This document shows positions 1 to 64,000 of a DNA stretch of 64,000 nucleotides, piece after piece. The stretch's first letter is position 1. Each line of letters opens with the position of its first letter. The translations under genes were made by a program, and so were the position numbers. The stretch comes from Miltoncostaea oceani (GTDB lineage Bacteria; Actinomycetota; Thermoleophilia; Miltoncostaeales; Miltoncostaeaceae). Under the pieces are notes generated by a model. It saw nothing but the letters and a program-made list of their open reading frames with translations, was not told the DNA's origin and ran no database searches. The DNA lies in NCBI RefSeq assembly GCF_018141545.1, contig NZ_CP064356.1:806001-870000 (forward strand), read 5' to 3'.

Positions 1-2
1 TG

Positions 3-179
3 CAGCCCGTCTTCGCGGGCCTCGGGTACACGGCCGGCGACCTGCCGGTGGCCGAGGAGGCCGCCGCGAGCGCCCTCGCGCTGCCGATGCACCCGAACCT
101 CACGCGCGACGACGTCGCCGAGGTGGTCGCCGCCGCGAGCCTCGCCCTGGAGCGCGCCGGCGCCGCGTCGTCCCCGTAA
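3..179 (+). CDS. DegT/DnrJ/EryC1/StrS-type aminotransferase, C-terminal end only
   Basis: Only the last 58 codons are in the window; the stop is TAA at 177-179. The visible end reads QPVFAGLGYTAGDLPVAEE, then a stretch with LALPMHPNL about 30 residues before the end. That is the characteristic tail of PLP-dependent sugar aminotransferases of the DegT/DnrJ/EryC1/StrS family, which transaminate keto groups of nucleotide sugars. The fold-type I active-site lysine lies upstream and cannot be seen. The following genes (DUF354 protein and a nucleotide-sugar 4,6-dehydratase) support a surface-glycan or sugar-modification locus. The exact substrate cannot be told. Confidence 0.85.
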   Translation, partial: QPVFAGLGYTAGDLPVAEEAAASALALPMHPNLTRDDVAEVVAAASLALERAGAASSP

Positions 180-203
180 CCCGCGGCGCGAGGTGACCGG
201 CCC

Positions 204-1226
204 GTGAGGATCTGGGTCGACATCACCAACTCGCCGCACGCGGTCATCTTCCGCCCGCTGATCGCGCGCCTGCGCGACCGAGGTCACGAGGTGACGGTGA
301 CCGCCCGCGAGTTCGCCCAGACGATCGGGCTGCTCGACCGCTTCGGGATCGCCCACACCAGCATCGGCGCGCACGGCGGGGGCGCGCCGCGCGACAAGGC
401 CCGCGCGATGGCCGGGCGGTCGTCGGCGCTGGTGCGCTTCGCCCGCCGCGAGCGCTTCGACCTGGCCGTCGCCCACGGCAGCACCGACCAGCCGATCGCG
501 GCGCGCCTCGCGGGCACCCCCCAGGTCACGATGTTCGACTACGAGTACGCCACCGCGATGCACCACTGGAACGGCCGGTGGGCGACGCGGGTGCTGGTGC
601 CCGCCGCGATCCCCGAGGAGGCCCTCGCCCGCTACGGCATGCGGCCCCCGAAGCTGGTGCGCTACCCGGGGCTGAAGGAGGAGTACTACCTCGCCGACCA
701 CGCCGTCGACCCGGGCGTGGTGACCGAGCTGGGGCTCGACCCCGACGGCGTGATCGCGGTCCTGCGCCCGCCGCCCGAGGTCACGCTCTACCACCGCGGC
801 GCCTCGACCGACCTCTTCGCCGCGACCCTCGCCCGGCTGCTCGACGCGGCCCCCGGCGTGCAGACGGTGGTGCTGCCGCGCACCGCCGAGCAGCGCGCGT
901 CCCTGGAGGGGACCGCCGCGATCGTGCCGCCCGGGCCGATCGACGGGCCGAGCCTCGTGGCGGCCGCCGACCTCGTCGTCAGCGCCGGCGGGACGATGAA
1001 CCGCGAGGCCGCGGCCCTCGGCGTCCCCGCCTACACGCCGTTCGCCGCCCGCCTCGGCGCCGTCGACCGCGCCCTGATCGCCGACGGCCGCCTGCGGCGC
1101 CTCGAGGCCCCCGGCGACGTCGTGCTCGAGCGCCGCGCCCGCGGGGCGGCGCCGCCGCTGCGCGACCCCGAGATCCTGATCGACCTGATTCTCGGGGCCG
1201 TCCGGGGTAGAGTGGAGCCCTCGTGA
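204..1226 (+). CDS. DUF354 family protein (glycosyltransferase-B-like)
   Basis: 340 residues from GTG at 204, with a purine-rich GCGAGGTGA upstream as ribosome-binding site. The N-terminus MRIWVDITNSPHAVIFRPL and the later SAGGTMNREAAALGVPAY segment are hallmarks of DUF354 proteins. These resemble GT-B enzymes such as UDP-GlcNAc 2-epimerase and MurG-like transferases, but their reaction is not established. The Gly-rich SAGGTMNREAA segment would correspond to the nucleotide-sugar-binding loop. The stop overlaps the next start as GTGA, so it is translationally coupled to the dehydratase. Together with the aminotransferase upstream it probably serves nucleotide-sugar or cell-surface glycan synthesis. 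No signal peptide; cytoplasmic. Confidence 0.85.
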   Translation: MRIWVDITNSPHAVIFRPLIARLRDRGHEVTVTAREFAQTIGLLDRFGIAHTSIGAHGGGAPRDKARAMAGRSSALVRFARRERFDLAVAHGSTDQPIAARLAGTPQVTMFDYEYATAMHHWNGRWATRVLVPAAIPEEALARYGMRPPKLVRYPGLKEEYYLADHAVDPGVVTELGLDPDGVIAVLRPPPEVTLYHRGASTDLFAATLARLLDAAPGVQTVVLPRTAEQRASLEGTAAIVPPGPIDGPSLVAAADLVVSAGGTMNREAAALGVPAYTPFAARLGAVDRALIADGRLRRLEAPGDVVLERRARGAAPPLRDPEILIDLILGAVRGRVEPS

Positions 1227-3145
1227 GCCGTGCTCCACTCAACTGGAGCCCCCGGGCGTTCGCTCACCGTGCCGCGCAGATCGCGGTCGATACGGGGCTC
1301 GTCGTGGCCGCCTACTGGCTGGCCTTCTACTTCCGCTTCGACGGCAACGTCCCCGGTCGGTACGAGCGGCTGTTCGCCGCGACCGTCGGCATCGTGGTCG
1401 TCATCAAGCTGGCGACCTTCGTCGCGATGCGCTTCTACACCAAGTGGTGGCGCTTCACGAGCCTCCGCGACCTCCAGGCGATCGTCCTCGCCGCGGCGGT
1501 GTCGAGCCTGCTCGTCACGGCCGTCCTGTCGCAGTGGCGCCCCGGCGACGTCGTCCCGATCCCCCGCGGCGTCCTGCTCTTCGACCTGGTCCTGACGCTC
1601 ACCCTGATCGGCGGCGCCCGGTTCGCGGTGCGCAGCGTCATCGAGCGCCCCCCGCGCACGGAGCTGGTGTCGAGCGGCCGTGAGGTGCTGATCTGCGGCG
1701 CCGGCGACGCCGGCAACACGCTGCTGCGGGAGATGAAGCGCAACCGCGACCTCGGGTACACGCCCGTCGGCCTGATCGACGACGACCCCCGCAAGCGCCG
1801 CCTCCGCGTGCAGGGCACCCGGGTGCGCGGCACCCGCGCCGACCTGCCCCGCGTGCTGCGCGAGGTGCACGTCGACGAGGTCATCATCGCCATGCCGTCG
1901 GCGTCGGGGCGCACCCGCCAGGAGATCGTCGAGGTCTGCCGCCAGGCCGGCGTGAAGTGCACGACCCTGCCGGGCCTGCCGGAGCTGATCACCGGCGAGG
2001 TGGGCGTCAGCCTGCTGCGCGAGGTCCGCGTCGAGGACGTCCTCGGCCGCGCCCCCGTCGAGATCGACTTCGCCCGCGTCGCCCGTTACCTCAACGGCCG
2101 GTCGGTGCTCGTCACCGGCGCCGGCGGCTCCATCGGCCGCGAGCTGTGCCGCCAGGTCGCCGCGATCGGCGCCCGCCGCCTCGTGATGGTCGACCACGCC
2201 GAGAACAACCTCTTCGAGATCGACATGGCGCTGCGCGAGCGCGGCCACGCGGGGATGCTCGTCCCGGTCATCGCGGACTGCAAGGACGAGGTCGCGATGG
2301 AGCGCGTCTTCGCGACCGAGCGCCCCGAGATCGTGTTCCACGCCGCGGCGTACAAGCACGTGCCGATGATGGAGCTCAACCCGCTGCAGGCCGTGGCGAA
2401 CAACGCGATCGGCACGTCGGTGCTCGCGAACCTGTCGGAGCGCTTCGGCGTCGACCGGTTCTGCCTGATCTCGACCGACAAGGCCGTGGAGCCGAAGACC
2501 GTGATGGGCGCCTCGAAGGCGCTGGCCGAGCGCGTCATCGAGGCGCGCGGCGCCGGCGCCTCCCCGACGCGCTTCGCGGCCGTCCGGTTCGGCAACGTGC
2601 TCGGCAGCTCCGGCTCCGTGCTCCCGATCTTCCAGCGCCAGATCGAGCAGGGCGGGCCGGTGACGGTCACGCACGCCGAGATGACGCGCTTCTTCATGAC
2701 GATCCCCGAGGCGGTCCAGCTCGTGATCGAGGCGACCGGCATCGCCGACGGCGGTGACATCTTCGTCCTCGAGATGGGCGAGCCGGTCCGGATCATGGAC
2801 CTGGCCGAGCGCATGATCGAGCTGTCCGGGCACCGTCCCGGTCAGGACATCGCGATCGAGGTGGTGGGTATCCGACCCGGCGAGAAGCTCCACGAGGAGC
2901 TGTTCAACGTGGACGAGGAGGTGGTCTCGACGCGCTACGGCAAGATCCGCCGCGCGACCCGGCCCGCCTTCGACCCGGACGAGCTGCACCGCGGTCTCGC
3001 GGAGCTGCAGCGGCGCGTCCGGACCGGCCGGCCCGAGCCGGTGGTCGACGCCCTGTGGGCCGCACTGCGCGGCGGCAGGGGCGACGGCGCCGGCGGCGAA
3101 GGATCGATCCCGCACACCTCCACGACCACCGAGGAGCGTCCATGA
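1223..3145 (+). CDS. Membrane-anchored nucleotide-sugar 4,6-dehydratase/epimerase (FlaA1/WbpM/CapD type)
   Basis: 640 residues. Four hydrophobic segments occupy roughly residues 15-135. A CoA-binding-like Rossmann domain follows (VLICGAGDAGN, about 156-166), then the catalytic short-chain dehydrogenase domain with the NAD motif GAGGSIG at 299-305. The active-site segment STDKAVEPKTVMGASK (417-432) has Met428 where soluble epimerases have Tyr, four residues before Lys432. That substitution is normal for the large membrane-bound FlaA1/WbpM/PglF dehydratases, which make UDP-4-keto-6-deoxy sugars for surface glycans. Length matches the family. It overlaps the DUF354 gene (GTGA) and the next small gene (ATGA). 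Confidence 0.93.
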   Translation: MSRAPLNWSPRAFAHRAAQIAVDTGLVVAAYWLAFYFRFDGNVPGRYERLFAATVGIVVVIKLATFVAMRFYTKWWRFTSLRDLQAIVLAAAVSSLLVTAVLSQWRPGDVVPIPRGVLLFDLVLTLTLIGGARFAVRSVIERPPRTELVSSGREVLICGAGDAGNTLLREMKRNRDLGYTPVGLIDDDPRKRRLRVQGTRVRGTRADLPRVLREVHVDEVIIAMPSASGRTRQEIVEVCRQAGVKCTTLPGLPELITGEVGVSLLREVRVEDVLGRAPVEIDFARVARYLNGRSVLVTGAGGSIGRELCRQVAAIGARRLVMVDHAENNLFEIDMALRERGHAGMLVPVIADCKDEVAMERVFATERPEIVFHAAAYKHVPMMELNPLQAVANNAIGTSVLANLSERFGVDRFCLISTDKAVEPKTVMGASKALAERVIEARGAGASPTRFAAVRFGNVLGSSGSVLPIFQRQIEQGGPVTVTHAEMTRFFMTIPEAVQLVIEATGIADGGDIFVLEMGEPVRIMDLAERMIELSGHRPGQDIAIEVVGIRPGEKLHEELFNVDEEVVSTRYGKIRRATRPAFDPDELHRGLAELQRRVRTGRPEPVVDALWAALRGGRGDGAGGEGSIPHTSTTTEERP

Positions 3146-3339
3146 CCGTCATCACACTCACCGAGGCCGAGCGGCTCCCCGCCGGCGCCTCGCCGGTCGC
3201 TCCCTGGGGCCTGCTGTCGCGTGTCCACCGCCCGTGCCCCGACCACGCCGGCGAGTGCCGCTGCGTCGGCCGCAACGACGACGAGGGCGCCCTCGTCTTC
3301 TGGTGCGAGCGCGAGGAGCACCACTTCCGCGCACGCTAG
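3142..3339 (+). CDS. Small Cys/His-rich protein, 65 aa, unknown
   Basis: The ATG at 3142 overlaps the dehydratase stop as ATGA and is preceded by GAGGAGCGTC, so this is a coupled short gene and not a tail of the upstream frame. The second half contains C32-x2-H35-x3-C39-x-C41, C55 and paired H60-H61, a spacing that could bind a zinc ion. The end VFWCEREEHHFRAR is charged. No family is recognised. Its position at the 3' end of a sugar-biosynthesis operon suggests cotranscription, but the role is unknown. Confidence 0.7.
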   Translation: MTVITLTEAERLPAGASPVAPWGLLSRVHRPCPDHAGECRCVGRNDDEGALVFWCEREEHHFRAR

Positions 3340-3348
3340 GGGCGGGGC

Positions 3349-4011
3349 CTAGAGCGCCCGTCCCGAGGGGGCGGCGCCCGGGGTCCGCACCGGCCGCAGC
3401 CGGGACCACCCGGCGTGGACGATGAAGACCGTCCAGGCGGCGATGCCGACGAACTTCGCGCCGTCCTCGATCACGGAGTGCAGGGTCGTCTCCTCCTCGG
3501 CGAGGACGTCGGAGACGACCGAGACGGTGAAGGCGGCGAGCGACAGCGCGAGGATCGGCCACGCCGAGGTCGTCACGAACCGGCGCAGCGCGACGAGCAC
3601 CACGACGACGCCGAGCGCGTAGCCCGCGAGGATCGTGTCCTGGGCGATGCCGAGGACGTTCGGGCCGAACTGCTCGTGCAGCAGGAACAGGTCGTCGACC
3701 GCGAGGACGACGGTGACCGCGCCGAGCGCCAGCACCGCGCGACCGGCCCCGGTGTCGCCCTCGCGCCAGAGCAGGGGGCCGAGGAGGGCGGCGGCCGTCG
3801 CGCCCGTCCACCAGACCAGCACGCCCATGTTCGAGAACACGCCGGCGTGGGCGGGTCCGTCGGCGGCGACGACGGGGTCCGCGGCGACGGTGCGGAACGA
3901 GATGCCCCGGGCCTCGGTGACCAGCCAGACGACGCCGACGACGGCCGCGGCGCCGAGGGCGACCAGCGCGGCGGCCAGGAACGCGCGGCCGGTTCGGGGG
4001 GGACGGGACAC
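3349..4011 (-). CDS. Multi-pass membrane protein, unknown
   Basis: 220 residues from GTG at 4011. About six hydrophobic segments are visible (near residues 10-30, 60-78, 90-108, 125-142, 150-168 and 185-205). Conserved-looking polar features lie at the membrane edges: DDLFLLHEQFG near 105, SDVLAEEETTLHSVIEDGAK near 165-185. The repeated acidic and histidine residues beside membrane segments are reminiscent of hydrolase-type membrane families such as CREST/ceramidase-like proteins, but this is only a resemblance. A TACCCT -10-like box lies 8 bases before the start, with a perfect 8-2-8 palindrome directly upstream, so the gene appears to be regulated alone. Confidence 0.75.
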   Translation of the reverse strand: MSRPPRTGRAFLAAALVALGAAAVVGVVWLVTEARGISFRTVAADPVVAADGPAHAGVFSNMGVLVWWTGATAAALLGPLLWREGDTGAGRAVLALGAVTVVLAVDDLFLLHEQFGPNVLGIAQDTILAGYALGVVVVLVALRRFVTTSAWPILALSLAAFTVSVVSDVLAEEETTLHSVIEDGAKFVGIAAWTVFIVHAGWSRLRPVRTPGAAPSGRAL

Positions 4012-4025
4012 CGCCGGGGAGGGTA

Positions 4026-4043
4026 TGTGACAGCACTGTCACA
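4026..4043. promoter_or_regulatory. Perfect 18-bp inverted repeat, probable operator
   Basis: TGTGACAG-CA-CTGTCACA: two perfect 8-base arms around a 2-base centre. It abuts the TACCCT box (complement of 4020-4025) that precedes the minus-strand membrane protein gene starting at 4011. Bound repressor would cover the -10/-35 spacer. The shape suits a TetR-, GntR- or MarR-type dimer. No regulator gene for it can be named. Confidence 0.7.
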
Positions 4044-4072
4044 AACCAACCGCCCGGTGGGGCGGGATGGAC

Positions 4073-4489
4073 CTACCCGGAGGTGTGGGTGAAGGGCAGC
4101 TTCACGTGGTGCGCGGTGCGGGCCTCGATGACGTACACCACGGTCTGGGGGCTGCGCCACGGGAACGGCTCGCCCGTGTACGTCCGGGACAGCTCGTCGG
4201 CGATGTCGAGGGCCGCGTCGCCGTCGATGCGGCCGACGACGCGCCCCCGGACGTCGCACTGCCGGTAGGGGTCGTCGATGTCGACGGCCGACAGCGCGAC
4301 GCGCGCGTCGCGCTCCAGGTTGCGGGCCTTGCGGCTCGTCGTCTGCGTGAACAGCACGAGGCGGTCGTCGTCGCGCACGCCGATCCAGACGGGAACCGAG
4401 TGCGGTGACCCGTCGGGGAGGATCGTCGCGAGGTGGGCGAACGCCCGGCCCCGCAGGACGTCGCGGACGTCGTCGGGGAGCGCGGTCAC
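4073..4489 (-). CDS. PPOX-class (pyridoxamine 5'-phosphate oxidase fold) flavin/F420-dependent protein
   Basis: 138 residues with the split-barrel signature: FAHLATILPDGSPHSVPVWI near the N-terminus, then DRLVLFTQTTSRKARNLERD and VALSAVDIDDPYR. This matches the PPOX/TIGR03618-like small oxidoreductases of actinobacteria, many of which bind F420 or FMN and reduce or sequester small substrates. GTG at 4489 overlaps the HxlR stop (4486-4488) as GTGA, which fixes the start and makes the two genes one operon. The HxlR protein next to it probably controls it. The cofactor cannot be decided from the sequence alone. Confidence 0.88.
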   Translation of the reverse strand: MTALPDDVRDVLRGRAFAHLATILPDGSPHSVPVWIGVRDDDRLVLFTQTTSRKARNLERDARVALSAVDIDDPYRQCDVRGRVVGRIDGDAALDIADELSRTYTGEPFPWRSPQTVVYVIEARTAHHVKLPFTHTSG

Positions 4490-4836
4490 CGGGCGCCCCC
4501 CGGCGGGGCCGGCGCGGCGTCGTCGTCCCACGCGGCGACCCACGCCTCGATCTCGCGGACGACGCGGGTGAGCGCCTGCCCCTTCTCGGTGAGGCGGTAC
4601 TCGACCGCGCCGCCGCCGAGCTCGCGGCGCTCCATGAGCCCCGCGGCCTCCAGCTCGCGGAGGCGCTCGGCCAGCAGGCGGGCCGAGAGCCCCTCCACCG
4701 ACCCGCGGATCTCGGTGAACCGGGCGGGGCCCTCCATGGCGGCCCGGATCACCGCCGCGCTCCAGCGGCGGCCGAGGAGCTCGGCCGCGCGCTGGTAGCG
4801 GTGGCAGACCGGAGTCAGGTGACGGCAGTCGTCCAT
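4486..4836 (-). CDS. HxlR family winged-helix transcriptional regulator
   Basis: 116 residues. The N-terminal Cys-bearing MDDCRHLTPVCHRY is followed by the family core LLGRRWSAAVIRAAMEGPARFTEI and LSARLLAERLRELEAAGLMERR, then the wing VEYRLTEKGQAL. HxlR proteins are dimeric activators or repressors that often sense electrophiles or redox state through cysteines; C4 and C11 could serve here. TAGTCT ends 7 bases before the ATG, with no Shine-Dalgarno site, implying a leaderless mRNA. It is the first gene of the HxlR-PPOX pair. Confidence 0.93.
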   Translation of the reverse strand: MDDCRHLTPVCHRYQRAAELLGRRWSAAVIRAAMEGPARFTEIRGSVEGLSARLLAERLRELEAAGLMERRELGGGAVEYRLTEKGQALTRVVREIEAWVAAWDDDAAPAPPGGAR

Positions 4837-4858
4837 CGTCCGGAGACTAACGCCGGCC

Positions 4859-7189
4859 CTACGCCGCGATCGACTCGTGGCGGTCGTGGGCGGGCTCGAG
4901 CGCGATGTCCAGGACCTCCCGGATCGTGAGGACCGGGTGCACGGTCACCTGCTCCAGGATCTCCGCCGGGACGTCGTCCAGGTCGCGGCGGTTGCGCTCC
5001 GGGATGATCACGTCCGTCAGCCCGGCCCGGTGGGCGGCGAGCACCTTCTGCTTCAGGCCGCCGATCGGGAGCACGCGGCCCTGCAGCGTCACCTCGCCGG
5101 TCATCCCGACGTTCGGCCGCACCGCGCGCCCGGAGGCGAGCGAGGCGATCGCGGTGATCATGGTGACGCCCGCCGACGGCCCGTCCTTCGGGATCGCGCC
5201 CGCCGGGACGTGCACGTGGACCTCCTTGCCCGCGAGGTCGGCGGGGTGGATGCCGACCTCCGTGCCGTGCGCCCGCGTCCACGAGAGCGCGATCCGCGCG
5301 GACTCGCGCATCACGTCGCCGAGCTGCCCGGTGAGCACGAGGCGCTCCCCGGGGCCGTCCGCCGTCATGGCGCTCGCCTCGACGAACAGCACGTCGCCGC
5401 CCGTCCCCGTGACCGCGAGGCCGGTCGCGACGCCCGGGATCGCCGTGCGCTCGGCCGCCTCGTGGTGGAACCGCGGCCGCCCGAGGGCGTCGTGGAGGTC
5501 GCCGGGTCCGATGGTGATCGGCCCCTCCGCCCCCTCCGCCACGCGGCGCGCCGCCTTGCGCAGCACCTTGCCGAGCTCCCGCTCGAGCGACCGCACCCCC
5601 GCCTCGCGGGTGTAGTCGCCGATGACGGCGCGCAGGGCGTCGTCGTCGACGGTGACCTCGTCCTCGCGCAGGCCGTTGCGCTCCACCTGGCGCGGCAGGA
5701 GGTAGCCGCGGGCGATCTGCAGCTTCTCGTCCTCGGTGTAGCCGTCGAGCGCGATGACCTCCATGCGGTCGAGCAGCGGGCCGGGGATGGTGTCGGCGAC
5801 GTTCGCGGTGGCGATGAACAGGACCTCGGAGAGGTCGAGCTCCACGTCGAGGTAGTGGTCGCGGAAGCTGTGGTTCTGGGCGGGGTCGAGCACCTCGAGC
5901 AGGGCCGACGACGGGTCGCCGCGCCAGTCGGCGCCGACCTTGTCGATCTCGTCGAGCATGATCACGGGGTTCATCGTCCCGGCCTCGCGGAGGGCCCGGA
6001 CGAGGCGGCCCGGCAGCGCGCCGACGTAGGTGCGCCGGTGCCCGCGGACCTCGGCCTCGTCGCGGATGCCGCCGAGGCTGATGCGCGCGAACTCGCGTCC
6101 GAGGGCCTTCGCCACGGACTGGCCGAGCGACGTCTTGCCGGTCCCCGGGGGGCCGACCAGCGTCAGGATGACGCCGCTGCGCCCCTCGTCCATCCCGCGC
6201 TCGCGGCGCAGGCGCCGGACGGACAGGTACTCGAGGATCCGCTCCTTGATGTCCTGCAGGCCGGCGTGGTCGGCGTCGAGCACCTCCCGCGCGCCGGCGA
6301 CGTCGAGCTCCTCCTCGGAGCGGGTGCCCCACGGCAGTGAGACCATCCACTCGAGGTAGGTCCGGATCATCCCGGCCTCGGCGCCCTCGGGCTGCCGCTC
6401 CAGGCGCGCGAGCTCGCGCTCGGCCTCCTTCCGGGCGGCGTCCGGCATGGCGGACGCGGCGATCCGCTCCGACCAGTCGTCGCCGTCCTCGGGGTCCTCG
6501 CCGAGCTCCTTGCGGATGGCCGAGAGCTGCCGGCGCAGCAGCATCTCGCGCTGGCTCTTGTCGAGGCCGTCGGTGACGTCCTCGCGGATGCGCCGGCGCA
6601 GGCCGGCGTCGGCGAGGCGCTCGCGCTGGGCGTCGATGGCGAGGCGCAGGCGCGCGACGACGTCGACGGTGCCGAGCAGTTCCGCCTTCGTGGTGAGGGG
6701 GATCTCCGGCGCGTAGCCGGCGGTGTCCGCGAGTCGGCCGGGGTGGCTGATGCCGGCGAGGAAGTGCGCGACGCGCACCCGGTCGCCGCGGAGGTCGGCG
6801 ACCTCCTCCACGACCGCGCGGTACTCGCGTGCCAGCGCGGCGGCCTCGGGGCCGGGGTCGTCCGGGTCGGGACGCTCGACGGCGCTGACACGAAGGCCGG
6901 ACTCGCCGCCGATCGCCGGGCCGAGCTCGGCGCGGTGGACCGCCTCGATGGCGACGCCGCGGGTGCCGTCGGGCAGCGTGACCTCACCGACGATGGTGGC
7001 CACCACGCCGTGTGACATGAACCGCCCGTCGATGCGCGGCACGAGCAGGAAGCGGCCGTCCACGGCGCCGTCGAGCGCCTCGGCCTGGTCGTCGGAGGTG
7101 ACGGGGAAGGTGACGCTCGTGCCGGGGAGCACCACGGCGTCGTCGAGGGGGAGGACCGGGAGGATGATGCTCTGGTCGTCCTGGTTCAT
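4859..7189 (-). CDS. lon: ATP-dependent protease Lon
   Basis: 776 residues, normal for Lon. The N-terminal LAN domain covers roughly 8-200 (starting ILPVLPLDDAVVLPG). The AAA+ domain has Walker A GPPGTGKT at 346-353 and Walker B VIMLDEIDK at 409-417. The C-terminal protease has the Ser-Lys dyad, S672 in KDGPSAG and K715 in GLKQK, 43 residues apart as in E. coli Lon. It degrades damaged and regulatory proteins in the cytoplasm. ATG at 7189 has CAGGAG about 10 bases upstream. The leader between 7190 and 7267 carries two spaced inverted repeats that probably bind its regulator. Confidence 0.97.
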   Translation of the reverse strand: MNQDDQSIILPVLPLDDAVVLPGTSVTFPVTSDDQAEALDGAVDGRFLLVPRIDGRFMSHGVVATIVGEVTLPDGTRGVAIEAVHRAELGPAIGGESGLRVSAVERPDPDDPGPEAAALAREYRAVVEEVADLRGDRVRVAHFLAGISHPGRLADTAGYAPEIPLTTKAELLGTVDVVARLRLAIDAQRERLADAGLRRRIREDVTDGLDKSQREMLLRRQLSAIRKELGEDPEDGDDWSERIAASAMPDAARKEAERELARLERQPEGAEAGMIRTYLEWMVSLPWGTRSEEELDVAGAREVLDADHAGLQDIKERILEYLSVRRLRRERGMDEGRSGVILTLVGPPGTGKTSLGQSVAKALGREFARISLGGIRDEAEVRGHRRTYVGALPGRLVRALREAGTMNPVIMLDEIDKVGADWRGDPSSALLEVLDPAQNHSFRDHYLDVELDLSEVLFIATANVADTIPGPLLDRMEVIALDGYTEDEKLQIARGYLLPRQVERNGLREDEVTVDDDALRAVIGDYTREAGVRSLERELGKVLRKAARRVAEGAEGPITIGPGDLHDALGRPRFHHEAAERTAIPGVATGLAVTGTGGDVLFVEASAMTADGPGERLVLTGQLGDVMRESARIALSWTRAHGTEVGIHPADLAGKEVHVHVPAGAIPKDGPSAGVTMITAIASLASGRAVRPNVGMTGEVTLQGRVLPIGGLKQKVLAAHRAGLTDVIIPERNRRDLDDVPAEILEQVTVHPVLTIREVLDIALEPAHDRHESIAA

Positions 7190-7217
7190 CGGGGCGGCTC
7201 CTGGGGTGTGGGGTGCG

Positions 7218-7267
7218 GTGGTTACTCGGTGTAACCACGGCCGGCCAGGAGATTACTACTCGTAACC
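7218..7267. promoter_or_regulatory. Twin inverted-repeat operator upstream of lon
   Basis: Site 1 (7218-7238) is GTGGTTAC-N5-GTAACCAC with perfect 8-base arms. Site 2 (7251-7267) is GATTAC-N5-GTAACC with one arm mismatch. Their centres are 31 bp apart, close to three helical turns, so two dimers would sit on the same face. The sites lie 29-78 bp before the lon ATG. They match neither the ClgR motif (CGC-N5-GCG core) nor the HspR HAIR motif known from other actinobacteria. Confidence 0.7.
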
Positions 7268-7344
7268 GCCGGGCGCCCCGGCCCCCCGCGCCACCGGGAG
7301 ACCCCGCCGCGCGGCGTCGTGGAGGGCCCCCGCCGGGGCACCGC

Positions 7345-7350
7345 TAGGAT
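7345..7350 (+). promoter_or_regulatory. -10 box TAGGAT, leaderless LysR-type gene
   Basis: TAGGAT is followed by exactly 6 bases and then the GTG at 7357. No Shine-Dalgarno site separates them. Transcription would start at or next to the start codon. Confidence 0.6.
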
Positions 7351-7356
7351 CCGCGC

Positions 7357-8277
7357 GTGGACCTCCGCCAGCTCCTGACGTTCCGCACCGTCGTCGACAA
7401 GGGGTCGTTCTCCCAGGCGGCGGAGGAGCTCGAGGTGTCGCAGCCCGCCGTGTCGTTCCAGATCCGGGCCCTCGAGGAGCGCCTCGGCCACCGGCTGCTC
7501 GACCGCAGCGGCCGCCGCGTCGCCGTGACCGAGGCCGGCGAGGTCGTCTATCGCTACGCCCGCCGCATGATCGGCCTCGAGGCGGAGCTCGAGCGGGAGA
7601 TGGGGGAGATCGGGACGCGCGTCGCCGGCCCCCTCGTGCTCGGCTCGTCCACCGGGCCCGGCGAGGTGCTGCTCCCCCGCCTGCTCGGCGCGTTCCACCG
7701 CGCCCACCCCGACGTCCGCGTCAGCCTCGCGGTGAGCGACACCCAGACGGTCTGCGAGCGCGTCCTCGACGACGAGCTGGAGCTCGGCGTCGTCGGCGCC
7801 GCCCGGCCCCAGCGCGGCCTCGTGTTCGAGCCGTTCGTCCGCGACGAGCTCGTCGCGATCGTCCCCCCCGCGCACCCCTTCGCGACCCGCGGGTCCGTGA
7901 CCCTGGAGGAGCTCGTCGCCGAGCCGATGCTGATCCAGCAGGAGGGCTCCGGGGTCCGTTCGGTCGTGGAGGCGGCGATGCGCGAGGGCGGCCTGCGGGA
8001 CCGCGACCTGCACGTCGCGATGGAGCTCGGCCTGCAGCAGTCGGTCAAGGCCGCCGTGCTCGACGGCTTCGGCATCACCGTCATCTCCAGCCTCGCCGTC
8101 GAGCGGGAGGTCGCCGAGGGGAGCCTCGTCGCGTTGCGCCTCGAGGGTCCCGGGCTCGAACGCCACTTCTTCGCGGTCCGCCACGCCGGCCGGACCCCGA
8201 AGCGCGTCACCGCGGCGTTCGTCGAGTTCGCCCGCGCGGAGCTCGGCGACATGGCCGCCACCGTGCCCCCCTCATAA
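7357..8277 (+). CDS. LysR family transcriptional regulator, CysB/CysL-like
   Basis: 306 residues. Winged helix at 1-60: MDLRQLLTFRTVVDKGSFSQAAEELEVSQPAVSFQIRALEERLG, split here only by its obvious family pattern. A linker helix and a periplasmic-binding-type effector domain follow (from about 90; LVLGSSTGPGEVLLPRLL). The effector pocket segment LLIQQEGSGVRS is like those of regulators sensing small anionic ligands. It stands 46 bp before, and in the same direction as, the flavoprotein-ComA-sat operon, so it is the likely regulator of sulfur assimilation genes. The GTG start is set by the TAGGAT box 6 bases upstream. Confidence 0.93.
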   Translation: MDLRQLLTFRTVVDKGSFSQAAEELEVSQPAVSFQIRALEERLGHRLLDRSGRRVAVTEAGEVVYRYARRMIGLEAELEREMGEIGTRVAGPLVLGSSTGPGEVLLPRLLGAFHRAHPDVRVSLAVSDTQTVCERVLDDELELGVVGAARPQRGLVFEPFVRDELVAIVPPAHPFATRGSVTLEELVAEPMLIQQEGSGVRSVVEAAMREGGLRDRDLHVAMELGLQQSVKAAVLDGFGITVISSLAVEREVAEGSLVALRLEGPGLERHFFAVRHAGRTPKRVTAAFVEFARAELGDMAATVPPS

Positions 8278-8287
8278 CGTCGCCTTA

Positions 8288-8317
8288 TTGGAAGCATCGG
8301 ACGGCGTGGAGTAGGGT
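8288..8317 (+). promoter_or_regulatory. Promoter of the flavoprotein-ComA-sat operon
   Basis: TTGGAA (8288-8293), 18-bp spacer, TAGGGT (8312-8317), then 6 bases to GTG at 8324. Both hexamers are present with acceptable spacing, and the transcript would be leaderless. Confidence 0.65.
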
Positions 8318-8323
8318 CGGGCG

Positions 8324-9550
8324 GTGACGAGCCTCTCGGATGCGCGTGCCGACGTGCTGGTCGTCGGATCGGGTGGCGCGGGGATGTCGGCGGCCGTGAG
8401 CGCCGCCGGAGCGGGCGCGTCGGTCCTCGTGACCACGAAGTCCGCCCTCGGCGCCGGCAACACCGGCAAGGCCCAGGGGGGCATCCAGGCGGCCATGGGC
8501 GACGACGACTCGACGGAGTCCCACTTCGAGGACACCTTCGCCGCCGGTCACCACGCCGCGCGGCCCGAGCTGGTGCGCCGCCTCGCCGACGGGGGGCCCG
8601 AGGCGATCGCGTGGCTCGAGTCCATCGGTGTCGCGTTCACCCGCGACGAGGGGCGCCTGCGCCTGCTGCGGTGCGGCGGCGCGACCCGCAAGCGGCTGCT
8701 GCAGGCCGGTGAGCGCACCGGCGCCGAGATGGTCAAGGCGCTGCGCGGCGCGGTCCGCGCGAGCGGCGCCGAGGTGTGGGAGTCCACGCGTCTCATCGAC
8801 CTCGCGCCCGACGGCGACGGCTGGGTCGCGACCGTCGCGCCCGGCGGCAACGGGGCGCGCCGCACCGTGCGCGCCGGGGCCGTCGTGCTCGCCGCGGGCG
8901 GCGGCCTGCGGGGCGAGGCCGAGGCGCTCGGCCTCGGCAGCACCAACCACCCCGACGCCACCCCCGAGGTCCTCCGCCTCGCGCTCGACCTGGGCGCCGA
9001 GGGCCGCGAGCTCGACTCGTGGCAACAGCACCCCACCGGCTCCGTCTGGCCGGAGGCGCTGTCCGGCTACGCCCTCCCCGAGACCACCCGCGCCTACGGG
9101 GCGACCCTCCACGACGCCGACGGCGAGCGCTTCGTCGACGAGCTCGCCCCGCGCGACGTCGTCGCCCAGGCGATCATCGACGCCGTCGAGCAGGGCCGCG
9201 GCGCGCTCGCGCCCGACGGCCGCGCCGGCGTCTGGCTCGACACGCCCGCCATCGACCGCGAGAACGGCGCCGGGTTCACCGCCGACCGCCTCGCGTACGT
9301 CCACAACCGCTACCGGAAGGCGGGGATCGACATCACACGAGAGCGCGTGCTGGTCTATCCGGTCCTGCACTACCGCAACGGCGGCCTCGCCATCGACGAG
9401 GACGCCGCGACGACCGTGCCCGGCGTGTTCGCCGCGGGTGAGATCGCCGGCGGGGTGCACGGCTCCAACCGCCTCATGGGCAACAGCCTCCTCGACACGG
9501 TCGTCTACGGGCGCCGGGCCGGCGCGAGCGCCGCGCGGGTGACCCGGTGA
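8324..9550 (+). CDS. FAD-dependent oxidoreductase of the fumarate reductase/succinate dehydrogenase flavoprotein family
   Basis: 408 residues. The FAD-binding dinucleotide motif [15 protein letters not shown] is at about 10-25, followed by [14 protein letters not shown]. The substrate-side segment [11 protein letters not shown] and the C-terminal FAD loop [28 protein letters not shown] are typical of the family. It lacks the C-terminal helical domain of L-aspartate oxidase and of SdhA/FrdA, so it is short for the family. It is the first gene of a tightly coupled operon with a phosphosulfolactate synthase homolog and ATP sulfurylase. An AprA-like or sulfur-linked redox role is therefore a reasonable inference. 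The electron acceptor and the substrate are unknown. Confidence 0.85.
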
Positions 9551-10374
9551 CCGCGGGCCCGGCACCGGCGCCGGAGACGCGGCCCGTGAGCGCCCCCGAG
9601 TTCCTCGACCTGCCGGGGCGCCCGCCGAAGCCGCGCCAGGTGGGCGTCACCCACGTCATCGACAAGGGCCTGTCGCTGCAGGCCGTCGAGGGGATCCTCG
9701 ACATGTCCGGCGACATGATCGACATCGTGAAGCTGGGCTGGGGGACGGCCTACGTCACCCGGACGCTCCGCGACAAGATCGCCCTCTACGAGAGCGCCGG
9801 CATCCCCGTCGTGCTCGGCGGGACGTTCTGGGAGGTCTGCGCCATCCAGAACAAGCTCGACGAGTGGCGCCGGTGGGTCACCGACCTCGGCCTCCGCCAC
9901 GTGGAGGTCTCGGACGGGACGATCACCGTCGCCCACGAGACGAAGCTGGAGCACATCCACAGCCTGTCGCAGGACTTCGTCGTCCTGAGCGAGGTCGGGT
10001 CGAAGGACCTGGCCACCGTCATCGCGCCGTACCGCTGGGTCGAGCTGATCGAGGCGGAGCTCCGCGCGGGCGCCTGGAAGGTCATCACCGAGGCCCGGGA
10101 GACCGGCACCGCCGGGATCTTCCGCGGCGACGGCGAGGTCCGGATGGGCCTCATCGACGAGATCGTCCACGCCATCGACCCGAACCGCCTGCTGTTCGAG
10201 GCCCCCCAGAAGGCCCAGCAGGTCTGGTTCATCCGCAAGTTCGGCCCCAACGTCAACCTGGGGAACATCCCACCCGACGAGGTGATACCGCTGGAGACCC
10301 TACGGCTCGGCCTTCGCGCCGACACACTGCTCGACCCCACCGCGATGGGCAACGTGGACGGAGCGGGCATTTGA
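9547..10374 (+). CDS. Phosphosulfolactate synthase family protein (ComA-like)
   Basis: 275 residues; the start GTG overlaps the preceding stop (GTGA). The sequence follows the ComA/PF02679 TIM-barrel pattern: GVTHVIDKG at about 33-41, [59 protein letters not shown] and [19 protein letters not shown]. Characterised ComA adds sulfite to phosphoenolpyruvate, giving (2R)-phospho-3-sulfolactate for coenzyme M in methanogens; a bacterial homolog (YitD) is linked to sulfolactate in Bacillus spores. No ComB or ComC gene lies nearby. The reaction in this organism is inferred from family and neighbours. Confidence 0.9.
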
Positions 10375-11525
10375 GCGCCGCGACGCCCGGCCCCATCGCC
10401 CCCCACGGGGGCACGCTGGTCAACCGCCTCGACGACGGGCTCACCGAGGGCGGCCGCCCGCGCGTGACGCTGTCGGCGCGCCAGCAGGCCGACCTCGACC
10501 TGATCGCCGTCGGCGCCTTCTCGCCCCTCGAGGGCTTCATGGACCAGGCGACGTACGAGTCGGTGATCACCGGCATGCGCCTGCCCTCCGGGCTCGCGTG
10601 GTCGGTGCCCGTCACCCTCGCCGTGCAGCCCGACGAGCTCGACGCGATCGGTGACGCCACCGAGGTCGACATGGTCGACGAGTCCGGCCGCTTCCTCGGC
10701 GTCATCGAGGTCACCGACCGGTACGAGACCGACCAGCGCCGCGAGGCGGGCCTCGTGTACGGCACCGAGGAGGAGGCCCACCCGGGCGTCGCCTCGCTGT
10801 ACGCCCACGGCACCACCTGCATCGCCGGCCCCGTCCGGGTCGCCGCGCGCCTGCCGCTCGACCCCGGCGCCGTGCCGTTCCTGCTCGACCCGGCCGCCTC
10901 GCGCGCCGAGTTCGACTCCCGTGGCTGGAGGACCGTCGTCGGCTTCCAGACCCGCAACCCGATCCACCGCGCCCACGAGTACATCACCAAGGTCGCGCTG
11001 GAGACGGTCGACGGCCTCTTCCTGCACCCCCTCGTCGGCGAGACGAAGAGCGACGACATCCCCGCCGACGTGCGGATGCGCTGCTACGAGGTGCTGATCG
11101 AGGGCTACTACCCGAAGGAGCGGGTGGTGCTCGGCGTGCTGCCCGCCGCCATGCGCTACGCCGGGCCGCGCGAGGCCGTGCTCCACGCGATCCTGCGGCA
11201 GAACTACGGCTGCACCCACTTCATCGTGGGCCGCGACCACGCCGGCGTCGGCAACTACTACGGCACCTACGACGCGCACCGGGTGTTCGACGACATCACC
11301 CGCGAGGAGCTGGCGATCCAGCCGGTCTTCTTCGAGCACTCGTTCTGGTGCAACCTGACCGGTGGGATGGCGACCACGAAGACGTCGCCGTCGTCCCCCG
11401 AGCAGCGGGTCTTCCTGTCCGGCACGAAGGTGCGGGAGATGCTGGACCGCGGTGAGATCCCGCCGGTCGAGTTCACCCGCCCCGAGGTCGCGAAGATCCT
11501 GATCGAGGCCTACTCCACGGCCTGA
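10371..11525 (+). CDS. sat: Sulfate adenylyltransferase (ATP sulfurylase), single-domain
   Basis: 384 residues from TTG at 10371, which overlaps the ComA stop as TTGA. The PUA-like N-terminal domain contains SPLEGFMDQ. The catalytic domain has [11 protein letters not shown] (QTRN at 193-196, HRAH at 199-202) and GRDHAGVG, the ATP and sulfate binding motifs of homo-oligomeric Sat. It forms adenosine 5'-phosphosulfate from sulfate and ATP. There is no fused APS kinase domain, and neither cysN/cysD nor an APS reductase gene is in the window. The coupling to ComA suggests that sulfur activated here feeds sulfite or sulfonate metabolism. Confidence 0.96.
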
Positions 11526-11537
11526 CCGCCGCGGCGC

Positions 11538-12149
11538 TCAGCCGGGATCGGCGGGGGTGAACACCCAGTCGGTCCCGGCGGCGATCGCATGGCAGCTCCA
11601 GCAGGTGGCGCCGGTGAGGCTCGCGTCCGTCGCGAAGTCCTGCCCGGCGCCCGTGCGCTTGTACTCCACGTACTCCCAGTCGCCGTGGGCGGGGTCGCTC
11701 CCCGCCACCTTGCGCATGATCGCGACCAGGGTGAGGTCGCCGCCGGTGCCGGCCGCCTTCACCAGCACCGTCCCGTCGGGGTAGGGCGGCCCGGGGTCGC
11801 CGGCGCGCGCCCCCGGCTGGTCGACGTGGACGTTCTTCACTCCCCGGTGCGCGTCGAACCCGACGCGGGCGGTCTGCGCCGAGTCGGGCGGGATCGGCGC
11901 GGCGTTCAGCCGCGGCCAGTCCTCGAACCCCGCCGTGTCGGGGGGCAGCCCCGGCAGGGGACGGGGCGGGGGCTCGGGGGCCGGCGGCTCCGGCGCCGTC
12001 GGCGTGGGAGGGGCGGCGGTGGTGGCGGCCGGCGCCGACGCGGGCGTCGTCCCGGCGGCGTCGTCGCGGTCCCCGCACCCCGCGAGGCCGAGCGCGAGCG
12101 CCGCGACGGCGGGTGTGCACCATGTGCGCAGGCGTGCCACGGCGGTCAT
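11538..12149 (-). CDS. Exported cytochrome P460-like lipoprotein
   Basis: 203 residues from ATG at 12149. The signal peptide ends in a lipobox LALGLAGC, after which a Ala/Thr/Pro-rich linker spans about 25-65. The folded domain has the cytochrome P460 pattern: KNVHVDQ, PDGTVLVKAA, LTLVAIMRKVAGSDPAHGDW, then the haem c motif CWSCH near residue 187. P460 haem proteins oxidise hydroxylamine or act as NO/formaldehyde-linked redox carriers; the substrate here is unknown. It is convergent with sat and divergent from the exported hydrolase gene. A transcript start is not obvious. Confidence 0.85.
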   Translation of the reverse strand: MTAVARLRTWCTPAVAALALGLAGCGDRDDAAGTTPASAPAATTAAPPTPTAPEPPAPEPPPRPLPGLPPDTAGFEDWPRLNAAPIPPDSAQTARVGFDAHRGVKNVHVDQPGARAGDPGPPYPDGTVLVKAAGTGGDLTLVAIMRKVAGSDPAHGDWEYVEYKRTGAGQDFATDASLTGATCWSCHAIAAGTDWVFTPADPG

Positions 12150-12201
12150 CCTGCCGCCGGCCGGGCGCCGGCGCCAGCCCATCGTCCGGCACCCCCGCCG
12201 T

Positions 12202-12230
12202 TTGAGGGTGTCCCCCGGCCCCGGCATGAT
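12202..12230 (+). promoter_or_regulatory. Promoter of the exported glycosidase pair
   Basis: TTGAGG (12202-12207), 17-bp spacer, CATGAT (12225-12230). The start codon GTG lies 11 bases further on, giving only a short leader. Confidence 0.5.
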
Positions 12231-12241
12231 GGGCGCGCCTC

Positions 12242-14218
12242 GTGCCCCGCCTCCCCACCACGCTCGCCGTCGCGGCCCTCACGCTGGCCGCCGCGGGCGC
12301 CGCCGCCGCGGCCCCTGCCACCGGCGACCGTCCCGCCGGGACGGTCTCGACGTGGGGCCACGAGCTCAACCAGAACGAGCTCCCCGGCTGGAACCCCGAC
12401 TCCCGCGGGCCCCTGATCGCACCACGGACGTGGTACCGCACCATCGACGGCATCCTCGACACGTCGGGCCGCGCGGGCCTGTGGTTCAGCGGGCCGAGCG
12501 CCCTGCCCTTCCCGCCGCTCCCGCTCAGCCCGAAGGAGCCGGTCGGCTGGCGGACACCCGCCCGCCTGCGGGCGGCGAACCGCGCCACCGGCCTGCGATG
12601 GGACGTCGCCCTCGAGGTGTGGGCGGCGCGGCGGGCGCTCGAGCGCGGCGCCGCTGTCTCCGACCCGACGGCCGCCGAGACGGCGTACACGCGGCGCCTC
12701 TCGCTGCTCGACCCGCGGTACCGGGTCGAGGCGCTCCGGGAGATCCGCCGCATCGTGCCGACGGTCCGCAACCGGGGGATCGTCAACCTCTACACGGGCA
12801 GCGACGAGCCGGTCACCATCATCCCGCGGGGCCGCGCCCGCACCACGCCGTTCGGCCGCCGCCTCGCCCGGGACTTCCGGAGGGCGACCGGCCGCACCCT
12901 GCCGGACCCCGCGGCGCGCCCCACCACGAACCCGGCGGCGGGCCTGCGCTGGCTCGCGTGGACCCGCTTCTCCGGCGACCGCTTCTTCGCGATGAAGGCC
13001 GAGCAGGCGCGGCTCGTGCGCCGCCTCGACCCGACCGCGACGATCAGCCCGAACGACTACGGGTTCATCGACGGCTTCATCCCCTGGGACTACTCGCGCC
13101 TCGCGGGCTTCGCCGACGTCGCCGAGGGCGACCCCTACGTCAGCTACCCCGAGCGCGACCGGGTGGGGAGGGGGCGCTACAACCCCGGCTTCGGGGCGAA
13201 GCTGCTCGCCGACCTCACCGGCCTGCGCACCCGCGTCGTGGTGCAGGCGTTCGACTACTCCCGGTACCAGCCCGTCGTCGGCGACCTCTGGACCTGGTCG
13301 GCGCAGGCCCTGCGCGCCGGGGCGACCGACCTGAGCTTCTTCGCGTCCGACAACCCGCGCTTCACGAACCGGCGCCTCTACGACGGGATGCTCGACGTCG
13401 CCCGCGCCGTGCGGGGCGCCCGCCTCCCGGCGCCGCCCACGGACCCCGAGCACCTCGTGCTCTACGCCACCGCCAGCGAGGGCCAGGGGCAGCCCGCCCG
13501 CACGGGCGGCGTCCGGTACCGCACGTCCGGCGACGAGATCTACACCGCCTACGCGCTGCTCGGCGAGCTCGGCGCGGGCGCGTTCAGCTTCGACGCCGAC
13601 ACCCGCCTCGTGCGCGAGCCGGCGCGCCTCGCCGCGGCGCGGAGCATCTGGATGCCCCGCGGCGAGACGCTCGACGCCGGTTTCGCGACGCGCCTCGCCG
13701 CCTGGGTCCGGGCCGGCGGCACCCTCGTCGTCACCGACCCCGACGCGTTCACGCGGACCCCGTCGGGCGGGTCCCTCGCGGCGGTGCGGGCCGAGCTGAT
13801 CGGCGCCGCCCTCGGTCCGCGCCGCACCGGCTCCATCCTCGAGGTCGCACCCGGCGCCCTCGCCGCCGGCGTCCCCGCCGACCTGCTGAACGTGCCGCTC
13901 GACACCCCGGTGCGGCGCGCGTTCGCCGGCGTGCCGGACGGCGCCCGGGTGCTGGCGCGGTTCATCGACGGCGCGCCCGCGGCGCTGGTGCGGTCCGTCG
14001 GCGCGGGCCGGGTGGTCGCGTTCGCGTCCGACCCGATGAGCCCGTCGGCGCTCGACGACCCCCTCGACCTCGTCCCGCTCGTCCGCGCGCTGCACGCGTG
14101 GTCCGGGGGGACCCTCGACCATCCCGCTTGGGCGTACCGCCTCCCGGGCGACCCCGACCCGGGGCGGCTGCCCTGGGAGGGGGCCGTCCCGCCCGAGGCC
14201 GCCCGCGCGGGCCTGTGA
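12242..14218 (+). CDS. Exported glycoside hydrolase-like protein (TIM barrel plus glutamine-amidotransferase-like C-terminal domain)
   Basis: 658 residues. A signal peptide ends after about 24 residues (AAAGAAAAA). The N-terminal two-thirds resembles a GH42/GH-A type barrel: TVSTWGHELNQNELPGWN, NDYGFIDGFIPWDYSRLAGFADV, VVVQAFDYSRYQPVVGDLWTW. From about 400 there is a Rossmann-like segment (LYATASEG, EIYTAYALLGELGAGAFSF, WVRAGGTLVVTDPDAF, GAGRVVAFASDPMSP) like the trimerisation domain of GH42 beta-galactosidases. The catalytic pair of glutamates could not be assigned with certainty. It is followed 18 bp later by a second exported glycosidase, so the two probably act on the same polysaccharide outside the cell. 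Confidence 0.65.
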   Translation: MPRLPTTLAVAALTLAAAGAAAAAPATGDRPAGTVSTWGHELNQNELPGWNPDSRGPLIAPRTWYRTIDGILDTSGRAGLWFSGPSALPFPPLPLSPKEPVGWRTPARLRAANRATGLRWDVALEVWAARRALERGAAVSDPTAAETAYTRRLSLLDPRYRVEALREIRRIVPTVRNRGIVNLYTGSDEPVTIIPRGRARTTPFGRRLARDFRRATGRTLPDPAARPTTNPAAGLRWLAWTRFSGDRFFAMKAEQARLVRRLDPTATISPNDYGFIDGFIPWDYSRLAGFADVAEGDPYVSYPERDRVGRGRYNPGFGAKLLADLTGLRTRVVVQAFDYSRYQPVVGDLWTWSAQALRAGATDLSFFASDNPRFTNRRLYDGMLDVARAVRGARLPAPPTDPEHLVLYATASEGQGQPARTGGVRYRTSGDEIYTAYALLGELGAGAFSFDADTRLVREPARLAAARSIWMPRGETLDAGFATRLAAWVRAGGTLVVTDPDAFTRTPSGGSLAAVRAELIGAALGPRRTGSILEVAPGALAAGVPADLLNVPLDTPVRRAFAGVPDGARVLARFIDGAPAALVRSVGAGRVVAFASDPMSPSALDDPLDLVPLVRALHAWSGGTLDHPAWAYRLPGDPDPGRLPWEGAVPPEAARAGL

Positions 14219-14236
14219 CCCCGGACCGGAGGACGA

Positions 14237-15391
14237 ATGCGCAGTAGGACACGGGTGGTGGGCGGGCTGGTGGCCGTGGTGGTCGCTATCGCCGCCGTGG
14301 TGGGGGCCGTGATGCTCTCCGGCGGGGACGGCACGGACGCGCCGGGCGCGATCGTCGCGGTGCAGGACGACCACCTGCCGGTCGACCCGATCGAGACGAT
14401 CCCCGGGCGCCTCGACATGATCGCCGACACCGGCGTCACCACCACCCGCGTCGACCTGCACTGGGCGGAGATCGCCCCCTCGCGGCCCGACGACCCCCGC
14501 GACCCGGCGGACCCCGCGTACGACTGGGGGCGCGCCGACCTGATCATGCTGGGCCTCGCCGAGCGCGGCATCACGCCGATCGTCTCCGCCTACAACACGC
14601 CGCCGTGGGCCTCCGGGGGCCTCGTCGAGCCGGGGATCGTGGCGAACACGCTCGCCCCCGACCCGGAGGACTACGCCGACTTCATGTCGGCCCTCGCGAC
14701 CCGGTACTCGGGGAACACGACCTCGCCCGGCGGCGACCCGCTGCCGGAGGTGCGCCGCTTCGAGATCTGGAACGAGCCGAACCTCGGGGGCTTCCTGAAG
14801 CCGCAGGTGGAGGACGGCGTGCGGGTGTCGCTCGACAACTACGCCGCGATGGCGACCGCCGCGTACGCGCCGATCAAGGCGGCCAACCCCGACGCGATCG
14901 TGATCGCGGGCGTCGGCGGGCCGCGGAGCAGCACCAGCCCGACCGGCGTCGGGGCCGTCGAGTGGGCCCGCGGGCTCGTCGAGCGCGACATCCCGCTCGA
15001 CGCGTACTCCCAGCACGTCTACCCGTCGGCGGCGCCGAACGAGCCGACGGAGGTCGTCCCGAGCTGGAGCAGCCTCGGCCGCTTCCTCGACGAGATCGAC
15101 GCGTTCCGGCCGGGCCTGCCGCTCTACATCACCGAGGCGGGGTACACGACGGCCGACACCGCCTTCCGGGCGAGCAGCGTCACCGAGGAGGAGCAGGCGC
15201 AGTACCTCGAGGAGATCTACGACCTGCCGCAGCTGAAGTCGGGCCGCATCAAGGCGGTGGTCTGGTTCAACCTCCAGGACAACGTGAACTGGCCCGCCGG
15301 CCTGCTGCGCGAGGACCTCTCGCGCAAGCCGAGCTACGAGCGCTTCCTCGAGGCCGTGGAGGGCCAGGAGGGCGCGGTCCTCACCGACTGA
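14237..15391 (+). CDS. Membrane-anchored clan GH-A glycoside hydrolase (GH5/GH39-like)
   Basis: 384 residues, with GGAGG 5 bases before ATG. One N-terminal membrane segment (8-28) acts as an uncleaved anchor or signal. The TIM barrel shows the clan GH-A catalytic pair: acid/base E180 in RFEIWNEPN and nucleophile E300 in LYITEAGY. HWAEIAP (75-81) and VVWFNLQDN near 335 are further barrel strands. Such retaining enzymes cleave beta-linked glycans; the substrate is not deducible. It lies in an operon with the preceding exported hydrolase-like gene. Confidence 0.88.
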   Translation: MRSRTRVVGGLVAVVVAIAAVVGAVMLSGGDGTDAPGAIVAVQDDHLPVDPIETIPGRLDMIADTGVTTTRVDLHWAEIAPSRPDDPRDPADPAYDWGRADLIMLGLAERGITPIVSAYNTPPWASGGLVEPGIVANTLAPDPEDYADFMSALATRYSGNTTSPGGDPLPEVRRFEIWNEPNLGGFLKPQVEDGVRVSLDNYAAMATAAYAPIKAANPDAIVIAGVGGPRSSTSPTGVGAVEWARGLVERDIPLDAYSQHVYPSAAPNEPTEVVPSWSSLGRFLDEIDAFRPGLPLYITEAGYTTADTAFRASSVTEEEQAQYLEEIYDLPQLKSGRIKAVVWFNLQDNVNWPAGLLREDLSRKPSYERFLEAVEGQEGAVLTD

Positions 15392-15415
15392 CCGTCCGGC
15401 GGTGCGTCCGGGCGG

Positions 15416-16459
15416 TCAGCGCCCGGACGCGCCCTCCCGGGTGCGGCGGTCCACCTCGACCTCGACCTCCGACCCGATCAGGATCGCGAGGCTCGTGAGC
15501 CACAGCCAGGTGAGCATCACGATCACGGCCGACAGCGACCCCCACGCCGCGCCGTACGACCCGAAGCGCGAGACGTAGACGCCGAACAGGCCGGACGCGA
15601 CGACGAAGATCAGCACGGCGACCGCCGCGCCCGCCAGCACCGCGCGGGGGCTGCCGGGGCTCCCCGCCGGGCCGGAGCGCAGGATCCCCGCGAGCGCCAC
15701 GAGGAGGGCGGCGCCGAGGATCGGCCACTGGGCGACCCACCAGAGCCAGCCGACGAGGGTCTCGGCGTCGAAGGCCTCGCCGACCGCCTGCGACAGGGGC
15801 GCGCCGAGCACCAGCAGGCCGAACGAGACGATCACGGCGAGCAGCACCCAGCCGAGGAGGGCGACGGCGGTGAGGCGCTGCCGCGCGAACGGCCGGTCCT
15901 CCTTCCGCCCGTGGACGGCGTTCATGCCGCGCATCAGCGCGGACATGGCCCCGCTCGCCGTCCAGACGGCGAGCACGAGGCCGACGAGGGCCAGGCCGAG
16001 GCCCCCGCCGGCGCTCTCGGTGACCCGGGTGAGGGAGTCGCCGATGAGGGTCAGCGCCTCGTCGGGCACGACGCCCTCCATCCGGTCGAGCAGGCTCGCG
16101 ATGGTGTCGGGCCCGGCGAAGACGCCGAACGCGCCGACGGCGACGAGAAGGGTGGCGGGGATCGCGAGGAACCCGTAGTAGGCGAGGGACGCGGCGACGT
16201 CGGTGATGTTGCGGGCGAGGCCCGTCTTGACGGCCGTGACGACGACGTCGATCGCGGTCCGCCACGCCGGGGTCGACGCGGCCTGCGCCGGCGCGCCGCC
16301 GAGGTCGGCGGCCACGTGGGGCGCGATCGGGGCGCTGCGTGGGGCCGGTGCGGCCGCGTCCCCCGTGCCGGGGTCCGCGCCGTCACGGGCCCTGCGCCGG
16401 TCGGGGAGCGCGACCAGTGCCGCCGCGAGCCCGATGCCGACGAGCGTGCGCCGTCTCAT
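15416..16459 (-). CDS. YihY/virulence factor BrkB family membrane protein
   Basis: 347 residues. A signal-like first segment and an Ala/Pro-rich stretch precede the family core from about 75: ARNITDVAASLAYYGFLAIPATLLVAVGAFG, a long extracytoplasmic loop, then hydrophobic segments LGLALVGLVLAVWTASGAMSALMRGMNAVH, LLAVIVSFGLLVLG, ILGAALLVALAGIL, VAVLIFVVASGLFGVYVSRFGSYGAAWGSL and IVMLTWLWLTSLAILIGSE(V)E. The end is charged. Formerly called RNase BN by error, these proteins are integral membrane proteins of unknown transport or envelope role. It starts 10 bp after the stop of the HATPase gene, so it may be cotranscribed with the anti-sigma genes. Confidence 0.9.
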   Translation of the reverse strand: MRRRTLVGIGLAAALVALPDRRRARDGADPGTGDAAAPAPRSAPIAPHVAADLGGAPAQAASTPAWRTAIDVVVTAVKTGLARNITDVAASLAYYGFLAIPATLLVAVGAFGVFAGPDTIASLLDRMEGVVPDEALTLIGDSLTRVTESAGGGLGLALVGLVLAVWTASGAMSALMRGMNAVHGRKEDRPFARQRLTAVALLGWVLLAVIVSFGLLVLGAPLSQAVGEAFDAETLVGWLWWVAQWPILGAALLVALAGILRSGPAGSPGSPRAVLAGAAVAVLIFVVASGLFGVYVSRFGSYGAAWGSLSAVIVMLTWLWLTSLAILIGSEVEVEVDRRTREGASGR

Positions 16460-16469
16460 GCGGTCCCCC

Positions 16470-16886
16470 TCAGGAGGTGGTGGTGCCGCCGGCCCCGATC
16501 GTCAGGAGCAGCGTGTCGCCGGCCGGGTCGTCGCTCTCGACGCTCCAGTCATCGACGAGACGCTCCAGCACGACGCCGACGCCGGGGAGCCGGCTGTCGG
16601 AGATGACGCGGGCGCCGGCGCCGCGGTTGAGCGGCCCGACCACGAGGCCGAGGCTGCCGCCGTCGACGTCGAGGCCGACGCAGAGGTCGCCGTCGGGCGA
16701 GTGCAGCGAGGCGCCCACCGCGAGCGCGGAGGCGACGAGCTGGGCGTCGGCGAGGCGGTCGATGGGCAGGTCGGCGCGCGCCGCGAGTGCCGCGACGACG
16801 CGCTCGAGCACCGGCTCGCCGAGGGACGCACGGCGCACCCGCAGGCGACCGGCGCGCGCGCCCTCGACCAGGGTGCCGCCGTTCAC
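16470..16886 (-). CDS. Degenerate HATPase-like protein, partner of the RsbW-type kinase
   Basis: 138 residues; GTG at 16886 overlaps the RsbW stop as GTGA. The order of elements resembles a GHKL ATPase: helix LPIDRLADAQLVASALAVGASLHS, then GDLCVGLDVDGGSLGLVVGPL, then LPGVGVVLERLVDDWSVES and DTLLLTIG. The Asn of the N-box and the Asp of the DxGxG motif are missing or changed, so nucleotide hydrolysis is doubtful. Coupling to the anti-sigma factor suggests a modulating subunit of the stress-sigma partner switch. Confidence 0.6.
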   Translation of the reverse strand: MNGGTLVEGARAGRLRVRRASLGEPVLERVVAALAARADLPIDRLADAQLVASALAVGASLHSPDGDLCVGLDVDGGSLGLVVGPLNRGAGARVISDSRLPGVGVVLERLVDDWSVESDDPAGDTLLLTIGAGGTTTS

Positions 16887-17356
16887 GACCCCGCCTGACG
16901 CGAGGAGCGGGAGAAGGTCATGCGGACCTCGGTCACGCCGTCCTCCGTGTGGAAGGAGACGTCGTCCCCGATGGCCAGCATGAGCGGGACGCCGAGGCCG
17001 AGGCCCGCGGCGGGGGAGGGCACGCGGGGCGTGATGCCCCGGCCGCGGTCGCGCACGGCGACGACGAGCTTCTCGGGCTCGACCCAGGCGTGGACCTCGT
17101 ACTCGCCACCGTCCCCGTCGGGGTAGGCGTGGAGGACGGAGTTGGTGCAGGCCTCGGTGACCGCGATGGAGATGTCGGTGCGGCTCTCCTCGCCCCATCC
17201 GAGGGAGTCGAGCACGCCGCGCACCATCTGGCGCGCGAGCGCCACGCTCTCGGGCTCGGCCGGGAGGACCAGCTCGACGTCGGCGAGTTCGTCGCTCACG
17301 AGCGTGAGCGCTCCCCGGCGCTGGGCGTGGACGTTCCTGGCATCCTGGCTGCGCAC
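16883..17356 (-). CDS. Anti-sigma factor / serine kinase, RsbW/SpoIIAB type
   Basis: 157 residues from GTG at 17356. The HATPase_c_2 domain has the N-box DISIAVTEACTNSVLHAYPD, the G1 box AVRDRGRGITP and the G2 region GLGLGVPLMLAIGDDVSF. Family members hold a SigF/SigB sigma factor inactive and phosphorylate their anti-anti-sigma partner on serine. Both partners are encoded nearby: the sigma factor immediately upstream on the same strand (17451-18188) and the STAS protein divergently at 18300. The order sigma - kinase - accessory HATPase - YihY suggests one operon. Confidence 0.9.
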   Translation of the reverse strand: MRSQDARNVHAQRRGALTLVSDELADVELVLPAEPESVALARQMVRGVLDSLGWGEESRTDISIAVTEACTNSVLHAYPDGDGGEYEVHAWVEPEKLVVAVRDRGRGITPRVPSPAAGLGLGVPLMLAIGDDVSFHTEDGVTEVRMTFSRSSRQAGS

Positions 17357-17450
17357 TCTATCTCCCGCCGGTCGGACCCCGTACCCCGCCGCCCGGCGAG
17401 TACTGCCCGGGCCGTTCCCCCACGTTCGGGGGGCGAAACGTCGCGCGTGC

Positions 17451-18188
17451 TCACCACGGCTCCGCCCCCACGGCCGCGTCCGGGTCCACGTCGCCGGCGG
17501 ATTCGCGCAGGGCCTCGAGGGCCCGGCGGATGAGGCGCGACACGTGCATCTGCGACACGCCGATGCGCTCCGCGATCTGCGACTGCGTCATCCCCTCCTC
17601 GAACCGGAGGTGCAGGATGACCCGCTCCCGCGCGGGGAGGGCGGAGAGGCCGGAGTCGAGCGTGGCGCGCGCCTCGGCCTGGGCGTAGCCGGCGTCCTCG
17701 ATGCCGACGGAGATCCCGACCTCGTCGTCGCCGTCCGCGCCGCCGGGGGAGGCGAGCGGGGCGGGGCGCTGGGCGCTGCCCGCGGCGAGGGCGTCGAGGA
17801 CGTCCTCCATGCTCAGGCCCGTCGACTCGGCGATCTCGCGGACCGACGGGCTGCGGCCGTTCTCGGCGGACAGCTCGGAGACCGCGTGGGAGATCTGGGC
17901 CCGGGCCTCCTGGATGCCGCGCGGCACGCGGACGGTCCAGGAGCGGTCGCGGAAGTGGCGGCGGATCTCCCCGAGGATGGTGGGGGTCGCGAAGCTGGCG
18001 AGCTTGAAGCCGCGCTCCGGCTCGAACCGGTCGATCGCCTTGATCAGCCCGATCGTCCCGACCTGGACGAGGTCGTCGAGGGGCTCTCCGCGGTCGGCGT
18101 AGCGCCGCGCCAGACCCCTCACGAGGGGCAGGTGCTCCACGATCATTCGCTCGCGCTCGGAGGCGCTCAATGTTCGGGCGGGGGGCAT
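17451..18188 (-). CDS. SigF/SigB-type RNA polymerase sigma factor (sigma-70 group 3)
   Basis: 245 residues. Region 2 is EHLPLVRGLARRYADRGEPLDDLVQVGTIGLIKAIDRF; region 3 is ELSAENGRSPSVREIAESTGLSMEDVL; region 4 is LPARERVILHLRFEEGMTQSQIAERIGVSQMHVSRLIRRAL. Region 1.1 is absent, as in group 3 stress and sporulation sigmas. ATG at 18188 has GAGG 9 bases upstream. The acidic insert around 150-165 (GGADGDDEVGI) is seen in actinobacterial members. It should be released when the STAS protein sequesters the RsbW-type kinase. Confidence 0.94.
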   Translation of the reverse strand: MPPARTLSASERERMIVEHLPLVRGLARRYADRGEPLDDLVQVGTIGLIKAIDRFEPERGFKLASFATPTILGEIRRHFRDRSWTVRVPRGIQEARAQISHAVSELSAENGRSPSVREIAESTGLSMEDVLDALAAGSAQRPAPLASPGGADGDDEVGISVGIEDAGYAQAEARATLDSGLSALPARERVILHLRFEEGMTQSQIAERIGVSQMHVSRLIRRALEALRESAGDVDPDAAVGAEPW

Positions 18189-18236
18189 CGACGGACCTCG
18201 TGGACAGGACGCTGGACGGGCGTCGCCGGACACATG

Positions 18237-18261
18237 GTGCCCGATGGTGGCACCGTGAAAC
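18237..18261 (-). promoter_or_regulatory. SigB/SigF-like promoter before the sigma factor gene
   Basis: On the minus strand GTTTCA (18261-18256), 13-bp spacer, GGGCAC (18242-18237), about 49 bases before the ATG. This resembles the SigB/SigF consensus GTTTAA-N12-15-GGGTAT at 8 of 12 positions and would make the sigma gene autoregulated. Confidence 0.5.
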
Positions 18262-18286
18262 ACCCGTCGCCCCGGAGCCGTGCTGA

Positions 18287-18292
18287 TACCCT
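18287..18292 (+). promoter_or_regulatory. -10 box TACCCT, leaderless STAS gene
   Basis: TACCCT then 7 bases then GTG at 18300. No ribosome-binding site is present. Confidence 0.55.
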
Positions 18293-18299
18293 CAGATCC

Positions 18300-18653
18300 G
18301 TGCACGACGAATCGATAGCCACGTTCCGCGCCTCGTCCCACGAGGCCGACGACTCCGTCGTCGTCGTGGCGAACGGCGAGCTCGACCTCGTGGGCGCCCC
18401 GCGGCTGCTCCAGGCGATGCCCGGTGAGGGCTCCACCCCGGTGGTCCTCGACCTCGGCGGCGTCCAGTTCATGGACTCGTCGGGCCTGCGGTCCCTGCTC
18501 GAGGCGCGGCAGTCGTGCATCGACGCCGGCCGTCCCTTCGCCATCGCCCGGCCCTCGGTCGCGGTGACCCGGGTGCTCGAGCTGGTGGACCTGTCCGGGG
18601 AGTTCGACGTCGTCGACGCCCCGCCCACGCCCACGGACGGCGGCGCGGCCTAG
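18300..18653 (+). CDS. Anti-anti-sigma factor, STAS domain (RsbV/SpoIIAA type)
   Basis: 117 residues starting at GTG 18300. A single STAS domain: VVVANGELDLVGAPRLLQAM, VVLDLGGVQFMDSSGLRSLLEA, and a C-terminal VLELVDLSGEFDVV. The phosphorylatable Ser is in FMDSSGL. When unphosphorylated it binds the RsbW-type kinase and frees the sigma factor. It is divergent from the sigma operon with 111 bp between the starts. Its stop TAG shares the palindrome CTAG with the stop of the convergent uppP. Confidence 0.92.
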   Translation: MHDESIATFRASSHEADDSVVVVANGELDLVGAPRLLQAMPGEGSTPVVLDLGGVQFMDSSGLRSLLEARQSCIDAGRPFAIARPSVAVTRVLELVDLSGEFDVVDAPPTPTDGGAA

Positions 18654-19468
18654 CTGATCGTCCCCGTCGCCGTGAGGATCAGGACGACGGCGCCGAGCAC
18701 CACGCGGTAGACCACGAAGATGTACGTGGAGTGGCGCGCGAGGTAGCGGAGCAGGAACGCGATCGACACGTAGCCGACGACGAACGCGGCGATGGTCGCG
18801 ATGGCGAGCGCGCCGAACGCCACGTCGTCCTCACCCGAGATCAGCTCCGTCAGCCCGTAGAGGCCGCTCAGCACGATCGCGGGGATCGACAGCAGGAACG
18901 AGAACCGCGCGGCGGCCTCGCGCTCCATGCCGAGGAACAGGCCGGCCGTGATCGTCGCGCCCGACCGCGAGGTCCCCGGCACGAGGGCCATCGCCTGCGC
19001 CAGGCCGACCCAGATCGCGTCGGTGCGCGTGACCTCCTCGAGGCCGCGCGTCTTGCGGCCGACCTTCTCGGCGACCATCAGGATCAGGCCGAGGACGATC
19101 AGCACGACGCCGATCAGGTACAGGTTGCGGGCGCCGTTCTCGATCTGGTCGTTGAACGCCAGCCCGAAGACCCCGATCGGGATCGTCGCGAGGATGATGT
19201 ACCAGCCCATCCGGGCGTCGAGCTCGCCGCGGAGCTCCGGCCGGCGCAGGCTCCGCAGCCAGACCCCGGTGATCCGGATGAGGTCGCGCCAGAAGTAGAT
19301 GACCACCGCCAGCATCGTGCCGAGCTGGATGACGGCGGTGAACAGAGCCCCGGGGTCCTCCCAGCCGGCGAAGGCGGGGACGATGCGCAGATGGCCCGTG
19401 CTCGAGATCGGCAGGAACTCGGTGAGCCCCTGCGTGATGCCGAGGACGATCGCTTCGAACCAGGACAC
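18650..19468 (-). CDS. uppP: Undecaprenyl-diphosphatase UppP/BacA
   Basis: 272 residues, about eight membrane segments. Family signature EFLPISSTGHL at 17-27 and the second motif VPGTSRSGATITAGLFLG near 163 supply the conserved Glu, Ser, His and Arg of the active site. It dephosphorylates undecaprenyl diphosphate to recycle the lipid carrier for peptidoglycan and other surface polymers, and can give bacitracin resistance. GTG at 19468 is preceded by TATGGT 8 bases upstream, with no clear Shine-Dalgarno site. Confidence 0.97.
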   Translation of the reverse strand: MSWFEAIVLGITQGLTEFLPISSTGHLRIVPAFAGWEDPGALFTAVIQLGTMLAVVIYFWRDLIRITGVWLRSLRRPELRGELDARMGWYIILATIPIGVFGLAFNDQIENGARNLYLIGVVLIVLGLILMVAEKVGRKTRGLEEVTRTDAIWVGLAQAMALVPGTSRSGATITAGLFLGMEREAAARFSFLLSIPAIVLSGLYGLTELISGEDDVAFGALAIATIAAFVVGYVSIAFLLRYLARHSTYIFVVYRVVLGAVVLILTATGTIS

Positions 19469-19508
19469 GAAGCGGGACCATACGCATCCGCGGGCCCGGC
19501 GTACCTAC

Positions 19509-21731
19509 CTATTCGACCTGTACGCGCCGGGTCAGTCGTAGGGCTCCGAGGTCGGTGCCCCGCTCGGGGGCGCGCAGCTCGAGGACGTAGGCGCCGGGCC
19601 GCAGGCCGCGGGCGGACACGGTGATGCGGAAGCCCCCGCCGGACGCGGGCCGCGACGCGCGTCGCACGGGCGCGCCGATGCGGGCGGGCGTGAAGGAGGC
19701 GGCGAGGCCGCGGATCGCGGCGGCCGCCGCGGGCGTCCGCACGGGACGCAGGGTCGCCTGGAGGCGGGCGGGGCGCACCAGGCGTCCCGAGACGCGGACG
19801 CTGCCACCGCGGCGCGACGCGGTGGGGGTGACCCGCAGGGACCGGACCGCCGTCGCGGCGCGCGGGCGGTAGGCGCGGACGGCGAAGCCCTCGTTGCCCG
19901 CGGCGTCGCGGACGCTCAGCACGATCCGGCGGGCGCGGGCCTCGCCGAAGCGCCGGGTGACCCGTGAACCGCGGGCGGTCTCGCCGTCGCCGAAGCTCCA
20001 GCGCAGCGTGCCGGTGCGCGCGTCGGCGACGCGGGCGCGGAAGGTCGCGGCCGTGCCGTGGCCGGTGATGGTGATGACCGGCCGGGGGCGGGTGCGGTCG
20101 ACGAGGACGGTGTGCCGGGCGGGGGAGCGGTCGGCGACGCCGGCCGCGTCGATCGCCTGGGCCTCGACGACGTGGCGGCCCTCGGGGAGCGTGAGGGCGA
20201 TCGTCGTCTGCGGCGAGGCCTCCGACCACGCCCCGCCGTCGACGCGGGTGCGCACGGCGACGCCGCCGGTCAGCGCGACGGCGTACTCGAGGACGCGGGC
20301 GTTGGTCGTCGCCGCCGGGGTGCGGGTCCAGGTCGTGTCGGGGGCCGGTCCGAGGACCGACTCGATGGTGCGGACGGCGTCGATGCGGCCGGCGCCGCTG
20401 GCGGGGTCGACGCCGGGGGTGCCGACGTCGACGGCGCCCGCGCGGATCGCGTCGGCCACGGCCTGCGGCGTGAGGGCCGGGGCGGCCTGGCGCACGAGGG
20501 CGGCGAGCCCGGCGACGTGGGGGGCGGCCATCGACGTGCCCGAGTACGCGAGGTAACCGGAGCCGACGCTCGACGTGATCCCCACGCCGGGCGCGGCGAC
20601 GTCGGGCTTCGGCAGCAGGGTGCCGCGCGCCGGGCCGAGGCCGTCGCGGTCGTCCCACGTGATGGGGCCGCGGCCCGAGAAGGAGGGGACGGCGTCGGAC
20701 TGGTCGAGCGCCCCGACGGCGAGCGCCTCGGGGTAGCCGGCGGGGCTGCCGATCGTGCCGGCCCCGGGGCCCGTGTTGCCCGCGGCGAAGACCGGCACGA
20801 TGCCGAGCTCCAGCCACCGGCGGATCATCGGGCGGAACCAGGTGTCGTTCGGGTCGGTCGCCGCCCACGAGTTGTTGACCACGGCGGGCTGGTCGGCCGT
20901 GGCCGGGTCGCCGTCGGGGTCGGTCATCCACTGGGCCGCGGCGAGCAGGGCGCTGCCGGCCCCGACGCCGTCGGCGCCCATGGCGCGCGCCACGACGAGG
21001 CGCGCCTCGGGTGCCACGCCGATCGGGGCGCCGCCCTCCGCGCCTCCGGCGATCGTGCCGGCGGTGTGGGTGCCGTGCCCGTTGTCGTCGTACGGCGTCG
21101 CCCCGCCGCCGACGAAGTCGCGCCACGCGACGACCTTGCCCGCCAGGGCGCGCGCCGCGGGGTCGACGCCGGTGTCGATCGTACCGACGCGCACCCCGCC
21201 GCCGCGCACGCCGAACGCCGCCCAGGCCGCCGGGACGCGCGTCGCCGCGAGACCCCAGTCGCCGCTGCCGGCGTCGGGGAACGGCGTGGCGGCGGTGGCC
21301 GCGGCGTCGGCGATGCGGACGGGGGCGTCGACGTCCACGACGTCCACGGCGGGGTCGGCCGCCACGGCGGCGATCTCCCCGGGGGTGCCGTGAAACGCGA
21401 TCGCGTTGACGAGCCAGAACGAGCGGACGGGACCGTCCACGGCGTCGGCGACGTCGGCCTGGGTGCGGGCGGCGGTGCGCCGCAGCGCGCGCAGCAGCAC
21501 CTCGGGACGGCCCTCGTAGGCCCCGCCGTCGACCTGGGGGCCGAGGGTCGCGACGACGGCGATGCGGTCGCCGGCGCCGGCGTCCGCGAGGCGGGCGTCG
21601 AGGCCCGGCGTGGTGCCCGCGAGGGCGCTCGGGGCCGCGACCGCGGCGACGGCGGCGACTGCGGTTGCGACGAGGGCCCTGACAACGCGGCGTCCGTGCC
21701 GGCCCCTCGGGCTGGTCCTGCCCGAGATCAC
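19509..21731 (-). CDS. Exported subtilisin-family (S8) serine protease
   Basis: 740 residues. An Arg-rich n-region and hydrophobic stretch end at SALA (about 38). A propeptide-like inhibitor segment covers about 55-135. The catalytic domain has D186 (GTIDTGVD), H219 (NGHGTHTAG), oxyanion N319 (FAAGNTGPG) and S400 (SGTSMAAPH). After about 470 come beta-rich domains with Ig/PKD-like features (TLRWSFGDGETARGSRV) and a C-terminal beta domain of basic composition. It is probably a secreted or surface protease. The GTG at 21731 has only a weak ribosome-binding site (GGAAT), so the start is less certain than the domains. Confidence 0.93.
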   Translation of the reverse strand: MISGRTSPRGRHGRRVVRALVATAVAAVAAVAAPSALAGTTPGLDARLADAGAGDRIAVVATLGPQVDGGAYEGRPEVLLRALRRTAARTQADVADAVDGPVRSFWLVNAIAFHGTPGEIAAVAADPAVDVVDVDAPVRIADAAATAATPFPDAGSGDWGLAATRVPAAWAAFGVRGGGVRVGTIDTGVDPAARALAGKVVAWRDFVGGGATPYDDNGHGTHTAGTIAGGAEGGAPIGVAPEARLVVARAMGADGVGAGSALLAAAQWMTDPDGDPATADQPAVVNNSWAATDPNDTWFRPMIRRWLELGIVPVFAAGNTGPGAGTIGSPAGYPEALAVGALDQSDAVPSFSGRGPITWDDRDGLGPARGTLLPKPDVAAPGVGITSSVGSGYLAYSGTSMAAPHVAGLAALVRQAAPALTPQAVADAIRAGAVDVGTPGVDPASGAGRIDAVRTIESVLGPAPDTTWTRTPAATTNARVLEYAVALTGGVAVRTRVDGGAWSEASPQTTIALTLPEGRHVVEAQAIDAAGVADRSPARHTVLVDRTRPRPVITITGHGTAATFRARVADARTGTLRWSFGDGETARGSRVTRRFGEARARRIVLSVRDAAGNEGFAVRAYRPRAATAVRSLRVTPTASRRGGSVRVSGRLVRPARLQATLRPVRTPAAAAAIRGLAASFTPARIGAPVRRASRPASGGGFRITVSARGLRPGAYVLELRAPERGTDLGALRLTRRVQVE

Positions 21732-21837
21732 TCGAATCCATTCCGTCGGATCGTTTCGTGCAGCCCTTGTGTCGGCATCGCCGGGGGCCGTCTTGACCGG
21801 GGCGGGCCGGCGCCGTCGCGCGGGTCGGGCCCCCCGC

Positions 21838-21843
21838 TACGAT
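21838..21843 (+). promoter_or_regulatory. -10 box TACGAT, leaderless zinc-ribbon/PAS gene
   Basis: TACGAT, 6 bases, ATG at 21850. No ribosome-binding site; fits the recurrent leaderless pattern. Confidence 0.55.
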
Positions 21844-21849
21844 TGGCGG

Positions 21850-22305
21850 ATGCCCGTGTTCCTGTGCCCCCGGTGCGCCTACCGCGAGAGCGGCAGCGAG
21901 CGGAACGTGCGCCACCAGCCGCGCGGCTGCTCGCGGTGCGGCTTCGGCTTCGCGTTCGAGCTGCTCGAGGACTACTACGCGAGCCCGAAGACGGCGCTGA
22001 TCGTGTGCGACCGCGACCGCCGCATCCTGGTCGCGGGGCACGCCGCGTTCGCCGTCACCGGCTACGACGAGGGCGAGCTGCTCGGGCACGAGTTCGCGGA
22101 GCGGCTGGGCCTGTCGGGCTTCCCCGACGGCGACCCGGCGGCGCGCAGCCTGGAGTGGGGCGTGCGCGTGCTGGACGTGCCCTGCACCTACCGGTTCAAC
22201 GGGTCGCCCGACGACATCCCGGCGGTGGCGGACTTCTTCCCCGCCTACGACGACGACGGCGGACTGCTGGTGGCCGTGACGCCGAAGGCCCCCGCGGCGT
22301 CCTAG
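21850..22305 (+). CDS. Zinc-ribbon plus PAS-like domain protein
   Basis: 151 residues. The N-terminal ribbon has C6-x2-C9 (FLCPRCAYRE) and C28-x2-C31 (RGCSRCGFGF). It is joined directly to a PAS-like domain: FELLEDYYASPKTALIVCDRDRRILVAGHAAFAVTGYDEGELLGHEF, where LIVCDRDRRIL and TGYDEGELLG are PAS strand and helix hallmarks. It has no output domain, so it may be a protein-protein or redox-sensing adaptor. It is divergent from the subtilase gene and 38 bp before the aldo/keto reductase. Confidence 0.8.
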   Translation: MPVFLCPRCAYRESGSERNVRHQPRGCSRCGFGFAFELLEDYYASPKTALIVCDRDRRILVAGHAAFAVTGYDEGELLGHEFAERLGLSGFPDGDPAARSLEWGVRVLDVPCTYRFNGSPDDIPAVADFFPAYDDDGGLLVAVTPKAPAAS

Positions 22306-22343
22306 GGCATTCCTCCCGGCGGGGGCGCGACGAGGGAGTGGGC

Positions 22344-23354
22344 ATGGAGCGGCGGCGACTGGGCGGGACCGACCTCGAGCTGTCGGTGATCGGGCTCGGC
22401 ACCTGGGTCTTCGGAGGGCGCTGGGGCGGGGCCGAGGACGCCGACTCCGAGGCGGCCTGCCACGCCGCCCTCGACGCGGGGATCAACTGGATCGACACCG
22501 CCGACATCTACGGCCAGGGGCGCGCCGAGCGGATCGTCGGGAAGGTCGTCCGGGACCGGGGCGACGACGTCGTCGTCGCCACGAAGGGCGGGGTCGCGTG
22601 GGAGGTCGGCGACGCCGGCCTGCGCATCTGGCGGGAGGCCTCCGCCGAGTACCTGCGGATGTCGCTGGAGCGGAGCCTCACCGCCCTCGGCATGGAGGCC
22701 GTCGACCTCTACCAGGTGCACTGGCCGGTCGGCGGCGTCCCCGCGGAGGAGTCCATCGGCGCGCTCGTCGACCTGCGCGCCGAGGGCAAGATCCGCGCGA
22801 TCGGCGTGTCGAACTACCACCTGGCCGACCTGGAGGCGGCCGGGGCGGTTGCCGCGATCGACTCGTACCAGCCGGGGTACCACCTGATGCGCCGCGACAT
22901 CGAGGACGGCGAGCTGCCGTGGTGCGCGGCGAACGGCGTCGGCGTCATCGCGTACGGCCCCCTCGGGCACGGCCTGCTCACCGGCAAGATGGGCGCCGCG
23001 ACGCGCTTCGCCGAGAACGACTGGCGCGCGACGAGCGAGTTCTTCGCGGACGAGGCGTTCCCCGAGCGCCTCGCCGTCGTCGACGAGCTGACGGCGCTGG
23101 CCCGTGAGTCGGGCCGTCCCGGCGGCGTGGCGGAGCTCGCCGTCGTGTGGGTGCTCCGCCGCCCCGAGGTCACCGCCGCGATCGTCGGCGCGCGCTCCGC
23201 GGCGCAGGCCGAGGCGAACGCCGCGCTCGCCGGGGCGCCCCTCTCGGCCGACGAGGAACGGGAGATCGAGGCGATCCTCGCCCGCTACCCGGCCGCGTCG
23301 CGGCCCTACGGCCACGGCGAGCCCCCCGACCCGTCGGATCCGTCCGCGGGGTAG
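22344..23354 (+). CDS. Aldo/keto reductase
   Basis: 336 residues with GAGGGAG before ATG. The (beta/alpha)8 fold carries the AKR catalytic tetrad: D near WIDTADIYG (Asp and Tyr at about 53 and 58), Lys in VVATKGGVAWE and His in YQVHWPVGG. NADPH-binding segments GVSNYHLADL and VAAIVGARSAAQAEAN are present. It is of the YghZ/Tas-like clade by length and order. The physiological substrate is unknown. The short gap from the zinc-ribbon/PAS gene suggests cotranscription. Confidence 0.92.
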   Translation: MERRRLGGTDLELSVIGLGTWVFGGRWGGAEDADSEAACHAALDAGINWIDTADIYGQGRAERIVGKVVRDRGDDVVVATKGGVAWEVGDAGLRIWREASAEYLRMSLERSLTALGMEAVDLYQVHWPVGGVPAEESIGALVDLRAEGKIRAIGVSNYHLADLEAAGAVAAIDSYQPGYHLMRRDIEDGELPWCAANGVGVIAYGPLGHGLLTGKMGAATRFAENDWRATSEFFADEAFPERLAVVDELTALARESGRPGGVAELAVVWVLRRPEVTAAIVGARSAAQAEANAALAGAPLSADEEREIEAILARYPAASRPYGHGEPPDPSDPSAG

Positions 23355-23362
23355 GGTGAGCC

Positions 23363-23845
23363 ATGGCGATCGCCGGACCACGTCGGCGCAGCTCCGACGC
23401 CCGCACTACCCAGGGGCCCGCGTTCGGGCCCACGCCGGGCGGGATCGGGCCGCCGGACCCCGACGGCGTCGCGCGGTCCCTCGCCCTCGCCCTGGAGACG
23501 GCCCGCCGGTCGCGCCGACCGCTGACGCTGGTCGCGATGGACGCCCCCGAGGGGTCCGACGAGGCGGTGCTCGCCCGCGTCGCGGAGCTCGTCCGGAGCA
23601 CGGTGCGCGACACCGACGGCCTGTGGCGGGACGGTCCCGGTAGCCTTGTCCTCGTGCTCACCGACGTCGACGGACCCAACTGCGAACCCGCGCTGGCGCG
23701 CCTGCGCCTGCGGCTGCGACGCGAGGGGTTCGGCACCACGCTGATGGGCCGCGCGTCCCCGGCGCCCGGGATCGGCGCCGACGACCTGCTCGAGCTCGCC
23801 CGCGGCGACCGCCGCATCGTCTCCCGCCCGCACCGGCCCGAGTGA
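23363..23845 (+). CDS. Degenerate GGDEF-like protein
   Basis: 160 residues; TAGGGT lies 5 bases before the ATG. After a Pro-rich 35-residue lead, the sequence follows a nucleotidyl-cyclase fold: ALETARRSRRPLTLVAMDAPEG, then LARVAELVRSTVRDTDGLWRDGPGSLVLVL, ending GRASPAPGIGADDLLELARG. The GG(D/E)EF motif is replaced by DGPGSL, and the phosphate-binding Lys is not obvious, so diguanylate cyclase activity is unlikely. It may be a non-catalytic GTP or c-di-GMP sensor. Confidence 0.65.
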   Translation: MAIAGPRRRSSDARTTQGPAFGPTPGGIGPPDPDGVARSLALALETARRSRRPLTLVAMDAPEGSDEAVLARVAELVRSTVRDTDGLWRDGPGSLVLVLTDVDGPNCEPALARLRLRLRREGFGTTLMGRASPAPGIGADDLLELARGDRRIVSRPHRPE

Positions 23846-23852
23846 GCGCCGC

Positions 23853-24746
23853 GTGAGGGTCGCGGTGGTCGGTGCGACCGGCCTCATCGGCAGGCGGCTG
23901 TGCGCGGCGCTGGCGGCGCGCGGCGACACCGCGATCGCGGTGTCCCGGTCGGGCTCGGCCGGCATCGACGGCGTGCCCGACGTGCGCTGGGACCCGGGCG
24001 AGGGCCCCCCGCCCGCGGCGCTGACCGACGGCGTCGACGCCGTCGTCAACCTGGCGGGCGCGCCGATCGGCGGGAAGCGCTGGACGGCGGAGCGCAAGCG
24101 CGTCATCCGCGAGAGCCGCACCGTCCCCACCCGCATGATCGTCGACGCCCTCTCCGCCGACGGCGCCCCCCGGGTGCTCGTCAACGCGAGCGCGGTCGGC
24201 TACTACGGCCCGACGGAGGCCGAGGTCGACGAGTCCTCGCCGCCCGGGTCCGACTTCCTGGCCGACACCTGCGTGGCGTGGGAGCGCGAGGCGCTGCGCG
24301 CCCGCGACCACGGCGTGCGGGTGGTGCTGGTCCGGACCGGCATCGTCCTGGCCCGCGACGGCGGCGCCCTGCCGCAGATGGCCCTGCCGGTGAAGCTCTT
24401 CGCGGGCGGCCCGATCGGCGGTGGACGCCAGTGGGTCCCGTGGATCCACATCGACGACGAGGTCGGGCTGATCCTGTTCGCCCTCGACCACGCCGAGGTC
24501 GACGGCCCCCTCAACGCGACCGCGCCCGACCCGGCCCGCCAGCGCGACCTGGTGAAGGCGATCGCCGCCGCCCTCGGCCGCCCTGCGATCCTGCCGACCC
24601 CGGCTCTTCCGCTGCGCCTGGCGATGGGCGAGATGTCCACCCTCGCCCTCGACGGGCAGCGCGCCGTCCCCCGCGCCGCCCTCGCGGCGGGGTACCCCTT
24701 CGTGCACACCGACGTCCGCGCCGCGCTGGAGGACGTCTACCGCTGA
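23853..24746 (+). CDS. TIGR01777-family NAD-dependent epimerase/dehydratase-like protein
   Basis: 297 residues from GTG. NAD motif GATGLIG at 7-13, VVNLAGAPIGGKRWT at about 62-77, and the C-terminal DUF1731 region with GEMSTLALDGQRAVPRAALAAGYPF, which define this SulA-like/YfcH extended SDR family. Its function is not established; homologs are linked to cell division inhibition in cyanobacteria and to nucleotide-sugar-like chemistry elsewhere. Seven bases separate it from the degenerate GGDEF gene. Confidence 0.92.
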   Translation: MRVAVVGATGLIGRRLCAALAARGDTAIAVSRSGSAGIDGVPDVRWDPGEGPPPAALTDGVDAVVNLAGAPIGGKRWTAERKRVIRESRTVPTRMIVDALSADGAPRVLVNASAVGYYGPTEAEVDESSPPGSDFLADTCVAWEREALRARDHGVRVVLVRTGIVLARDGGALPQMALPVKLFAGGPIGGGRQWVPWIHIDDEVGLILFALDHAEVDGPLNATAPDPARQRDLVKAIAAALGRPAILPTPALPLRLAMGEMSTLALDGQRAVPRAALAAGYPFVHTDVRAALEDVYR

Positions 24747-24774
24747 CCGCGCGGGCCCCCGCGCGGGCCCCGGT

Positions 24775-25125
24775 TCAGCGCAGCCGGGCCTGCCAGTCGG
24801 GCGGGACGGCGCCGGCGGGGCCCGGCACCGGCTGGTCGGGCGGGTGCGCCTCGGGCGGCGCCAGCCGGGGGCCGTAGGCGTAGGCCTCGTCGGGGAACGA
24901 CCAGAACCAGTCCTCGCCCGGCTCGAAGCTCTGCACCACGGGGTGGCCGCTCGCGGCGGCATGGGCACGGGCGTGCCCGCTCGGCGACGAGTCGCAGCAC
25001 CCGACGTGGCCGCACGCCGCGCAGCGGCGCAGGTGGAACCACCAGCCGGGACCGTCGCCGGCGAGGCAGTCGGCGCAGCCGGTCCCGCTCGGGGGCACCG
25101 TCGGGTCGATGGCGGCCGTGCTCAT
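24775..25125 (-). CDS. UBP-type zinc finger protein
   Basis: 116 residues. The N-terminal 75 residues form a zf-UBP domain: C17-x2-C20, W28-W29-x2-R33-C35-x2-C38, then G39-H40 and C43-C44-D, followed by HARAHAAASGHPVVQS and WFWS. Three zinc ions are bound in family members, which in eukaryotes recognise ubiquitin C-termini; bacterial single-domain versions have no assigned role. The C-terminal 35 residues are Pro-rich. ATG overlaps the stop of the upstream gene (ATGA). Confidence 0.9.
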   Translation of the reverse strand: MSTAAIDPTVPPSGTGCADCLAGDGPGWWFHLRRCAACGHVGCCDSSPSGHARAHAAASGHPVVQSFEPGEDWFWSFPDEAYAYGPRLAPPEAHPPDQPVPGPAGAVPPDWQARLR

Positions 25126-25391
25126 GGCGCCTCCTCGTCGGGGAACAGGGTGCGGATCTCCGCGTCGACCTTCAGCCAGCTCTCGCGGACGAAGGTGGTG
25201 CCGACGGTGTAGCGGGCGCCGGGCAGCACGCGGGCGAGCTTCAGGTCGTCCTCCCCCGGGCGCTCCTCGAGGCGCTCGACGAGCGCCTTGTACTCCTCGA
25301 CGATCTGGCCCATCTCGAAGTGCGCGTTCTGGATCTGGTCCAGGAGGCGGTAGAGGGGGGCGAACGGATCACCGGAGGAGTGGGTGCCCAT
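25122..25391 (-). CDS. Unknown small protein, 89 aa, coupled to the UBP gene
   Basis: A helical N-terminal half (LYRLLDQIQNAHFEMGQIVEEYKALVERLEER) is followed by a beta-like stretch (LARVLPGARYTVGTTFVRESWLKVDAEIRTLF). It ends with acidic residues. No family is recognised. The 4-base overlap with the zinc finger gene implies a joint function or complex. Confidence 0.75.
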   Translation of the reverse strand: MGTHSSGDPFAPLYRLLDQIQNAHFEMGQIVEEYKALVERLEERPGEDDLKLARVLPGARYTVGTTFVRESWLKVDAEIRTLFPDEEAP

Positions 25392-25446
25392 GGGTGCCTC
25401 GCGGTCGGGGACGCGCCGCGGCGATGCTACCGTAGGCCACGATCGC

Positions 25447-25519
25447 GGGGGATTAGCTCAGCTGGGAGAGCGCCGCCTTTGCAAGGCGGAGGTCGTCGGT
25501 TCGATCCCGTCATCCTCCA
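25447..25519 (+). tRNA. tRNA-Ala (anticodon TGC)
   Basis: 73 nt. The acceptor stem GGGGGAT pairs with ATCCTCC with one G-T. The D arm is GCTC-AGCTGGGA-GAGC; the anticodon arm CCGCC-TTTGCAA-GGCGG gives TGC; the T loop is TTCGATC. The discriminator base is A, and CCA is not encoded. TACCGT about 14 bases upstream can act as -10. The 3' 35 bases are repeated at 28080-28114, so this gene is the integration site of a small island. Confidence 0.95.
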
Positions 25520-25538
25520 CTACCACGGCGACGGTGAG

Positions 25539-25558
25539 AGCCCCGCTCCGGCGGGCCT
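25539..25558 (+). terminator. Hairpin after tRNA-Ala
   Basis: AGCCCCGC-TCCG-GCGGGCCT, 7 of 8 pairs, followed by TTT. It lies inside the island, so the element supplies the terminator of its host tRNA. Confidence 0.5.
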
Positions 25559-25620
25559 TTCACATGTCCGCGCGCGCCACACGGCGGAGGCGCGCAGACG
25601 ACGACATCCACCAGCAGGTG

Positions 25621-25639
25621 GTGGCCACGTGGTGGCCAC
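25621..25639. repeat. Left arm-type repeat GTGGCCACGTGGTGGCCAC
   Basis: Two GTGGCCAC octamers, each self-complementary, one helical turn (11 bp) apart. It lies 101 bp inside the left core repeat. The partner at 28003-28021 differs at only two bases (C to T in each octamer). Confidence 0.75.
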
Positions 25640-25711
25640 CCTCGTTCGCCGGGGGGCGCCGCCCTGAGCTCGGCAGGGGGGCAGGGGGTGGGGAGGCCGC
25701 GCATCGAGACA

Positions 25712-25850
25712 ATGAGCGTGAAGGACGCCGCGTCCGCTCTCGGCATCGTGCGGAATAGCTGCCACCCGGCCATCCGCGCAGCGAAGTGCCTGCGGTGCGC
25801 ATCGGTGGGCGGCTCCTCGTTCCGCGCGCGGCGCTGACGCGGCTCCTAAC
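25712..25850 (+). pseudogene. Frameshifted excisionase / MerR-like helix-turn-helix relic
   Basis: Frame 1 from ATG 25712 reads MSVKDAASALGIVRNSC and then HPAIRAAK. A shift near 25786 continues as VPAVRIGGRLLVPRAALTRLL. Joined, they give the standard excisionase/HTH_17 pattern (xVKEAAxxLGISRNSAYxAIRAGxxPAVRIGxRLLVPRAALxxLL) found beside integrases in actinobacterial elements. Either a base was lost or two were gained, so no full protein is made. GGGAGG lies 15 bases before the ATG. Confidence 0.75.
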
Positions 25851-26002
25851 CCCCGCATGGTGCGAGCCAACCTCGGGCCGCCGGCCGGTGCGGCCGCCCG
25901 GCCCGGGGGCTCTCGGCGCGCGAAGCCGCCTCCTATACGTTCGTCGAGCTGACATCCGTGGCGTGGTCGCGGAGGATCGCTTCGCCCGCGGTGAGGCTCG
26001 TT

Positions 26003-27901
26003 ATGCGCCTTGGAGAGGAGCGTGCTGGATTGACTCCGAAGCGTCACGAGTCGAGTTCGGTCTGGCCGAGGCCCGTCACTTTCGGCCTCCTGGCAGCCGT
26101 CGTTGGCAGCGCTTTCGTCGCTGGCCAAGCCAGCGCAGACCCTTGGTCGACCTTTCCCATGGGCAACGGTTGGGCGAACCCATCGGGCAACAAAGCCTTC
26201 CACAGCTGGGACTTCGGTCGAGTTGGTTGCGGGACCGGACACTATTTCGGCGGTATCGCGCACCTGGGCACTGACTCCCAGTCCAACAATGTCGGGGACC
26301 CTGTGCACGCCATCGCGGATGGCACCGTCGCGCAGGTCGTCAATCCTTGGGACCACGGCGCCGCGGTCGGGATCGAGCATCGGGCGTCCGATGCGAGCCG
26401 CTTCGTGGCGCTCTATGGCCATGTGGTTCCCCGGGTGAAGCCAGGAGACCGCGTCAGGCGGGGCCAGGTCATCGCCAAGATCCACGAGTACGACGCTGAC
26501 CCTGCGACGCCGGGCTACGAGCCAGCCCAGCATCTGCATCTCGGTATTCGACCACTCCGCGGCGGCGAGCGCGGTTCCGCGGTTGCTCTTCGTGGACGAA
26601 CCTTGTGCGCGACGTACGACGCGTACGGCTTAGTCGAGCCGATCGCATTCCTTCGGGCCCGGAAGCCGGGAAGCGCCGGAAGCTCGCCTCGGGGCAAGCT
26701 CGACCGGGTCCGGGGGCTGCAGGGCAACCGCATCCGCGTCCAGGGTTGGGCATTCGATCCGGACAACGCCGCGAAGCCTGTCAAGGTCGTGGCGTGGATC
26801 GATGGGAGGCCCGGGCAGAAAGGCGCCCGGCGAGTGGATCTCGGCTACGCCACCCTCAAGAGGGGGGACGTCGAGCGAGCCTTCAGGAAGAAGTTCCCCG
26901 GGGTCGGCAACCGACACGGCTTCGACCGCACCATCGACAAGGTGTCTCCGGGGAGCCACACGGTTCGTGTGTATGCGGTGAATCGTTTCAAGGGTGGCGG
27001 CCTCGCCCGGCTTGGCGGCCGGACGATCCGGGTCCCTAAGCCGCCGACCGGGAGGTGGATCGCGTATGACACGACGCTGGGGATCCACCTCGTCCGGCCC
27101 GACGGCTCACAGCGCCGCATGCTCGTCAACCAGCGAGGGGCTCGAAGCCCGAGCTGGTCGAGGGACGGCAAGTGGGTCGCGTTCGAGTATCGGCCCGACA
27201 AGTTCGGCAACATCACCTCCTCGACGACGGTGCACGTGGTTCGGGCTGACGGACGCCTGCGGCGCAAGGTCGCGCGAGGGCACACCCCCGCCTGGAGCCT
27301 CGACGGCCGAGAGGTCTACTACCTGCCCAGAAACCTTGATCGAACGGCCGGAGTGGTCCTTGCGGTCAACGTGAAGACGGGCAAGATTCGCCGGACGAAG
27401 TTCGTAACGACGGCGCGCTCGCACGACGGCTCCCAGATGGCGCACTTCGGTGGTGGGCCCTGCCCGCCCCCTCAGCAGCCCGGGTACGAGAACATTTGCG
27501 ACGCGCCCTTCTGGCTCCACATCGTTTCGACCCGCGACGGTCGGGAGCAGACGATTCGGGTGCCACGACGAAGCGCGGACCCGCTTCCGCTCTCGTGGTC
27601 ACCTTCGGGTGAAGTTCTCTACAACTGCGAGGGCGCTGCAGCCTCACGGTGGCGTGACCTGTGCGCGTACGACACCGTTCGCCGGCGGTTCACTCATTTC
27701 AGAGGCCCCAGCCAGACTGCTGAGATGGCCGGTTCGTTCTCCCCGGACGGCTCCCAGATCGCGGTCGCCGCGCTCGAGGGCCTCTACGTGAGACCTCGCT
27801 CGCGCAACGGCGTGAGATGGCTTGTTCGAAATCCGGCAGTCATCGCGGATCCGGTTGCTGGTCGCTCCAACTCGCCCTTCTCTCCCGCCTGGCAGCCATG
27901 A
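26003..27901 (+). CDS. Exported M23-family peptidase with WAFDPD-type beta domain and TolB-like propeller
   Basis: 632 residues from ATG 26003; a later TTG at 26030 with GGAGAGGAG 9 bases upstream is an equally good start. The signal peptide ends in GQASA (about 45). The M23 domain has H87-x3-D91 (AHLGTD) and H177-x-H179 (HLH), the zinc-ligand motifs of lysostaphin/LytM-type endopeptidases, plus PVHAIADGTV. It is followed by a beta domain (VQGWAFDPDNA, RADVxR-like GDVERAF, NRHGFDRTI) and four or more PD40-like blades (SPSWSRDGKWVAFE, TPAWSLDGREVYY, SWSPSGEVLY, SFSPDGSQIAVAA). It is the only intact cargo of the island and differs from neighbours in codon use. Confidence 0.88.
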   Translation: MRLGEERAGLTPKRHESSSVWPRPVTFGLLAAVVGSAFVAGQASADPWSTFPMGNGWANPSGNKAFHSWDFGRVGCGTGHYFGGIAHLGTDSQSNNVGDPVHAIADGTVAQVVNPWDHGAAVGIEHRASDASRFVALYGHVVPRVKPGDRVRRGQVIAKIHEYDADPATPGYEPAQHLHLGIRPLRGGERGSAVALRGRTLCATYDAYGLVEPIAFLRARKPGSAGSSPRGKLDRVRGLQGNRIRVQGWAFDPDNAAKPVKVVAWIDGRPGQKGARRVDLGYATLKRGDVERAFRKKFPGVGNRHGFDRTIDKVSPGSHTVRVYAVNRFKGGGLARLGGRTIRVPKPPTGRWIAYDTTLGIHLVRPDGSQRRMLVNQRGARSPSWSRDGKWVAFEYRPDKFGNITSSTTVHVVRADGRLRRKVARGHTPAWSLDGREVYYLPRNLDRTAGVVLAVNVKTGKIRRTKFVTTARSHDGSQMAHFGGGPCPPPQQPGYENICDAPFWLHIVSTRDGREQTIRVPRRSADPLPLSWSPSGEVLYNCEGAAASRWRDLCAYDTVRRRFTHFRGPSQTAEMAGSFSPDGSQIAVAALEGLYVRPRSRNGVRWLVRNPAVIADPVAGRSNSPFSPAWQP

Positions 27902-28002
27902 TCTCGCTCCCCACCTGTGGGCAGGACTATCCGTCGCTCTGTGCAGTTGGGCCCTCATGGTCGCGGGCAAGAGTCTCAGCACGGTGCAGTCACGGAGCAG
28001 TG

Positions 28003-28021
28003 GTGGTCACGTGGTGGTCAC
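28003..28021. repeat. Right arm-type repeat GTGGTCACGTGGTGGTCAC
   Basis: Same architecture as 25621-25639, 58 bp inside the right core repeat. Position at both island ends fits binding sites for an integrase arm domain or excision factor. Confidence 0.75.
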
Positions 28022-28079
28022 GTTGGGGACCACCCCGACGAACACCCTGCTGAAGGAGAACCTCCACCCGCCTTCGCAC

Positions 28080-28114
28080 GGCGGAGGTCGTCGGTTCGAT
28101 CCCGTCATCCTCCA
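28080..28114. repeat. attR-type copy of the tRNA-Ala 3' end
   Basis: 35 bp identical to 25485-25519. The 17 bases before it (CCGCCTTCGCACGGCGG, overlapping the repeat) match the tRNA anticodon arm except at two positions, so the ancestral crossover region may be longer than the perfect repeat. The 5' half of a tRNA is missing, so this is not a second tRNA gene. Confidence 0.9.
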
Positions 28115-28178
28115 TCGCCCGGCCCCGGGATCCCCGGCGGCGGCGGGCACCGCCGTCCGCGTCGTCGCGGGCGTGTCC

Positions 28179-28184
28179 TAGGCT
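28179..28184 (+). promoter_or_regulatory. -10 box TAGGCT, leaderless BTAD regulator
   Basis: TAGGCT, 7 bases, ATG at 28192, without a ribosome-binding site. It starts 65 bp after the island's right boundary. Confidence 0.5.
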
Positions 28185-28191
28185 TCCGGCG

Positions 28192-31100
28192 ATGCTCCGC
28201 ATCCGCCTCGTCGGTGAGCTCCGCGTGGAACTCGACGGGCGAGGACTGCCCGCCCTCGCCAGCCGACGCGCGCGGTCGCTCCTCGCCTGGCTCGCGTACC
28301 ACCCGGGCCTCCACCCCCGCACGCGGGTCGCGTCGGTCTTCTGGCCCGACGTGCTGGACGCCAGCGCCCGCGCGAGCCTCCGGACCACCCTCGCGCTGCT
28401 GCGGCGCGACCTGGGGGACGGCGCCGGCGCCGCGATCGCCGCCGGGCGCGACCGCATCGGGATCGAGGACGGCCCCGGCGTCGTGGTCGACGTCCGCGAG
28501 ATCGACCGGCTCGCCGCCGCCGGGCAGGGGGACGCGGCGCTCGCGCTCTGCACCGACGACCTCCTCACGGACCTCGACGACGACTGGGTGCTCGAGGCCC
28601 GCGACGCCCACCGCGACCGCGTCGTGGCGCTGCTCGCCGACCTGGGGCGGCGGGCCGAGGAGGCGGGCGACCTCGCGACCGCGATCGCGCACGCCCGGCG
28701 CCGGCGGGACCTCGAGCCGGTGTCCGAGGACGCGGCGCGGGTGCTGATGGACCGCCTCGCGGCGTCCGGCGACGCCGCCGCCGCCGTCGCCGTGTACGAG
28801 GCGTTCCGCGCCGCCCTGCGGCGCGACCTCGGCATGACCCCGTCGGCCCGGACCCGTGCCCTCGCGAGCGACCTGCGCGCCGGACCGCGCTCCGGCGACG
28901 CCGGCGCCGTCCCCCTCCCCGCGGCCCTCGCCCGCCCCGAGGCCACGCCGCTCGTCGGCCGCCGCGAGGAGCTCGCCGCCCTCCGGTCGGCGTGGGCGCA
29001 CGCCCGCGCGGGCACCGCCGGCGTCGTCGTCGTCGCCGGCGAGGCCGGGAGCGGCAAGACGCGCCTCCTCACCGAGATGGCCCAGGTCGCGCGCCGCGAC
29101 GGCGCGACCGTGCTCGCCGGGCGCTGCACGGAGGACGGCGTCGTCGCGTTCGCCGCCTTCGCGGAGGCGCTGCGGCCCTACGCCGCCGCCGCCGGCGACA
29201 CGCTGCCCGGGTGGGTAACGGGCGAGCTCGCCCGCCTCCTGCCGGAGCTCGCCGCCGGCCCCGCCCCCGACGGCGCGCCCGAGGGCGCCCGCCACCGGCT
29301 CTTCGAGGCGGTCGCCGCGACCGTCGGCGCGGCGGCGGCGGCCCGGCCGGTGCTGCTCGTCGTGGAGGACCTCCACTGGGCGGACGCCGCCACCCTCCAG
29401 ATGCTCGCCCACGTGGTGCGCTCCGTCGGATGGGCGCCCCTGCTCGTCCTCGGCTCCACGCGCCACGAGGACGCCGCCGCGGTCCCCGCCCTCCACGCCC
29501 TGCTCGGCGACCTGCGCCGCGAGCGGCGCCTCGGCCGCGTCGCGCTCGACGGGCTCACGGAGGCCGAGGTCGGGGCGCTGACGGGCGCGTGGCTCGGGGC
29601 GGCGTCCCCGCCGGAGCTGACCGCCGCGGTGCACGCCCGCACCGGCGGCAACCCCCTGTTCGTGGAGGAGCTCGCCCGCCACCTCGCCGAGGCCCACCCC
29701 GGCGCGGCGCCGGCGGCGCTGGCCGTCACCGCCGGGGACGCCGTTCCGCAGGGCGTGCGGTCGGTGATCGACCGGCGGCTCGTGCACCTCGGCGACCCCA
29801 CCGTCCGGGCCGTCCGGGTCGCGGCCGTCCTCGGCGACGAGTTCGACCTCGCCGACCTCGCCGCCGCGTCCGCGACCGGCGACGACGCGCTCGTCGGCCT
29901 CCTCGACGCGGCCGTCGCCGCGGGGCTCGTGCACGAGACGGCGGTCCCCGGCCGGTACGGCTTCGCCCACGCGCTGGTGCGCGCCGCCGTGCTCGCCGGC
30001 CTCACCGGCACCCGCCGGGCGCTGCTGCACCGCACCGTCGCCGACGCGCTCGAGGCCCTCCCCGGCGACGCCCCGGACCGGCGTGCCGGGGAGATCGCCC
30101 GGCACCTCCTCGACGCGCGGCCGCTCGTCGAGGCCCCCCGGGTCGCCGCGGCCGCCCTGCGCGCCGCCGGCCAGGCCACCCGCCGGCTCGCCTACGAGGA
30201 CGCCGTCGCGCTGCTCGCGCGGACCCTGGACGGCGACCTCGGCGGGCGCGACCCGCTCCGCGCCGAGGTGCTGCTGGCCCTCGGCGACGCCCACCTGCGC
30301 CTCGGCGACGCGCCCGTGGCGGACGCCTGCTTCGACGACGCGGCCGCCGTGGCGCGCGACCTCGGCGACCCGGTGGCGCTCGCGCGGGCGGCGCTCGGCC
30401 GCGCCGGCCTCGGCGTGGCGATCGGCCCGGTGCGCCCGCCGGTCCGCGCCCTGCTCGAGGAGGCCCTCGGCGTCGTCGACGCGTCGTCGGAGCTGCGGCC
30501 CGCCCTCCTCGGGCGGCTCGCGATCGAGCTCTACTACGCCCCGCCCCCCGCACGGCGGGAGGAGCTCAGCGCCGAGGCCCTCGCCGCGGGCCGCCGCGCG
30601 GGGGGACGCGCGCTGCGGGAGGCGCTCGGCGCCCGCCACGTCGCCCTCTGGAGCCCCGACCACGCCGAGGAGCGCCTCGCCATCGCCGACGAGATGGTGG
30701 CGGCGGCGCGGGCGGCGGGGGACCGCGAGGCCGAGCTCCAAGGGGTCAACTGGCGCGTCGCGGACCTCTTCGAGCTCGGTGAGCGCGACGCCCTGACCGC
30801 GGCGATCGCGGAGCACGAGGGCCTCTCGGACGCCCTGCGCCTGCCCGCCTACCGCTGGTACGGGCCGATGTGGCGCGCGGCCCTCGCCCTGCTCGACGAC
30901 CGCCTCGACGCGGCCGCCGCCCTGTCGGACCAGGGCGCCCGGATCGGCCGGGCCGCCCACGACACGAACGCGGAGCTGCTGTTCGCCGCCCAGCGCCTCG
31001 CGATCGACGCCTGCCGCGGCGACCTGACCCCCGGCGCGCACGCCGCCATCCGGGCGCGGATCGAGGGCTCCCCCGCGCGGCTCGCGTGGGTGGCGGGCCT

Positions 31101-31569
31101 CGGCATCGCGGCCGTCGCCGCGGGCGACCTCGCGGCGGCCCGCCGCGAGCTCCGGGCCGGCATCGCGGACCTCCCGGCGGCGACGGTCGACGTGAACTGG
31201 TTGTACGCCGTCCAGGCGCTCGGCGCGGTCGCCGCGCGGCTCGGCGACGTCGCCGCGGCGGAGGTCGTCCACCCCCTCCTCGCACCCCACGCCCATCGCG
31301 TCGTGACCGTGGGACGGGGGTGCTTCAGCACCGGGTCCGCGGCGCTGAGCCTCGGGCTGGTCGCGGCGACGCTCGGCGACGCGGCCGGCGCGGTCGCGCA
31401 CCTCGAGGAGGCGGTGCGGCGCAACGACGCGTTCGGCGCGGTCGCCCTCGCGGCGGCCGCGCGGCGGGCGCTCGCCGCCCGCGTCGACGACCCCGCCCGG
31501 GCGGAGGGGCTCCGCCGGGCCGCGGCCGGCGTCGGCGGGGCGACCCTGCCGGGCGACCTCTACCGGTGA
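28192..31569 (+). CDS. BTAD/SARP-type ATPase transcriptional regulator
   Basis: 1125 residues. N-terminal SARP-type winged helix (LVGELRVELDGRGLPALASRRARSLLAWLAYHPG, residues 5-38), then BTAD domain to about 230 (SVFWPDVLDASARASLRTTLALLRRDLGD). The AAA_16/STAND ATPase has Walker A GEAGSGKT at about 281-288 and Walker B LLLVVEDLHWAD near 390. The remaining 600 residues are TPR-like helices. There is no LuxR helix-turn-helix at the C-terminus, so DNA binding must come from the N-terminal wing. Such proteins are ATP-dependent activators of secondary metabolism or morphology. The target is not apparent; the next gene, an oxidase, is a candidate. Confidence 0.92.
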   Translation: MLRIRLVGELRVELDGRGLPALASRRARSLLAWLAYHPGLHPRTRVASVFWPDVLDASARASLRTTLALLRRDLGDGAGAAIAAGRDRIGIEDGPGVVVDVREIDRLAAAGQGDAALALCTDDLLTDLDDDWVLEARDAHRDRVVALLADLGRRAEEAGDLATAIAHARRRRDLEPVSEDAARVLMDRLAASGDAAAAVAVYEAFRAALRRDLGMTPSARTRALASDLRAGPRSGDAGAVPLPAALARPEATPLVGRREELAALRSAWAHARAGTAGVVVVAGEAGSGKTRLLTEMAQVARRDGATVLAGRCTEDGVVAFAAFAEALRPYAAAAGDTLPGWVTGELARLLPELAAGPAPDGAPEGARHRLFEAVAATVGAAAAARPVLLVVEDLHWADAATLQMLAHVVRSVGWAPLLVLGSTRHEDAAAVPALHALLGDLRRERRLGRVALDGLTEAEVGALTGAWLGAASPPELTAAVHARTGGNPLFVEELARHLAEAHPGAAPAALAVTAGDAVPQGVRSVIDRRLVHLGDPTVRAVRVAAVLGDEFDLADLAAASATGDDALVGLLDAAVAAGLVHETAVPGRYGFAHALVRAAVLAGLTGTRRALLHRTVADALEALPGDAPDRRAGEIARHLLDARPLVEAPRVAAAALRAAGQATRRLAYEDAVALLARTLDGDLGGRDPLRAEVLLALGDAHLRLGDAPVADACFDDAAAVARDLGDPVALARAALGRAGLGVAIGPVRPPVRALLEEALGVVDASSELRPALLGRLAIELYYAPPPARREELSAEALAAGRRAGGRALREALGARHVALWSPDHAEERLAIADEMVAAARAAGDREAELQGVNWRVADLFELGERDALTAAIAEHEGLSDALRLPAYRWYGPMWRAALALLDDRLDAAAALSDQGARIGRAAHDTNAELLFAAQRLAIDACRGDLTPGAHAAIRARIEGSPARLAWVAGLGIAAVAAGDLAAARRELRAGIADLPAATVDVNWLYAVQALGAVAARLGDVAAAEVVHPLLAPHAHRVVTVGRGCFSTGSAALSLGLVAATLGDAAGAVAHLEEAVRRNDAFGAVALAAAARRALAARVDDPARAEGLRRAAAGVGGATLPGDLYR

Positions 31570-31662
31570 CGGCCGTGCACGGAGGACTCACGCGGCACTG
31601 ACGGTGGCGTTGCGGGCGCCGGCGAGCCTGGACGGGTCAACCCCCCCACGAGGAGGACCGCC

Positions 31663-33069
31663 ATGTCCGCTCCGACCACCGCCCGCCCCGCCGGCGCCGA
31701 CGAGCTCGCCGAGCAGGTCGCCGGCGACCTGATCGCCCCCGGCGACCCCCGCTACGACGAGGCCCGCCGGCTCTGGAACGGGATGATCGACAAGCACCCG
31801 GCGCTGATCGTCCGCTGCGCCGACGCCGACGACGTGAGCGCCGTCGTCCGCTTCGCCGCCGCCCGGGGCCTGCCGCTCGCGGTGCGCGGCGGCGGCCACA
31901 ACGTGGCGGGCACCGCGTCCGTCGACGACGGCGTCGTGATCGACCTCTCCGCGATGCGGGCCGTCCGCGTCGACGCGGACGCGGGGACGGTGCACGTGGA
32001 GGGCGGCGCCACCTGGGCCGACGTCGACCGCGTCACCGCGCCCCTCGGCCTCGCCACCCCCGGCGGCGTCGTCTCGGAGACCGGCGTCGCCGGCCTCGCC
32101 CTCAGCGGCGGCGTGTCGTCCCAGCGACGCCTCCACGGAATGACGATCGACAACCTCGTGTCCGCCGACGTCGTCCTCGCCGACGGCCGGCAGGTCCACG
32201 CGAGCGCCGCCGAGCACGCCGACCTGCACTGGGCGATCCGGGGCGGCGGCGGCAACTTCGGCGTCGTCACGTCGTTCGAGCTGCGCCTGCACCCGCTCGG
32301 CCCGGAGGTGTTCGACGTCAACGTCTTCTACCCCGTCGAGGACGCCGCGCGGGTGATCGCGGGCTGGCGCGACGCCGTCGCCGGGGCGCCCGACGAGATC
32401 ACGAGCGCCGCCTTCGTCTGGACGTTCCCCGTCGTGCCCGACCTGCCGGAGCACCTGCGCGGAGTGCCCTACGTGGGCGTCACCGCCATGTACGCCGGGC
32501 CGGTCGCGGAGGGCGAGCGGGCCCTCCGGCCGTTGCGCGCTCTCGCGACGCCCCTCGTCGACATGAGCGGCCCCGTCTCCTACCTCGACAAGCAGCGCTC
32601 CCTCGACCCGTACTTCCCCGCCGGGCTCCGGTACTACTGGAAGGCGCTCTACCTCGACGACCTCACCGACGCGGCGGTCGCGCAGACGGTGTCGTGGAGC
32701 GCGCGGCGCCCCTCCGACCGCACGCTCGTGGTGATCCGCCACTGCGGGGGCGCCATGTCGCGCGTCGCCGCCCACGAGACGGCGTTCGGCGACCGCTCCT
32801 CCGAGTGGATGCTGAGCATCGACGCGACGTGGGACGACCCGGCCGACGACGCGCGCAACATCGCCTGGGCACGCGACTACTGGGACGACGCCCACCGTCA
32901 CTCCCGGGACGGCAAGACCTACTTCAACTTCCCCGGGCTGCTCGAGGAGGGCGACGCCGCCGTGCGGGCGAGCCACGGCGCGAACCACGCGCGGCTGGCG
33001 CGCATCAAGGCGGAGTACGACCCCGGCAACCTCTTCCGCCTCAACCCGAACATCCGCCCCGCGACCTGA
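31663..33069 (+). CDS. FAD-binding berberine-bridge (BBE)-type oxidoreductase
   Basis: 468 residues; GAGGAGG lies 8 bases before the ATG. FAD_binding_4 domain: AVVRFAAARGLPLAVRGGGHNVAGT, where the His of GGGHN is the covalent-flavin ligand of the family, then GGVVSETGVAGLALSGG. In bicovalent members a Cys follows this region; here the stretch QRRLHGMTIDNL has none, so a single covalent link is predicted. The BBE domain closes the protein (NFPGLLEEGDAAVRA, YDPGNLFRLNPNI). It oxidises small alcohols, sugars or alkaloid-like substrates; the substrate is unknown. Confidence 0.93.
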   Translation: MSAPTTARPAGADELAEQVAGDLIAPGDPRYDEARRLWNGMIDKHPALIVRCADADDVSAVVRFAAARGLPLAVRGGGHNVAGTASVDDGVVIDLSAMRAVRVDADAGTVHVEGGATWADVDRVTAPLGLATPGGVVSETGVAGLALSGGVSSQRRLHGMTIDNLVSADVVLADGRQVHASAAEHADLHWAIRGGGGNFGVVTSFELRLHPLGPEVFDVNVFYPVEDAARVIAGWRDAVAGAPDEITSAAFVWTFPVVPDLPEHLRGVPYVGVTAMYAGPVAEGERALRPLRALATPLVDMSGPVSYLDKQRSLDPYFPAGLRYYWKALYLDDLTDAAVAQTVSWSARRPSDRTLVVIRHCGGAMSRVAAHETAFGDRSSEWMLSIDATWDDPADDARNIAWARDYWDDAHRHSRDGKTYFNFPGLLEEGDAAVRASHGANHARLARIKAEYDPGNLFRLNPNIRPAT

Positions 33070-33114
33070 CCGCCGCGCGGTCCCGCGCGGGTGGACGTGA
33101 CGCCCGACCCGCTC

Positions 33115-34173
33115 CTACGCCCCGGAGGCCAGGGGCGGGTCGGTCGTGCCCGCGATCCCCACCGCGGGCGGTGACGGGCCGGCCGGGGTGTGCAGCCCAC
33201 GCGCCGCGAGCACCGTGAGGAACGCGGCGACGACGGTGGGGTCGAACTGCGTGCCGGCGCCGTCCCGCAGTTCCACGACCGCCTCCTCAGGGGTCCGCGC
33301 GACGTCATAGGGGCGGTCGGCGGTCATGGCCTCGAACGCGTCGCAGCAGAAGACGATGCGGGCGAGCAGGGGGATCCGCTCGCCCGCGATGCCGTGCGGG
33401 TAGCCGTCGCCGTCCCAGCGTTCGTGCACGGCCACCAGGACGGGGGCGAGATGCGCCAGGCTGGGGATCTCGGCCGCGATCTCCGCCCCCGCCTCGGGAT
33501 GGCGCCGCATCAGCTCCCACTCGCGGGGGGTGAGGGGCCCCGGCCTGTCGAGGACCTCCTGGGGGACCGCCAGCTTGCCCACGTCGTGCATGCAGGCGAC
33601 CGCCCTCAGGTCGCTGAGCCGGTCGCCCGCGATCCCGAGGCCCCGCCCGACGGCGACGGCGAGGTCGGCGACGGTGTCCGAGTGCTCACCGGTCGCCCCG
33701 TCCTTCGCGGCGAGCGCCCGCAGCATCGAGTGGACGGCGGCGTCCGCTGCGGCACGCACCCGCCGGCGGGGGGCCTCCGAGATGGTGAAGGCCCCGGCGA
33801 CGACGGCCGGCCCGAGGATCGTCCAGGCGATCGCCATCACGGTCTCGCGGGTCGCCTCGGCCGCCGCGACCCGCTGGGCGGCGAGCAGCGCCTCGGCGGC
33901 GATCGCGGTGGCCATGGCCAGTGGGAGGCGGAGGCGTACGCCCGCCAGGCCGAGGAGCAGCAGCAGCACCAGGTGGGCGCCCTCGAAGTCGCCGTCGCCG
34001 GGCAGCGCCAGCGGGCTGAGGGCCACGACCATGCATGCGGCGGCGAGGCCGACGGCCCGCGGATCCCCCGAGGGCCAGCGGGGCGCCGCGACGAGCGCCG
34101 CCAGGGTCCGCGTGGCACGGCCGGAGCGACCTCCGAGCCCGAGGGGTCCTTCGCGCCCGCGCGGTGCGTCCAT
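33115..34173 (-). CDS. Membrane HD-GYP domain protein (putative c-di-GMP phosphodiesterase)
   Basis: 352 residues. Four hydrophobic segments occupy about 35-135 (VGLAAACMVVALSPLAL, LVLLLLLGLAGV, LAMATAIAAEALLA, ILGPAVVAGAF). The HD-GYP domain runs from about 150: EHSDTVADLAVAVGRGLG, the metal-binding HD of ACMHDVGKLAVP, HPEAGAEIA, VHERWDGDGYPHGIAGERIPL (the GYP motif) and a C-terminal GTQFDP. Family members hydrolyse cyclic di-GMP to pGpG/GMP. ATG at 34173. It is convergent with the preceding oxidase gene. Confidence 0.93.
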   Translation of the reverse strand: MDAPRGREGPLGLGGRSGRATRTLAALVAAPRWPSGDPRAVGLAAACMVVALSPLALPGDGDFEGAHLVLLLLLGLAGVRLRLPLAMATAIAAEALLAAQRVAAAEATRETVMAIAWTILGPAVVAGAFTISEAPRRRVRAAADAAVHSMLRALAAKDGATGEHSDTVADLAVAVGRGLGIAGDRLSDLRAVACMHDVGKLAVPQEVLDRPGPLTPREWELMRRHPEAGAEIAAEIPSLAHLAPVLVAVHERWDGDGYPHGIAGERIPLLARIVFCCDAFEAMTADRPYDVARTPEEAVVELRDGAGTQFDPTVVAAFLTVLAARGLHTPAGPSPPAVGIAGTTDPPLASGA

Positions 34174-34332
34174 GACGCGTCACGATACCCCCGGACGTCG
34201 CCCCTCGGGGGGCGTGGGGGCCGCCGTCCTCCGCGCCCGCGGGGTGCACGGGGGCACGCGATCCCGCTACGGTGCCCGACCACCACGGGGCGGACGTGCG
34301 GCGGCCGTCCCGGGATGCCGATGGGAGGGTGG

Positions 34333-35319
34333 ATGGACGGTCCCCGCAGACGGGCGTGCGTGGCGGCGGCGCTCGCGGCCCTCGCCGCCGGCGCCGCCGC
34401 CGACGCGGCCACCGCGGCGCAGGTCGGCCGGGGGACCCCCGCGAGCTGCACGTCGGCCGCCGTCGAGGGCGCCGTCGCCCGCGGCGGGACCGTCACCTTC
34501 GACTGCGGTCCGGCGCCCGTGACCATCGTGATGCGCCGCACCGCGAAGGTCCGCAACACGAGCCGCACCGTCGTCATCGACGGGGGCGGCCTCGTGACGC
34601 TCAGCGGGGCGGGCCGCCGGCGGATCCTCTACCAGAACACCTGCGACCGGGCGCAGGTCTGGACCACCAGCCACTGCCAGGACCAGGCGACGCCGCGCCT
34701 CGTGGTGCGCGACATCACGTTCGCGGCCGGTGACGCGACGGGGGAGGCGGTCGACGGCGGTGGCGGCGGCGCGATCTTCGCGCGCGGCGGGCGCCTCGAG
34801 ATCGTCCGGGCCCGCTTCACCGGCAACCGTTGCGACCGCACGGGTCCCGACGTGGGCGGCGCCGCGGTGCGGGTGCTCGACCAGCACCGCGACCGCCCCG
34901 TCCGCGTCGTCGGGAGCACCTTCACCGGCGGCCGGTGCGCGAACGGCGGCGCGATCAGCAGCATCGGCGTGTCGTGGGCGATCACCGGCTCCACGTTCAC
35001 CGGCAACCGCGCCGTCGGCCGGGGCGCGAACCCGGCGCGGACGGGCGCCCCCGGCGGCGGGAGCGGCGGTGCGATCTACCTGGACGGCGACCGGTTCACC
35101 CTCGACCTCCGCCGATCGACGCTCACCGGGAACACCGCCCGCGAGGGCGGCGGCGCGATCTTCTTCGTCAGCAACGACCGCACCGGGACGGCGCGCATCG
35201 CGGCCTCCACCCTGCGCGCCAACCGCAGCCTCGGCTTCGAGACCGCCGGGCTCCCCGGCATCTTCTTCCTCGGCGCCCGCCGACCGGCCCTCGTGGAGGG
35301 GACGCGCCTCATCCCGTGA
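34333..35319 (+). CDS. Exported right-handed beta-helix (pectate lyase-like) protein
   Basis: 328 residues; ATG 34333 was chosen because GGAGG precedes it and a signal peptide follows (RRRACVAAALAALAAGAAADAATAA). Two upstream in-frame ATGs (34315, 34321) are possible. The mature part shows beta-helix rungs: VTFDCGPAPVTIVM, TVVIDGGGLVTLSG, RLEIVRARFTGNRC, VRVVGSTFTGGRCANGGAIS, WAITGSTFTGNRA, LDLRRSTLTGNTAREGGGAIF, ARIAASTLRANRS. The GGAI(Y/F) repeats are those of surface polymorphic-outer-membrane-like helices. Six Cys may form disulfides. Probably a secreted polysaccharide-binding or lyase-like protein; catalytic residues were not identified. Confidence 0.78.
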   Translation: MDGPRRRACVAAALAALAAGAAADAATAAQVGRGTPASCTSAAVEGAVARGGTVTFDCGPAPVTIVMRRTAKVRNTSRTVVIDGGGLVTLSGAGRRRILYQNTCDRAQVWTTSHCQDQATPRLVVRDITFAAGDATGEAVDGGGGGAIFARGGRLEIVRARFTGNRCDRTGPDVGGAAVRVLDQHRDRPVRVVGSTFTGGRCANGGAISSIGVSWAITGSTFTGNRAVGRGANPARTGAPGGGSGGAIYLDGDRFTLDLRRSTLTGNTAREGGGAIFFVSNDRTGTARIAASTLRANRSLGFETAGLPGIFFLGARRPALVEGTRLIP

Positions 35320-35341
35320 GGGGACGGCCCGGGCGCCGGGC

Positions 35342-36316
35342 TCAGGCCCCCGCGGCGCGCAGGAGCCGGGCGCCGACCTCGGCGAGGCGCTCCCGCAGCT
35401 CCGGGGGCTCGTGGACGTCGATGTCCACGCCGAGGAGCGCCACGCGATGGGCCAGCCAGCCGAGGTCGTCGTCCCCCGTCCGCAGCTCGCAGGTGCCCGC
35501 GTCGATCGGCGTCACCTCCCCCCACGCCCCCGGGAGGCGGCGCCGCACGACCTCGGCGGGCGCGTGGACGGTCAGTCGCGCCTCGTACCGGTTCATCCCG
35601 GCGCGGCGGCCCGCCACGACGAAGGCGACCGGGTCCCCGCCCGGCACCTCGCGCGGCGCGAACCGGACGGAGGCGGCGACCGGGTCGGCGATCCGGTCGA
35701 TCCGGAACGTGCGCCAGCCGCCGCGCCTGACGTCCCAGCCCACGAGGTACCAGCGGCGGCTGATCGCGACGAGGGCGTGCGGCTCGACCTCCCGGCGGCC
35801 GCTCTCCCCGTCCCGGCGGCGATACGTGAACCGCACCCGCTCGCCGTCGCGGCGGGCCGCGCCGAGCAGCGCGAGGTGGTGGGCGTCGACGGTCGGGCCC
35901 CCCGACGGCGAGGGCATCGCCGTCGCCCCCACGGCCCGGACCCGGGCGCGCAGGTGGGCGGGCAGCACCTGCTCCAGCTTCACCAGCGCCCGCAGCGACG
36001 TCTCCTCGATGCCGTCCACCGCCGACCACGCCGCGGTGCGCAGCCCGACGGCGATCGCCACGGCCTCGTCCTCGTCGAGCAGCAGCGGCGGCATCGCCGC
36101 GCCTGCGGCGAGGCGGTAGCGGCCCGCGGGCCCGGTCGACGACTCCACGGGGTACCCGAGCCGGCGGAGGCGGTCGACGTCGCGCCGCACGGTGCGCTCC
36201 GACACCCCCAGGCGGCGTGCGAGCTCCGGCCCCGGCCAGTCGCGCCGCGCCTGCATCAGGGAGAGCAGCTCGAGCAGGCGGCTGGCGGTCCCGGTCACGC
36301 CCCCATCATCGCCCAT
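35342..36316 (-). CDS. WYL-domain transcriptional regulator (YafY/DeoR-type)
   Basis: 324 residues. The winged helix is at 10-65 (RLLELLSLMQARRDWPGPELARRLGVSERTVRRDVDRLRRLGYPVES); the WYL domain runs from about 140 (VRFTYRRRDGESGRREVEPHALVAISRRWYLVGWD, then WRTFRIDRI). WYL domains bind small ligands or nucleic-acid ends. ATG 36316 was chosen; GTG 36298 is an alternative. It is divergent from a VOC-family gene with an inverted repeat between them, so it probably regulates that gene and itself. Confidence 0.93.
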   Translation of the reverse strand: MGDDGGVTGTASRLLELLSLMQARRDWPGPELARRLGVSERTVRRDVDRLRRLGYPVESSTGPAGRYRLAAGAAMPPLLLDEDEAVAIAVGLRTAAWSAVDGIEETSLRALVKLEQVLPAHLRARVRAVGATAMPSPSGGPTVDAHHLALLGAARRDGERVRFTYRRRDGESGRREVEPHALVAISRRWYLVGWDVRRGGWRTFRIDRIADPVAASVRFAPREVPGGDPVAFVVAGRRAGMNRYEARLTVHAPAEVVRRRLPGAWGEVTPIDAGTCELRTGDDDLGWLAHRVALLGVDIDVHEPPELRERLAEVGARLLRAAGA

Positions 36317-36326
36317 GACGCGGACA

Positions 36327-36341
36327 GTTCCTGACCGGAAC
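36327..36341. promoter_or_regulatory. Inverted repeat between the WYL and VOC genes
   Basis: GTTCC-TGACC-GGAAC, 5-base arms. It lies 6 bases before the TAGGGT box (36348-36353) that serves the VOC gene and 11 bases upstream of the WYL start, placing it to control both directions. Confidence 0.45.
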
Positions 36342-36385
36342 CCCTCGTAGGGTCGTCCCGCGACCACACACGGGAGGGAGCGGAC

Positions 36386-37240
36386 ATGAGGGATCGCGAC
36401 GGGTACCCGGCGGGCGTGCCGTGCTGGGTGGACATCGCCGTGGACGACCCGGAGGGCGCGGCCGCCTTCTACGCGGGGCTCTTCGGCTGGGACGTCGAGG
36501 ACGGCATGCCGGCCGACGTCCCCGGCCACTACTTCACCGCCACCATCGGCGGCCGGCTCGTCGCCGGCATCGGGTCCCGCCCGGAGGGGATGCCCGCCGG
36601 GACCGGCTGGACGACCTACGTCTGGGTCGACGACGCCGACGCGGCGGTCGCGCGGGCCGTGGAGCTCGGCGGGTCGGTCGTCATGCCGGCCACGGACGTC
36701 TTCGACGCCGGGCGCAGCGCCGTGCTCGCCGACCCCGAGGGCGCGGTGTTCGCCGTCTGGCAGGCCGGCCGCCACCGTGGCGCGCAGGCCGTCAACGAAC
36801 CGGGGACCTGGAACTTCAGCGGCCTGCACGCACGCGACCCGGAGGCGGCACTCGCGTTCTACGGCGGCCTGTTCGGGTGGGAGGCCAACCCCCCCGACCC
36901 CGAGATGGGCGGGACGATGCTGCTGCGGCGGCCGGGGTACGGCGAGCACCTCGAGACGCTGCAGCCCGGGATCATCCAGGGCGCGGCCGACATGGGCGCC
37001 CCCGAGGGCTTCGCGGACGCCGTCGCGTGGATCACCCCCGTCGCCGACGGCGACGCGCCCCACTGGGACGTCACCTTCGCCGTCGACGACGCCGACGCCG
37101 CCGCGGCGCGCGCCGAGTCCCTCGGCGGCACGGTGCTCGTGCCCCCGACCGACATGCCGTGGGTCCGGACGACGGTGCTGCGCGACCCGCAGGGCACCGT
37201 GGTGACGGCGAGCAGGTTCGTGCCCCCGGACGCCGCCTGA
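36386..37240 (+). CDS. VOC superfamily protein with two glyoxalase-like modules
   Basis: 284 residues, with GGGAGGGAG before the ATG. Two tandem beta-alpha-beta-beta-beta modules: VPCWVDIAVDDPEGAAAFYAGLFGWDVED (about 10-38) and GTWNFSGLHARDPEAALAFYGGLFGWEAN (about 137-165), each ending with an (A/V)LADPEGAVFAVWQ-like strand. The fold is that of glyoxalase I, bleomycin-resistance and hydroxylase proteins; these doubled forms are often annotated CFP32/27-kDa antigen-like. Metal ligands and substrate are uncertain. Regulated probably by the divergent WYL protein. Confidence 0.92.
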   Translation: MRDRDGYPAGVPCWVDIAVDDPEGAAAFYAGLFGWDVEDGMPADVPGHYFTATIGGRLVAGIGSRPEGMPAGTGWTTYVWVDDADAAVARAVELGGSVVMPATDVFDAGRSAVLADPEGAVFAVWQAGRHRGAQAVNEPGTWNFSGLHARDPEAALAFYGGLFGWEANPPDPEMGGTMLLRRPGYGEHLETLQPGIIQGAADMGAPEGFADAVAWITPVADGDAPHWDVTFAVDDADAAAARAESLGGTVLVPPTDMPWVRTTVLRDPQGTVVTASRFVPPDAA

Positions 37241-37446
37241 CCGCGGTCCGCACGCTCCGGGCGTGACCGGGATCGCACTGTCGCGCGACCGCCGGCTGAG
37301 CCTCCGGGGCGACGGCCTCCGGAGGTCGCGCGACGCCCTCCGCGACGGCGACGTGATCCTCGCGTGCGCCGTCGTGGACGCGTTGGCCGGCGACGACTCG
37401 TCGTCGGCCTCCGCGGCGGCCGCGTCGGGCTGGGACGGGGTCGGGC
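37241..37446. other. Non-coding gap, nothing identified
   Basis: About 200 bases between convergent genes. No convincing gene, terminator or repeat was found; short open frames here lack start signals and typical composition. Confidence 0.4.
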
Positions 37447-37740
37447 TCAGCCGCCCCGGCGGCCGGAGGCCGACTCGCAGGAGATCTCGGACGTGCGCGT
37501 CAGGCGCAGGCACCCGGCGGCGAGGGTGTTCGACTCCTGGACGACGACCATCCACCAGGCCTCCGCGCCGCGGTGGACGGCGTAGATCGCCTCGCCGTGC
37601 AGCCGCACGTGCCGCTCGCCCTCCCACACCTCCGCGCTGACGGGGATGCGGGGCAGCGGCATGAGCGCCGGCGGCGCGACGTCGTCGAGGATGTGACGGG
37701 CGCGCTCGGCGCCCATGTCCATGACGCGGTGCATGTCCAT
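37447..37740 (-). CDS. Small hypothetical protein, 97 aa
   Basis: ATG 37740 has GAAGGAG 8 bases upstream, which decides this start over earlier in-frame codons. Begins MDMHRVMDMGAERARHILDD, then a beta-rich segment ISVSAEVWEGERHVRLHGEAIYAVHRGAEAWWMVVVQES and SNTLAAGCLRLTRTSEISCES. No family is recognised. Two Cys residues lie near the end. It is 88 bp upstream of the metal ATPase gene's stop, in tandem with it, and so could be cotranscribed. Confidence 0.6.
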   Translation of the reverse strand: MDMHRVMDMGAERARHILDDVAPPALMPLPRIPVSAEVWEGERHVRLHGEAIYAVHRGAEAWWMVVVQESNTLAAGCLRLTRTSEISCESASGRRGG

Positions 37741-37828
37741 CACAGGCTCCTTCGGTCTCCGGGCCGTGCGTCCGTGATATCCCATCGCGCCCCGCGGAGG
37801 AAGCCCGCGACCCGCCCCCGCCTCACCG

Positions 37829-39514
37829 TCAGGCGCGCAGGGCCCGCAGGGCGTTGAGGATCACCGCGACGTCGATCCCCTCCTGCAGCACGGCGCCGGC
37901 GACCGGGGGGATGTGGCCGAGGGCGGCGGCGACCATCGCGACCAGGCTGAGGCCCATCCCGGCGATGACGCTCTGCCGGGCGATCGCGAGGGACCGCCGG
38001 CCGATCTCCACCGCGTCGACGACCCGGTCGATGCGGTCGACGGCGATGACGACGTCGGCCGCCTCGGAGGACACCGTCGCGCCGCCGGCCGCCATCGCGA
38101 TGCCCACGTCGGCCGCGGCGAGGGCGGGGGCGTCGTTGATCCCGTCGCCGACCATGACCACGGGGCCACCTCCCGGTGCCCGCTGGGCGGCCCGGACCGC
38201 GTCGACCTTGCCCGCCGGGGTGAGGTCGGCGTGCACGCGGTCGATGCCGAGCTCGCGGGCGACGGCGCCGGCGCCCCCGACGGAGTCGCCGGTGACGATC
38301 GCCACCGTCCCCACGCCCGCGGCCCGCAGCCGCGCGATGGAGCCCGCCGCGTCGGCGCGGACGGTGTCGTGCAGCACGACCCGCCCGGCGAGGCGTCCGT
38401 CGACCCCGACCAGGACGAGACCGCCGGCGGGCGCGGCGTCGCCCGTCGCGGTGATGCCGTGGCGGGCGAGCCACCGCGGGTTGCCCGCGCTCACGAGGCG
38501 GCCGTCGACGCGGCCCTCGATGCCCATCCCGGCGCCCTCGACCACGTCGGTCGGCTCGGTGAGCGCCAGCCCGCGGGTCCGCGCCTCCTGCACGATCGCC
38601 CGCCCCACGACGTTCGGCGAGAGCTGCTCGAGGGAGCCGACGAGGCGCAGCATCTCGTCGGGGGCGAGGCCGTCCCCCGCGGTCACCTCCGCGACGCCGG
38701 GCGTGCCGAGCGTCAGGGTGCCCGTCTTGTCGAGCAGCACCGTCCGGGCCCGCCCGAGCTGCTCGATCGGTCCCGACCCCTTCGTGACCACGCCCTGGCG
38801 GGCGGCCCGCGACACCCCCGACAGCAGGGCGACGGGGGCGGCGAGGATCAACGGGCACGGCGTCGCGACCACGAGGACCGCCAGGGCGCGCACCGGGTCC
38901 CCGGAGAGCGCCCCCGCGCCGATCGCGAGGGCGAGGGTCAGCGGCAGGAAGAACGCGGCGTACCGGTCGGCCATCCGCACGAACGGCGCCTGCTCCGACT
39001 CCGCCTGGCGGACGAGGCGCACGAGGGCGGCGTAGGCGCCCTCGGACGCGGGGCGGGTGGCGCGCACGTCGATCGCGGGACCCGCGTTCGCGGTGCCGCT
39101 GCGGACGGTGTCGCCCCGCGGGTGGACGACGGGCAGGGGCTCCCCCGTGAGGGCCGACTCGTCGAGCACCGCCTCGGCGACCTCCACCGTCCCGTCGACC
39201 GGCAGGACCTCACCGGCGCGGACCATCACGACGTCGCCGGCGACGACCTCCCCGACGGGGACGTCCACGATGTCGCCGTCGCGGCGCAGGTGGGCGGTCA
39301 CCGGGGCCCGGGCCACGAGGGCGGCGAGCTCCCGCCGCGCGCGGCTCCCCGCGGCGGCCTCCAGGGCGTTCCCCCCCGCCAGCATGAGCGCCACGATCGC
39401 GCCCGCCAGGTACTCGCCGAAGGCGAGGGCCGCGACGATCGCGAGCAGCGCGATCAGGTCGACGCCGAGGCGCCGGGCGGCGAGCGTCCGGACCGCCGAC
39501 ACCGCGAGCGGCAC
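37829..39514 (-). CDS. Heavy-metal-translocating P1B-type ATPase (N-terminus probably incomplete)
   Basis: 561 residues from GTG 39514. Actuator loop ESALTGEP (119-126), transmembrane metal motif TPC (218-220, ATPCPLI), phosphorylation motif DKTGT with D262, GDGINDAP and a C-terminal pair of membrane helices. The HP motif of P1B ATPases reads SPN. TPC instead of CPC argues against classical Cu/Zn pumps, and the metal is not deducible. Homology continues upstream of 39514 in the same frame (TWAVSSAVALV), but no standard start codon is available there; an ATG at 39669 is in another frame, so a one-base frameshift near a CCCCGGGG run is likely. Confidence 0.9.
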   Translation of the reverse strand: MPLAVSAVRTLAARRLGVDLIALLAIVAALAFGEYLAGAIVALMLAGGNALEAAAGSRARRELAALVARAPVTAHLRRDGDIVDVPVGEVVAGDVVMVRAGEVLPVDGTVEVAEAVLDESALTGEPLPVVHPRGDTVRSGTANAGPAIDVRATRPASEGAYAALVRLVRQAESEQAPFVRMADRYAAFFLPLTLALAIGAGALSGDPVRALAVLVVATPCPLILAAPVALLSGVSRAARQGVVTKGSGPIEQLGRARTVLLDKTGTLTLGTPGVAEVTAGDGLAPDEMLRLVGSLEQLSPNVVGRAIVQEARTRGLALTEPTDVVEGAGMGIEGRVDGRLVSAGNPRWLARHGITATGDAAPAGGLVLVGVDGRLAGRVVLHDTVRADAAGSIARLRAAGVGTVAIVTGDSVGGAGAVARELGIDRVHADLTPAGKVDAVRAAQRAPGGGPVVMVGDGINDAPALAAADVGIAMAAGGATVSSEAADVVIAVDRIDRVVDAVEIGRRSLAIARQSVIAGMGLSLVAMVAAALGHIPPVAGAVLQEGIDVAVILNALRALRA

Positions 39515-39815
39515 CAGGGCGACCGCCGAGGAGACGGCCCACGTGGCGTCGCCCGCGGCGCCGGCCCCGGCGGCGTGGAGCAGGCCGCCGGCCGCGAGCG
39601 CACCCGCCTGCCCGGCCGCGAGGGCCGCCGCGCGCGTCAGCGCGTCGTCTCCCCGGGGACGGACGGCATGGGCCGATCATCGGCGCCGCGGGGGGCGGGG
39701 GCAGCGGTGCCCCCACGGTGCCGCGTGCGGGAAGACCGCAGCGGCGACGGGCGCGTCGCGGACGCCGGCGGGGCCGGGGGCGTGGTCCAGTGCCCGGGAC
39801 CGAGGGGAGGCACGT

Positions 39816-40586
39816 GTGACGGGGACGGCGGCGCAGGACGGCGGGACGCGGCGGATCGCGGCGCGGGCGGAGGGCGCGACCCGGATCTACGGGGAGGGCG
39901 ACGCGCAGGTCCGGGCGCTCGACGGGGTCCACGTGGAGTTCCCGGCGGGTGACTTCACCGCGATCATGGGCCCGTCGGGGTCCGGCAAGTCGACGTTGAT
40001 GCAGTGCATGGCGGGGCTCGACCGCCTCACCTCGGGCCGGTCGTGGATCGGCGACATCGAGCTGTCCGGCCTCTCCGAGAAGCGCATCACCCAGGTGCGC
40101 CGCGACCACGTCGGCTTCATCTTCCAGGCCTTCAACCTGGTGCCGACGCTGACCGCACTGGAGAACATCCGCCTGCCCCTCGACATCGCGGGGCGCGAAC
40201 CCGAGGGCGCGTGGCTCGACGAGGTGATCGACGCGCTCAACCTGCGGGCGCGCCTCGGCCACCGGCCGTCGGAGCTGTCGGGCGGGCAGCAGCAGCGGGT
40301 GGCGGCGGCCCGGGCCCTCGTGTCCCGGCCGGACATCGTGTTCGCGGACGAGCCGACGGGGCAGCTCGACTCCCAGTCGTCCGGCGAGCTGCTCGACGTG
40401 ATGCGCCGCGCCGCCGACGACTTCGGCCAGACGATCGTGATGGTCACCCACGAGCCGACGGCGGCGAGCCGGGCCGACCGCGTGATCTTCCTGGCGGACG
40501 GTCGCATCGTGGACCGGATGGAGGGCCCGACGGCCGACTCGATCCTCGACCACATGAAGACCCTGGGGCCGGGCGCGCGCACGTGA
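39816..40586 (+). CDS. ABC transporter ATP-binding protein, MacB/LolD type
   Basis: 256 residues; GTG 39816 has GAGGGGAGG 5 bases upstream. Walker A GPSGSGKST at about 56-64, Q-loop FIFQAFNLVPTLT, signature LSGGQQQRVA, Walker B PDIVFADEPTGQLDSQ, H-loop MVTHEP. The segment after the Q-loop (LTALENIRLPL) is that of the MacB/LolD/FtsE exporter subclass. Its stop overlaps the permease start (GTGA), so the two make one transporter. Confidence 0.96.
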   Translation: MTGTAAQDGGTRRIAARAEGATRIYGEGDAQVRALDGVHVEFPAGDFTAIMGPSGSGKSTLMQCMAGLDRLTSGRSWIGDIELSGLSEKRITQVRRDHVGFIFQAFNLVPTLTALENIRLPLDIAGREPEGAWLDEVIDALNLRARLGHRPSELSGGQQQRVAAARALVSRPDIVFADEPTGQLDSQSSGELLDVMRRAADDFGQTIVMVTHEPTAASRADRVIFLADGRIVDRMEGPTADSILDHMKTLGPGART

Positions 40587-43108
40587 TCGTCCGGAGCGCC
40601 ATCCGCAACCTCCTGGCGAGCCCGCTGCGGCTGCTGCTGACCTCGCTCGCGATCGTGCTGGGCGTCGGGTTCGTCGTCGGCGCCTTCGTCCTCGGCGACA
40701 CGATCAACCGCGCGTTCGACGACGTGTTCGACACCGCGAACCGCGGCGTCGCCGTGGAGGTCCGCGGCGTCGAGACGGTCTCCGCCGCCGACCGGCAGCC
40801 GGTGCCCGCGACCCTCGTCCCCGTCATCCGCGGGGTGGAGGGCGTGCGGACGGCGGAGGGGACGGTGTTCGGCACCGCGCAGATCATCGGGGCCGACGGG
40901 GAGCCCGCCGGCCTGCAGGGGCCGCCCGCGCTCGGTTTCGGCTGGTCGGACGACCCCGACCTCAACCCCCTGCGCATCACGGAGGGGGCGCCCCCGCGCG
41001 CCCACGGCGACGTGGTCATCGACCGCACCACCGCCGAGGCCGAGGACTTCGCCATCGGGGACCGCGTCCGGATCGTGACGTCGTCGGGGTCGGCGACGTA
41101 CCGGCTCGTCGGGATCGTCGCCTTCGGCGCCGAGAACAACCTGGCGGGGGCGACGCTCGCGGCGTTCACGCGCGCGACGGCGCAGCGGACGCTCGACTCG
41201 GCGGGGCGGTTCAGCACCGTCGGCGTCACCGCCGACCCCGGCGTCGGCGACGCCGAGCTCGCCCGCCGCATCGACGCCGCCCTGCCCGCCGGCTACGAGG
41301 CGATCACCGGCGAGACCGCCGCGCAGGAGGCCAGCGACCAGTTCAAGGCGTTCGTCGACATCTTCCGCAACTTCCTGCTGGCCTTCGCCGTCGTCGCCCT
41401 GTTCGTCGGCGCGTTCATCATCTTCAACGCCTTCACGATCACGGTCGCGCAGCGAACGCGGCAGATCGGGCTGCTCCGGGCGATCGGGGCGTCGGGGAGC
41501 CAGGTGGTGCGGTCGGTGCTGCTCGAGGCGCTCGTGACGGGCCTGGTGGCGTCGGCGATCGGGATCGCCTTCGGGATCGCGTTCGCGTACATCCTGCGGG
41601 CGGGGTTCAACGCCATCGGCGCGTCGCTGCCGGCGACGTCGCTGCAGGTCGCGCCGCGGTCCGTCGTGGCCGGGCTCGTCGTCGGACTCGTCGTCACCGT
41701 CACGTCGGCGATCCTCCCGGCGTGGCGGACCAGTCGCGTGCCGCCGATGGCCGCCCTGCGCGACACGCGGGTGGCGGACGCCCCGCGGGCGCGCATGGTG
41801 GTCTCGATCGTGCTCGCCGTCGCGGGCGTCGGCCTCGTGATGGCGGGTCTGCTGCTGCCGCTCGACGGCCTCGCGCAGCGGTTCACCTTCATCGGCGCGG
41901 GGGCCGTGATCCTGTTCCTCGGCGTGGCGATGCTGACCCGGTACGTCGCGCACCCGATGGCGCGCGTCATCGGGGCCCCGATGGCGCGGACGGGCCTCGC
42001 GGGGCGCCTCGGCCAGGAGAACGCGATGCGCAACCCGGCCCGGACGGCCCAGACGGCGGCGGCGCTCACGATCGGGGTCGCCCTCGTCACGGGCGTCACG
42101 GTGATCGCGGCGTCGCTCAGCGCGACGTTCCTCGGCACCATCGACCGCAGCGTCCGCGCCGACCTCCTGATCCTCTCCTCGAACCAGCAGCCGTTCAGCC
42201 CGGCCGCCGCCGGGGAGCTGGGTGACGTCCCGGAGCTCGCCGGCGTCACCGCGTGGCGCGACGGGGAGTTCAAGGACGCCTCCGGGTCGGTCCAGGGGCT
42301 CGGGGCCGTCGACCCGGCGGCCCTCGACGACGTCTACGACCCCGACGTCCGCGACGGGGCGATGGCCGACCTCGCCGCACCCGCGACGATCGCGGTGCAG
42401 CAGGACTACGCCCGGGACGAGGGCTTGCGCGTCGGGTCGACGATGCGGGTGCTCTTCGCCCGCACCGGCTGGAGCCGGATGCGCGTCGCCGCGATCTTCG
42501 AGGACTCCGGCTTCGACCGCTTCTACATCTCGCTCGCCGAGTACGAGCGGCGGTTCGCCACCCAGCAGGACACGATCATCCTGGCGCGCGCCGCGCCCGG
42601 CGTGTCGCCCGACGCCGCCGCCGACGCGGCCGCGGCGGCGCTGGGGCCGGCGTTCCCCAACCTCGACGTCCGCACCCGGGCCGAGTACCGGGCGTGGGTG
42701 AGCGGGCAGATCGACACGTTCCTGCGGCTCTTCTACGTGCTCCTGGCGATGGCGGTGGTGATCGCCGTCGTGGGGATCGTCCTGACCCTCGCCCTGTCGG
42801 TGTACGAGCGGACCCGCGAGATCGGCCTGCTGCGCGCGGTGGGTCTGTCCCGGCGCGCCGTCCGGGCGATGATCCGCTGGGAGGCGGTGATCGTGTCCCT
42901 CATCGGCGCCCTCGTCGGCCTCGTCGTCGGCGTCTTCCTCGGCGTCGTGAGCGTGTCGGCGATCCCCGAGTTCACCGCCGTCGCGATCCCGTGGCCGTCG
43001 ATGATCGTGTTCCTGGTGGTCGCGGCCGCCTTCGGGGTGGTCGCCGCGATCCTGCCGGCGCGCCGTGCCGCTCGGCTCGACGTGCTCGACGCCGTCCAGG
43101 GCGAGTAG
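40583..43108 (+). CDS. FtsX-like ABC transporter permease
   Basis: 841 residues, GTG start. Two MacB/FtsX halves: each has a long extracytoplasmic domain flanked by membrane helices (first: LLLTSLAIVLGVGFVVGAFVLGDTI at about 15-40 and AFAVVALFVGAFIIFNAFTITVAQRTRQIGLLRAIGAS near 270-305; second: AMAVVIAVVGIVLTLALSVYERTREIGLLRAVGLS near 730-765). The cytoplasmic coupling helix R(T/E)R(Q/E)IGLLRA(I/V)G occurs in both. Such transporters move lipids, lipoproteins or peptides, or act mechanically; the substrate is unknown. Confidence 0.95.
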   Translation: MIVRSAIRNLLASPLRLLLTSLAIVLGVGFVVGAFVLGDTINRAFDDVFDTANRGVAVEVRGVETVSAADRQPVPATLVPVIRGVEGVRTAEGTVFGTAQIIGADGEPAGLQGPPALGFGWSDDPDLNPLRITEGAPPRAHGDVVIDRTTAEAEDFAIGDRVRIVTSSGSATYRLVGIVAFGAENNLAGATLAAFTRATAQRTLDSAGRFSTVGVTADPGVGDAELARRIDAALPAGYEAITGETAAQEASDQFKAFVDIFRNFLLAFAVVALFVGAFIIFNAFTITVAQRTRQIGLLRAIGASGSQVVRSVLLEALVTGLVASAIGIAFGIAFAYILRAGFNAIGASLPATSLQVAPRSVVAGLVVGLVVTVTSAILPAWRTSRVPPMAALRDTRVADAPRARMVVSIVLAVAGVGLVMAGLLLPLDGLAQRFTFIGAGAVILFLGVAMLTRYVAHPMARVIGAPMARTGLAGRLGQENAMRNPARTAQTAAALTIGVALVTGVTVIAASLSATFLGTIDRSVRADLLILSSNQQPFSPAAAGELGDVPELAGVTAWRDGEFKDASGSVQGLGAVDPAALDDVYDPDVRDGAMADLAAPATIAVQQDYARDEGLRVGSTMRVLFARTGWSRMRVAAIFEDSGFDRFYISLAEYERRFATQQDTIILARAAPGVSPDAAADAAAAALGPAFPNLDVRTRAEYRAWVSGQIDTFLRLFYVLLAMAVVIAVVGIVLTLALSVYERTREIGLLRAVGLSRRAVRAMIRWEAVIVSLIGALVGLVVGVFLGVVSVSAIPEFTAVAIPWPSMIVFLVVAAAFGVVAAILPARRAARLDVLDAVQGE

Positions 43109-43195
43109 CGAGCCGGGAGCCCCCGCGCCGCGGGCGCGCCGGACGGCGTGGCGACCACCGTGTGGGGGAGGTAGCGTGCGTGGGTCGCGCCCACC

Positions 43196-43543
43196 ATGTC
43201 CTTGCACCAGGGAGACGTAGTGCCCTCGCCGTCCGACCCCGGCCTCTCACCCCGCCGCGCACTCGAGAACGAGCAGTTCCTCGAGTCGATCAACGAGCGC
43301 CTCAAGGCGTCGCTCCTCGAGGTCCGTGACGAGGCCGGCGAGGACCCGGACGCCCACTTCCGGTTCTTCTGCGAGTGCTCGGACCTGTCGTGCCGCGAGC
43401 GCATGCACGTGCGCCCCTCGCGCCTCACGGCGATCCACGAGGACCCCGACCAGTTCATCCTCCTCCCCGGGCACGAGGTCCCGGCGGTGGAGCGCGTCGT
43501 CGATCAGGAGGAGGACTACCTGATCGTCCGCAAGATCGTCTGA
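43196..43543 (+). CDS. Conserved-looking hypothetical protein with CxCxxxxC motif
   Basis: 115 residues from ATG; an in-frame GTG at 43220 with GGGAGA upstream is a good alternative (107 aa). RRALENEQFLESINERLKASLLEV forms a helix, followed by HFRFFCECSDLSCRERMHVRPSRLTAIHEDPDQFILLPGH and VVDQEEDYLIVRKIV. The C-x-C-x4-C cluster and downstream His may bind metal. The pattern recurs in actinobacterial hypothetical proteins. No function is known. Confidence 0.75.
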   Translation: MSLHQGDVVPSPSDPGLSPRRALENEQFLESINERLKASLLEVRDEAGEDPDAHFRFFCECSDLSCRERMHVRPSRLTAIHEDPDQFILLPGHEVPAVERVVDQEEDYLIVRKIV

Positions 43544-43586
43544 CCGCCCGCCGCCGCCGCCGTCGCGCGCGCGGCGGACCCGATCG

Positions 43587-43607
43587 CCGGGGCCGCCGTG
43601 GCCCCGG
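43587..43607. terminator. Hairpin between convergent genes
   Basis: CCGGGGCC-GCCGT-GGCCCCGG, an 8-bp perfect stem lying between the hypothetical gene and the thiolase stop. There is no T run, as usual in very GC-rich actinobacteria. Confidence 0.5.
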
Positions 43608-43616
43608 GCGACGCGG

Positions 43617-44788
<1,172 letters not shown>

Positions 44789-44789
<1 letters not shown>

Positions 44790-45562
44790 CACATCCCCGA
44801 GAAGTCGGGCGTCCGCTTCTCGAAGAACGCGGTCATCCCCTCCCGCTGCTCGGGGGTGGTGAAGGCGAGCGCGAAGGCGTCGATCTCGCGGGCGAGGTGG
44901 CCCTTCAGGTCGCCGTCGAGCGCGAGGTTGCAGAGGGCCTTCGCCGACGCGATCGTCCACGGCGGCTTCGCCGCGATCTGGTCGCCCATCGCGACGGCCC
45001 GGTCGATGAGCTCCTCCGCCGGGTGGACGTGGTTGACGAGGCCGACGCGGAGGGCCTCGGTCGCGTCGACGGGGCGGCCGGTGAGGATCATCTCCTTCGC
45101 GAAGCCGGGGGAGGTGAGCCGCGCGAGGCGCTGGGTGCCGCCCCAGCCGGGGACGATGCCGAGGTTGACCTCGGGCTGACCGAACCGCGCGCCCTCGGCG
45201 GCGAGCCGGATGTCGCACGCGAGGGCGAGCTCGCAGCCGCCGCCGAGGGCGTAGCCGTTGACGGCCGCGATGACGGGCTTCGGGAACTCCTCGATGCGCC
45301 CCGTCAGCTCGTGGCCGCGGCGGGCGTACGAGCGCGCCTCGAGGGCGCTCGCGGTCTGCATGTGCCCGATGTCCGCTCCGGCGCTGAACGCCTTCGCGCC
45401 CGCGCCGGTCAGCACGACCACCTGGGTGTCGGCGCTGCGCTCGATGCCGTCGAGCCGCTCCTCCAGCTCGTCGAGGAGGGCGGGGGAGAGGGCGTTCAGC
45501 GCCTCGGGGCGGTTGAGCGTGAGGATCGCGACCGGGCCGCGTCGCTCCAGGTCGATGGGCAC
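44789..45562 (-). CDS. Enoyl-CoA hydratase/isomerase
   Basis: 257 residues from GTG 45562, which has GGAGGT 5 bases upstream; an earlier in-frame start would add an unrelated 16-residue lead. The crotonase fold has AFSAGADIGHM (CoA oxyanion hole), ALGGGCELALACDIRLA, and QPEVNLGIVPGWGGTQRL with both catalytic glutamates of the hydratase type (E of the GGGCELA region and E of PEVNLG). It hydrates trans-2-enoyl-CoA. First gene of the thiolase operon. Confidence 0.95.
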
Positions 45563-45640
45563 GGGGACCTCCGGGGGGTGTGGTTCGGTCGCGCCGGCGG
45601 CGCCGCGCACGGCGCGCCGTCCCCGTGCAGACTACCCGCC

Positions 45641-46666
45641 ATGGACGCCTCACCGATCACACGGGTCGCCGTCGTCGGGGCGGGGGTGATGGGCAGCGAG
45701 ATCGCCTGGACGGCCGCCGCCGCCGGCCTCGACGTGGTGCTGCTCGACGCCGACCCGGCCGCCCTGGAGCGCGGGACGGCGCACATCGCCGCGATCGGCG
45801 CCCGGCGCGTCGCGAAGGGCCGGATGGAGGCCGGGGAGGTCGACGCGGTCGTCGCGCGCGTCGTCACCGCCACCGGCGACGACGCCCTCGCCGGCTGCGA
45901 CCTGGCGATCGAGGCGGTGCCGGAGGTGCTGTCGATCAAGCACGACGTGATGGGGCGCCTCGACGCGGCGCTCCCCCCGGGGGCCCTGATCGCCTCGAAC
46001 ACGTCGGGCCTGTCGATCTCGGAGATGGCGCGCGGGACGGGGCGGCCCGACCGCGTGCTGGGGCTGCACTTCTTCAACCCGGCGAGCGTGATGCGGCTCG
46101 TGGAGGTGGTGCGCGGCGAGACCACCAGCGACGCGACCGTCGCGGCGGGGGAGGCCCTGGCGACGGCCCTCGGCAAGGTGCCGGTGCTCGTGCGCGAGTG
46201 CCCCGGGTTCCTGGTGAACCGCATCCTGGTGCGCGCCATGTCCGAGGCGTACCGGGCGGCCGGCGCGTCGGGCGCGACGGCGCCGGCGGTCGACCGGGCG
46301 GTGGTCGACGGCGGGCCGGCGCCCATGGGGCCCTACGCCCTCGGCGACCTGATCGGCCTCGACACGATGGGCCACATCCGCCGGGACCTGGAGGCGGCCT
46401 ACGGGTCCCGCTTCGACGACGGCGGCGCCGTGGACGCGCAGGTCGCGGCGGGTCGCCTGGGCGCGAAGACGGGGGCGGGGTTCTACGACGGCGGGCCACC
46501 CGACGGCGAGGCCGACGCCGACGGCCGGGCAGCGGCGGAGGCGTACTACGCGGGTGCGCTCGACGAGGCGCGCCGGTGCGTGGCGGAGGGCGTCGCCGCC
46601 GCCGCCGACGTCGACCTGGCGATGCGCCACGGCTGCGGCTGGAGCGCGGGGCCGCCGGGGTTGTGA
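45641..46666 (+). CDS. 3-hydroxyacyl-CoA dehydrogenase (3-hydroxybutyryl-CoA type)
   Basis: 341 residues. NAD motif VVGAGVMGSEIAW at 10-22; 3HCDH_N with AIEAVPE and SNTSGLSISEMA; catalytic His in LHFFNPASVMRLVEVV; C-terminal 3HCDH domain with CPGFLVNRILV and GPYALGDLIGLDTM. It is a single-function dehydrogenase (PaaH/FadB2-like), with no fused hydratase. The ATG lies only 78 bp from the hydratase start in the opposite direction, so a shared regulatory region controls the two beta-oxidation units. Confidence 0.95.
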   Translation: MDASPITRVAVVGAGVMGSEIAWTAAAAGLDVVLLDADPAALERGTAHIAAIGARRVAKGRMEAGEVDAVVARVVTATGDDALAGCDLAIEAVPEVLSIKHDVMGRLDAALPPGALIASNTSGLSISEMARGTGRPDRVLGLHFFNPASVMRLVEVVRGETTSDATVAAGEALATALGKVPVLVRECPGFLVNRILVRAMSEAYRAAGASGATAPAVDRAVVDGGPAPMGPYALGDLIGLDTMGHIRRDLEAAYGSRFDDGGAVDAQVAAGRLGAKTGAGFYDGGPPDGEADADGRAAAEAYYAGALDEARRCVAEGVAAAADVDLAMRHGCGWSAGPPGL

Positions 46667-46680
46667 CCCCGCGGGGGGAT

Positions 46681-46709
46681 GAGGCGCCGCCGACCGCGGG
46701 CGGCGCCTC
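46681..46709. terminator. Bidirectional terminator-like hairpin
   Basis: GAGGCGCCGCC-GACCGCG-GGCGGCGCCTC, an 11-bp perfect stem between the stops of the 3-hydroxyacyl-CoA dehydrogenase and zinc alcohol dehydrogenase genes. Confidence 0.7.
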
Positions 46710-46724
46710 GCCCCATGCGGGACC

Positions 46725-47798
46725 TCAAGGGGTGATCGTCACCTTCACCACGCCGTCCTCCTGGTTGGAGAACAGGGGGTAGGCCTCCTCGATCTCGTCG
46801 AGGCTGAACCGGTGCGTGATGAGCTGCTTCAGGTCGAGGCGGCCGATCTTCACGAGGTTCATGAGGGAGCTCAGGCGCTTCTTGCCGCCCGGGCAGAGGG
46901 TGGTGCGGATGTCGATGTCGCCGATGCCGTAGATGAACGGCTCCAGCGGGATCGTCACCTTGTCGCCGTAGACGCCGAGCGAGCTGACCATGCCGGCCGG
47001 CCGCACCGACTTGAGGCAGTTCTCGAACGTCTCCTGGATGCCGAGCGCCTCGATCGCGACGTCCGCGCCACGCCCCTCGGTGAGGGCCTTGATCTTCGCG
47101 ACCGGGTCCTCCTGGGTGTAGTCGATGACGACGTCGGCGCCCATGGTGCGGGCCATCTCCAGGCGCTTGGCGTTCGAGTCGACGGCGATCACCAGGCCGG
47201 CGCCGCGGAGGCGCGCGCCCGCCGTCGCGCAGAGCCCGATGGGGCCCTGGGCGAACACGACGACGGAGTCGCCGAGCTGGACGTCGGCCGTCTCGACGGC
47301 GGAGATGCCGGTGGTGGCGATGTCGGTGACGAACAGGACCTCCTCGTCGGAGAGCCCCTCGGGGATGCGGGCGAGGTTCGCCTGGGCGTACGGCACCCGG
47401 AAGTACTCGGCCTGCACGCCGTCCATGGAGTTGCCGAGCCGCCAGCCGCCGATGATCCCCCACTGGTCCTCGTAGCCGGCGCACTGCGACAGGTCGCCCG
47501 ACTGGCAGAAGTAGCAGGCGCCGCACGGGGTGATCGCACCGACGACGACGCGCTCGCCGATCTCGTATCCGGTGACGGCGTCGCCGAGCTCGTGGATGAC
47601 GCCGGCCGGCTCGTGGCCGACGACGCGTCCCGGGGCGACGGGGTACTCCCCGCGCCAGATGTGCGAGTCGGTGCCGCAGATGGTGGTGGTCGTGACCTTC
47701 ACGATCGCGTCGGTCGGCCCGCACCGCGGGATCGGGACCTCCTCGATGTGGATGTCGCGCACGTCCTTGAAGACGGCGGCCCTCATGGTGTCCGGCAT
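46725..47798 (-). CDS. Zinc-dependent medium-chain alcohol dehydrogenase
   Basis: 357 residues from ATG 47798 (AGGGGGAACGCC upstream). Catalytic zinc ligands in ICGTDSHIW and GHEPAG; structural zinc cysteines C-x2-C-x2-C-x7-C in CGACYFCQSGDLSQC; the NAD(P) Rossmann core begins near VVVFAQGPIGLCATAGAR. Of the formaldehyde/threonine/sorbitol dehydrogenase-like clade. The substrate is uncertain; the neighbouring beta-oxidation genes hint at alcohol or aldehyde catabolism. Divergent from the two-component operon. Confidence 0.95.
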   Translation of the reverse strand: MPDTMRAAVFKDVRDIHIEEVPIPRCGPTDAIVKVTTTTICGTDSHIWRGEYPVAPGRVVGHEPAGVIHELGDAVTGYEIGERVVVGAITPCGACYFCQSGDLSQCAGYEDQWGIIGGWRLGNSMDGVQAEYFRVPYAQANLARIPEGLSDEEVLFVTDIATTGISAVETADVQLGDSVVVFAQGPIGLCATAGARLRGAGLVIAVDSNAKRLEMARTMGADVVIDYTQEDPVAKIKALTEGRGADVAIEALGIQETFENCLKSVRPAGMVSSLGVYGDKVTIPLEPFIYGIGDIDIRTTLCPGGKKRLSSLMNLVKIGRLDLKQLITHRFSLDEIEEAYPLFSNQEDGVVKVTITP

Positions 47799-48023
47799 GG
47801 CGTTCCCCCTGTCCGCGTGGCGGCCGGTCCTCCCGACCCTCCCCCCGGGCCGCGACGGGGGCAACGGGCGCCACGGTCCCCCGGGCCGCCCCGCGGGCGA
47901 CCCGGCCCCCACGGGATCCCGGTGGTCGTGCGGGAACCGCCCGCCCGCCGGACCCGCCCGCCCGCCCGGGCGGTCGCTCACCCGTTCGGGTGAGTCGTTG
48001 CCTCCCGGGCCCCCGGCGGCGCA

Positions 48024-48029
48024 TAGTGT
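48024..48029 (+). promoter_or_regulatory. -10 box TAGTGT, leaderless sensor kinase
   Basis: TAGTGT, 5 bases, GTG at 48035. This places the start 15 codons inside the longest open frame and removes an unlikely Arg-rich lead. Confidence 0.55.
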
Positions 48030-48034
48030 GGATC

Positions 48035-49261
48035 GTGACGAGAGGGGTCGCGGTGGGGCGTGGGAGCGCACAGGTGGCGGTGGTGGCGCCCGGGGCGCGG
48101 GGCGCCGAGCCGGGTCTGCTGCGCCGCGCCGACGCCGCGGGCCAACGCCTGTTCCGCGAGCTCGTCGTCTCCCGGATCGCGTGGTCGGCGGTGTCGGAGG
48201 CGAGCCGCCTGGTGGCGGTCGACGTCGTCGCCTTCTCGGTCCGGGTGGCGGGGTGCGACCACCCGCAGCCGTGCCACCTGCACCACTGCCACGACCACCT
48301 GGAGGTGCGGGCCGTCCTCGGCAACCGGGGGCCGCGGCTGCCGGGGCTGCGCCTCGCGGACGGGGAGGGCGTCGGCGGCCGGGTGCTGCGCACGGGCGCC
48401 CCGGTGGCGGTGCGCGCCTACGGGATGGCGCCGTTCGACCCGGACCTCGTGGCCCTGGTCACGGAGGAGGAGGGCATCCGCTCGGTCGTCGGCGTCCCCG
48501 TCTCGTTCGGCGGCGAGGTGCGCGGCGTGCTCCATGCGGGGTTGCGCCACGGGGGTGGGGTGGGCCCCGCCGCGGTGGAGGCGTTGTCGCGCCTCTGCAC
48601 GTACGCGGGGGCGGCGATGGCGGCGGCGCGCGACCGGGCGCGGGTGGAGGAGGTCGCGGCCCTCCGGGAGCGGCGGCGGCTGGCGCGGGCCCTGCACGAC
48701 GAGTTCGGCCAGCGGCTGTTCGGGATCGGGGTGACGGGTGGCCTCGCGCGGGAGAGCGCGGCGGCGGGACGGCCGGACCTGGTGGCGCACCTCGCGGGCC
48801 TGGAGCGGCAGATCGCGGGGGCGTCGGCGGCGCTGCGGGCGACGTTGCGGGCCCTCGACCGCCCGTCGGCCCCGGCGGGGGCGTTGGCGGTGAAGCTCCG
48901 CGAGGACGCCGCCGCGTTCTCGGCGCGGACGGGGGTGGCGTCGCACCTGCTGGTGCTGGGGGAGCCGGCGCCGATCGACGAGGCGCGCGAGGACCTCCTG
49001 GTGCGGGTCGTGCAGGAGGGGCTCCGCAACGTGGAGCGCCACGCCCGCGCCCACGAGGTGGTGGTGACCCTGGCGTTCGGGCGGGGGACGGTGGAGCTGG
49101 TGGTGCAGGACGACGGCGCCGGGTTGTCGCCGGGGATCGGCGGCAACGGCGTGGGGCTCGGGATGTTGCGGGAGGAGGTCGGCCGCCTCGGCGGCGACGC
49201 GCGCCTCGCGCGGAACGAGGACGCGGGCTGCACCCTCCGGACGCGGCTGCCGCTGGGGTGA
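48035..49261 (+). CDS. GAF-domain sensor histidine kinase, NarL-family type (HisKA_3), with Cys/His cluster
   Basis: 408 residues, soluble. A GAF domain spans about 40-205. It is followed by HisKA_3 with phospho-acceptor His in ARALHDEFGQRLFGIGV (about 221) and a HATPase_c domain (EGLRNVERHARAHEV, VVQDDGAGLSP, GNGVGLGMLREEV). Near residues 74-88 the GAF domain has an insert with C74, C80, C85 and H76, H81, H83, H84, H86, H88, which could bind metal, haem or an iron-sulfur cluster. It overlaps its response regulator (GTGA). No transmembrane segment, so it senses a cytoplasmic signal. Confidence 0.92.
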   Translation: MTRGVAVGRGSAQVAVVAPGARGAEPGLLRRADAAGQRLFRELVVSRIAWSAVSEASRLVAVDVVAFSVRVAGCDHPQPCHLHHCHDHLEVRAVLGNRGPRLPGLRLADGEGVGGRVLRTGAPVAVRAYGMAPFDPDLVALVTEEEGIRSVVGVPVSFGGEVRGVLHAGLRHGGGVGPAAVEALSRLCTYAGAAMAAARDRARVEEVAALRERRRLARALHDEFGQRLFGIGVTGGLARESAAAGRPDLVAHLAGLERQIAGASAALRATLRALDRPSAPAGALAVKLREDAAAFSARTGVASHLLVLGEPAPIDEAREDLLVRVVQEGLRNVERHARAHEVVVTLAFGRGTVELVVQDDGAGLSPGIGGNGVGLGMLREEVGRLGGDARLARNEDAGCTLRTRLPLG

Positions 49262-49890
49262 GCCGCAAGCCCCACACCGTCGTCGTGGCGGACGACCACC
49301 CGATCGTGATCGCCGGGATGCGCCTGCTGCTGTCGGGGTCCCGTTTCTTCGAGCTGGTGGGGGAGGCGCGGACGGGGGCGGAGGCGATCCTCCGGTGCGA
49401 GCAGTACCGCCCCGACGCCCTCCTCCTCGACCTGCGCCTCCCCGACCTCCCGGCGGCGACGATCTGCACGCGGATCAAGGAGCGCCACCCGGGGATCGCG
49501 ATCGTCATCCTCACCGCCCACGCGGAGGAGATGGCGGTGCGCGGGTGCCTGAAGGCGGGTGCGGCGGCGTGCCTCTTCAAGGACGTGAACGAGCAGAGCC
49601 TCCTCGCCGCCCTGATGCAGGTCGTCCACGGCCGGGCGGTGATCGACCCGCGGATCGCCGGGGCGATGCTCCCCCGCCGCGGGGCGAACGGCGCGGACGG
49701 CGCCCTCACCGGCCGTGAGCACGAGGTGCTCCTCCTCATCGCCCGGGGGCTCACCACCCAGGAGATCGCCGACGAGATCGGGCTGTCCCCGAACACCGTG
49801 AAGAGCCACTCCCGCTCCCTCTTCTCGAAGCTCGCCGCCCACAACCGCGTCCAGGCCCTCGCCGTCGCCACGGAGCGCGGCCTGATCTGA
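49258..49890 (+). CDS. NarL/LuxR-family response regulator
   Basis: 210 residues. Receiver domain with acidic pair in VVVADDHPIV (D11-D12), phospho-acceptor D58-type Asp in ALLLDLRLPD, and Lys in FKDVNEQSL. LuxR-type helix-turn-helix at the C-terminus: LTGREHEVLLLIARGLTTQEIADEIGLSPNTVKSHSRSLFSKL. It is coupled by a 4-base overlap to the kinase. Targets are unknown; the divergent alcohol dehydrogenase gene and the tandem repeat downstream are nearby candidates. Confidence 0.95.
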   Translation: MSRKPHTVVVADDHPIVIAGMRLLLSGSRFFELVGEARTGAEAILRCEQYRPDALLLDLRLPDLPAATICTRIKERHPGIAIVILTAHAEEMAVRGCLKAGAAACLFKDVNEQSLLAALMQVVHGRAVIDPRIAGAMLPRRGANGADGALTGREHEVLLLIARGLTTQEIADEIGLSPNTVKSHSRSLFSKLAAHNRVQALAVATERGLI

Positions 49891-49920
49891 GGGGGCGGGT
49901 CCGGGGTCCCCGGGGGTCGG

Positions 49921-50471
49921 GGTCCGATCGGACCCCGGAGCGTCGGTCGATCGGCCGGCGCCCCCCGGCCAAATGGACCTCGGTGTTGCGGCCGAGTGGC
50001 CGGATGCCCGGCGGCCAAGTGGACCTCGGTGTGTCGCCAAGTGGCCGGACGCCCGGCGGCCAAGTGGACCTCGGAGCGTCGGTCAAGTGGCCGGCGACCG
50101 TCCGGCCAAATGGACCTCGGTGTCACGGCCAAGTGGCCGGAGCTCATCCGGCCGAATGGACCTCGGTGTCACGGCCAAATGGACCTTGGAGCGTGGGTCA
50201 CGTGGCCGCTCGACCGTCCGACCAAGTGGACCTCGGTCTCACGGACAAGTGGCCGGCGACCCTCCGGCCAAGTGGACTCGGGTGTCATGGACAAGTGGCC
50301 GGCGACCCTCCGGCCAAGTGGACTCGGGTGTCATGGACAAGTGGCCGGCAACCCTCCGGCCAGTGGACCTCGGTGTCACGGCCAAGTGGCCGGAGCTCAT
50401 CCGGCCAAGTGGACCTGGGAGCGCCGGCCGAGTGGTCGGCGACCCTTCGGGCGATCGACCGCCGGCGTCTG
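49921..50471. repeat. 24-copy degenerate 23-bp tandem repeat
   Basis: Units begin at 49921 and recur every 23 bp (two junctions of 22, one of 24) to about 50471. Two alternating forms occur: A, GGCCAAGTGGACCTCGGTGT plus CAC; B, GGCCAAGTGGCCGGAGCTCA plus TCC. B contains the inverted repeat GGCCA-N2-TGGCC. One A-A slip (50150, 50173) shows the true unit is 23 bp, not 46. Outer copies are the most degenerate. All three forward frames stay open because 23 is not divisible by three and the unit lacks stops, but no gene is claimed. It fills the whole 630-bp gap between the response regulator and the marR promoter. Confidence 0.9.
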
Positions 50472-50520
50472 CGCGGTCACCCCGGGACACCATTAGCCCA
50501 CGAACGTTTGGCTTCTGTCA

Positions 50521-50526
50521 TATAGT
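50521..50526 (+). promoter_or_regulatory. -10 box TATAGT, leaderless marR-type gene
   Basis: TATAGT, 6 bases, GTG at 50533, in an unusually AT-rich 30-bp stretch just after the repeat array. It is the best -10 match in the window. Confidence 0.7.
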
Positions 50527-50532
50527 TGCCGG

Positions 50533-51024
50533 GTGCCGGTCGCCGTGGACATCCCCCTCGAGGACCTCCTCGGGTGGCGCCTCTCGGTCGCGGGGAGGTT
50601 GATGCGGTCACGGGCCGACCAGGTCCTCGCCGGGGTCGCGCCGACGACGGCCCAGGGGATCGGCGTCCTGATGCGCCTCGCCGAGCGGGACGGGACCACC
50701 CAGACCGACCTCGCCCGCCTCCAGCGGGTCGAGCCGCCGTCGATGTGCCGGATGGTCGACCGCCTCGAACGCGACGGCCTCGTCGAGCGCCGGCCCCGCC
50801 CCGGCGACCGCCGCGCAGTCGCCGTGCACCTCACCGACGCCGGCCGGGACGCCGCCGCCGCGGGCGCCGCCACCGCCGCCGCCATCGACGACGCCGTCTT
50901 CCGCGGCCTCAGCCCCGACGAGCGCCGGACCCTCGCCGCCCTCCTCGGCCGCGTCCTCACCGAGCTCGCCGACCCCGCCGACCCCGCCGAGCCCGCCGAC
51001 CCGGCCGCCGGAGGGGACGCGTGA
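50533..51024 (+). CDS. MarR family transcriptional regulator
   Basis: 163 residues. Winged helix: MRLAERDGTTQTDLARLQRVEPPSMCRMVDRLERDGLVERRPRPGDRRAVAVHLTDAG, the usual MarR recognition helix and wing. Flanking helices at both ends form the dimer interface; the tail is rich in Asp-Pro-Ala. GTGA overlap with the efflux gene makes it the probable repressor of that transporter, acting at the TATAGT promoter it shares. Confidence 0.95.
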   Translation: MPVAVDIPLEDLLGWRLSVAGRLMRSRADQVLAGVAPTTAQGIGVLMRLAERDGTTQTDLARLQRVEPPSMCRMVDRLERDGLVERRPRPGDRRAVAVHLTDAGRDAAAAGAATAAAIDDAVFRGLSPDERRTLAALLGRVLTELADPADPAEPADPAAGGDA

Positions 51025-52529
51025 GCACCCCGGCCCCGGCCCCGGCCCCCCGTCCCCGGCCCGGGCACGGCGACCCCGTCCCGACCCAGTCGCTGCGCCT
51101 CACCCTCGCCGGGCTCATCGTCGCGTCCGGGGCCTACGCCCTCATGCAGACGTTCCTCATCCCGGCGCTCGGCGAGCTCGAACGCGAGCTCGGCACCACC
51201 ACCACGTGGGTCACGTGGACCGTCACCGCCTACCTCCTGAGCGGCGCGGTCAGCACCCCCATCGTCGGCCGCCTCGGTGACCAGTACGGCAAGAAGCGCC
51301 TCATGATGATCACCCTCGGCGTCTTCCTGCTCGGCTCCGTCGGCGCGATCTTCGCCCCCAACGTCGGGGTGCTCATCGCGTTCCGGGTCGTGCAGGGCGT
51401 CGGCGGCGCGTCGTTCCCGCTGAGCTTCGCGATCATCCGCGACGAGTTCCCCCCCGGCCGCATCCCCACCGCGATGGGCACCGTCTCCGCCGTCCTCGGC
51501 GTCGGCGGCGGCGTCGGCATCGCCCTCAGCGGCGTCATCGTCGACCACCTCTCGTGGCGGTGGCTGTTCGTCGTCAGCGCCGTCCTCGTCGCCGCGGCCC
51601 TCGTCATGGTCTGGCGGTTCGTCCCCGAGTCCCCCGTCCGGGCCCCGTCACGCCCCGACATCACCGGCGCCCTCCTCCTCTCCGCGGGACTGGTCGCGCT
51701 GCTGCTCGGCGTGACGGAGGGGGAGCGGTGGGGGTGGGGCTCCCCCGCCATCGTCGGCCTGCTCGCCGGGTCCCTCGCCCTCTTCCTCGTCTGGGGACGG
51801 TACGAGCTGGGGGTGGCCGACCCGATGGTGGACATGCGGATGCTCGCCCGCCGCCCCGTCCTGTTCACCAACATCACCGCGGCGCTCTCGGGCTTCGCGC
51901 TCTACATGACCTGGGTGATCCTCCCCGGCTTCTTCCAGCTGCCCCGCGGCCTCCCCGACGACCTCGCGGCGCTCGGGGACTACGGCTTCGGCACCACCGT
52001 CACCGTCGCCGGCCTCTGGATCCTCCCGACGTCGGCGGTGATCGTCGTGTCGGGACCGGTCGCCGGGCTCATCGGACGCCGGTACGGCTCCCGCCCGCCC
52101 CTCGTCGCCGGGATGGTGCTCCTCGCCGTCGGCTCCGCGATGATCGCCCTCTTCCACGACACCCCCCTCCAGGTGTCCGCCTGCTTCGCGATCTGCGGCG
52201 TCGGCATCGGCTTCTCCTTCGCCGCGATGCCGCGGCTCGTCTCCGACGCCGTCTCCCCGTCGGAGACCGGCGTCGCGAACGGCATGAACACCGTCATCCG
52301 GACCGTGGGCGGCGTCGTCGGCGCCCAGGTCGGCGCCGCGGTGCTCACCGCCAGCGCCGTCGCCGGGGGCTCGGTCCCCGCCGAATCGGGCTACGTCACG
52401 GCGTTCTGGATCGGCGCGGCCGCCGCCGTCGCCGGCGCGGTGACGGCGGCGTTCGTCGCCCCCCGCCGCTGGGTCGCCCACCGGGCGCCGGCGCCCGTCC
52501 CCCGGCAGGTCGGCGCCCGCCGGTCGTAG
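51021..52529 (+). CDS. MFS drug/solute exporter, DHA2-like (14-TM)
   Basis: 502 residues, GTG start overlapping the marR stop. About fourteen hydrophobic segments. Motif A GRLGDQYGKKRLM after TM2; antiporter motif C in VLGVGGGVGIALSGVIVDHLSWRWLF. ALSGFALYMTWVILPGFFQLPRGL is characteristic of DHA2 proteins. It should expel hydrophobic or cationic drugs or metabolites with proton antiport. A six-base-stem hairpin follows the stop. Confidence 0.95.
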   Translation: MSTPAPAPAPRPRPGHGDPVPTQSLRLTLAGLIVASGAYALMQTFLIPALGELERELGTTTTWVTWTVTAYLLSGAVSTPIVGRLGDQYGKKRLMMITLGVFLLGSVGAIFAPNVGVLIAFRVVQGVGGASFPLSFAIIRDEFPPGRIPTAMGTVSAVLGVGGGVGIALSGVIVDHLSWRWLFVVSAVLVAAALVMVWRFVPESPVRAPSRPDITGALLLSAGLVALLLGVTEGERWGWGSPAIVGLLAGSLALFLVWGRYELGVADPMVDMRMLARRPVLFTNITAALSGFALYMTWVILPGFFQLPRGLPDDLAALGDYGFGTTVTVAGLWILPTSAVIVVSGPVAGLIGRRYGSRPPLVAGMVLLAVGSAMIALFHDTPLQVSACFAICGVGIGFSFAAMPRLVSDAVSPSETGVANGMNTVIRTVGGVVGAQVGAAVLTASAVAGGSVPAESGYVTAFWIGAAAAVAGAVTAAFVAPRRWVAHRAPAPVPRQVGARRS

Positions 52530-52530
52530 C

Positions 52531-52546
52531 GGGGCGACTTCGCCCC
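52531..52546 (+). terminator. Short hairpin after the MFS gene
   Basis: GGGGCG-ACTT-CGCCCC directly after the stop codon. The stem is only 6 bp and has no T run. Confidence 0.4.
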
Positions 52547-52560
52547 CGCGACCGGCTACC

Positions 52561-53109
52561 GTGGGTCGCCTGAGCGCCGACACCACCCCACCCGCCCACG
52601 CCGCCACACCCGGTGGGGACGCACCACCCACACCCGCCGCCACCCCGTGGTCCCGGCACGCCCTCGTCGTGGTGCGCGTCGCCGTCGCCACGCCCGACGC
52701 CGACGCCCTCGCCCGGGTGGCGCGCCTCGCCGCCGGCCTCGGCCCCGGTGAGCTCCTCGCGGTGCGCTCCGCCCGGCCGTGGCCCGACGGGTCGCCCGCG
52801 GGCGGGACGTTGCGCCGCGTCGCGTGCGACTTCGCGGCCGACGACCACGAGACCCTCGTCTGGCCCGCCCCCCCGGACGTGCCGGACGACGCCGGCATCG
52901 ACCGGCTCGACGTCCGCGGCCTGCCGCAGCCGCTGCCCCTCGTCGCGACGGCACGCGCGGTCGCGGCGATGGCCCCGGGTGACGGGCTCGAGGTGATCGG
53001 CGCCGCCGGTTCCCCGCTGCTCGTCGACTTCCTCGCCGGCCGGGCGGAGGTCACCTTCGACCCCGACGCCTCCGGCGGGCTGGTCGTCACCCGCCTGCGC
53101 CGCATCTGA
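52561..53109 (+). CDS. TusA/DUF2249-like protein lacking the catalytic Cys
   Basis: Up to 182 residues from GTG 52561. The first 30 residues are Pro/Ala-rich. The C-terminal domain reads RLDVRGLPQPLPLVATARAVAAMAPGDGLEVIG and SPLLVDFLAGRAEVTF, matching the TusA/SirA-like two-layered fold; the CPxP active Cys is replaced by Gln (LPQPLP), as in DUF2249 proteins. A sulfur-carrier role is therefore unlikely; partner binding is possible. The -10-like TACCGT at 52557-52562 overlaps the GTG, so the real start may be downstream; CTG at 52570 sits 7 bases after it. Confidence 0.65.
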   Translation: MGRLSADTTPPAHAATPGGDAPPTPAATPWSRHALVVVRVAVATPDADALARVARLAAGLGPGELLAVRSARPWPDGSPAGGTLRRVACDFAADDHETLVWPAPPDVPDDAGIDRLDVRGLPQPLPLVATARAVAAMAPGDGLEVIGAAGSPLLVDFLAGRAEVTFDPDASGGLVVTRLRRI

Positions 53110-53114
53110 GCCGC

Positions 53115-53144
53115 CCCCGGGGAGGGCGCACGCCCTCCCCGGGG
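53115..53144. terminator. Strong bidirectional hairpin between convergent genes
   Basis: CCCCGGGGAGGGC-GCAC-GCCCTCCCCGGGG, a 13-bp perfect stem with 4-base loop between the TusA-like gene and the catalase stop. Confidence 0.8.
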
Positions 53145-53157
53145 TGGACCCGGCGGG

Positions 53158-54645
53158 TCAGCCCGCGGGCGCGGCCTCCGGCACCGGGACGCCGACGCCC
53201 TCCGCGACCCGGCGGCCGAACTCCTCGTCGCACCGGGCGAAGTGCCCGACCATGCGCTCCTGGATCTGCCGCTCGCACTGGCCGATCAGGTCGACGAGGT
53301 TGAGGACGAGGTCCTCGCGCTCCCCGTCCGGCATCGTGCGGTACCGCTCGCCGGCCTGGGCGTAGTCGTTCGTGCGCTCCAGCTTCTGACGGCCGACGCG
53401 CCCCGAGACCTGCGGGCGGTGCTCCGGGCCACCGGCGGGGGCCTCCGCGAGGCCACCCGTGCTCGACGGCTCGTAGTTGACGTGCGGGTTCGGCCCGCCG
53501 TCCACGCGGAACGTCATCGCCCCGTCGCGCTGGTTCGTCCCGACGGGCACGACGGGCGCGTTCACCGGGAGCTGCAGGTAGTTCGGGCCGACGCGGTACC
53601 GCTGCGTGTCCGAGTACGAGAACGTCCGGCCGACCAGCATCTTGTCGTCGCTGAAGTCGAGGCCGTCGACAAGGACGCCGGTGCCGAACGCGACCTGCTC
53701 GTTCTCGGCGAAGTGGTTCTCGACGTTGCGGTCGAGGACCATGCGACCCACCGGCAGCAGCGGGAACGCGTCCTCCGGCCACACCTTCGTGTCGTCGAGG
53801 GGGTCGAAGTCGAGCTCGGGGTGCTCGTCGTCGCTCATCACCTGCACGCGCAGCTCCCACTCCGGGAAGTCGCCGCGCGCGATGGCCTCGTAGGCGTCGA
53901 GGGAGGCGGAGCCCAGCTCGGTGGCCTGGATCGCGTCGGCCTGCGCCTGCGTCAGCGAGGCGAGGCCGTCCTTCGGCTCCCAGTGGTACTTCACCAGCAC
54001 GGCGTCACCGGCGGCGTTCACCATCTTGTAGGTGTTCACGCCGAAGCCCTGCATCTGGCGGTAGTTCGCCGGGATGCCGCGGGGGCTGAACAGCCAGGTC
54101 AGCATGTGCATCGACTCGGGGGTCATGCTCATGAAGTCGAAGATCCGGTTCGGCTCCTGGCGGAACGTGACCGGGTCCGGCTTCAGCGAGTGGATCACGT
54201 CGGGGAACTTGATCGCGTCGCGGATGAAGAACACCGGCAGGTTGTTGCCGACGAGGTCCCAGTTGCCGTCCTCGGTGCGGAACTTCACCGCGAAGCCCCG
54301 GGGGTCGCGCGCCACCTCGGACGAGTCGCGGCCGCCGATCACCGTCGAGAAGCGGACGGTCACGGGGGTGCGCTTCCCCTTCTCCTGGAACAGCTTCGCG
54401 CGGGTGTACGTCGCGGCGGTCGCGTCGCCGATCATCCCGTAGGCCTCGAAGTACCCGTGCGCCACGAAGCCGCGCGCGTGGACGACGCGCTCCGGCACGC
54501 GCTCGCGGTCGAAGTGCGAGATCTTCTCGAGGAACTGGTAGTTCTCGAGGGTCGCCGGACCGCGGTCACCGACCGTCCGCTGGCTCTGGTTGTCGGACAC
54601 CGGGTGTCCCTGACGGGTGGTGAGGTGCTCGGAGGAGTCGCTCAT
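53158..54645 (-). CDS. katA: Monofunctional haem catalase (small-subunit type)
   Basis: 495 residues. Distal His56 in [15 protein letters not shown], Asn in [13 protein letters not shown], and proximal haem Tyr in the strictly conserved stretch around [21 protein letters not shown]. Length is that of clade 3 small-subunit catalases that hold NADPH. It decomposes hydrogen peroxide in the cytoplasm. ATG at 54645 overlaps the stop of the Fur-type regulator (ATGA), so expression is coupled to it. The hairpin 53115-53144 ends the transcript. Confidence 0.97.
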
Positions 54646-55100
54646 CGCGTCCCTTCGCTCGTGGTGGTCGGGTGCCCCGCGCCGGCGCAGTCGCCGCACA
54701 GGCCCCAGAAGACGATCTCGGCCTCGTCGATGACGAAGCCGCCGCGCTCCGCCGGGTCGAGGCAGGGGGCGTGGCCCGTCGCGCAGTCGACGTCGCGGGT
54801 CGCCCCGCAGGCGCGGCAGATCAGGTGGTGGTGGTTGTCGTCCACCCGGGTCTCGTACCGCGCGGGGTGCCCCGCCGGCTCGATCCGGCGGAGCAACCCG
54901 GCGCGGGTCAGCGCGTGCAGCGTGTCGTAGACCGCCTGCGTCGAGACGCTGCCGATGCGCCGGGTGACCTCGACGCGGACGGCGTCCGCGTCGGGGTGGC
55001 CCATCCCCTCGATCGCGTCGAGGACGGCGATCCGCGGCGCCGTGACCCGCAGCCCGCGGGAGCGGAGCAGGTCGGCGACGTCGCGGAGGGGCTCGGGCAC
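54642..55100 (-). CDS. Fur family regulator, FurA/CatR/PerR-like
   Basis: 152 residues from GTG 55100. The helix-turn-helix is at 10-75 ([42 protein letters not shown]). The metal site is [17 protein letters not shown]; a second CxxC pair is [12 protein letters not shown] near the end. In mycobacteria and streptomycetes FurA/CatR represses the adjacent catalase gene and itself, sensing peroxide by metal-catalysed oxidation. The same arrangement is seen here. TAGGGT lies exactly 6 bases before the GTG (leaderless). Confidence 0.95.
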
Positions 55101-55106
55101 CCGCCC

Positions 55107-55141
55107 ACCCTACCCGTTTCCTGGAATCGTTCCGATAAGCG
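55107..55141 (-). promoter_or_regulatory. Autoregulated furA-catalase promoter with Fur-like box
   Basis: On the minus strand CTTATCGGAACGATTCC followed by AGGAAACGGG and TAGGGT (55112-55107), then 6 bases to the start. GGAA-TCG-TTCC (55123-55133) is an inverted repeat. The arrangement resembles the mycobacterial furA operator, where an ATTCCAGAAAA-like element lies just upstream of the leaderless start. Confidence 0.6.
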
Positions 55142-55354
55142 AGGGGATCCGGGTGTGGGCCGGTCCCCGCCCTCGGCGGACGCGGGCAGGTCGCCCCACG
55201 AACGCGGCGCCGGCGGTGACCAGGCTCGGCACCCGCCGGCCCCGGGGCCACGCGACCGCGCGATCGCGGCGAGCAGCGTCAGCGGGATCACCACGATCGG
55301 GATGTGGACGATCAGGGGGTGGGAGGGGAGGCCGAACGCCTGGCTGAGATCCAT
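55140..55354 (-). pseudogene. Frameshifted, truncated DUF2231-type membrane protein
   Basis: From ATG 55354: MDLSQAFGLPSHPLIVHIPI and then [12 protein letters not shown], the typical N-terminus of DUF2231 proteins. Frame 1 then degenerates, while a neighbouring frame continues sensibly as [21 protein letters not shown]; frame 1 resumes as [10 protein letters not shown]. Two shifts and the missing C-terminal half show a broken gene, cut at the furA promoter. DUF2231 proteins have four membrane helices and are about 150-170 residues; little more than one third remains. SD AGGAG is 9 bases before the ATG. Confidence 0.65.
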
Positions 55355-55431
55355 CGGGGCTCCTGACGCGGGACGGGCCCCCACGATGGTCCGGGCCCGG
55401 TGAGGGCTCCACCCGGATTCGGTGAGGAACG

Positions 55432-56814
55432 TCAAGGACGGTCGCGCGCCGGCAGGCGCACCACCGCGCGCAGACCGCCGCCGTCCGCCTCCTCGAGGCG
55501 CACCGTGCCCTCGTCCGCCTCGACCAGGCTCCGGACGATCGCGAGCCCGAGGCCGGAGCCGGCGCGGTCCTCCCGGCCCCTCCAGAAGCGGTCGAACGCG
55601 CGGTCGCGGTCGGCGGCGGGCATCCCCGGTCCCGCGTCGGAGACGGCCACCACGATCGCGCCGTCCTCCCGCGCGGCCGACAGGCGCACCTCCGACCCCG
55701 GGGGCGCGACGGCGACGGCGTTCGCGACGAGGTTGTCGAGCACCTGCTCCAGGGCGCCCGGCGCGAGTGCGGCCACGAGCCCGGAGGGTGCGCGCGCCGC
55801 GAGCTCCACGTCGCGCTCGGCGGCCGCGGCGCGCCAGGCGTCGGCGCGCTCGCGCACCAGGGCCCCCACGTCCTGGGGTGCCCGCTCGTGGGCGCGGCGC
55901 TCGGCCCGCGCCAGGGCGAGCAGCCCATCGACGAGCCGCGACAGGCGCTCCACCTCGCCGAGGGCCCCGTCCAGGTCGTCGCGGGTGGCGGCGTCCGCGT
56001 CGTGCTGGAGGTTCTCGATCCGCAGGCGGAGGGCGGTGAGGGGGCTGCGGAGCTGGTGCGAGGCGTCGGCGACGAACTTCTCCTGCGTGCCGACGAGACC
56101 GTCGAGGCGCCCGATCATGTCGTTCAGGGCGTGCGCGACCTCCCGCACCTCGTCGGGACCCACCTCGGCGTCGGCGCGCGCCGACAGGTCGCCGCCCCCC
56201 GCCCGGCGGGTCGCGTCGCGCAGGTCGGTCAGCGGGCGACTCACCCACCGCGCCACCCAGAGCCCCGCCACCGCGACGGAGGCGAGCACGACCAGCGCGA
56301 CCCCGCCGAGGATGAGCCAGTACCGCTGGACGAGGGCGTCGAGGCGCGAGGTGGGCACGCTGGCCCGCACCGCTCCGTGGACGGTGCCGCCGGAGGCGAC
56401 CGGCACCGCGACGTAGAGCAGGTCGGTGCCGAGGGTGTCCGAGCGACGGATGCCGGTCGCGACCGCCCCGTCGAGGGCCGTGGCGATCTCGGGACGCGTC
56501 GAGAAGTCGCGCCCCAGCTCGCGCTCGTCGTCGGAGTCGGCGAGCGCCCGGCCGCCGGGACCGACGACCACCACCCGTGCCCCCGTCGACGCCCCGTAGC
56601 CGCGCACGATGCCCCGCAACGTCGGGTCGCCCGGCTGCGCCCCGGCCTGCAGGGTGTCCTCGACGAGGGCCGCCAGCGCGACCGCGTCGCGCTCGACCCG
56701 CTGCTGGAGGTCGCGGCGCTGGTTGCGCTCGTTGACGACCCCGAGCGGCACCTCCAGCGCAACGAGCACCACCGCCGCCAGGATCAGGTAGGTGGCGACG
56801 AGCCGCCGGGTCAT
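55432..56814 (-). CDS. Transmembrane sensor histidine kinase (HisKA type)
   Basis: 460 residues. TM1 about 5-25, extracytoplasmic sensor about 26-155, TM2 about 160-180. HAMP domain (VSRPLTDLRDATRRAGGGDLSARAD), HisKA with His in VADASHQLRSPLTALRLRIENL, and HATPase_c with N-box DNLVANAVAVAPPGSEV, VSDAGPGMP and GSGLGLAIVRSLVEA. The sensor domain has a CHASE/Cache-like GARVVVVGPGGRALADSDD. Overlaps its response regulator (ATGA). Confidence 0.96.
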   Translation of the reverse strand: MTRRLVATYLILAAVVLVALEVPLGVVNERNQRRDLQQRVERDAVALAALVEDTLQAGAQPGDPTLRGIVRGYGASTGARVVVVGPGGRALADSDDERELGRDFSTRPEIATALDGAVATGIRRSDTLGTDLLYVAVPVASGGTVHGAVRASVPTSRLDALVQRYWLILGGVALVVLASVAVAGLWVARWVSRPLTDLRDATRRAGGGDLSARADAEVGPDEVREVAHALNDMIGRLDGLVGTQEKFVADASHQLRSPLTALRLRIENLQHDADAATRDDLDGALGEVERLSRLVDGLLALARAERRAHERAPQDVGALVRERADAWRAAAAERDVELAARAPSGLVAALAPGALEQVLDNLVANAVAVAPPGSEVRLSAAREDGAIVVAVSDAGPGMPAADRDRAFDRFWRGREDRAGSGLGLAIVRSLVEADEGTVRLEEADGGGLRAVVRLPARDRP

Positions 56815-57479
56815 GGGGCGCGCAGGCGGAAGCCGACCCCGCGGACGGTCTCGATCCACCCCGGGTCGCCGAGCTTGCGCCGCAGCGACGAGATGTGGAC
56901 GTCGATCGTCTTCGACGGGCCGTACCACCGGGTGCCCCAGACCTCCTCGAGGATCCGGCGGCGGTCGAGCGCCGCGCCGGGGTCGCCGGCGAGCAGCGCC
57001 AGCAGCGCGAACTCCTTGGGGGTCAGCGCGACGGGGGCGCCGTCGAGGGTGACCTCGTGGCGGCGCCGGTCGATCGCGAGGCCGTCGACCTCGACGACGG
57101 GCTCGGGCTCCGCGGCGCCGACGGGGGGCTCGGAGACCCGGCGCATCACCGCGTTGATGCGGGCGATCAGCTCCCGCAGGCCGAAGGGCTTGACCACGTA
57201 GTCGTCGGCGCCGAGCTCCAGGCCGACGACGCGGTCGACCTCCTCGCCCCGGGCGGTGACCATGATGATCGGCACCCGCGAGCGGGCCCGCATGCCGCGG
57301 GCGACGTCGTAGCCGTCCATGTCGGGCAGCCGCAGGTCGAGCAGCACCAGGTCGGGCTCGGGCGCCGCGAGCGCCTCCGCCCCCGTGGCGGCGCGCTCCA
57401 CCTCGAAACCCTCGCGCCGCAGCCCGGTGACCAGCGGCGCGGCGATGCCGTCGTCGTCCTCCACCACCAGCAGTCTCAT
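56811..57479 (-). CDS. OmpR-family response regulator
   Basis: 222 residues. Receiver with MRLLVVEDDDGIAAPL, phospho-Asp in LVLLDLRLPDMDGYD, and Lys of VVKPFGLRELIARI; winged-helix output VALTPKEFALLALLAGDPGAALDRRRILEEVWG and VDVHISSLRRKLG. ATG at 57479 has CATGAT exactly 6 bases upstream (57491-57486), a variant of the leaderless arrangement. Divergent from three small anchored proteins, which may be its targets. Confidence 0.96.
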   Translation of the reverse strand: MRLLVVEDDDGIAAPLVTGLRREGFEVERAATGAEALAAPEPDLVLLDLRLPDMDGYDVARGMRARSRVPIIMVTARGEEVDRVVGLELGADDYVVKPFGLRELIARINAVMRRVSEPPVGAAEPEPVVEVDGLAIDRRRHEVTLDGAPVALTPKEFALLALLAGDPGAALDRRRILEEVWGTRWYGPSKTIDVHISSLRRKLGDPGWIETVRGVGFRLRAP

Positions 57480-57629
57480 GGGCGGATCATGGCGTCCCGG
57501 GCCCCTCCGCGTCGGCGTCCTACCGTTTCCTTACCCGACGCGGGGACACTCCTGGCCCGCCGTGACCCACCCCGAAGCCCGCCGCTCCTAGCGTGGCCAG
57601 CGACGGATCAACGACAGGGGGTAGCGGGG

Positions 57630-58106
57630 ATGCGCGGGATGATCGTGGCCGCGGTGGCGACCGTCGCGGCGGTGGTGGGGGTCGTCGGGCTGAGCGCGGC
57701 GATGCAGGAGGACGGCACGCAGCCCACGGCGGCGGCCGGTCCCGTGACGGTGACCGACACGACCACCTCGGATGACGCGCTCGCGTCGCGCCTCGCCCGG
57801 CTGGCACGCGCCGAGCGTGCCGCGGACGCCGCCCTCGCGCGGACCGCCGGGACGACGACGACCACGACGACGGCGCCGGGTGGTGCGGTCGCGGCCCCGG
57901 TCGCACCCCTGGAGCGCCGTGGTGACGGCACGATCGACGACACCCAGGCGGGCCGCCACGTCGAGGACCTCGACGACGACCGGTCCGGTTCCGACGACCG
58001 CGCGGACGACCGTGACGACCACGGCGACCGGTCCGGCGACCGCGACGACCACGACGACGACGGCGGGCGCGGGCGGGGTCGCGGGCGCGGCGGGGACGAC
58101 GACTGA
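57630..58106 (+). CDS. Small anchored/exported protein with Arg-Asp and Arg-Gly acidic tail
   Basis: 158 residues. One N-terminal hydrophobic segment (4-24, MIVAAVATVAAVVGVVGLSAA) acts as signal or anchor. Next a helix with LASRLARLARAERAADAALAR, a Thr-rich linker, and from about 105 a charged tail of Asp, Arg and His (DDRADDRDDHGDRSGDRDDH) ending GGRGRGRGRGGDDD. TAGCGT about 40 bases upstream and a GGGGGTAGCGGGG leader give expression signals. Such tails could bind cations or polyanions. No family recognised. Stop overlaps the next start (TGATG). Confidence 0.7.
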   Translation: MRGMIVAAVATVAAVVGVVGLSAAMQEDGTQPTAAAGPVTVTDTTTSDDALASRLARLARAERAADAALARTAGTTTTTTTAPGGAVAAPVAPLERRGDGTIDDTQAGRHVEDLDDDRSGSDDRADDRDDHGDRSGDRDDHDDDGGRGRGRGRGGDDD

Positions 58107-58534
58107 TGGACCCCCGCCGGGCACGGGCCGCCGCGACGGCCGGCGCCGTCGCGCTGACGGCGGGCGTCGCCGCGGCCTTCGCGATCCATCCGCCGGCCGC
58201 GACGCCGCCGCCCTCCCCGCCGCCGGTCGCGACGGCGCCGGCGGCGCAGCCGGCCGACCCGGGCGCGTCGCTCGCGGCGCGCGAGGCCCGCGCGGTGGCC
58301 CGTCTCGCCCTGGCCGAGCGCCGTCTGCGCGCCCTCGCCGCCCGCGCGCGCGGCGGCGCCGGCCCCCGTCGCGGCCCCGGCCCCCGTCGCGGTCGCGTCC
58401 CCGGCGCCGGCGCCGGCCCCGGCGCCCGTCGTGAGCAGCGGCGGCTCCTGATGCCCGCGGCGGCACGATCCGCGCCGAGGGGGCATGATCGGTGCATGCG
58501 CACGACCGCCACCCACCCCGGTGACGCGACGTGA
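58106..58534 (+). CDS. Small anchored protein, likely frameshifted (paralog of neighbours)
   Basis: Open to 58534 (142 aa): hydrophobic start (ATAGAVALTAGVAAAFAI), Pro-rich linker, then helix REARAVARLALAERRLRALAARA, similar to the helix in the preceding gene. After about residue 82 the annotated frame turns into Arg/Gly-rich sequence, while the adjacent frame reads APAPVAAPAPVAVASPAPAP and ends naturally at TGA 58449-58451 with VVSSGGS. The shift falls in a CGCGCGCGCGG run. A one-base error or a phase-variable/slippage site is likely, so the true C-terminus is uncertain. Confidence 0.5.
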   Translation: MDPRRARAAATAGAVALTAGVAAAFAIHPPAATPPPSPPPVATAPAAQPADPGASLAAREARAVARLALAERRLRALAARARGGAGPRRGPGPRRGRVPGAGAGPGARREQRRLLMPAAARSAPRGHDRCMRTTATHPGDAT

Positions 58535-58890
58535 CCGGCCGGGGGCGCTGGCGGCGCCCGCTGCTCGTCGCGGTCGCCGTGCTGCTCGTCGCCGCCGCGG
58601 CGGCGGCGGCGAACATGGCGCTGCTCGACTCGGCGGGCGAGGACCGGCTCGGGCGGCTGCGCCCCGTCGACCCGGCCCTCGGTCGCACCGCACCGGCCGC
58701 CGGCGCGACGACCGCCCCGGCGCGCACCACCACCGGGACCACGACGGCGTCCGCCCCGGTCGCGCCGCCGGCCACCGTCGTCACCGACGACGATGACGAC
58801 GACGCCGCGGGTCCCTCCGGCGACTCCGACGACGACAGCGGCCGGGGCCGGGGCCGCGGCCGGGGCCGCGGGGGCGACGACGACGACTGA
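58531..58890 (+). CDS. Small anchored protein with acidic and Arg-Gly tail
   Basis: 119 residues from GTG 58531, overlapping the upstream open frame's stop (GTGA). Hydrophobic segment 10-28 (LLVAVAVLLVAAAAAAANMA), a Thr/Ala/Pro linker, then a Asp-run, GDSDDDSGRGRGRGRGRGGDDDD at the end. The tail closely matches that of the gene at 57630, showing shared design. It may be exported and interact with cations or extracellular polymers. No family recognised. Confidence 0.65.
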   Translation: MTGRGRWRRPLLVAVAVLLVAAAAAAANMALLDSAGEDRLGRLRPVDPALGRTAPAAGATTAPARTTTGTTTASAPVAPPATVVTDDDDDDAAGPSGDSDDDSGRGRGRGRGRGGDDDD

Positions 58891-58916
58891 CGCCGCCGCC
58901 GGGCGCCGGGACGGGC

Positions 58917-61364
58917 TCAGCGGCGGGCGGGCACCCTCGCGACGCGGGTGAGCGCGGTCGTGCGGCCGGTGGTGTCCCGCACCGTGACCCGCATCCGCAC
59001 CCGGGTCGCGCCGCCGAGGCGGGCGCGCCGGAAGGTGATGCGCGGGGAGAGCGTGCGGCCCGCCCGGAGCGCGACGCGCCGCGACGTCACGAGACGCCCG
59101 TTCGGGCGGGTCAGGCGGATCGTCGCCGTGGCCCGCACCGTCGCCCGCAGGCGGACGGTCATCCGCAGCGACGGCCCCACCGCGACCACGCGGGGGGTGG
59201 GGACCGTCATCCGGAGTGCCGGGCGCGGCGGCGTGACCGGCGTCGGCGCCGGGGCGGGCGCCGGGGTCGCGGGGGTGGAGGGGGGCGGGGCGACGGGCAC
59301 CGCCGGCAGGGCCGGCGCGTCCGGGGCCGCCGGGTCGAGCCGCACCCACGAGGCCACCGACGGGACGCCGTCCGCGTTCAGGACGTGGAGCATGTAGTAG
59401 CCGGGTGGGGCGACGGTCGCGTCGAGCGGGGTCGTGGCGGTGATGCCGTCGGCCTGCGTCGTCACGTCGAGGGCGATCACCTGCTGCGACATGTCGACGG
59501 AGTGGGTGACGGCGCCGGGTCGCACCAGCACGGCGCGGGTCACGGCGGCCGGGTCGCCCTGCACCGCGAGGCGGAACGGGGCGTCGTAGCGCACCGACGT
59601 CGGCGCGAACGTCACGACGGGCCGGGGGCCGTCGAACAGGTAGGGCGGGCTCCAGATCTGGGCGGTCCGGTTCGCCAGGGCGAGGTGGTCCGCCGACGCG
59701 GCGCTCGGGATGTCGCGGTCGTCGCCGGCGCTCAGCACCCGGCCGTCGGGAAGCAGGACGGACGTCGAGTGGTAGGTGCGGGCGTCCGCCTCGTTGCCCA
59801 CCGGCGTCCACGACGTCGCGCCGGCGGCGAGGAGCTCCGCCCCGTAGACGGGCTCCGCGTAGAGCGTGTCGTTCTTGCGGCCGTAGCCGCCGCCGTTCGT
59901 GAAGATCGAGCCGTCGGGCAGCAGCACCGTGTTGAAGTGCGCCCGTCCGGTCGTGAGCGGGGGGGCCGCGCCGAGCTGCCAGCCGGCGTCGGGGTCGTCG
60001 AGGTCGAGCACCTCGGCCGTCGTGCTCGGCGGCGGCGCCGTGCCGGGTCCGGGGGCCGCGCCGCCGGCGTTCGTGCCGCCCATCAGCACCACCCGGGTCG
60101 AGCCGTCGGCGTCGGACGGCGCGAGCCACGCGGTCGCCCACGAGCGGTCCTGGCTGAGGCGGGGGTCGCCGCCGAGCGGCTGCTCGCCGATGTCGGTCCA
60201 CACCCACGTGTCGGTGTCGATGACCGCCGAGTCGTAGGCGTTCGGGCCGGCGACGAGGATCTTGTCCCCGCCGGCGCCGAGGGCCGTGGTGCTCGGCAGC
60301 ACGAACATGTGCGGGTAGAGGCCGACCCCCTCGTGGTTCGGCCACGGGGTCGGCTGCCCCGGCCCGTTCGGCGGCAGCCGGCTCACGACCTCCGTCGCCA
60401 CCGTCCCCGGGGCCGCCGAGGGGTCGAAGACCTCGACGTCCTGGTTGTTCAGCATCGTCGGCGCGGCGTTCGGGTCGCCGCCGGTCTGGACCCCACCGGT
60501 CTCGTCCCAGCCGCCGACGATCAGCACCCGTCCGTCGGGCATCTCCGTCAGCGTCGGATACCAGCGTCCGTGGTCCATGTCCTCGTAGCGCGTCCACTCC
60601 TCGGTCCACGGGTCGAAGGTCATCACCCACGCGCCGCCCTTGAAGCCCGACCCGGCGCCGGCGCCGGCGCCGTTGCCACCCACGGGGTAGGCGAGGTTGC
60701 CGCCGACCACCAGCACGCGGCCGTCGGCGAGCAGGGTCTGGCCGCCGCACCACAGGTTCGCGGGGGCGTCGTACGCCGGGATCCCCGCGACGGGGTCCGC
60801 CGGGTACGACACGACGGGCGGCGGGACCTCCGTGGACTGGCCGGTCGCGGGGTCGAAGAGGTGGGCGTTGCCCCCGTCGGTGAGGACCTCGGCCGGGTAC
60901 TTCGGCTGCGAGAACCACAGGACCTTGTTCGTCGGCAGCACCACCGCGTGGATCGCCGTGCTCGGCACCTGCAGCAGCGGGCCCCACAGGCCCGCCGGCT
61001 GCGTCGAGTCGAGCGGGCCGAGGTCGGCGGCCGCGACATCCGCACCGGCGACGGCGGCGGTGCGCGCCTGCGCCCGGGTCGGGGCGGGGGCGGGGCAGGA
61101 CGCGGGGTTCTCCGCGCGCCAGCCCGCGTCGTCGCAGAGGCGCGCCCGGGCGGCGGCCCGCCGCTTCACGGCCGGGCTCGCGCCGAGGTGGGCGAGGTTG
61201 TGGTCGAAACCGGAGCCCTCGACGTAGCCGGTGACGGGCGTGGTCAGCGGTGCGTTCTCGCTGCCCGACACCATCGGCGTCACGGCGACCGCCGCGGCCA
61301 TCGCCGCCGCCACGCCGCCCAGCGCCAGCACCCTCCGTCGCGGTCCCCGTCGCCCTGCGTCCAC
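58917..61364 (-). CDS. Exported copper radical oxidase (galactose oxidase/GlxA-like)
   Basis: 815 residues from GTG 61364, which has GGAGG 4 bases upstream; in-frame ATGs at 61436-61448 are alternatives. Signal region RRGPRRRVLALGG then an Ala-rich core (Tat-like). The seven-bladed Kelch propeller and E-set domain carry the radical-copper residues: C206 (NLWCGG), Y269 (GRWYPT), Y531-H532 (ARTYHS), H621 (VTHSVDM), with W286 (GGWDE) as stacking Trp. C206-Y269 would form the thioether cofactor. It oxidises primary alcohols or glycans to aldehydes with hydrogen peroxide release. The last 150 residues add a Pro linker and a basic beta domain. Confidence 0.93.
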   Translation of the reverse strand: MDAGRRGPRRRVLALGGVAAAMAAAVAVTPMVSGSENAPLTTPVTGYVEGSGFDHNLAHLGASPAVKRRAAARARLCDDAGWRAENPASCPAPAPTRAQARTAAVAGADVAAADLGPLDSTQPAGLWGPLLQVPSTAIHAVVLPTNKVLWFSQPKYPAEVLTDGGNAHLFDPATGQSTEVPPPVVSYPADPVAGIPAYDAPANLWCGGQTLLADGRVLVVGGNLAYPVGGNGAGAGAGSGFKGGAWVMTFDPWTEEWTRYEDMDHGRWYPTLTEMPDGRVLIVGGWDETGGVQTGGDPNAAPTMLNNQDVEVFDPSAAPGTVATEVVSRLPPNGPGQPTPWPNHEGVGLYPHMFVLPSTTALGAGGDKILVAGPNAYDSAVIDTDTWVWTDIGEQPLGGDPRLSQDRSWATAWLAPSDADGSTRVVLMGGTNAGGAAPGPGTAPPPSTTAEVLDLDDPDAGWQLGAAPPLTTGRAHFNTVLLPDGSIFTNGGGYGRKNDTLYAEPVYGAELLAAGATSWTPVGNEADARTYHSTSVLLPDGRVLSAGDDRDIPSAASADHLALANRTAQIWSPPYLFDGPRPVVTFAPTSVRYDAPFRLAVQGDPAAVTRAVLVRPGAVTHSVDMSQQVIALDVTTQADGITATTPLDATVAPPGYYMLHVLNADGVPSVASWVRLDPAAPDAPALPAVPVAPPPSTPATPAPAPAPTPVTPPRPALRMTVPTPRVVAVGPSLRMTVRLRATVRATATIRLTRPNGRLVTSRRVALRAGRTLSPRITFRRARLGGATRVRMRVTVRDTTGRTTALTRVARVPARR

Positions 61365-61510
61365 GTCGCCTCCATGCCTCGTCCCGCGTGGACCGCCCCG
61401 GCGCGCCGACGCGCGTGGGAAGTGCGATCCCCACATCCTCATCGGCATCCGGCGGCGCGATCGGAGCGGGCGATCCCCAACCGGGTCCGCGGCGACGCCA
61501 TGATGGGGCG
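61365..61510. other. Divergent intergenic region oxidase/pabB
   Basis: 146 bp. It holds CATGAT (61499-61504), 6 bases before pabB, but no clear box for the oxidase gene. Nothing else was found. Confidence 0.4.
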
Positions 61511-62911
61511 GTGCCGCCACCCCACCCGCCCGCGCCGCTGCACCGGGAGATCCCCTGGCGGGATCCGCTGGAGCTGTTCGCGGTCGTCGCGGGCGACCGG
61601 CACGCCGCCCTGCTGCACAGCGCCGCCGACGACGGACGCGGCCGCCACTCGCTGATCGCCCTCGAGCCGTTCGGCGTCATCACCGGCCGCGACGGCGCCA
61701 CAGAGGTCGACGGGAGGCGGGTGCCGGGGTCGCCCTTCGACGCCCTGCGCGCCGCGCTCGCGCGGCACGCCACCCCGCGCGTTCCCGGCCTGCCGCCCCT
61801 GCAGGGCGGGGCGGTCGGCGTCCTCGGCTACGAGCTCGGCCGTCACCTGGAGCGGGTCCCGCTCGCCCCGGCCGCGCCGGACGACGCACCCGAGGCGGGC
61901 CTGCTGCTCTGCGACGTCGTCGTGTGCCTCGACAACCGGGCCCGCCGCGCCTGGATCGTCTCGAGCGGCCTGCCCGAGGCCGACCCCGCGGCCCGCGCCG
62001 CCCGCGCCGCCGCCCGGCTCGACCACGTGGAGGCGCGCCTCGCCGCCGCCCGGCCGCTGCCGCCGCCCCCCGCCCCCGCCGCGGCACCGGTCATCGCGTC
62101 GGGCTTCACCCGGGCGTCCTACGAGGACGCGGTGCGCCGGGTGATCGACTACATCCTCGCCGGCGACGTCTTCCAGGTGAACCTGTCGCAGCGCTTCACG
62201 ACGGCCCTGCCGGCGGGGCTCTCCCCCTACGACCTCTTCCGGCGGCTCCAGCGCGCCAACCCCGCCCCCTTCGGCGCCTACCTCGCGCTGGGGGACACCG
62301 TCGTCGCCTCGTCGTCGCCCGAGCGCTTCCTGCGGCTCGGGGACGGGCGGGTCGAGACGCGCCCGATCAAGGGGACCCGGCCGCGCGGCACGACGCCCGA
62401 CGGGGACGCGGCGCTGGCCGCCGAGCTGGAGGCCAGCGAGAAGGACCGCGCCGAGAACGTGATGATCGTGGACCTGATGCGCAACGACCTGTCACGGGTG
62501 TGCCGCGACGGCACCGTCGACGTGCCCCAGCTCTGCGCGGTGGAGCGGTTCGCGACGGTGATGCACCTGGTCTCGTCGGTGACCGGGCGGATGCGGGACG
62601 GCCTCGGCGCGGTCGACCTGCTCGAGGCGTGCTTCCCCGGCGGGTCGATCACCGGCGCCCCGAAGATCCGGGCGATGGAGATCATCGCCGAGCTGGAGCC
62701 CGTGCGCCGCGGCCCCTACTGCGGGGCGATCGGCCACGCCGGCTGGGACGGGTCGCTCGACACCGGCATCGCCATCCGCACCCTCGTGGTGCGGGACGGC
62801 ACCGTGACGTTCGGCGCCGGCGGCGGCGTCGTCGCCGACTCCGACCCCGCCGCGGAGTACGAGGAGACGCTCGCCAAGGCGCGCGCGATGGTGGCGGCCC
62901 TCTCCCCGTGA
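61511..62911 (+). CDS. pabB: Aminodeoxychorismate synthase component I
   Basis: 466 residues from GTG 61511, set by the CATGAT-N6-GTG arrangement. Anthranilate-synthase-type N-terminal domain (about 10-150) and chorismate-binding domain. PIKGT at 285-289 holds the Lys (K287) that forms the covalent intermediate of PabB, whereas TrpE has Ala there. SSSPERFLRL, DLMRNDLSRV, FPGGSITGAPKIRAME and the final GGGVVADSDPAAEYEETL are present. It converts chorismate to 4-amino-4-deoxychorismate in folate synthesis. Overlaps the pabA start (GTGA). Confidence 0.95.
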   Translation: MPPPHPPAPLHREIPWRDPLELFAVVAGDRHAALLHSAADDGRGRHSLIALEPFGVITGRDGATEVDGRRVPGSPFDALRAALARHATPRVPGLPPLQGGAVGVLGYELGRHLERVPLAPAAPDDAPEAGLLLCDVVVCLDNRARRAWIVSSGLPEADPAARAARAAARLDHVEARLAAARPLPPPPAPAAAPVIASGFTRASYEDAVRRVIDYILAGDVFQVNLSQRFTTALPAGLSPYDLFRRLQRANPAPFGAYLALGDTVVASSSPERFLRLGDGRVETRPIKGTRPRGTTPDGDAALAAELEASEKDRAENVMIVDLMRNDLSRVCRDGTVDVPQLCAVERFATVMHLVSSVTGRMRDGLGAVDLLEACFPGGSITGAPKIRAMEIIAELEPVRRGPYCGAIGHAGWDGSLDTGIAIRTLVVRDGTVTFGAGGGVVADSDPAAEYEETLAKARAMVAALSP

Positions 62912-63501
62912 TCGTCCTGATCGACAACCACGACTCCTTCGTCCACAACCTCGCCCGGTACGTGCGGGAGCTGGGGTGGGAGACGGCGGTCGTCCGCTGC
63001 GACGCCGTCACGGTGGAGGAGGTCGCCGGCATGGACCCCTCCCACATCGTCGTCTCCCCGGGGCCCTGCACCCCCGACGAGGCGGGCGTCTCGGTGGAGG
63101 TGGTGCGGCGCCTCGGGCCCCGCGTGCCCCTGCTCGGCGTGTGCCTCGGCCACCAGTGCATCGGCCGGGCCTTCGGCGGGCGGGTGGTCCGCGCCCGGCG
63201 GCCGATGCACGGCAAGGCGTCGCTCATCGCGCACGACGGCGAGGGGATCTTCGCGGGGCTGCCCGACCCGCTCCGCGCCACCCGCTACCACTCGCTGGTG
63301 GTGGAGTCCGAGACCCTCCCCGCCGAGCTCGTCGTCACGGCCCGCAGCGCCGAGGGCGAGATCATGGCGCTCCGCCACCGCGACCACCCCGTCGCGGGCG
63401 TCCAGTTCCACCCCGAGTCGGTCCTCACCGACCGCGGCCACGACCTGCTGCGGTCGTTCCTCGGCCCGGCGCCCCGGGCTCAGTCGTCGTCGAGCACGTA
63501 G
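62908..63501 (+). CDS. pabA: Aminodeoxychorismate synthase glutamine amidotransferase component
   Basis: 197 residues. Class I glutamine amidotransferase: LIDNHDSFVHNL start, VSPGPCTPDEAG, nucleophile C79 in LLGVCLGHQCIG, and catalytic His-Glu in VQFHPESVL. It supplies ammonia to PabB in the same operon; in bacteria it can also serve TrpE. Its final 22 bases overlap the convergent pterin dehydratase gene. pabC is not in the window. Confidence 0.95.
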   Translation: MIVLIDNHDSFVHNLARYVRELGWETAVVRCDAVTVEEVAGMDPSHIVVSPGPCTPDEAGVSVEVVRRLGPRVPLLGVCLGHQCIGRAFGGRVVRARRPMHGKASLIAHDGEGIFAGLPDPLRATRYHSLVVESETLPAELVVTARSAEGEIMALRHRDHPVAGVQFHPESVLTDRGHDLLRSFLGPAPRAQSSSST

Positions 63502-63845
63502 GCGAAGCGCGGGTCGTCGGGGGTCCCGGTGAACGGCCCGTCGCCGGCGCCGGGACGCCACGCGACCACGCCCTCGATGCGCGCGGCCATCGCCAGGTCG
63601 CGTTCGGTCACGCCGCCCGCGTCGTGCGAGGTCAGGCGCACCTCGACCCCGGGGTACGTGACGAGCAGGTCGGGGTGGTGCCAGGCCGCCTCCGCCAGGT
63701 GGCCGACGGCCATCGCCACCATCAGCGACCCCTTCCAGCCACCGGTGCGGTAGGTGCGGACGATGGTGTCGCCGTCGCGCGACCACGCGGCCAGCGCCCC
63801 GGCCAGGCGCGCGTCGACCGTCGCGTCGTTCAGTGCCTCGGCCAT
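63480..63845 (-). CDS. 4a-hydroxytetrahydrobiopterin dehydratase (PCD/PhhB)
   Basis: 121 residues, with GAGGGAGGG before the ATG. The family core is present: GGWKGSLMVAMAVGHLAEAAWHHPDLLVTYPGVEVRLTSHDAGGVTERDLAMAARIE, including the E-x-x-x-H-H-P catalytic patch. It recycles 4a-carbinolamine pterins or, in bacteria without phenylalanine hydroxylase, takes part in molybdopterin or folate metabolism. The C-terminus is longer than usual by about 25 residues. Convergent overlap with pabA fits a pterin/folate context. Confidence 0.95.
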   Translation of the reverse strand: MAEALNDATVDARLAGALAAWSRDGDTIVRTYRTGGWKGSLMVAMAVGHLAEAAWHHPDLLVTYPGVEVRLTSHDAGGVTERDLAMAARIEGVVAWRPGAGDGPFTGTPDDPRFAYVLDDD

Positions 63846-63916
63846 CGGGCCCTCCCTCGCTGTCGTCGTGCGGGGCGCGATCGTACCCCGGTCGTGCCGG
63901 GGCTCCTATCCTCCGC

Positions 63917-64000
63917 GTGCGCGCCGCCCGCCGGGCGGCGGCCGACGACCGGGAGGCCGGGGTGGGCGGGGACGAGGCGACGCTCGACTGGGTGCACGCG
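63917..64000 (+). CDS. Start of an unidentified gene at the window edge
   Basis: An open frame runs to the window end from GTG 63917 (TATCCT 4 bases before) or GTG 63962 (GGGAGG 5 bases before). Visible residues include DEATLDWVHA. Too short for any family. Confidence 0.3.
   Translation, partial: MRAARRAAADDREAGVGGDEATLDWVHA

Follow-up and report, generated by a model that had tools for sequence, protein, structure and literature searches.

An integrase-less insert with both integration ends preserved at a tRNA-Ala(TGC) gene of Miltoncostaea oceani

Results

A 2.6-kb stretch at the tRNA-Ala gene in the 64,000-nucleotide stretch of Miltoncostaea oceani DNA analyzed here (the window) is foreign DNA that retains both integration ends intact and lacks the enzyme to move it. 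This insert is probably a decayed integrative element without an integrase, namely a deletion remnant of a tRNA-targeting element, resembling the cis-mobilizable elements (CIMEs; Pavlovic et al. 2004; defined in PMC5704250).

The target gene, tRNA-Ala(TGC), was located by ARAGORN at 25447-25520 on the forward strand, as are all features of the insert described below, and its 3' part constitutes the attL core. A repeat search identified this core as the left copy of a 47-bp repeat (25473-25519, with an exact part of 35 bp at 25485-25519) and the copied 3' end of the tRNA-Ala as attR (28068-28114, with the exact 35 bp at 28080-28114). The two copies form a direct repeat with 45 of 47 positions identical (96%), the last 35 bp being exact. 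The insert of 2,559 bp lies directly 3' of the tRNA. A sequence-only reading of this DNA had described an exact 35-bp copy of the tRNA 3' end closing an insert of different composition. The copy was confirmed as part of the longer repeat, and the difference in composition is real: the G+C content of the insert (67.8%) was lower than that of any of 562 equally long pieces taken from elsewhere in the window (minimum 71.7%). The other matches of the 47-bp repeat in the 4.54-Mb genome were tRNA genes and one partial copy of 96% identity (49 bp, C1:205341).

Repeat search, motif scan and shuffles revealed a pair of tandem repeats inside each end of the insert. The left pair (twice GTGGTGGCCAC, 25618-25639) is located 97 bp inside the tRNA end and the right pair (twice GTGGTGGTCAC, 28000-28021) 58 bp inside the exact right copy. 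Each is an exact tandem of an 11-bp unit, with the same orientation at both ends. An exact tandem of 10-13 bp at both ends occurred in none of 5,000 Markov shuffles, and at the left end alone in seven of 5,000. Moreover, the left and right pairs match each other at 20 of 22 positions, more than in any of 1,000 shuffles (maximum 18). These sites had previously been described as paired 19-bp repeats; their presence inside both ends stood, whereas the 19-bp description was better replaced by tandem 11-mers (22 bp) with units spaced 11 bp apart. The 19-bp pattern, searched with no mismatches, had no further occurrence in the 4.54-Mb genome. The tandem pairs are best read as putative arm sites of an integrase, because three integrase-bearing tRNA islands of the same genome share this layout. 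Comparison with elements of like layout thus supports the earlier suggestion of arm-type sites, and the repeats are assigned to an integrase by close analogy since no intact element with identical arms and an integrase was found.

These three islands are located at tRNA-Arg(CCT) (57 kb, C1:205065-262306), tRNA-Gly(GCC) (10 kb, C1:1149869-1160005) and tRNA-Cys(GCA) (3.5 kb, C1:1166790-1170423). The first has AGACGTTGCGGG-type pairs at both ends, the second CATCCCAC pairs and the third TGTCGCGCA pairs, so that each has an end layout like that of the tRNA-Ala insert with its own, different arm unit. The partial copy of the tRNA-Ala 3' end mentioned above (C1:205341-205389; L003 1501-1549) lies inside the tRNA-Arg(CCT) island, approximately 105 bp before a tandem GGTCCTGAGATGGTCCTGA. 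It possibly represents an attachment site that belonged to another tRNA-Ala element and was captured.

The gene content of the insert was analyzed by open reading frames and profile matches. Between the left arm pair and the peptidase gene lies the remnant of an excisionase-like (HTH_17) gene (25712-25860) that is split over two frames, the first part beginning at 25712 and the second ending at 25860. Joined as one peptide, the two parts matched HTH_17 (1.2e-5, 25.9 bits, cut-off 27) and the excisionase family TIGR01764 (3.1e-4, 21.1 bits, cut-off 28.8), in both cases slightly under the curated cut-offs; with this qualification, the frameshifted excisionase-like gene proposed near the left end is supported. 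The only intact cargo gene (25958-27901) encodes an M23 (LytM-type) peptidase (Peptidase_M23, 1.3e-11) with PD40 propeller repeats (1.6e-8). HxxxD and HxH motifs can be read directly from its sequence, as can what appears to be a signal peptide at the N terminus, and the lone cargo is thus, as had been proposed, a peptidase that is predicted to be exported. In the searched genomes of relatives, plasmids and phages, this protein had no more than domain-level matches. The insert contained no integrase or trace of one (best E 0.08), confirming the earlier observation, and the same queries detected the integrases of the tRNA-Cys element and of L082 as positive controls.

By its ends and gene content, the insert agrees with the definition of a CIME on two points: it is flanked by attL and attR direct repeats at the integration site and has neither integrase nor transfer genes. 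As in the actinomycete integrative and conjugative elements of the pSAM2 type (AICEs; PMC3218068), it occupies a tRNA 3' end with a duplicated core. Since int, rep and tra (FtsK-type) genes are absent, as is an integrase of its own for the autonomous integration of an IME, the insert is neither an AICE nor an IME.

The tRNA-Ala(TGC) site was compared across relatives. Of 42 family genomes, 30, representing every genus, were found to contain the gene that lies upstream of the tRNA, and this gene adjoins tRNA-Ala(TGC) in most of the loci read. The congener G001 carries 5.5 kb after the same tRNA, closed by the same 35-bp core. This island (G001:C187, L078, reverse strand, about 4718-10190 in that orientation) encodes a response regulator, a histidine kinase, an FtsX permease and an ABC ATPase; no integrase was seen in it, and no arm pairs were detectable at its ends. 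The congener G002 has the tRNA without the repeat and a right flank 93% identical to that of G001, and represents the empty counterpart of the G001 island. A third congener, G003, has another right flank. In the family member G022, 11-bp tandem repeats come after this tRNA, together with a tyrosine integrase encoded in two overlapping frames and a gene of the FtsK type. An empty site in relatives was found for the G001 island; for the insertion in the window no exact empty counterpart was found, and the right flanks of the three congeners differ from that of the window. Since the G001 island, the empty G002 site and the G022 integrase and FtsK-type gene share this tRNA, tRNA-Ala(TGC) is a hotspot used by integrase-bearing and integrase-free elements in the family. 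The integrase-less islands at this site may not all have arisen in one way, because the G001 island lacks detectable arm pairs.

When 84,980 species genomes were scanned with GTGGTGRYCACGTGGTGRYCAC, four loci were obtained. The only other exact GTGGTGGTCAC pair among these genomes was found in an actinobacterial MAG (G066), where about 120-130 bp separate it from the copied tRNA-Lys end that follows; on another contig of this MAG, GTGGTGGGCAC occurs twice in the same position by a tRNA-Lys tail. The two contigs (pairs at L104 7898-7919 and L106 4380-4401) thus carry a near-identical pair and tRNA-Lys tail, which suggests that two elements belonging to a single family are present; a third contig carries the tRNA-Lys(CTT) gene. 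By a rough estimate, a random site would lie that close to a tRNA end in well under 1% of cases. Within the stretches examined, the recombinase loci of this MAG had no such arms. The Saccharothrix and Streptomyces loci of the scan were rejected: no copied tRNA end was seen, they appeared palindrome-like by eye and two stand beside regulator genes.

Relaxed arm patterns (2 mismatches) were searched in about 400 genomes of the class and about 400 of the phylum, the two sets partly overlapping. Among the loci checked, a copied tRNA end stood beside the pattern only at L127, and the rest were taken as chance. In a genome of the same class, a similar pair (twice GTGGTAGCCAC) separates a 440-aa tyrosine integrase from a copied tRNA end and is oriented the opposite way; this tRNA end is Glu-like as judged by eye. 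At L134 (15506-17021; G373:C27), a tyrosine integrase adjoins GTGGCTACCAC tandem pairs and a copied tRNA end, and it is a candidate relative of the integrase that would read the arms of the window.

Discussion

We infer the binding of the repeats by an integrase, the history of loss and any residual mobility of the insert as follows. An element with its own tyrosine integrase and excisionase would have integrated by recombination of its attP with the 3' end of tRNA-Ala(TGC); the tRNA would have stayed intact, and attL (25485-25519) and attR (28080-28114) would have resulted. Its integrase would have bound both the core within the tRNA end and the 11-bp arm pairs (25618-25639 and 28000-28021). 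Loss of the integrase and of any genes for replication or transfer, and a frameshift in the excisionase-like gene, would later have left the ends and one M23 peptidase gene. A matching integrase would require ends such as these, and in principle the remnant could be moved by an incoming integrase that recognizes its arms and core, or through accretion with an element encoding such an enzyme. Such a derivation of a CIME from an ICE or IME by decay is consistent with the broken excisionase-like gene and the arms; an intact parent was not found. The intact peptidase reading frame, which a pure relic need not show, argues against a remnant. Loss by deletion and assembly without an integrase from the start are both compatible with the data, which do not distinguish them.

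The sequence-only reading had favored mobilization by an integrase encoded elsewhere. A functional non-autonomous element of this kind, whose regular movement would depend on a helper recognizing its arms and core in trans, could explain why both attachment ends and both arm pairs are preserved though the integrase is missing, why the cargo reading frame is intact and why an island without an integrase is found at this 35-bp core in a congener as well. The congener's island, however, carries other cargo and no such arms, and the insert is present in a single copy in the genome. The broken excisionase-like gene is no less compatible with a remnant than with a mobilizable element. Moreover, the search for a tyrosine recombinase element with the same arms revealed no integrase-bearing one: none of the ten tyrosine-recombinase matches of this genome had the arms of the window nearby, the arm sequences were absent from the viral-contig collection, and exact arms with an integrase were found in none of the sampled class and phylum genomes. 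Because none of the ten matches lies near such arms, no helper integrase is evident in the assembly as far as arm matching tells, and cross-recognition by a resident enzyme is possible. These results do not support mobilization from elsewhere, and regular movement in trans is unlikely. It is improbable, too, that integrases of passing elements still move the insert in trans as a minimal element made up of the core, the two arm pairs and a single gene for a cell-wall peptidase, and that tRNA-Ala(TGC) thereby serves the genus as a slot for exchangeable cargo.

The M23 domain shows weak similarity to phage endolysins, as would be expected if the insert were a degenerate prophage or phage satellite and the M23 protein its lysin. 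This similarity is limited to the M23 domain (15% of the protein), the protein has an apparent signal peptide and a long propeller region, and the insert contains no other phage gene, which makes such an origin very improbable. Finally, the repeat is the 3' part of a tRNA and could have originated from a tandem duplication of tRNA-Ala with decay of the second copy and ordinary genes in between. Given that the exact copy starts at the same base in the window and in the G001 island, that the composition of the insert differs and that arm pairs lie inside both ends, there is hardly any likelihood of this.

Read as a decayed integrative element, the insert is a small and clear-cut case, of an already known kind, in which an element has been reduced to the ends used for recombination. 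The three integrase islands with the same end architecture in the same genome serve as internal controls, and empty, integrase-free and integrase-bearing states of the tRNA-Ala site are all represented in relatives. Because the GTGGTGGNCAC unit recurs next to copied tRNA ends in another actinobacterial genome, the integrase that would read this unit can be searched for.

Among known systems, the small tRNA-Cys element of the same genome resembles the insert in its exact tRNA-end copy, in the repeated arm units inside both ends and in size, but it has its own integrase, a different tRNA and a different arm sequence. With AICEs the insert shares its position in a tRNA 3' end and an excisionase-family gene, and genes for an integrase and an FtsK-type protein lie at this tRNA-Ala in a family member, whereas the insert itself lacks int, rep and tra genes. 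Like CIMEs, it keeps attL and attR without integration or transfer genes at a tRNA site where integrase-bearing elements also land; unlike them, it has no accreted integrase-bearing tandem partner, and cis-mobilization of the CIME type is putative here.

Follow-up and report, generated by a model that had tools for sequence, protein, structure and literature searches.

Head-to-tail arrays of a 23-bp-spaced palindromic site family, concentrated between convergent genes in Miltoncostaea

What is a long run of 23-bp tandem repeats doing between the gene of a response regulator and that of a MarR-family regulator, and does it belong to either of them? The question is raised by a locus in a 64,000-nucleotide stretch of the Miltoncostaea oceani genome (the window, which is the whole stretch of DNA analysed). 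On the plus strand, a GAF-HisKA_3 histidine kinase (47990..49261, Pfam; start codon uncertain) is followed by a NarL/LuxR-type response regulator (49258..49890, Pfam and gene call), the 3' end of which abuts the array, and beyond the array, on the same strand, lie a MarR-family regulator (50533..51024, Pfam) and an MFS transporter (51021..52529, Pfam). The Pfam matches (LuxR-type; MarR and MFS) bear out the neighbours named in an earlier note on this DNA, which had counted 24 copies of the unit in front of a marR-efflux operon and had offered a protein-binding array (plasmid-like iterons included), an RNA-structure attenuator or a recombination-prone locus as explanations.

The periodicity of the array is beyond chance. 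TRF reports a 46-bp period with 82-84% matches at 49953-50450, with a 23-bp sub-period, and the self-match of the array is 0.51 at a lag of 23 bp and 0.61 at a lag of 46 bp against 0.29 in dinucleotide shuffles (n=500; z = 11.8 and 16.2, respectively), 0/500 of which exceeded 0.35; at lag 22 it is only 0.34, and at lag 24 it is at background. The exact 23-bp period claimed earlier is thereby confirmed, as both lags lie above all 500 shuffles. The alternating variants and the period slips described in the same note are also real: two unit variants (..TGGACCTCGG and ..TGGCCGG) alternate, the super-period is 46 bp, and the slips are of 22 bp and 24 bp. Clear palindromic 16-bp sites with the core GKCCA-N2-TGGMC occupy 49965..50440 (no strand assigned; TRF, register count and shuffles), and by register they start at 49965, 49988, 50011, 50033, 50056, 50079, 50102, 50125, 50148, 50171, 50194, 50218, 50241, 50264, 50287, 50310, 50333, ~50355, 50378, 50401 and 50424. 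These amount to about 21 clear units (~49965-50440), and two or three degenerate ones (near 49920, 49943 and 50447) bring the total to 23-24, so that 24 copies was a fair count. The leading degenerate units, GGGTCCGATCGGACCC and GGTCGATCGGCC (49920..49960, no strand assigned, sequence read), start 29 bp past the response-regulator stop codon, the former within an 18-bp perfect palindrome, GGGGTCCGATCGGACCCC; the trailing one is GGGCGATCGACCGC (50443..50465, no strand assigned, sequence read). CCRNNYGG cores number 17 in the array versus 2.5 in shuffles. A palindrome had been noticed in one variant, and the palindromic core stands, but it is not restricted to that variant: GGCCA-AG-TGGCC is exact, and GGCCA-AG-TGGAC is palindromic with one asymmetric position.

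Two familiar kinds of repeat were considered for this anatomy and rejected. A coding repeat would not be expected to have a unit of 23 bp, which is not a multiple of 3, or slips of 22 and 24 bp, and for these reasons the ORFs of 166-209 aa that cross the array are mechanical; a CRISPR array has unique spacers, which are absent, and each of the two alternating halves that make up the 46-bp period is found repeatedly within the array. Rfam gave nothing above gathering score for the window array, with two sub-threshold chance hits only.

The array belongs to a dispersed family. With the window array as query, a search of its own genome (G000; three contigs, C1-C3, 4.54 Mb) returned 68 matching places at E<=1, the array itself included, and 29 ranges at E<=0.001 on C1; C2 and C3 gave no significant match, so the family is chromosomal (dnaA lies at C1:390). 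A palindromic matrix applied to 484 kb of fetched stretches found 209 sites scoring 12 bits or more, where a Markov null gave 2. The consensus of the family is GKCCA-N2-TGGMC, and its best form, AGGTCCAATTGGACCT, is a perfect 16-bp palindrome. In the fetched stretches of the main contig the sites form at least 26 clusters, of which 21 contain four or more sites, and the chromosomal position of the clusters is not clearly non-uniform (KS p=0.15). On C1 of G000, no cluster was found in the 0.9 Mb around the origin (between 2884 kb and 101 kb), and this gap is longer than expected by chance (p=0.02). One array (L051:7793-8458) is interleaved with a second repeat (GTTTCYCGGAGTGCACTCAAAGCTGGGGCC-like), with resulting spacings of 19, 44 and 63 bp.

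The family extends to the relatives of this species and hardly beyond them. Among four genomes of the genus, one per species (G000, G001, G002 and G003, the last two being sister genomes), site pairs spaced by 23 bp number 103, 21, 21 and 20 (control, 0), and exact GKCCAATTGGMC occurs in 20, 4, 18 and 15 places (control, 0-1). A single 23-bp pair, chance-like in sequence, was found in one of the 38 genomes from the rest of the order, and a single pair in 2 of the 395 genomes (of 399) covered from the rest of the class. The site family is thus essentially restricted to one small high-GC genus. The check that the earlier note had proposed, for the same unit elsewhere in the genome and in relatives, accordingly finds it in 26 or more clusters of the main contig as well as in all three congeners, and because all four genomes of the genus carry it, it is not the property of a single strain without relatives, an outcome the note had named as fatal to its idea. 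The site family was not found in viral contigs or in the plasmid collection PLSDB, and a plasmid or phage origin was rejected on that account; the suggestion of plasmid-like iterons is unsupported as well, since the arrays are spread along C1, which carries dnaA (at 390), with no significant match on C2 or C3 and none in PLSDB.

The clusters are far from evenly distributed with respect to genes. Judged by GC-frame gene calls rather than curated annotation, and with all gaps of 60 bp or more from these stretches as background, the 42 clusters with clean neighbours fall into 24 convergent, 15 tandem and 3 divergent gaps, against 32, 148 and 116 background gaps, respectively; the 20 of 62 clusters left out comprise 8 at contig edges, 7 that fall within called ORFs and 5 next to gaps in the gene calls. 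Convergent gaps thus hold 24/42 clusters versus 11% of background gaps (p=7e-11), divergent gaps are depleted (p=2e-5), and the median distance of a cluster is 63 bp to a 3' end and 179 bp to a 5' end. Within tandem gaps the upstream 3' end is the nearer in 11/15 clusters, which is not significant (p=0.12). Two further placements were noted: near-identical units lie at L052:7725-8040 (G000 C1 1627725-1628040), behind an rRNA operon and ~340 bp past its 5S gene (5S end L052:7381), and in two species clusters (L158:6102-6218 and L162:8074-8190) lie within a long low-scoring ORF adjoining flagellar rod/hook-like genes, which may be miscalled or a FliK-like gene.

The wide scatter of the clusters along the chromosome and their preference for gene 3' ends and convergent gaps show that they are not promoter elements, and the position of the window array before the marR-efflux operon, of which the earlier note had made it an element, is coincidental. 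An operator or attenuator specific to the marR-MFS operon would draw on the distance of the array from the marR start (about 90-120 bp upstream), and it is already largely refuted: 25 or more further clusters are located elsewhere, chiefly at 3' ends, and the MFS orthologue in G001 (86% identical) directly follows a 3-hydroxyacyl-CoA dehydrogenase-like gene and has neither marR nor an array beside it. The promoter-like sequence moreover falls outside the array, being an AT-rich TATAGT segment right before the marR GTG (50505..50532, plus strand, sequence read) and ~80 bp past the last clear unit, which is a candidate -10 of a leaderless transcript; a search for the sigma-70 consensus found no match. 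We therefore regard such an operon-specific element as extremely improbable. On the other side, the response-regulator orthologue in G002 (89% identical) is followed at ~20 bp by a convergent gene, again without an array, and as orthologues of both flanks do without it, neither flank needs the array. In G000 the array lies at the junction of two segments that differ in history. Compared with G001, where the two genes are adjacent, ~4.3 kb of the window (46700-51020; dehydrogenase, kinase, regulator, array and marR) separates the dehydrogenase-like gene from the MFS gene.

Comparison between species indicates what is kept of the sites. In three orthologous intergenic regions of G002 and G003, 91/96 bases of the 12-bp cores are identical (95%), versus 305/523 of the other aligned intergenic bases (58%; p=3e-14), and the short site spacings of the congeners are exactly 23 bp in 36/36 cases, though most of the 7-nt spacers differ (in G000, 112 short spacings are of 23 bp, 8 of 22 and 5 of 24). 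The conserved core footprint, together with an invariant spacing across divergent spacers, implies purifying selection on the sites. The number of sites per cluster ranges from 1 to about 21, and most clusters in G002 and G003 have only one or two. Several loci keep clusters across species, as seen in stretches that were chosen as site-bearing and with that bias. The gap between fliS and a glucan-phosphorylase gene (both named by sequence reading) has an array in three species, of 8, 4 and 4 sites with different unit sequences, one genome per species being compared. The locus may be recombination-prone, as proposed earlier: units turn over between species, while core and period stay.

Turnover of this kind could also be produced by a functionless selfish satellite, the units of which would be amplified by slippage and gene conversion and tolerated between convergent 3' ends as the place of least harm. 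Locally homogenised runs with near-identical units (L052, L062), the differing units at the orthologous fliS locus, the genus restriction, and orthologues of both window flanks that adjoin no array would all suit it; the contrast between cores and surroundings in the sister species, the spacing that stays at 23 bp while spacers diverge, and the clusters kept at several loci across species would not, and we consider this explanation unlikely.

Many two-site elements in G002 and G003 have, in addition, a one-sided conserved arm (GAAA..., TGCAGGCGYTTCGGGG) at a fixed distance from the first site, and the composite of arm and two sites (~85 bp) is also conserved between orthologues and was not clearly found in G000; arm-bearing elements are those at L130:9169-9254, L133, L136, L141, L147, L151, L129, L135, L149 and L138. 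A conserved hairpin in the arm was rejected as inconsistent on inspection by eye. At one orthologous pair (L135:8009-8046 and L147:7162-7199) the 7-nt spacer appears inverted, reading cgacgcg in one element and cgcgtcg in the other when both are set in one orientation, which suggests inversion between palindromic arms.

Are the palindromes conserved as DNA sites or as RNA hairpins? Across 195 distinct sites (137 from G000 and 58 from congeners), the variable positions of the half-sites show no excess symmetry and a deficit at the central position, a count on sites picked by score threshold, a selection that could mask weak covariation, though not a strong signal. Pairing between neighbouring sites is 0.826 in the congeners versus 0.817 (sd 0.015) for shuffled partners, and in G000 it is below that of shuffled partners (0.651 versus 0.719, sd 0.012). 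As half-sites vary independently and neighbours lack excess complementarity, RNA hairpins are not what is preserved; this freedom from pairing constraint is the pattern that would be expected of a double-stranded DNA site read by a protein dimer. Fold z-scores are inconsistent among arrays (-0.8 to -3.1 in the window, -0.1 in L058, -6 and -10 in L062), and the RNA-structure attenuator of the earlier note thus finds no support in pairing statistics or folding; with Rfam equally unsupportive, the RNA-structure reading was rejected. A broader version of it, in which REP/BIME-like elements form RNA or single-stranded hairpins at gene ends and act as terminators or mRNA stabilisers, arises because palindromes in direct repetition are always able to self-fold. 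The 3'-end and convergent placement is as reported for REPs (PMC3733652), several site pairs in the congeners form inverted repeats of 39 bp that are near-perfect, and the L062 array folds far better than shuffles; we nevertheless find this version doubtful, given neighbour pairing no higher than for shuffled partners, half-sites without covariation and the weak folding of the window and L058 arrays, and neither a U-tract terminator at the window array nor a Y1/RAYT transposase in the genome was found.

On balance, these sequence patterns lean towards arrays of dimer sites for a putative protein that would form a nucleoprotein block at operon ends. Each ~12-16-bp site (GKCCA-N2-TGGMC) would consist of two independent half-sites that a protein dimer recognises in double-stranded DNA, and the 23-bp centre-to-centre placing would let adjacent dimers cover the DNA nearly gap-free. 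Clusters with between 1 and about 21 of these sites, just past stop codons and above all between convergent genes, could then serve as a block or anchor, either curbing read-through and collisions of transcription or holding topologically stressed DNA in place. Here we infer the binding protein, its occupancy of the sites and the blocking or anchoring effect. An anchor at operon ends is plausible because DNA in convergent gaps is enriched in positive supercoiling (GapR-seq, PMC8360656). How dimers would stack cooperatively along a single face of the helix is not obvious, since 23 bp make 2.19 helical turns, not a whole number. Also against the dimer-block reading, array length varies widely, one or two sites make up most G002 and G003 clusters, and 7 of the 62 clusters lie in called ORFs. 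Of the ideas in the earlier note, the protein-binding array is in general terms the best supported, and its tie to the marR-efflux operon does not hold. More speculatively, the genus may possess a nucleoprotein system of its own, in which a dimer coats 23-bp-spaced palindromes and sets a boundary between converging units, as a bacterial insulator or roadblock with its own site family. If a protein does read the sites, they would constitute a defined genome-wide set of double-stranded DNA arrays at convergent gene ends, and a handle on operon insulation or on the anchoring of positively supercoiled DNA; even if selfish, they would be a palindromic repeat family with REP-like placement and without the REP hairpin, tag or transposase.

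How, then, does the family compare with known systems? REPs are short palindromic extragenic repeats, clustered and found mostly at 3' ends in convergent or unidirectional gaps, and BIMEs bind proteins (PMC2817692, PMC3733652); REPs are defined by a GTAG or CGTC tag that stays unpaired at one end of their stem-loop (PMC3733652), and a dedicated transposase is reported to be lacking for the CGTC type. Like GTAG- and CGTC-tagged REPs and BIMEs, including Neisseria dRS3, the family consists of short palindromes, many per genome, clustered and extragenic at 3' ends, and its gaps are of the REP kind (24 convergent, 15 tandem and 3 divergent clean cases). Unlike them, it keeps a strict 23-bp head-to-tail register, whereas REPs and BIMEs are mainly inverted dimers. 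GTAG was not found beside the sites, and CGTC occurs only inside the palindrome, paired with GACG; PF01797 (Y1 transposase) had no match in the own genome, in a search whose control matched in 5/14 genomes; and the complementary changes of a stem-loop are absent from both half-site covariation and neighbour pairing. With tag, Y1 transposase and conserved pairing all missing, REP/RAYT membership was rejected. Minisatellites (VNTRs) share the tandem units, homogenised runs and period slips, but the core palindrome of this family is selected across loci and species and is dispersed in at least 26 places. Iteron and operator arrays, such as plasmid iterons, parS and Noc-type site families, comprise palindromic half-site pairs at regular spacing, dispersed or clustered. 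The present sites have the same two-half-site palindromes, regular spacing, dispersed or clustered arrangement and double-stranded DNA footprint, and a palindrome with half-sites apparently read independently, at a fixed spacing, is what a dimer-operator array would present; they differ in being dispersed over a chromosome at 3' ends instead of restricted to an origin or partition locus, and C2 and C3 have no significant match. The site family resembles REPs and BIMEs in placement and dispersal, and operator and iteron arrays in the anatomy of its sites though not in their location.
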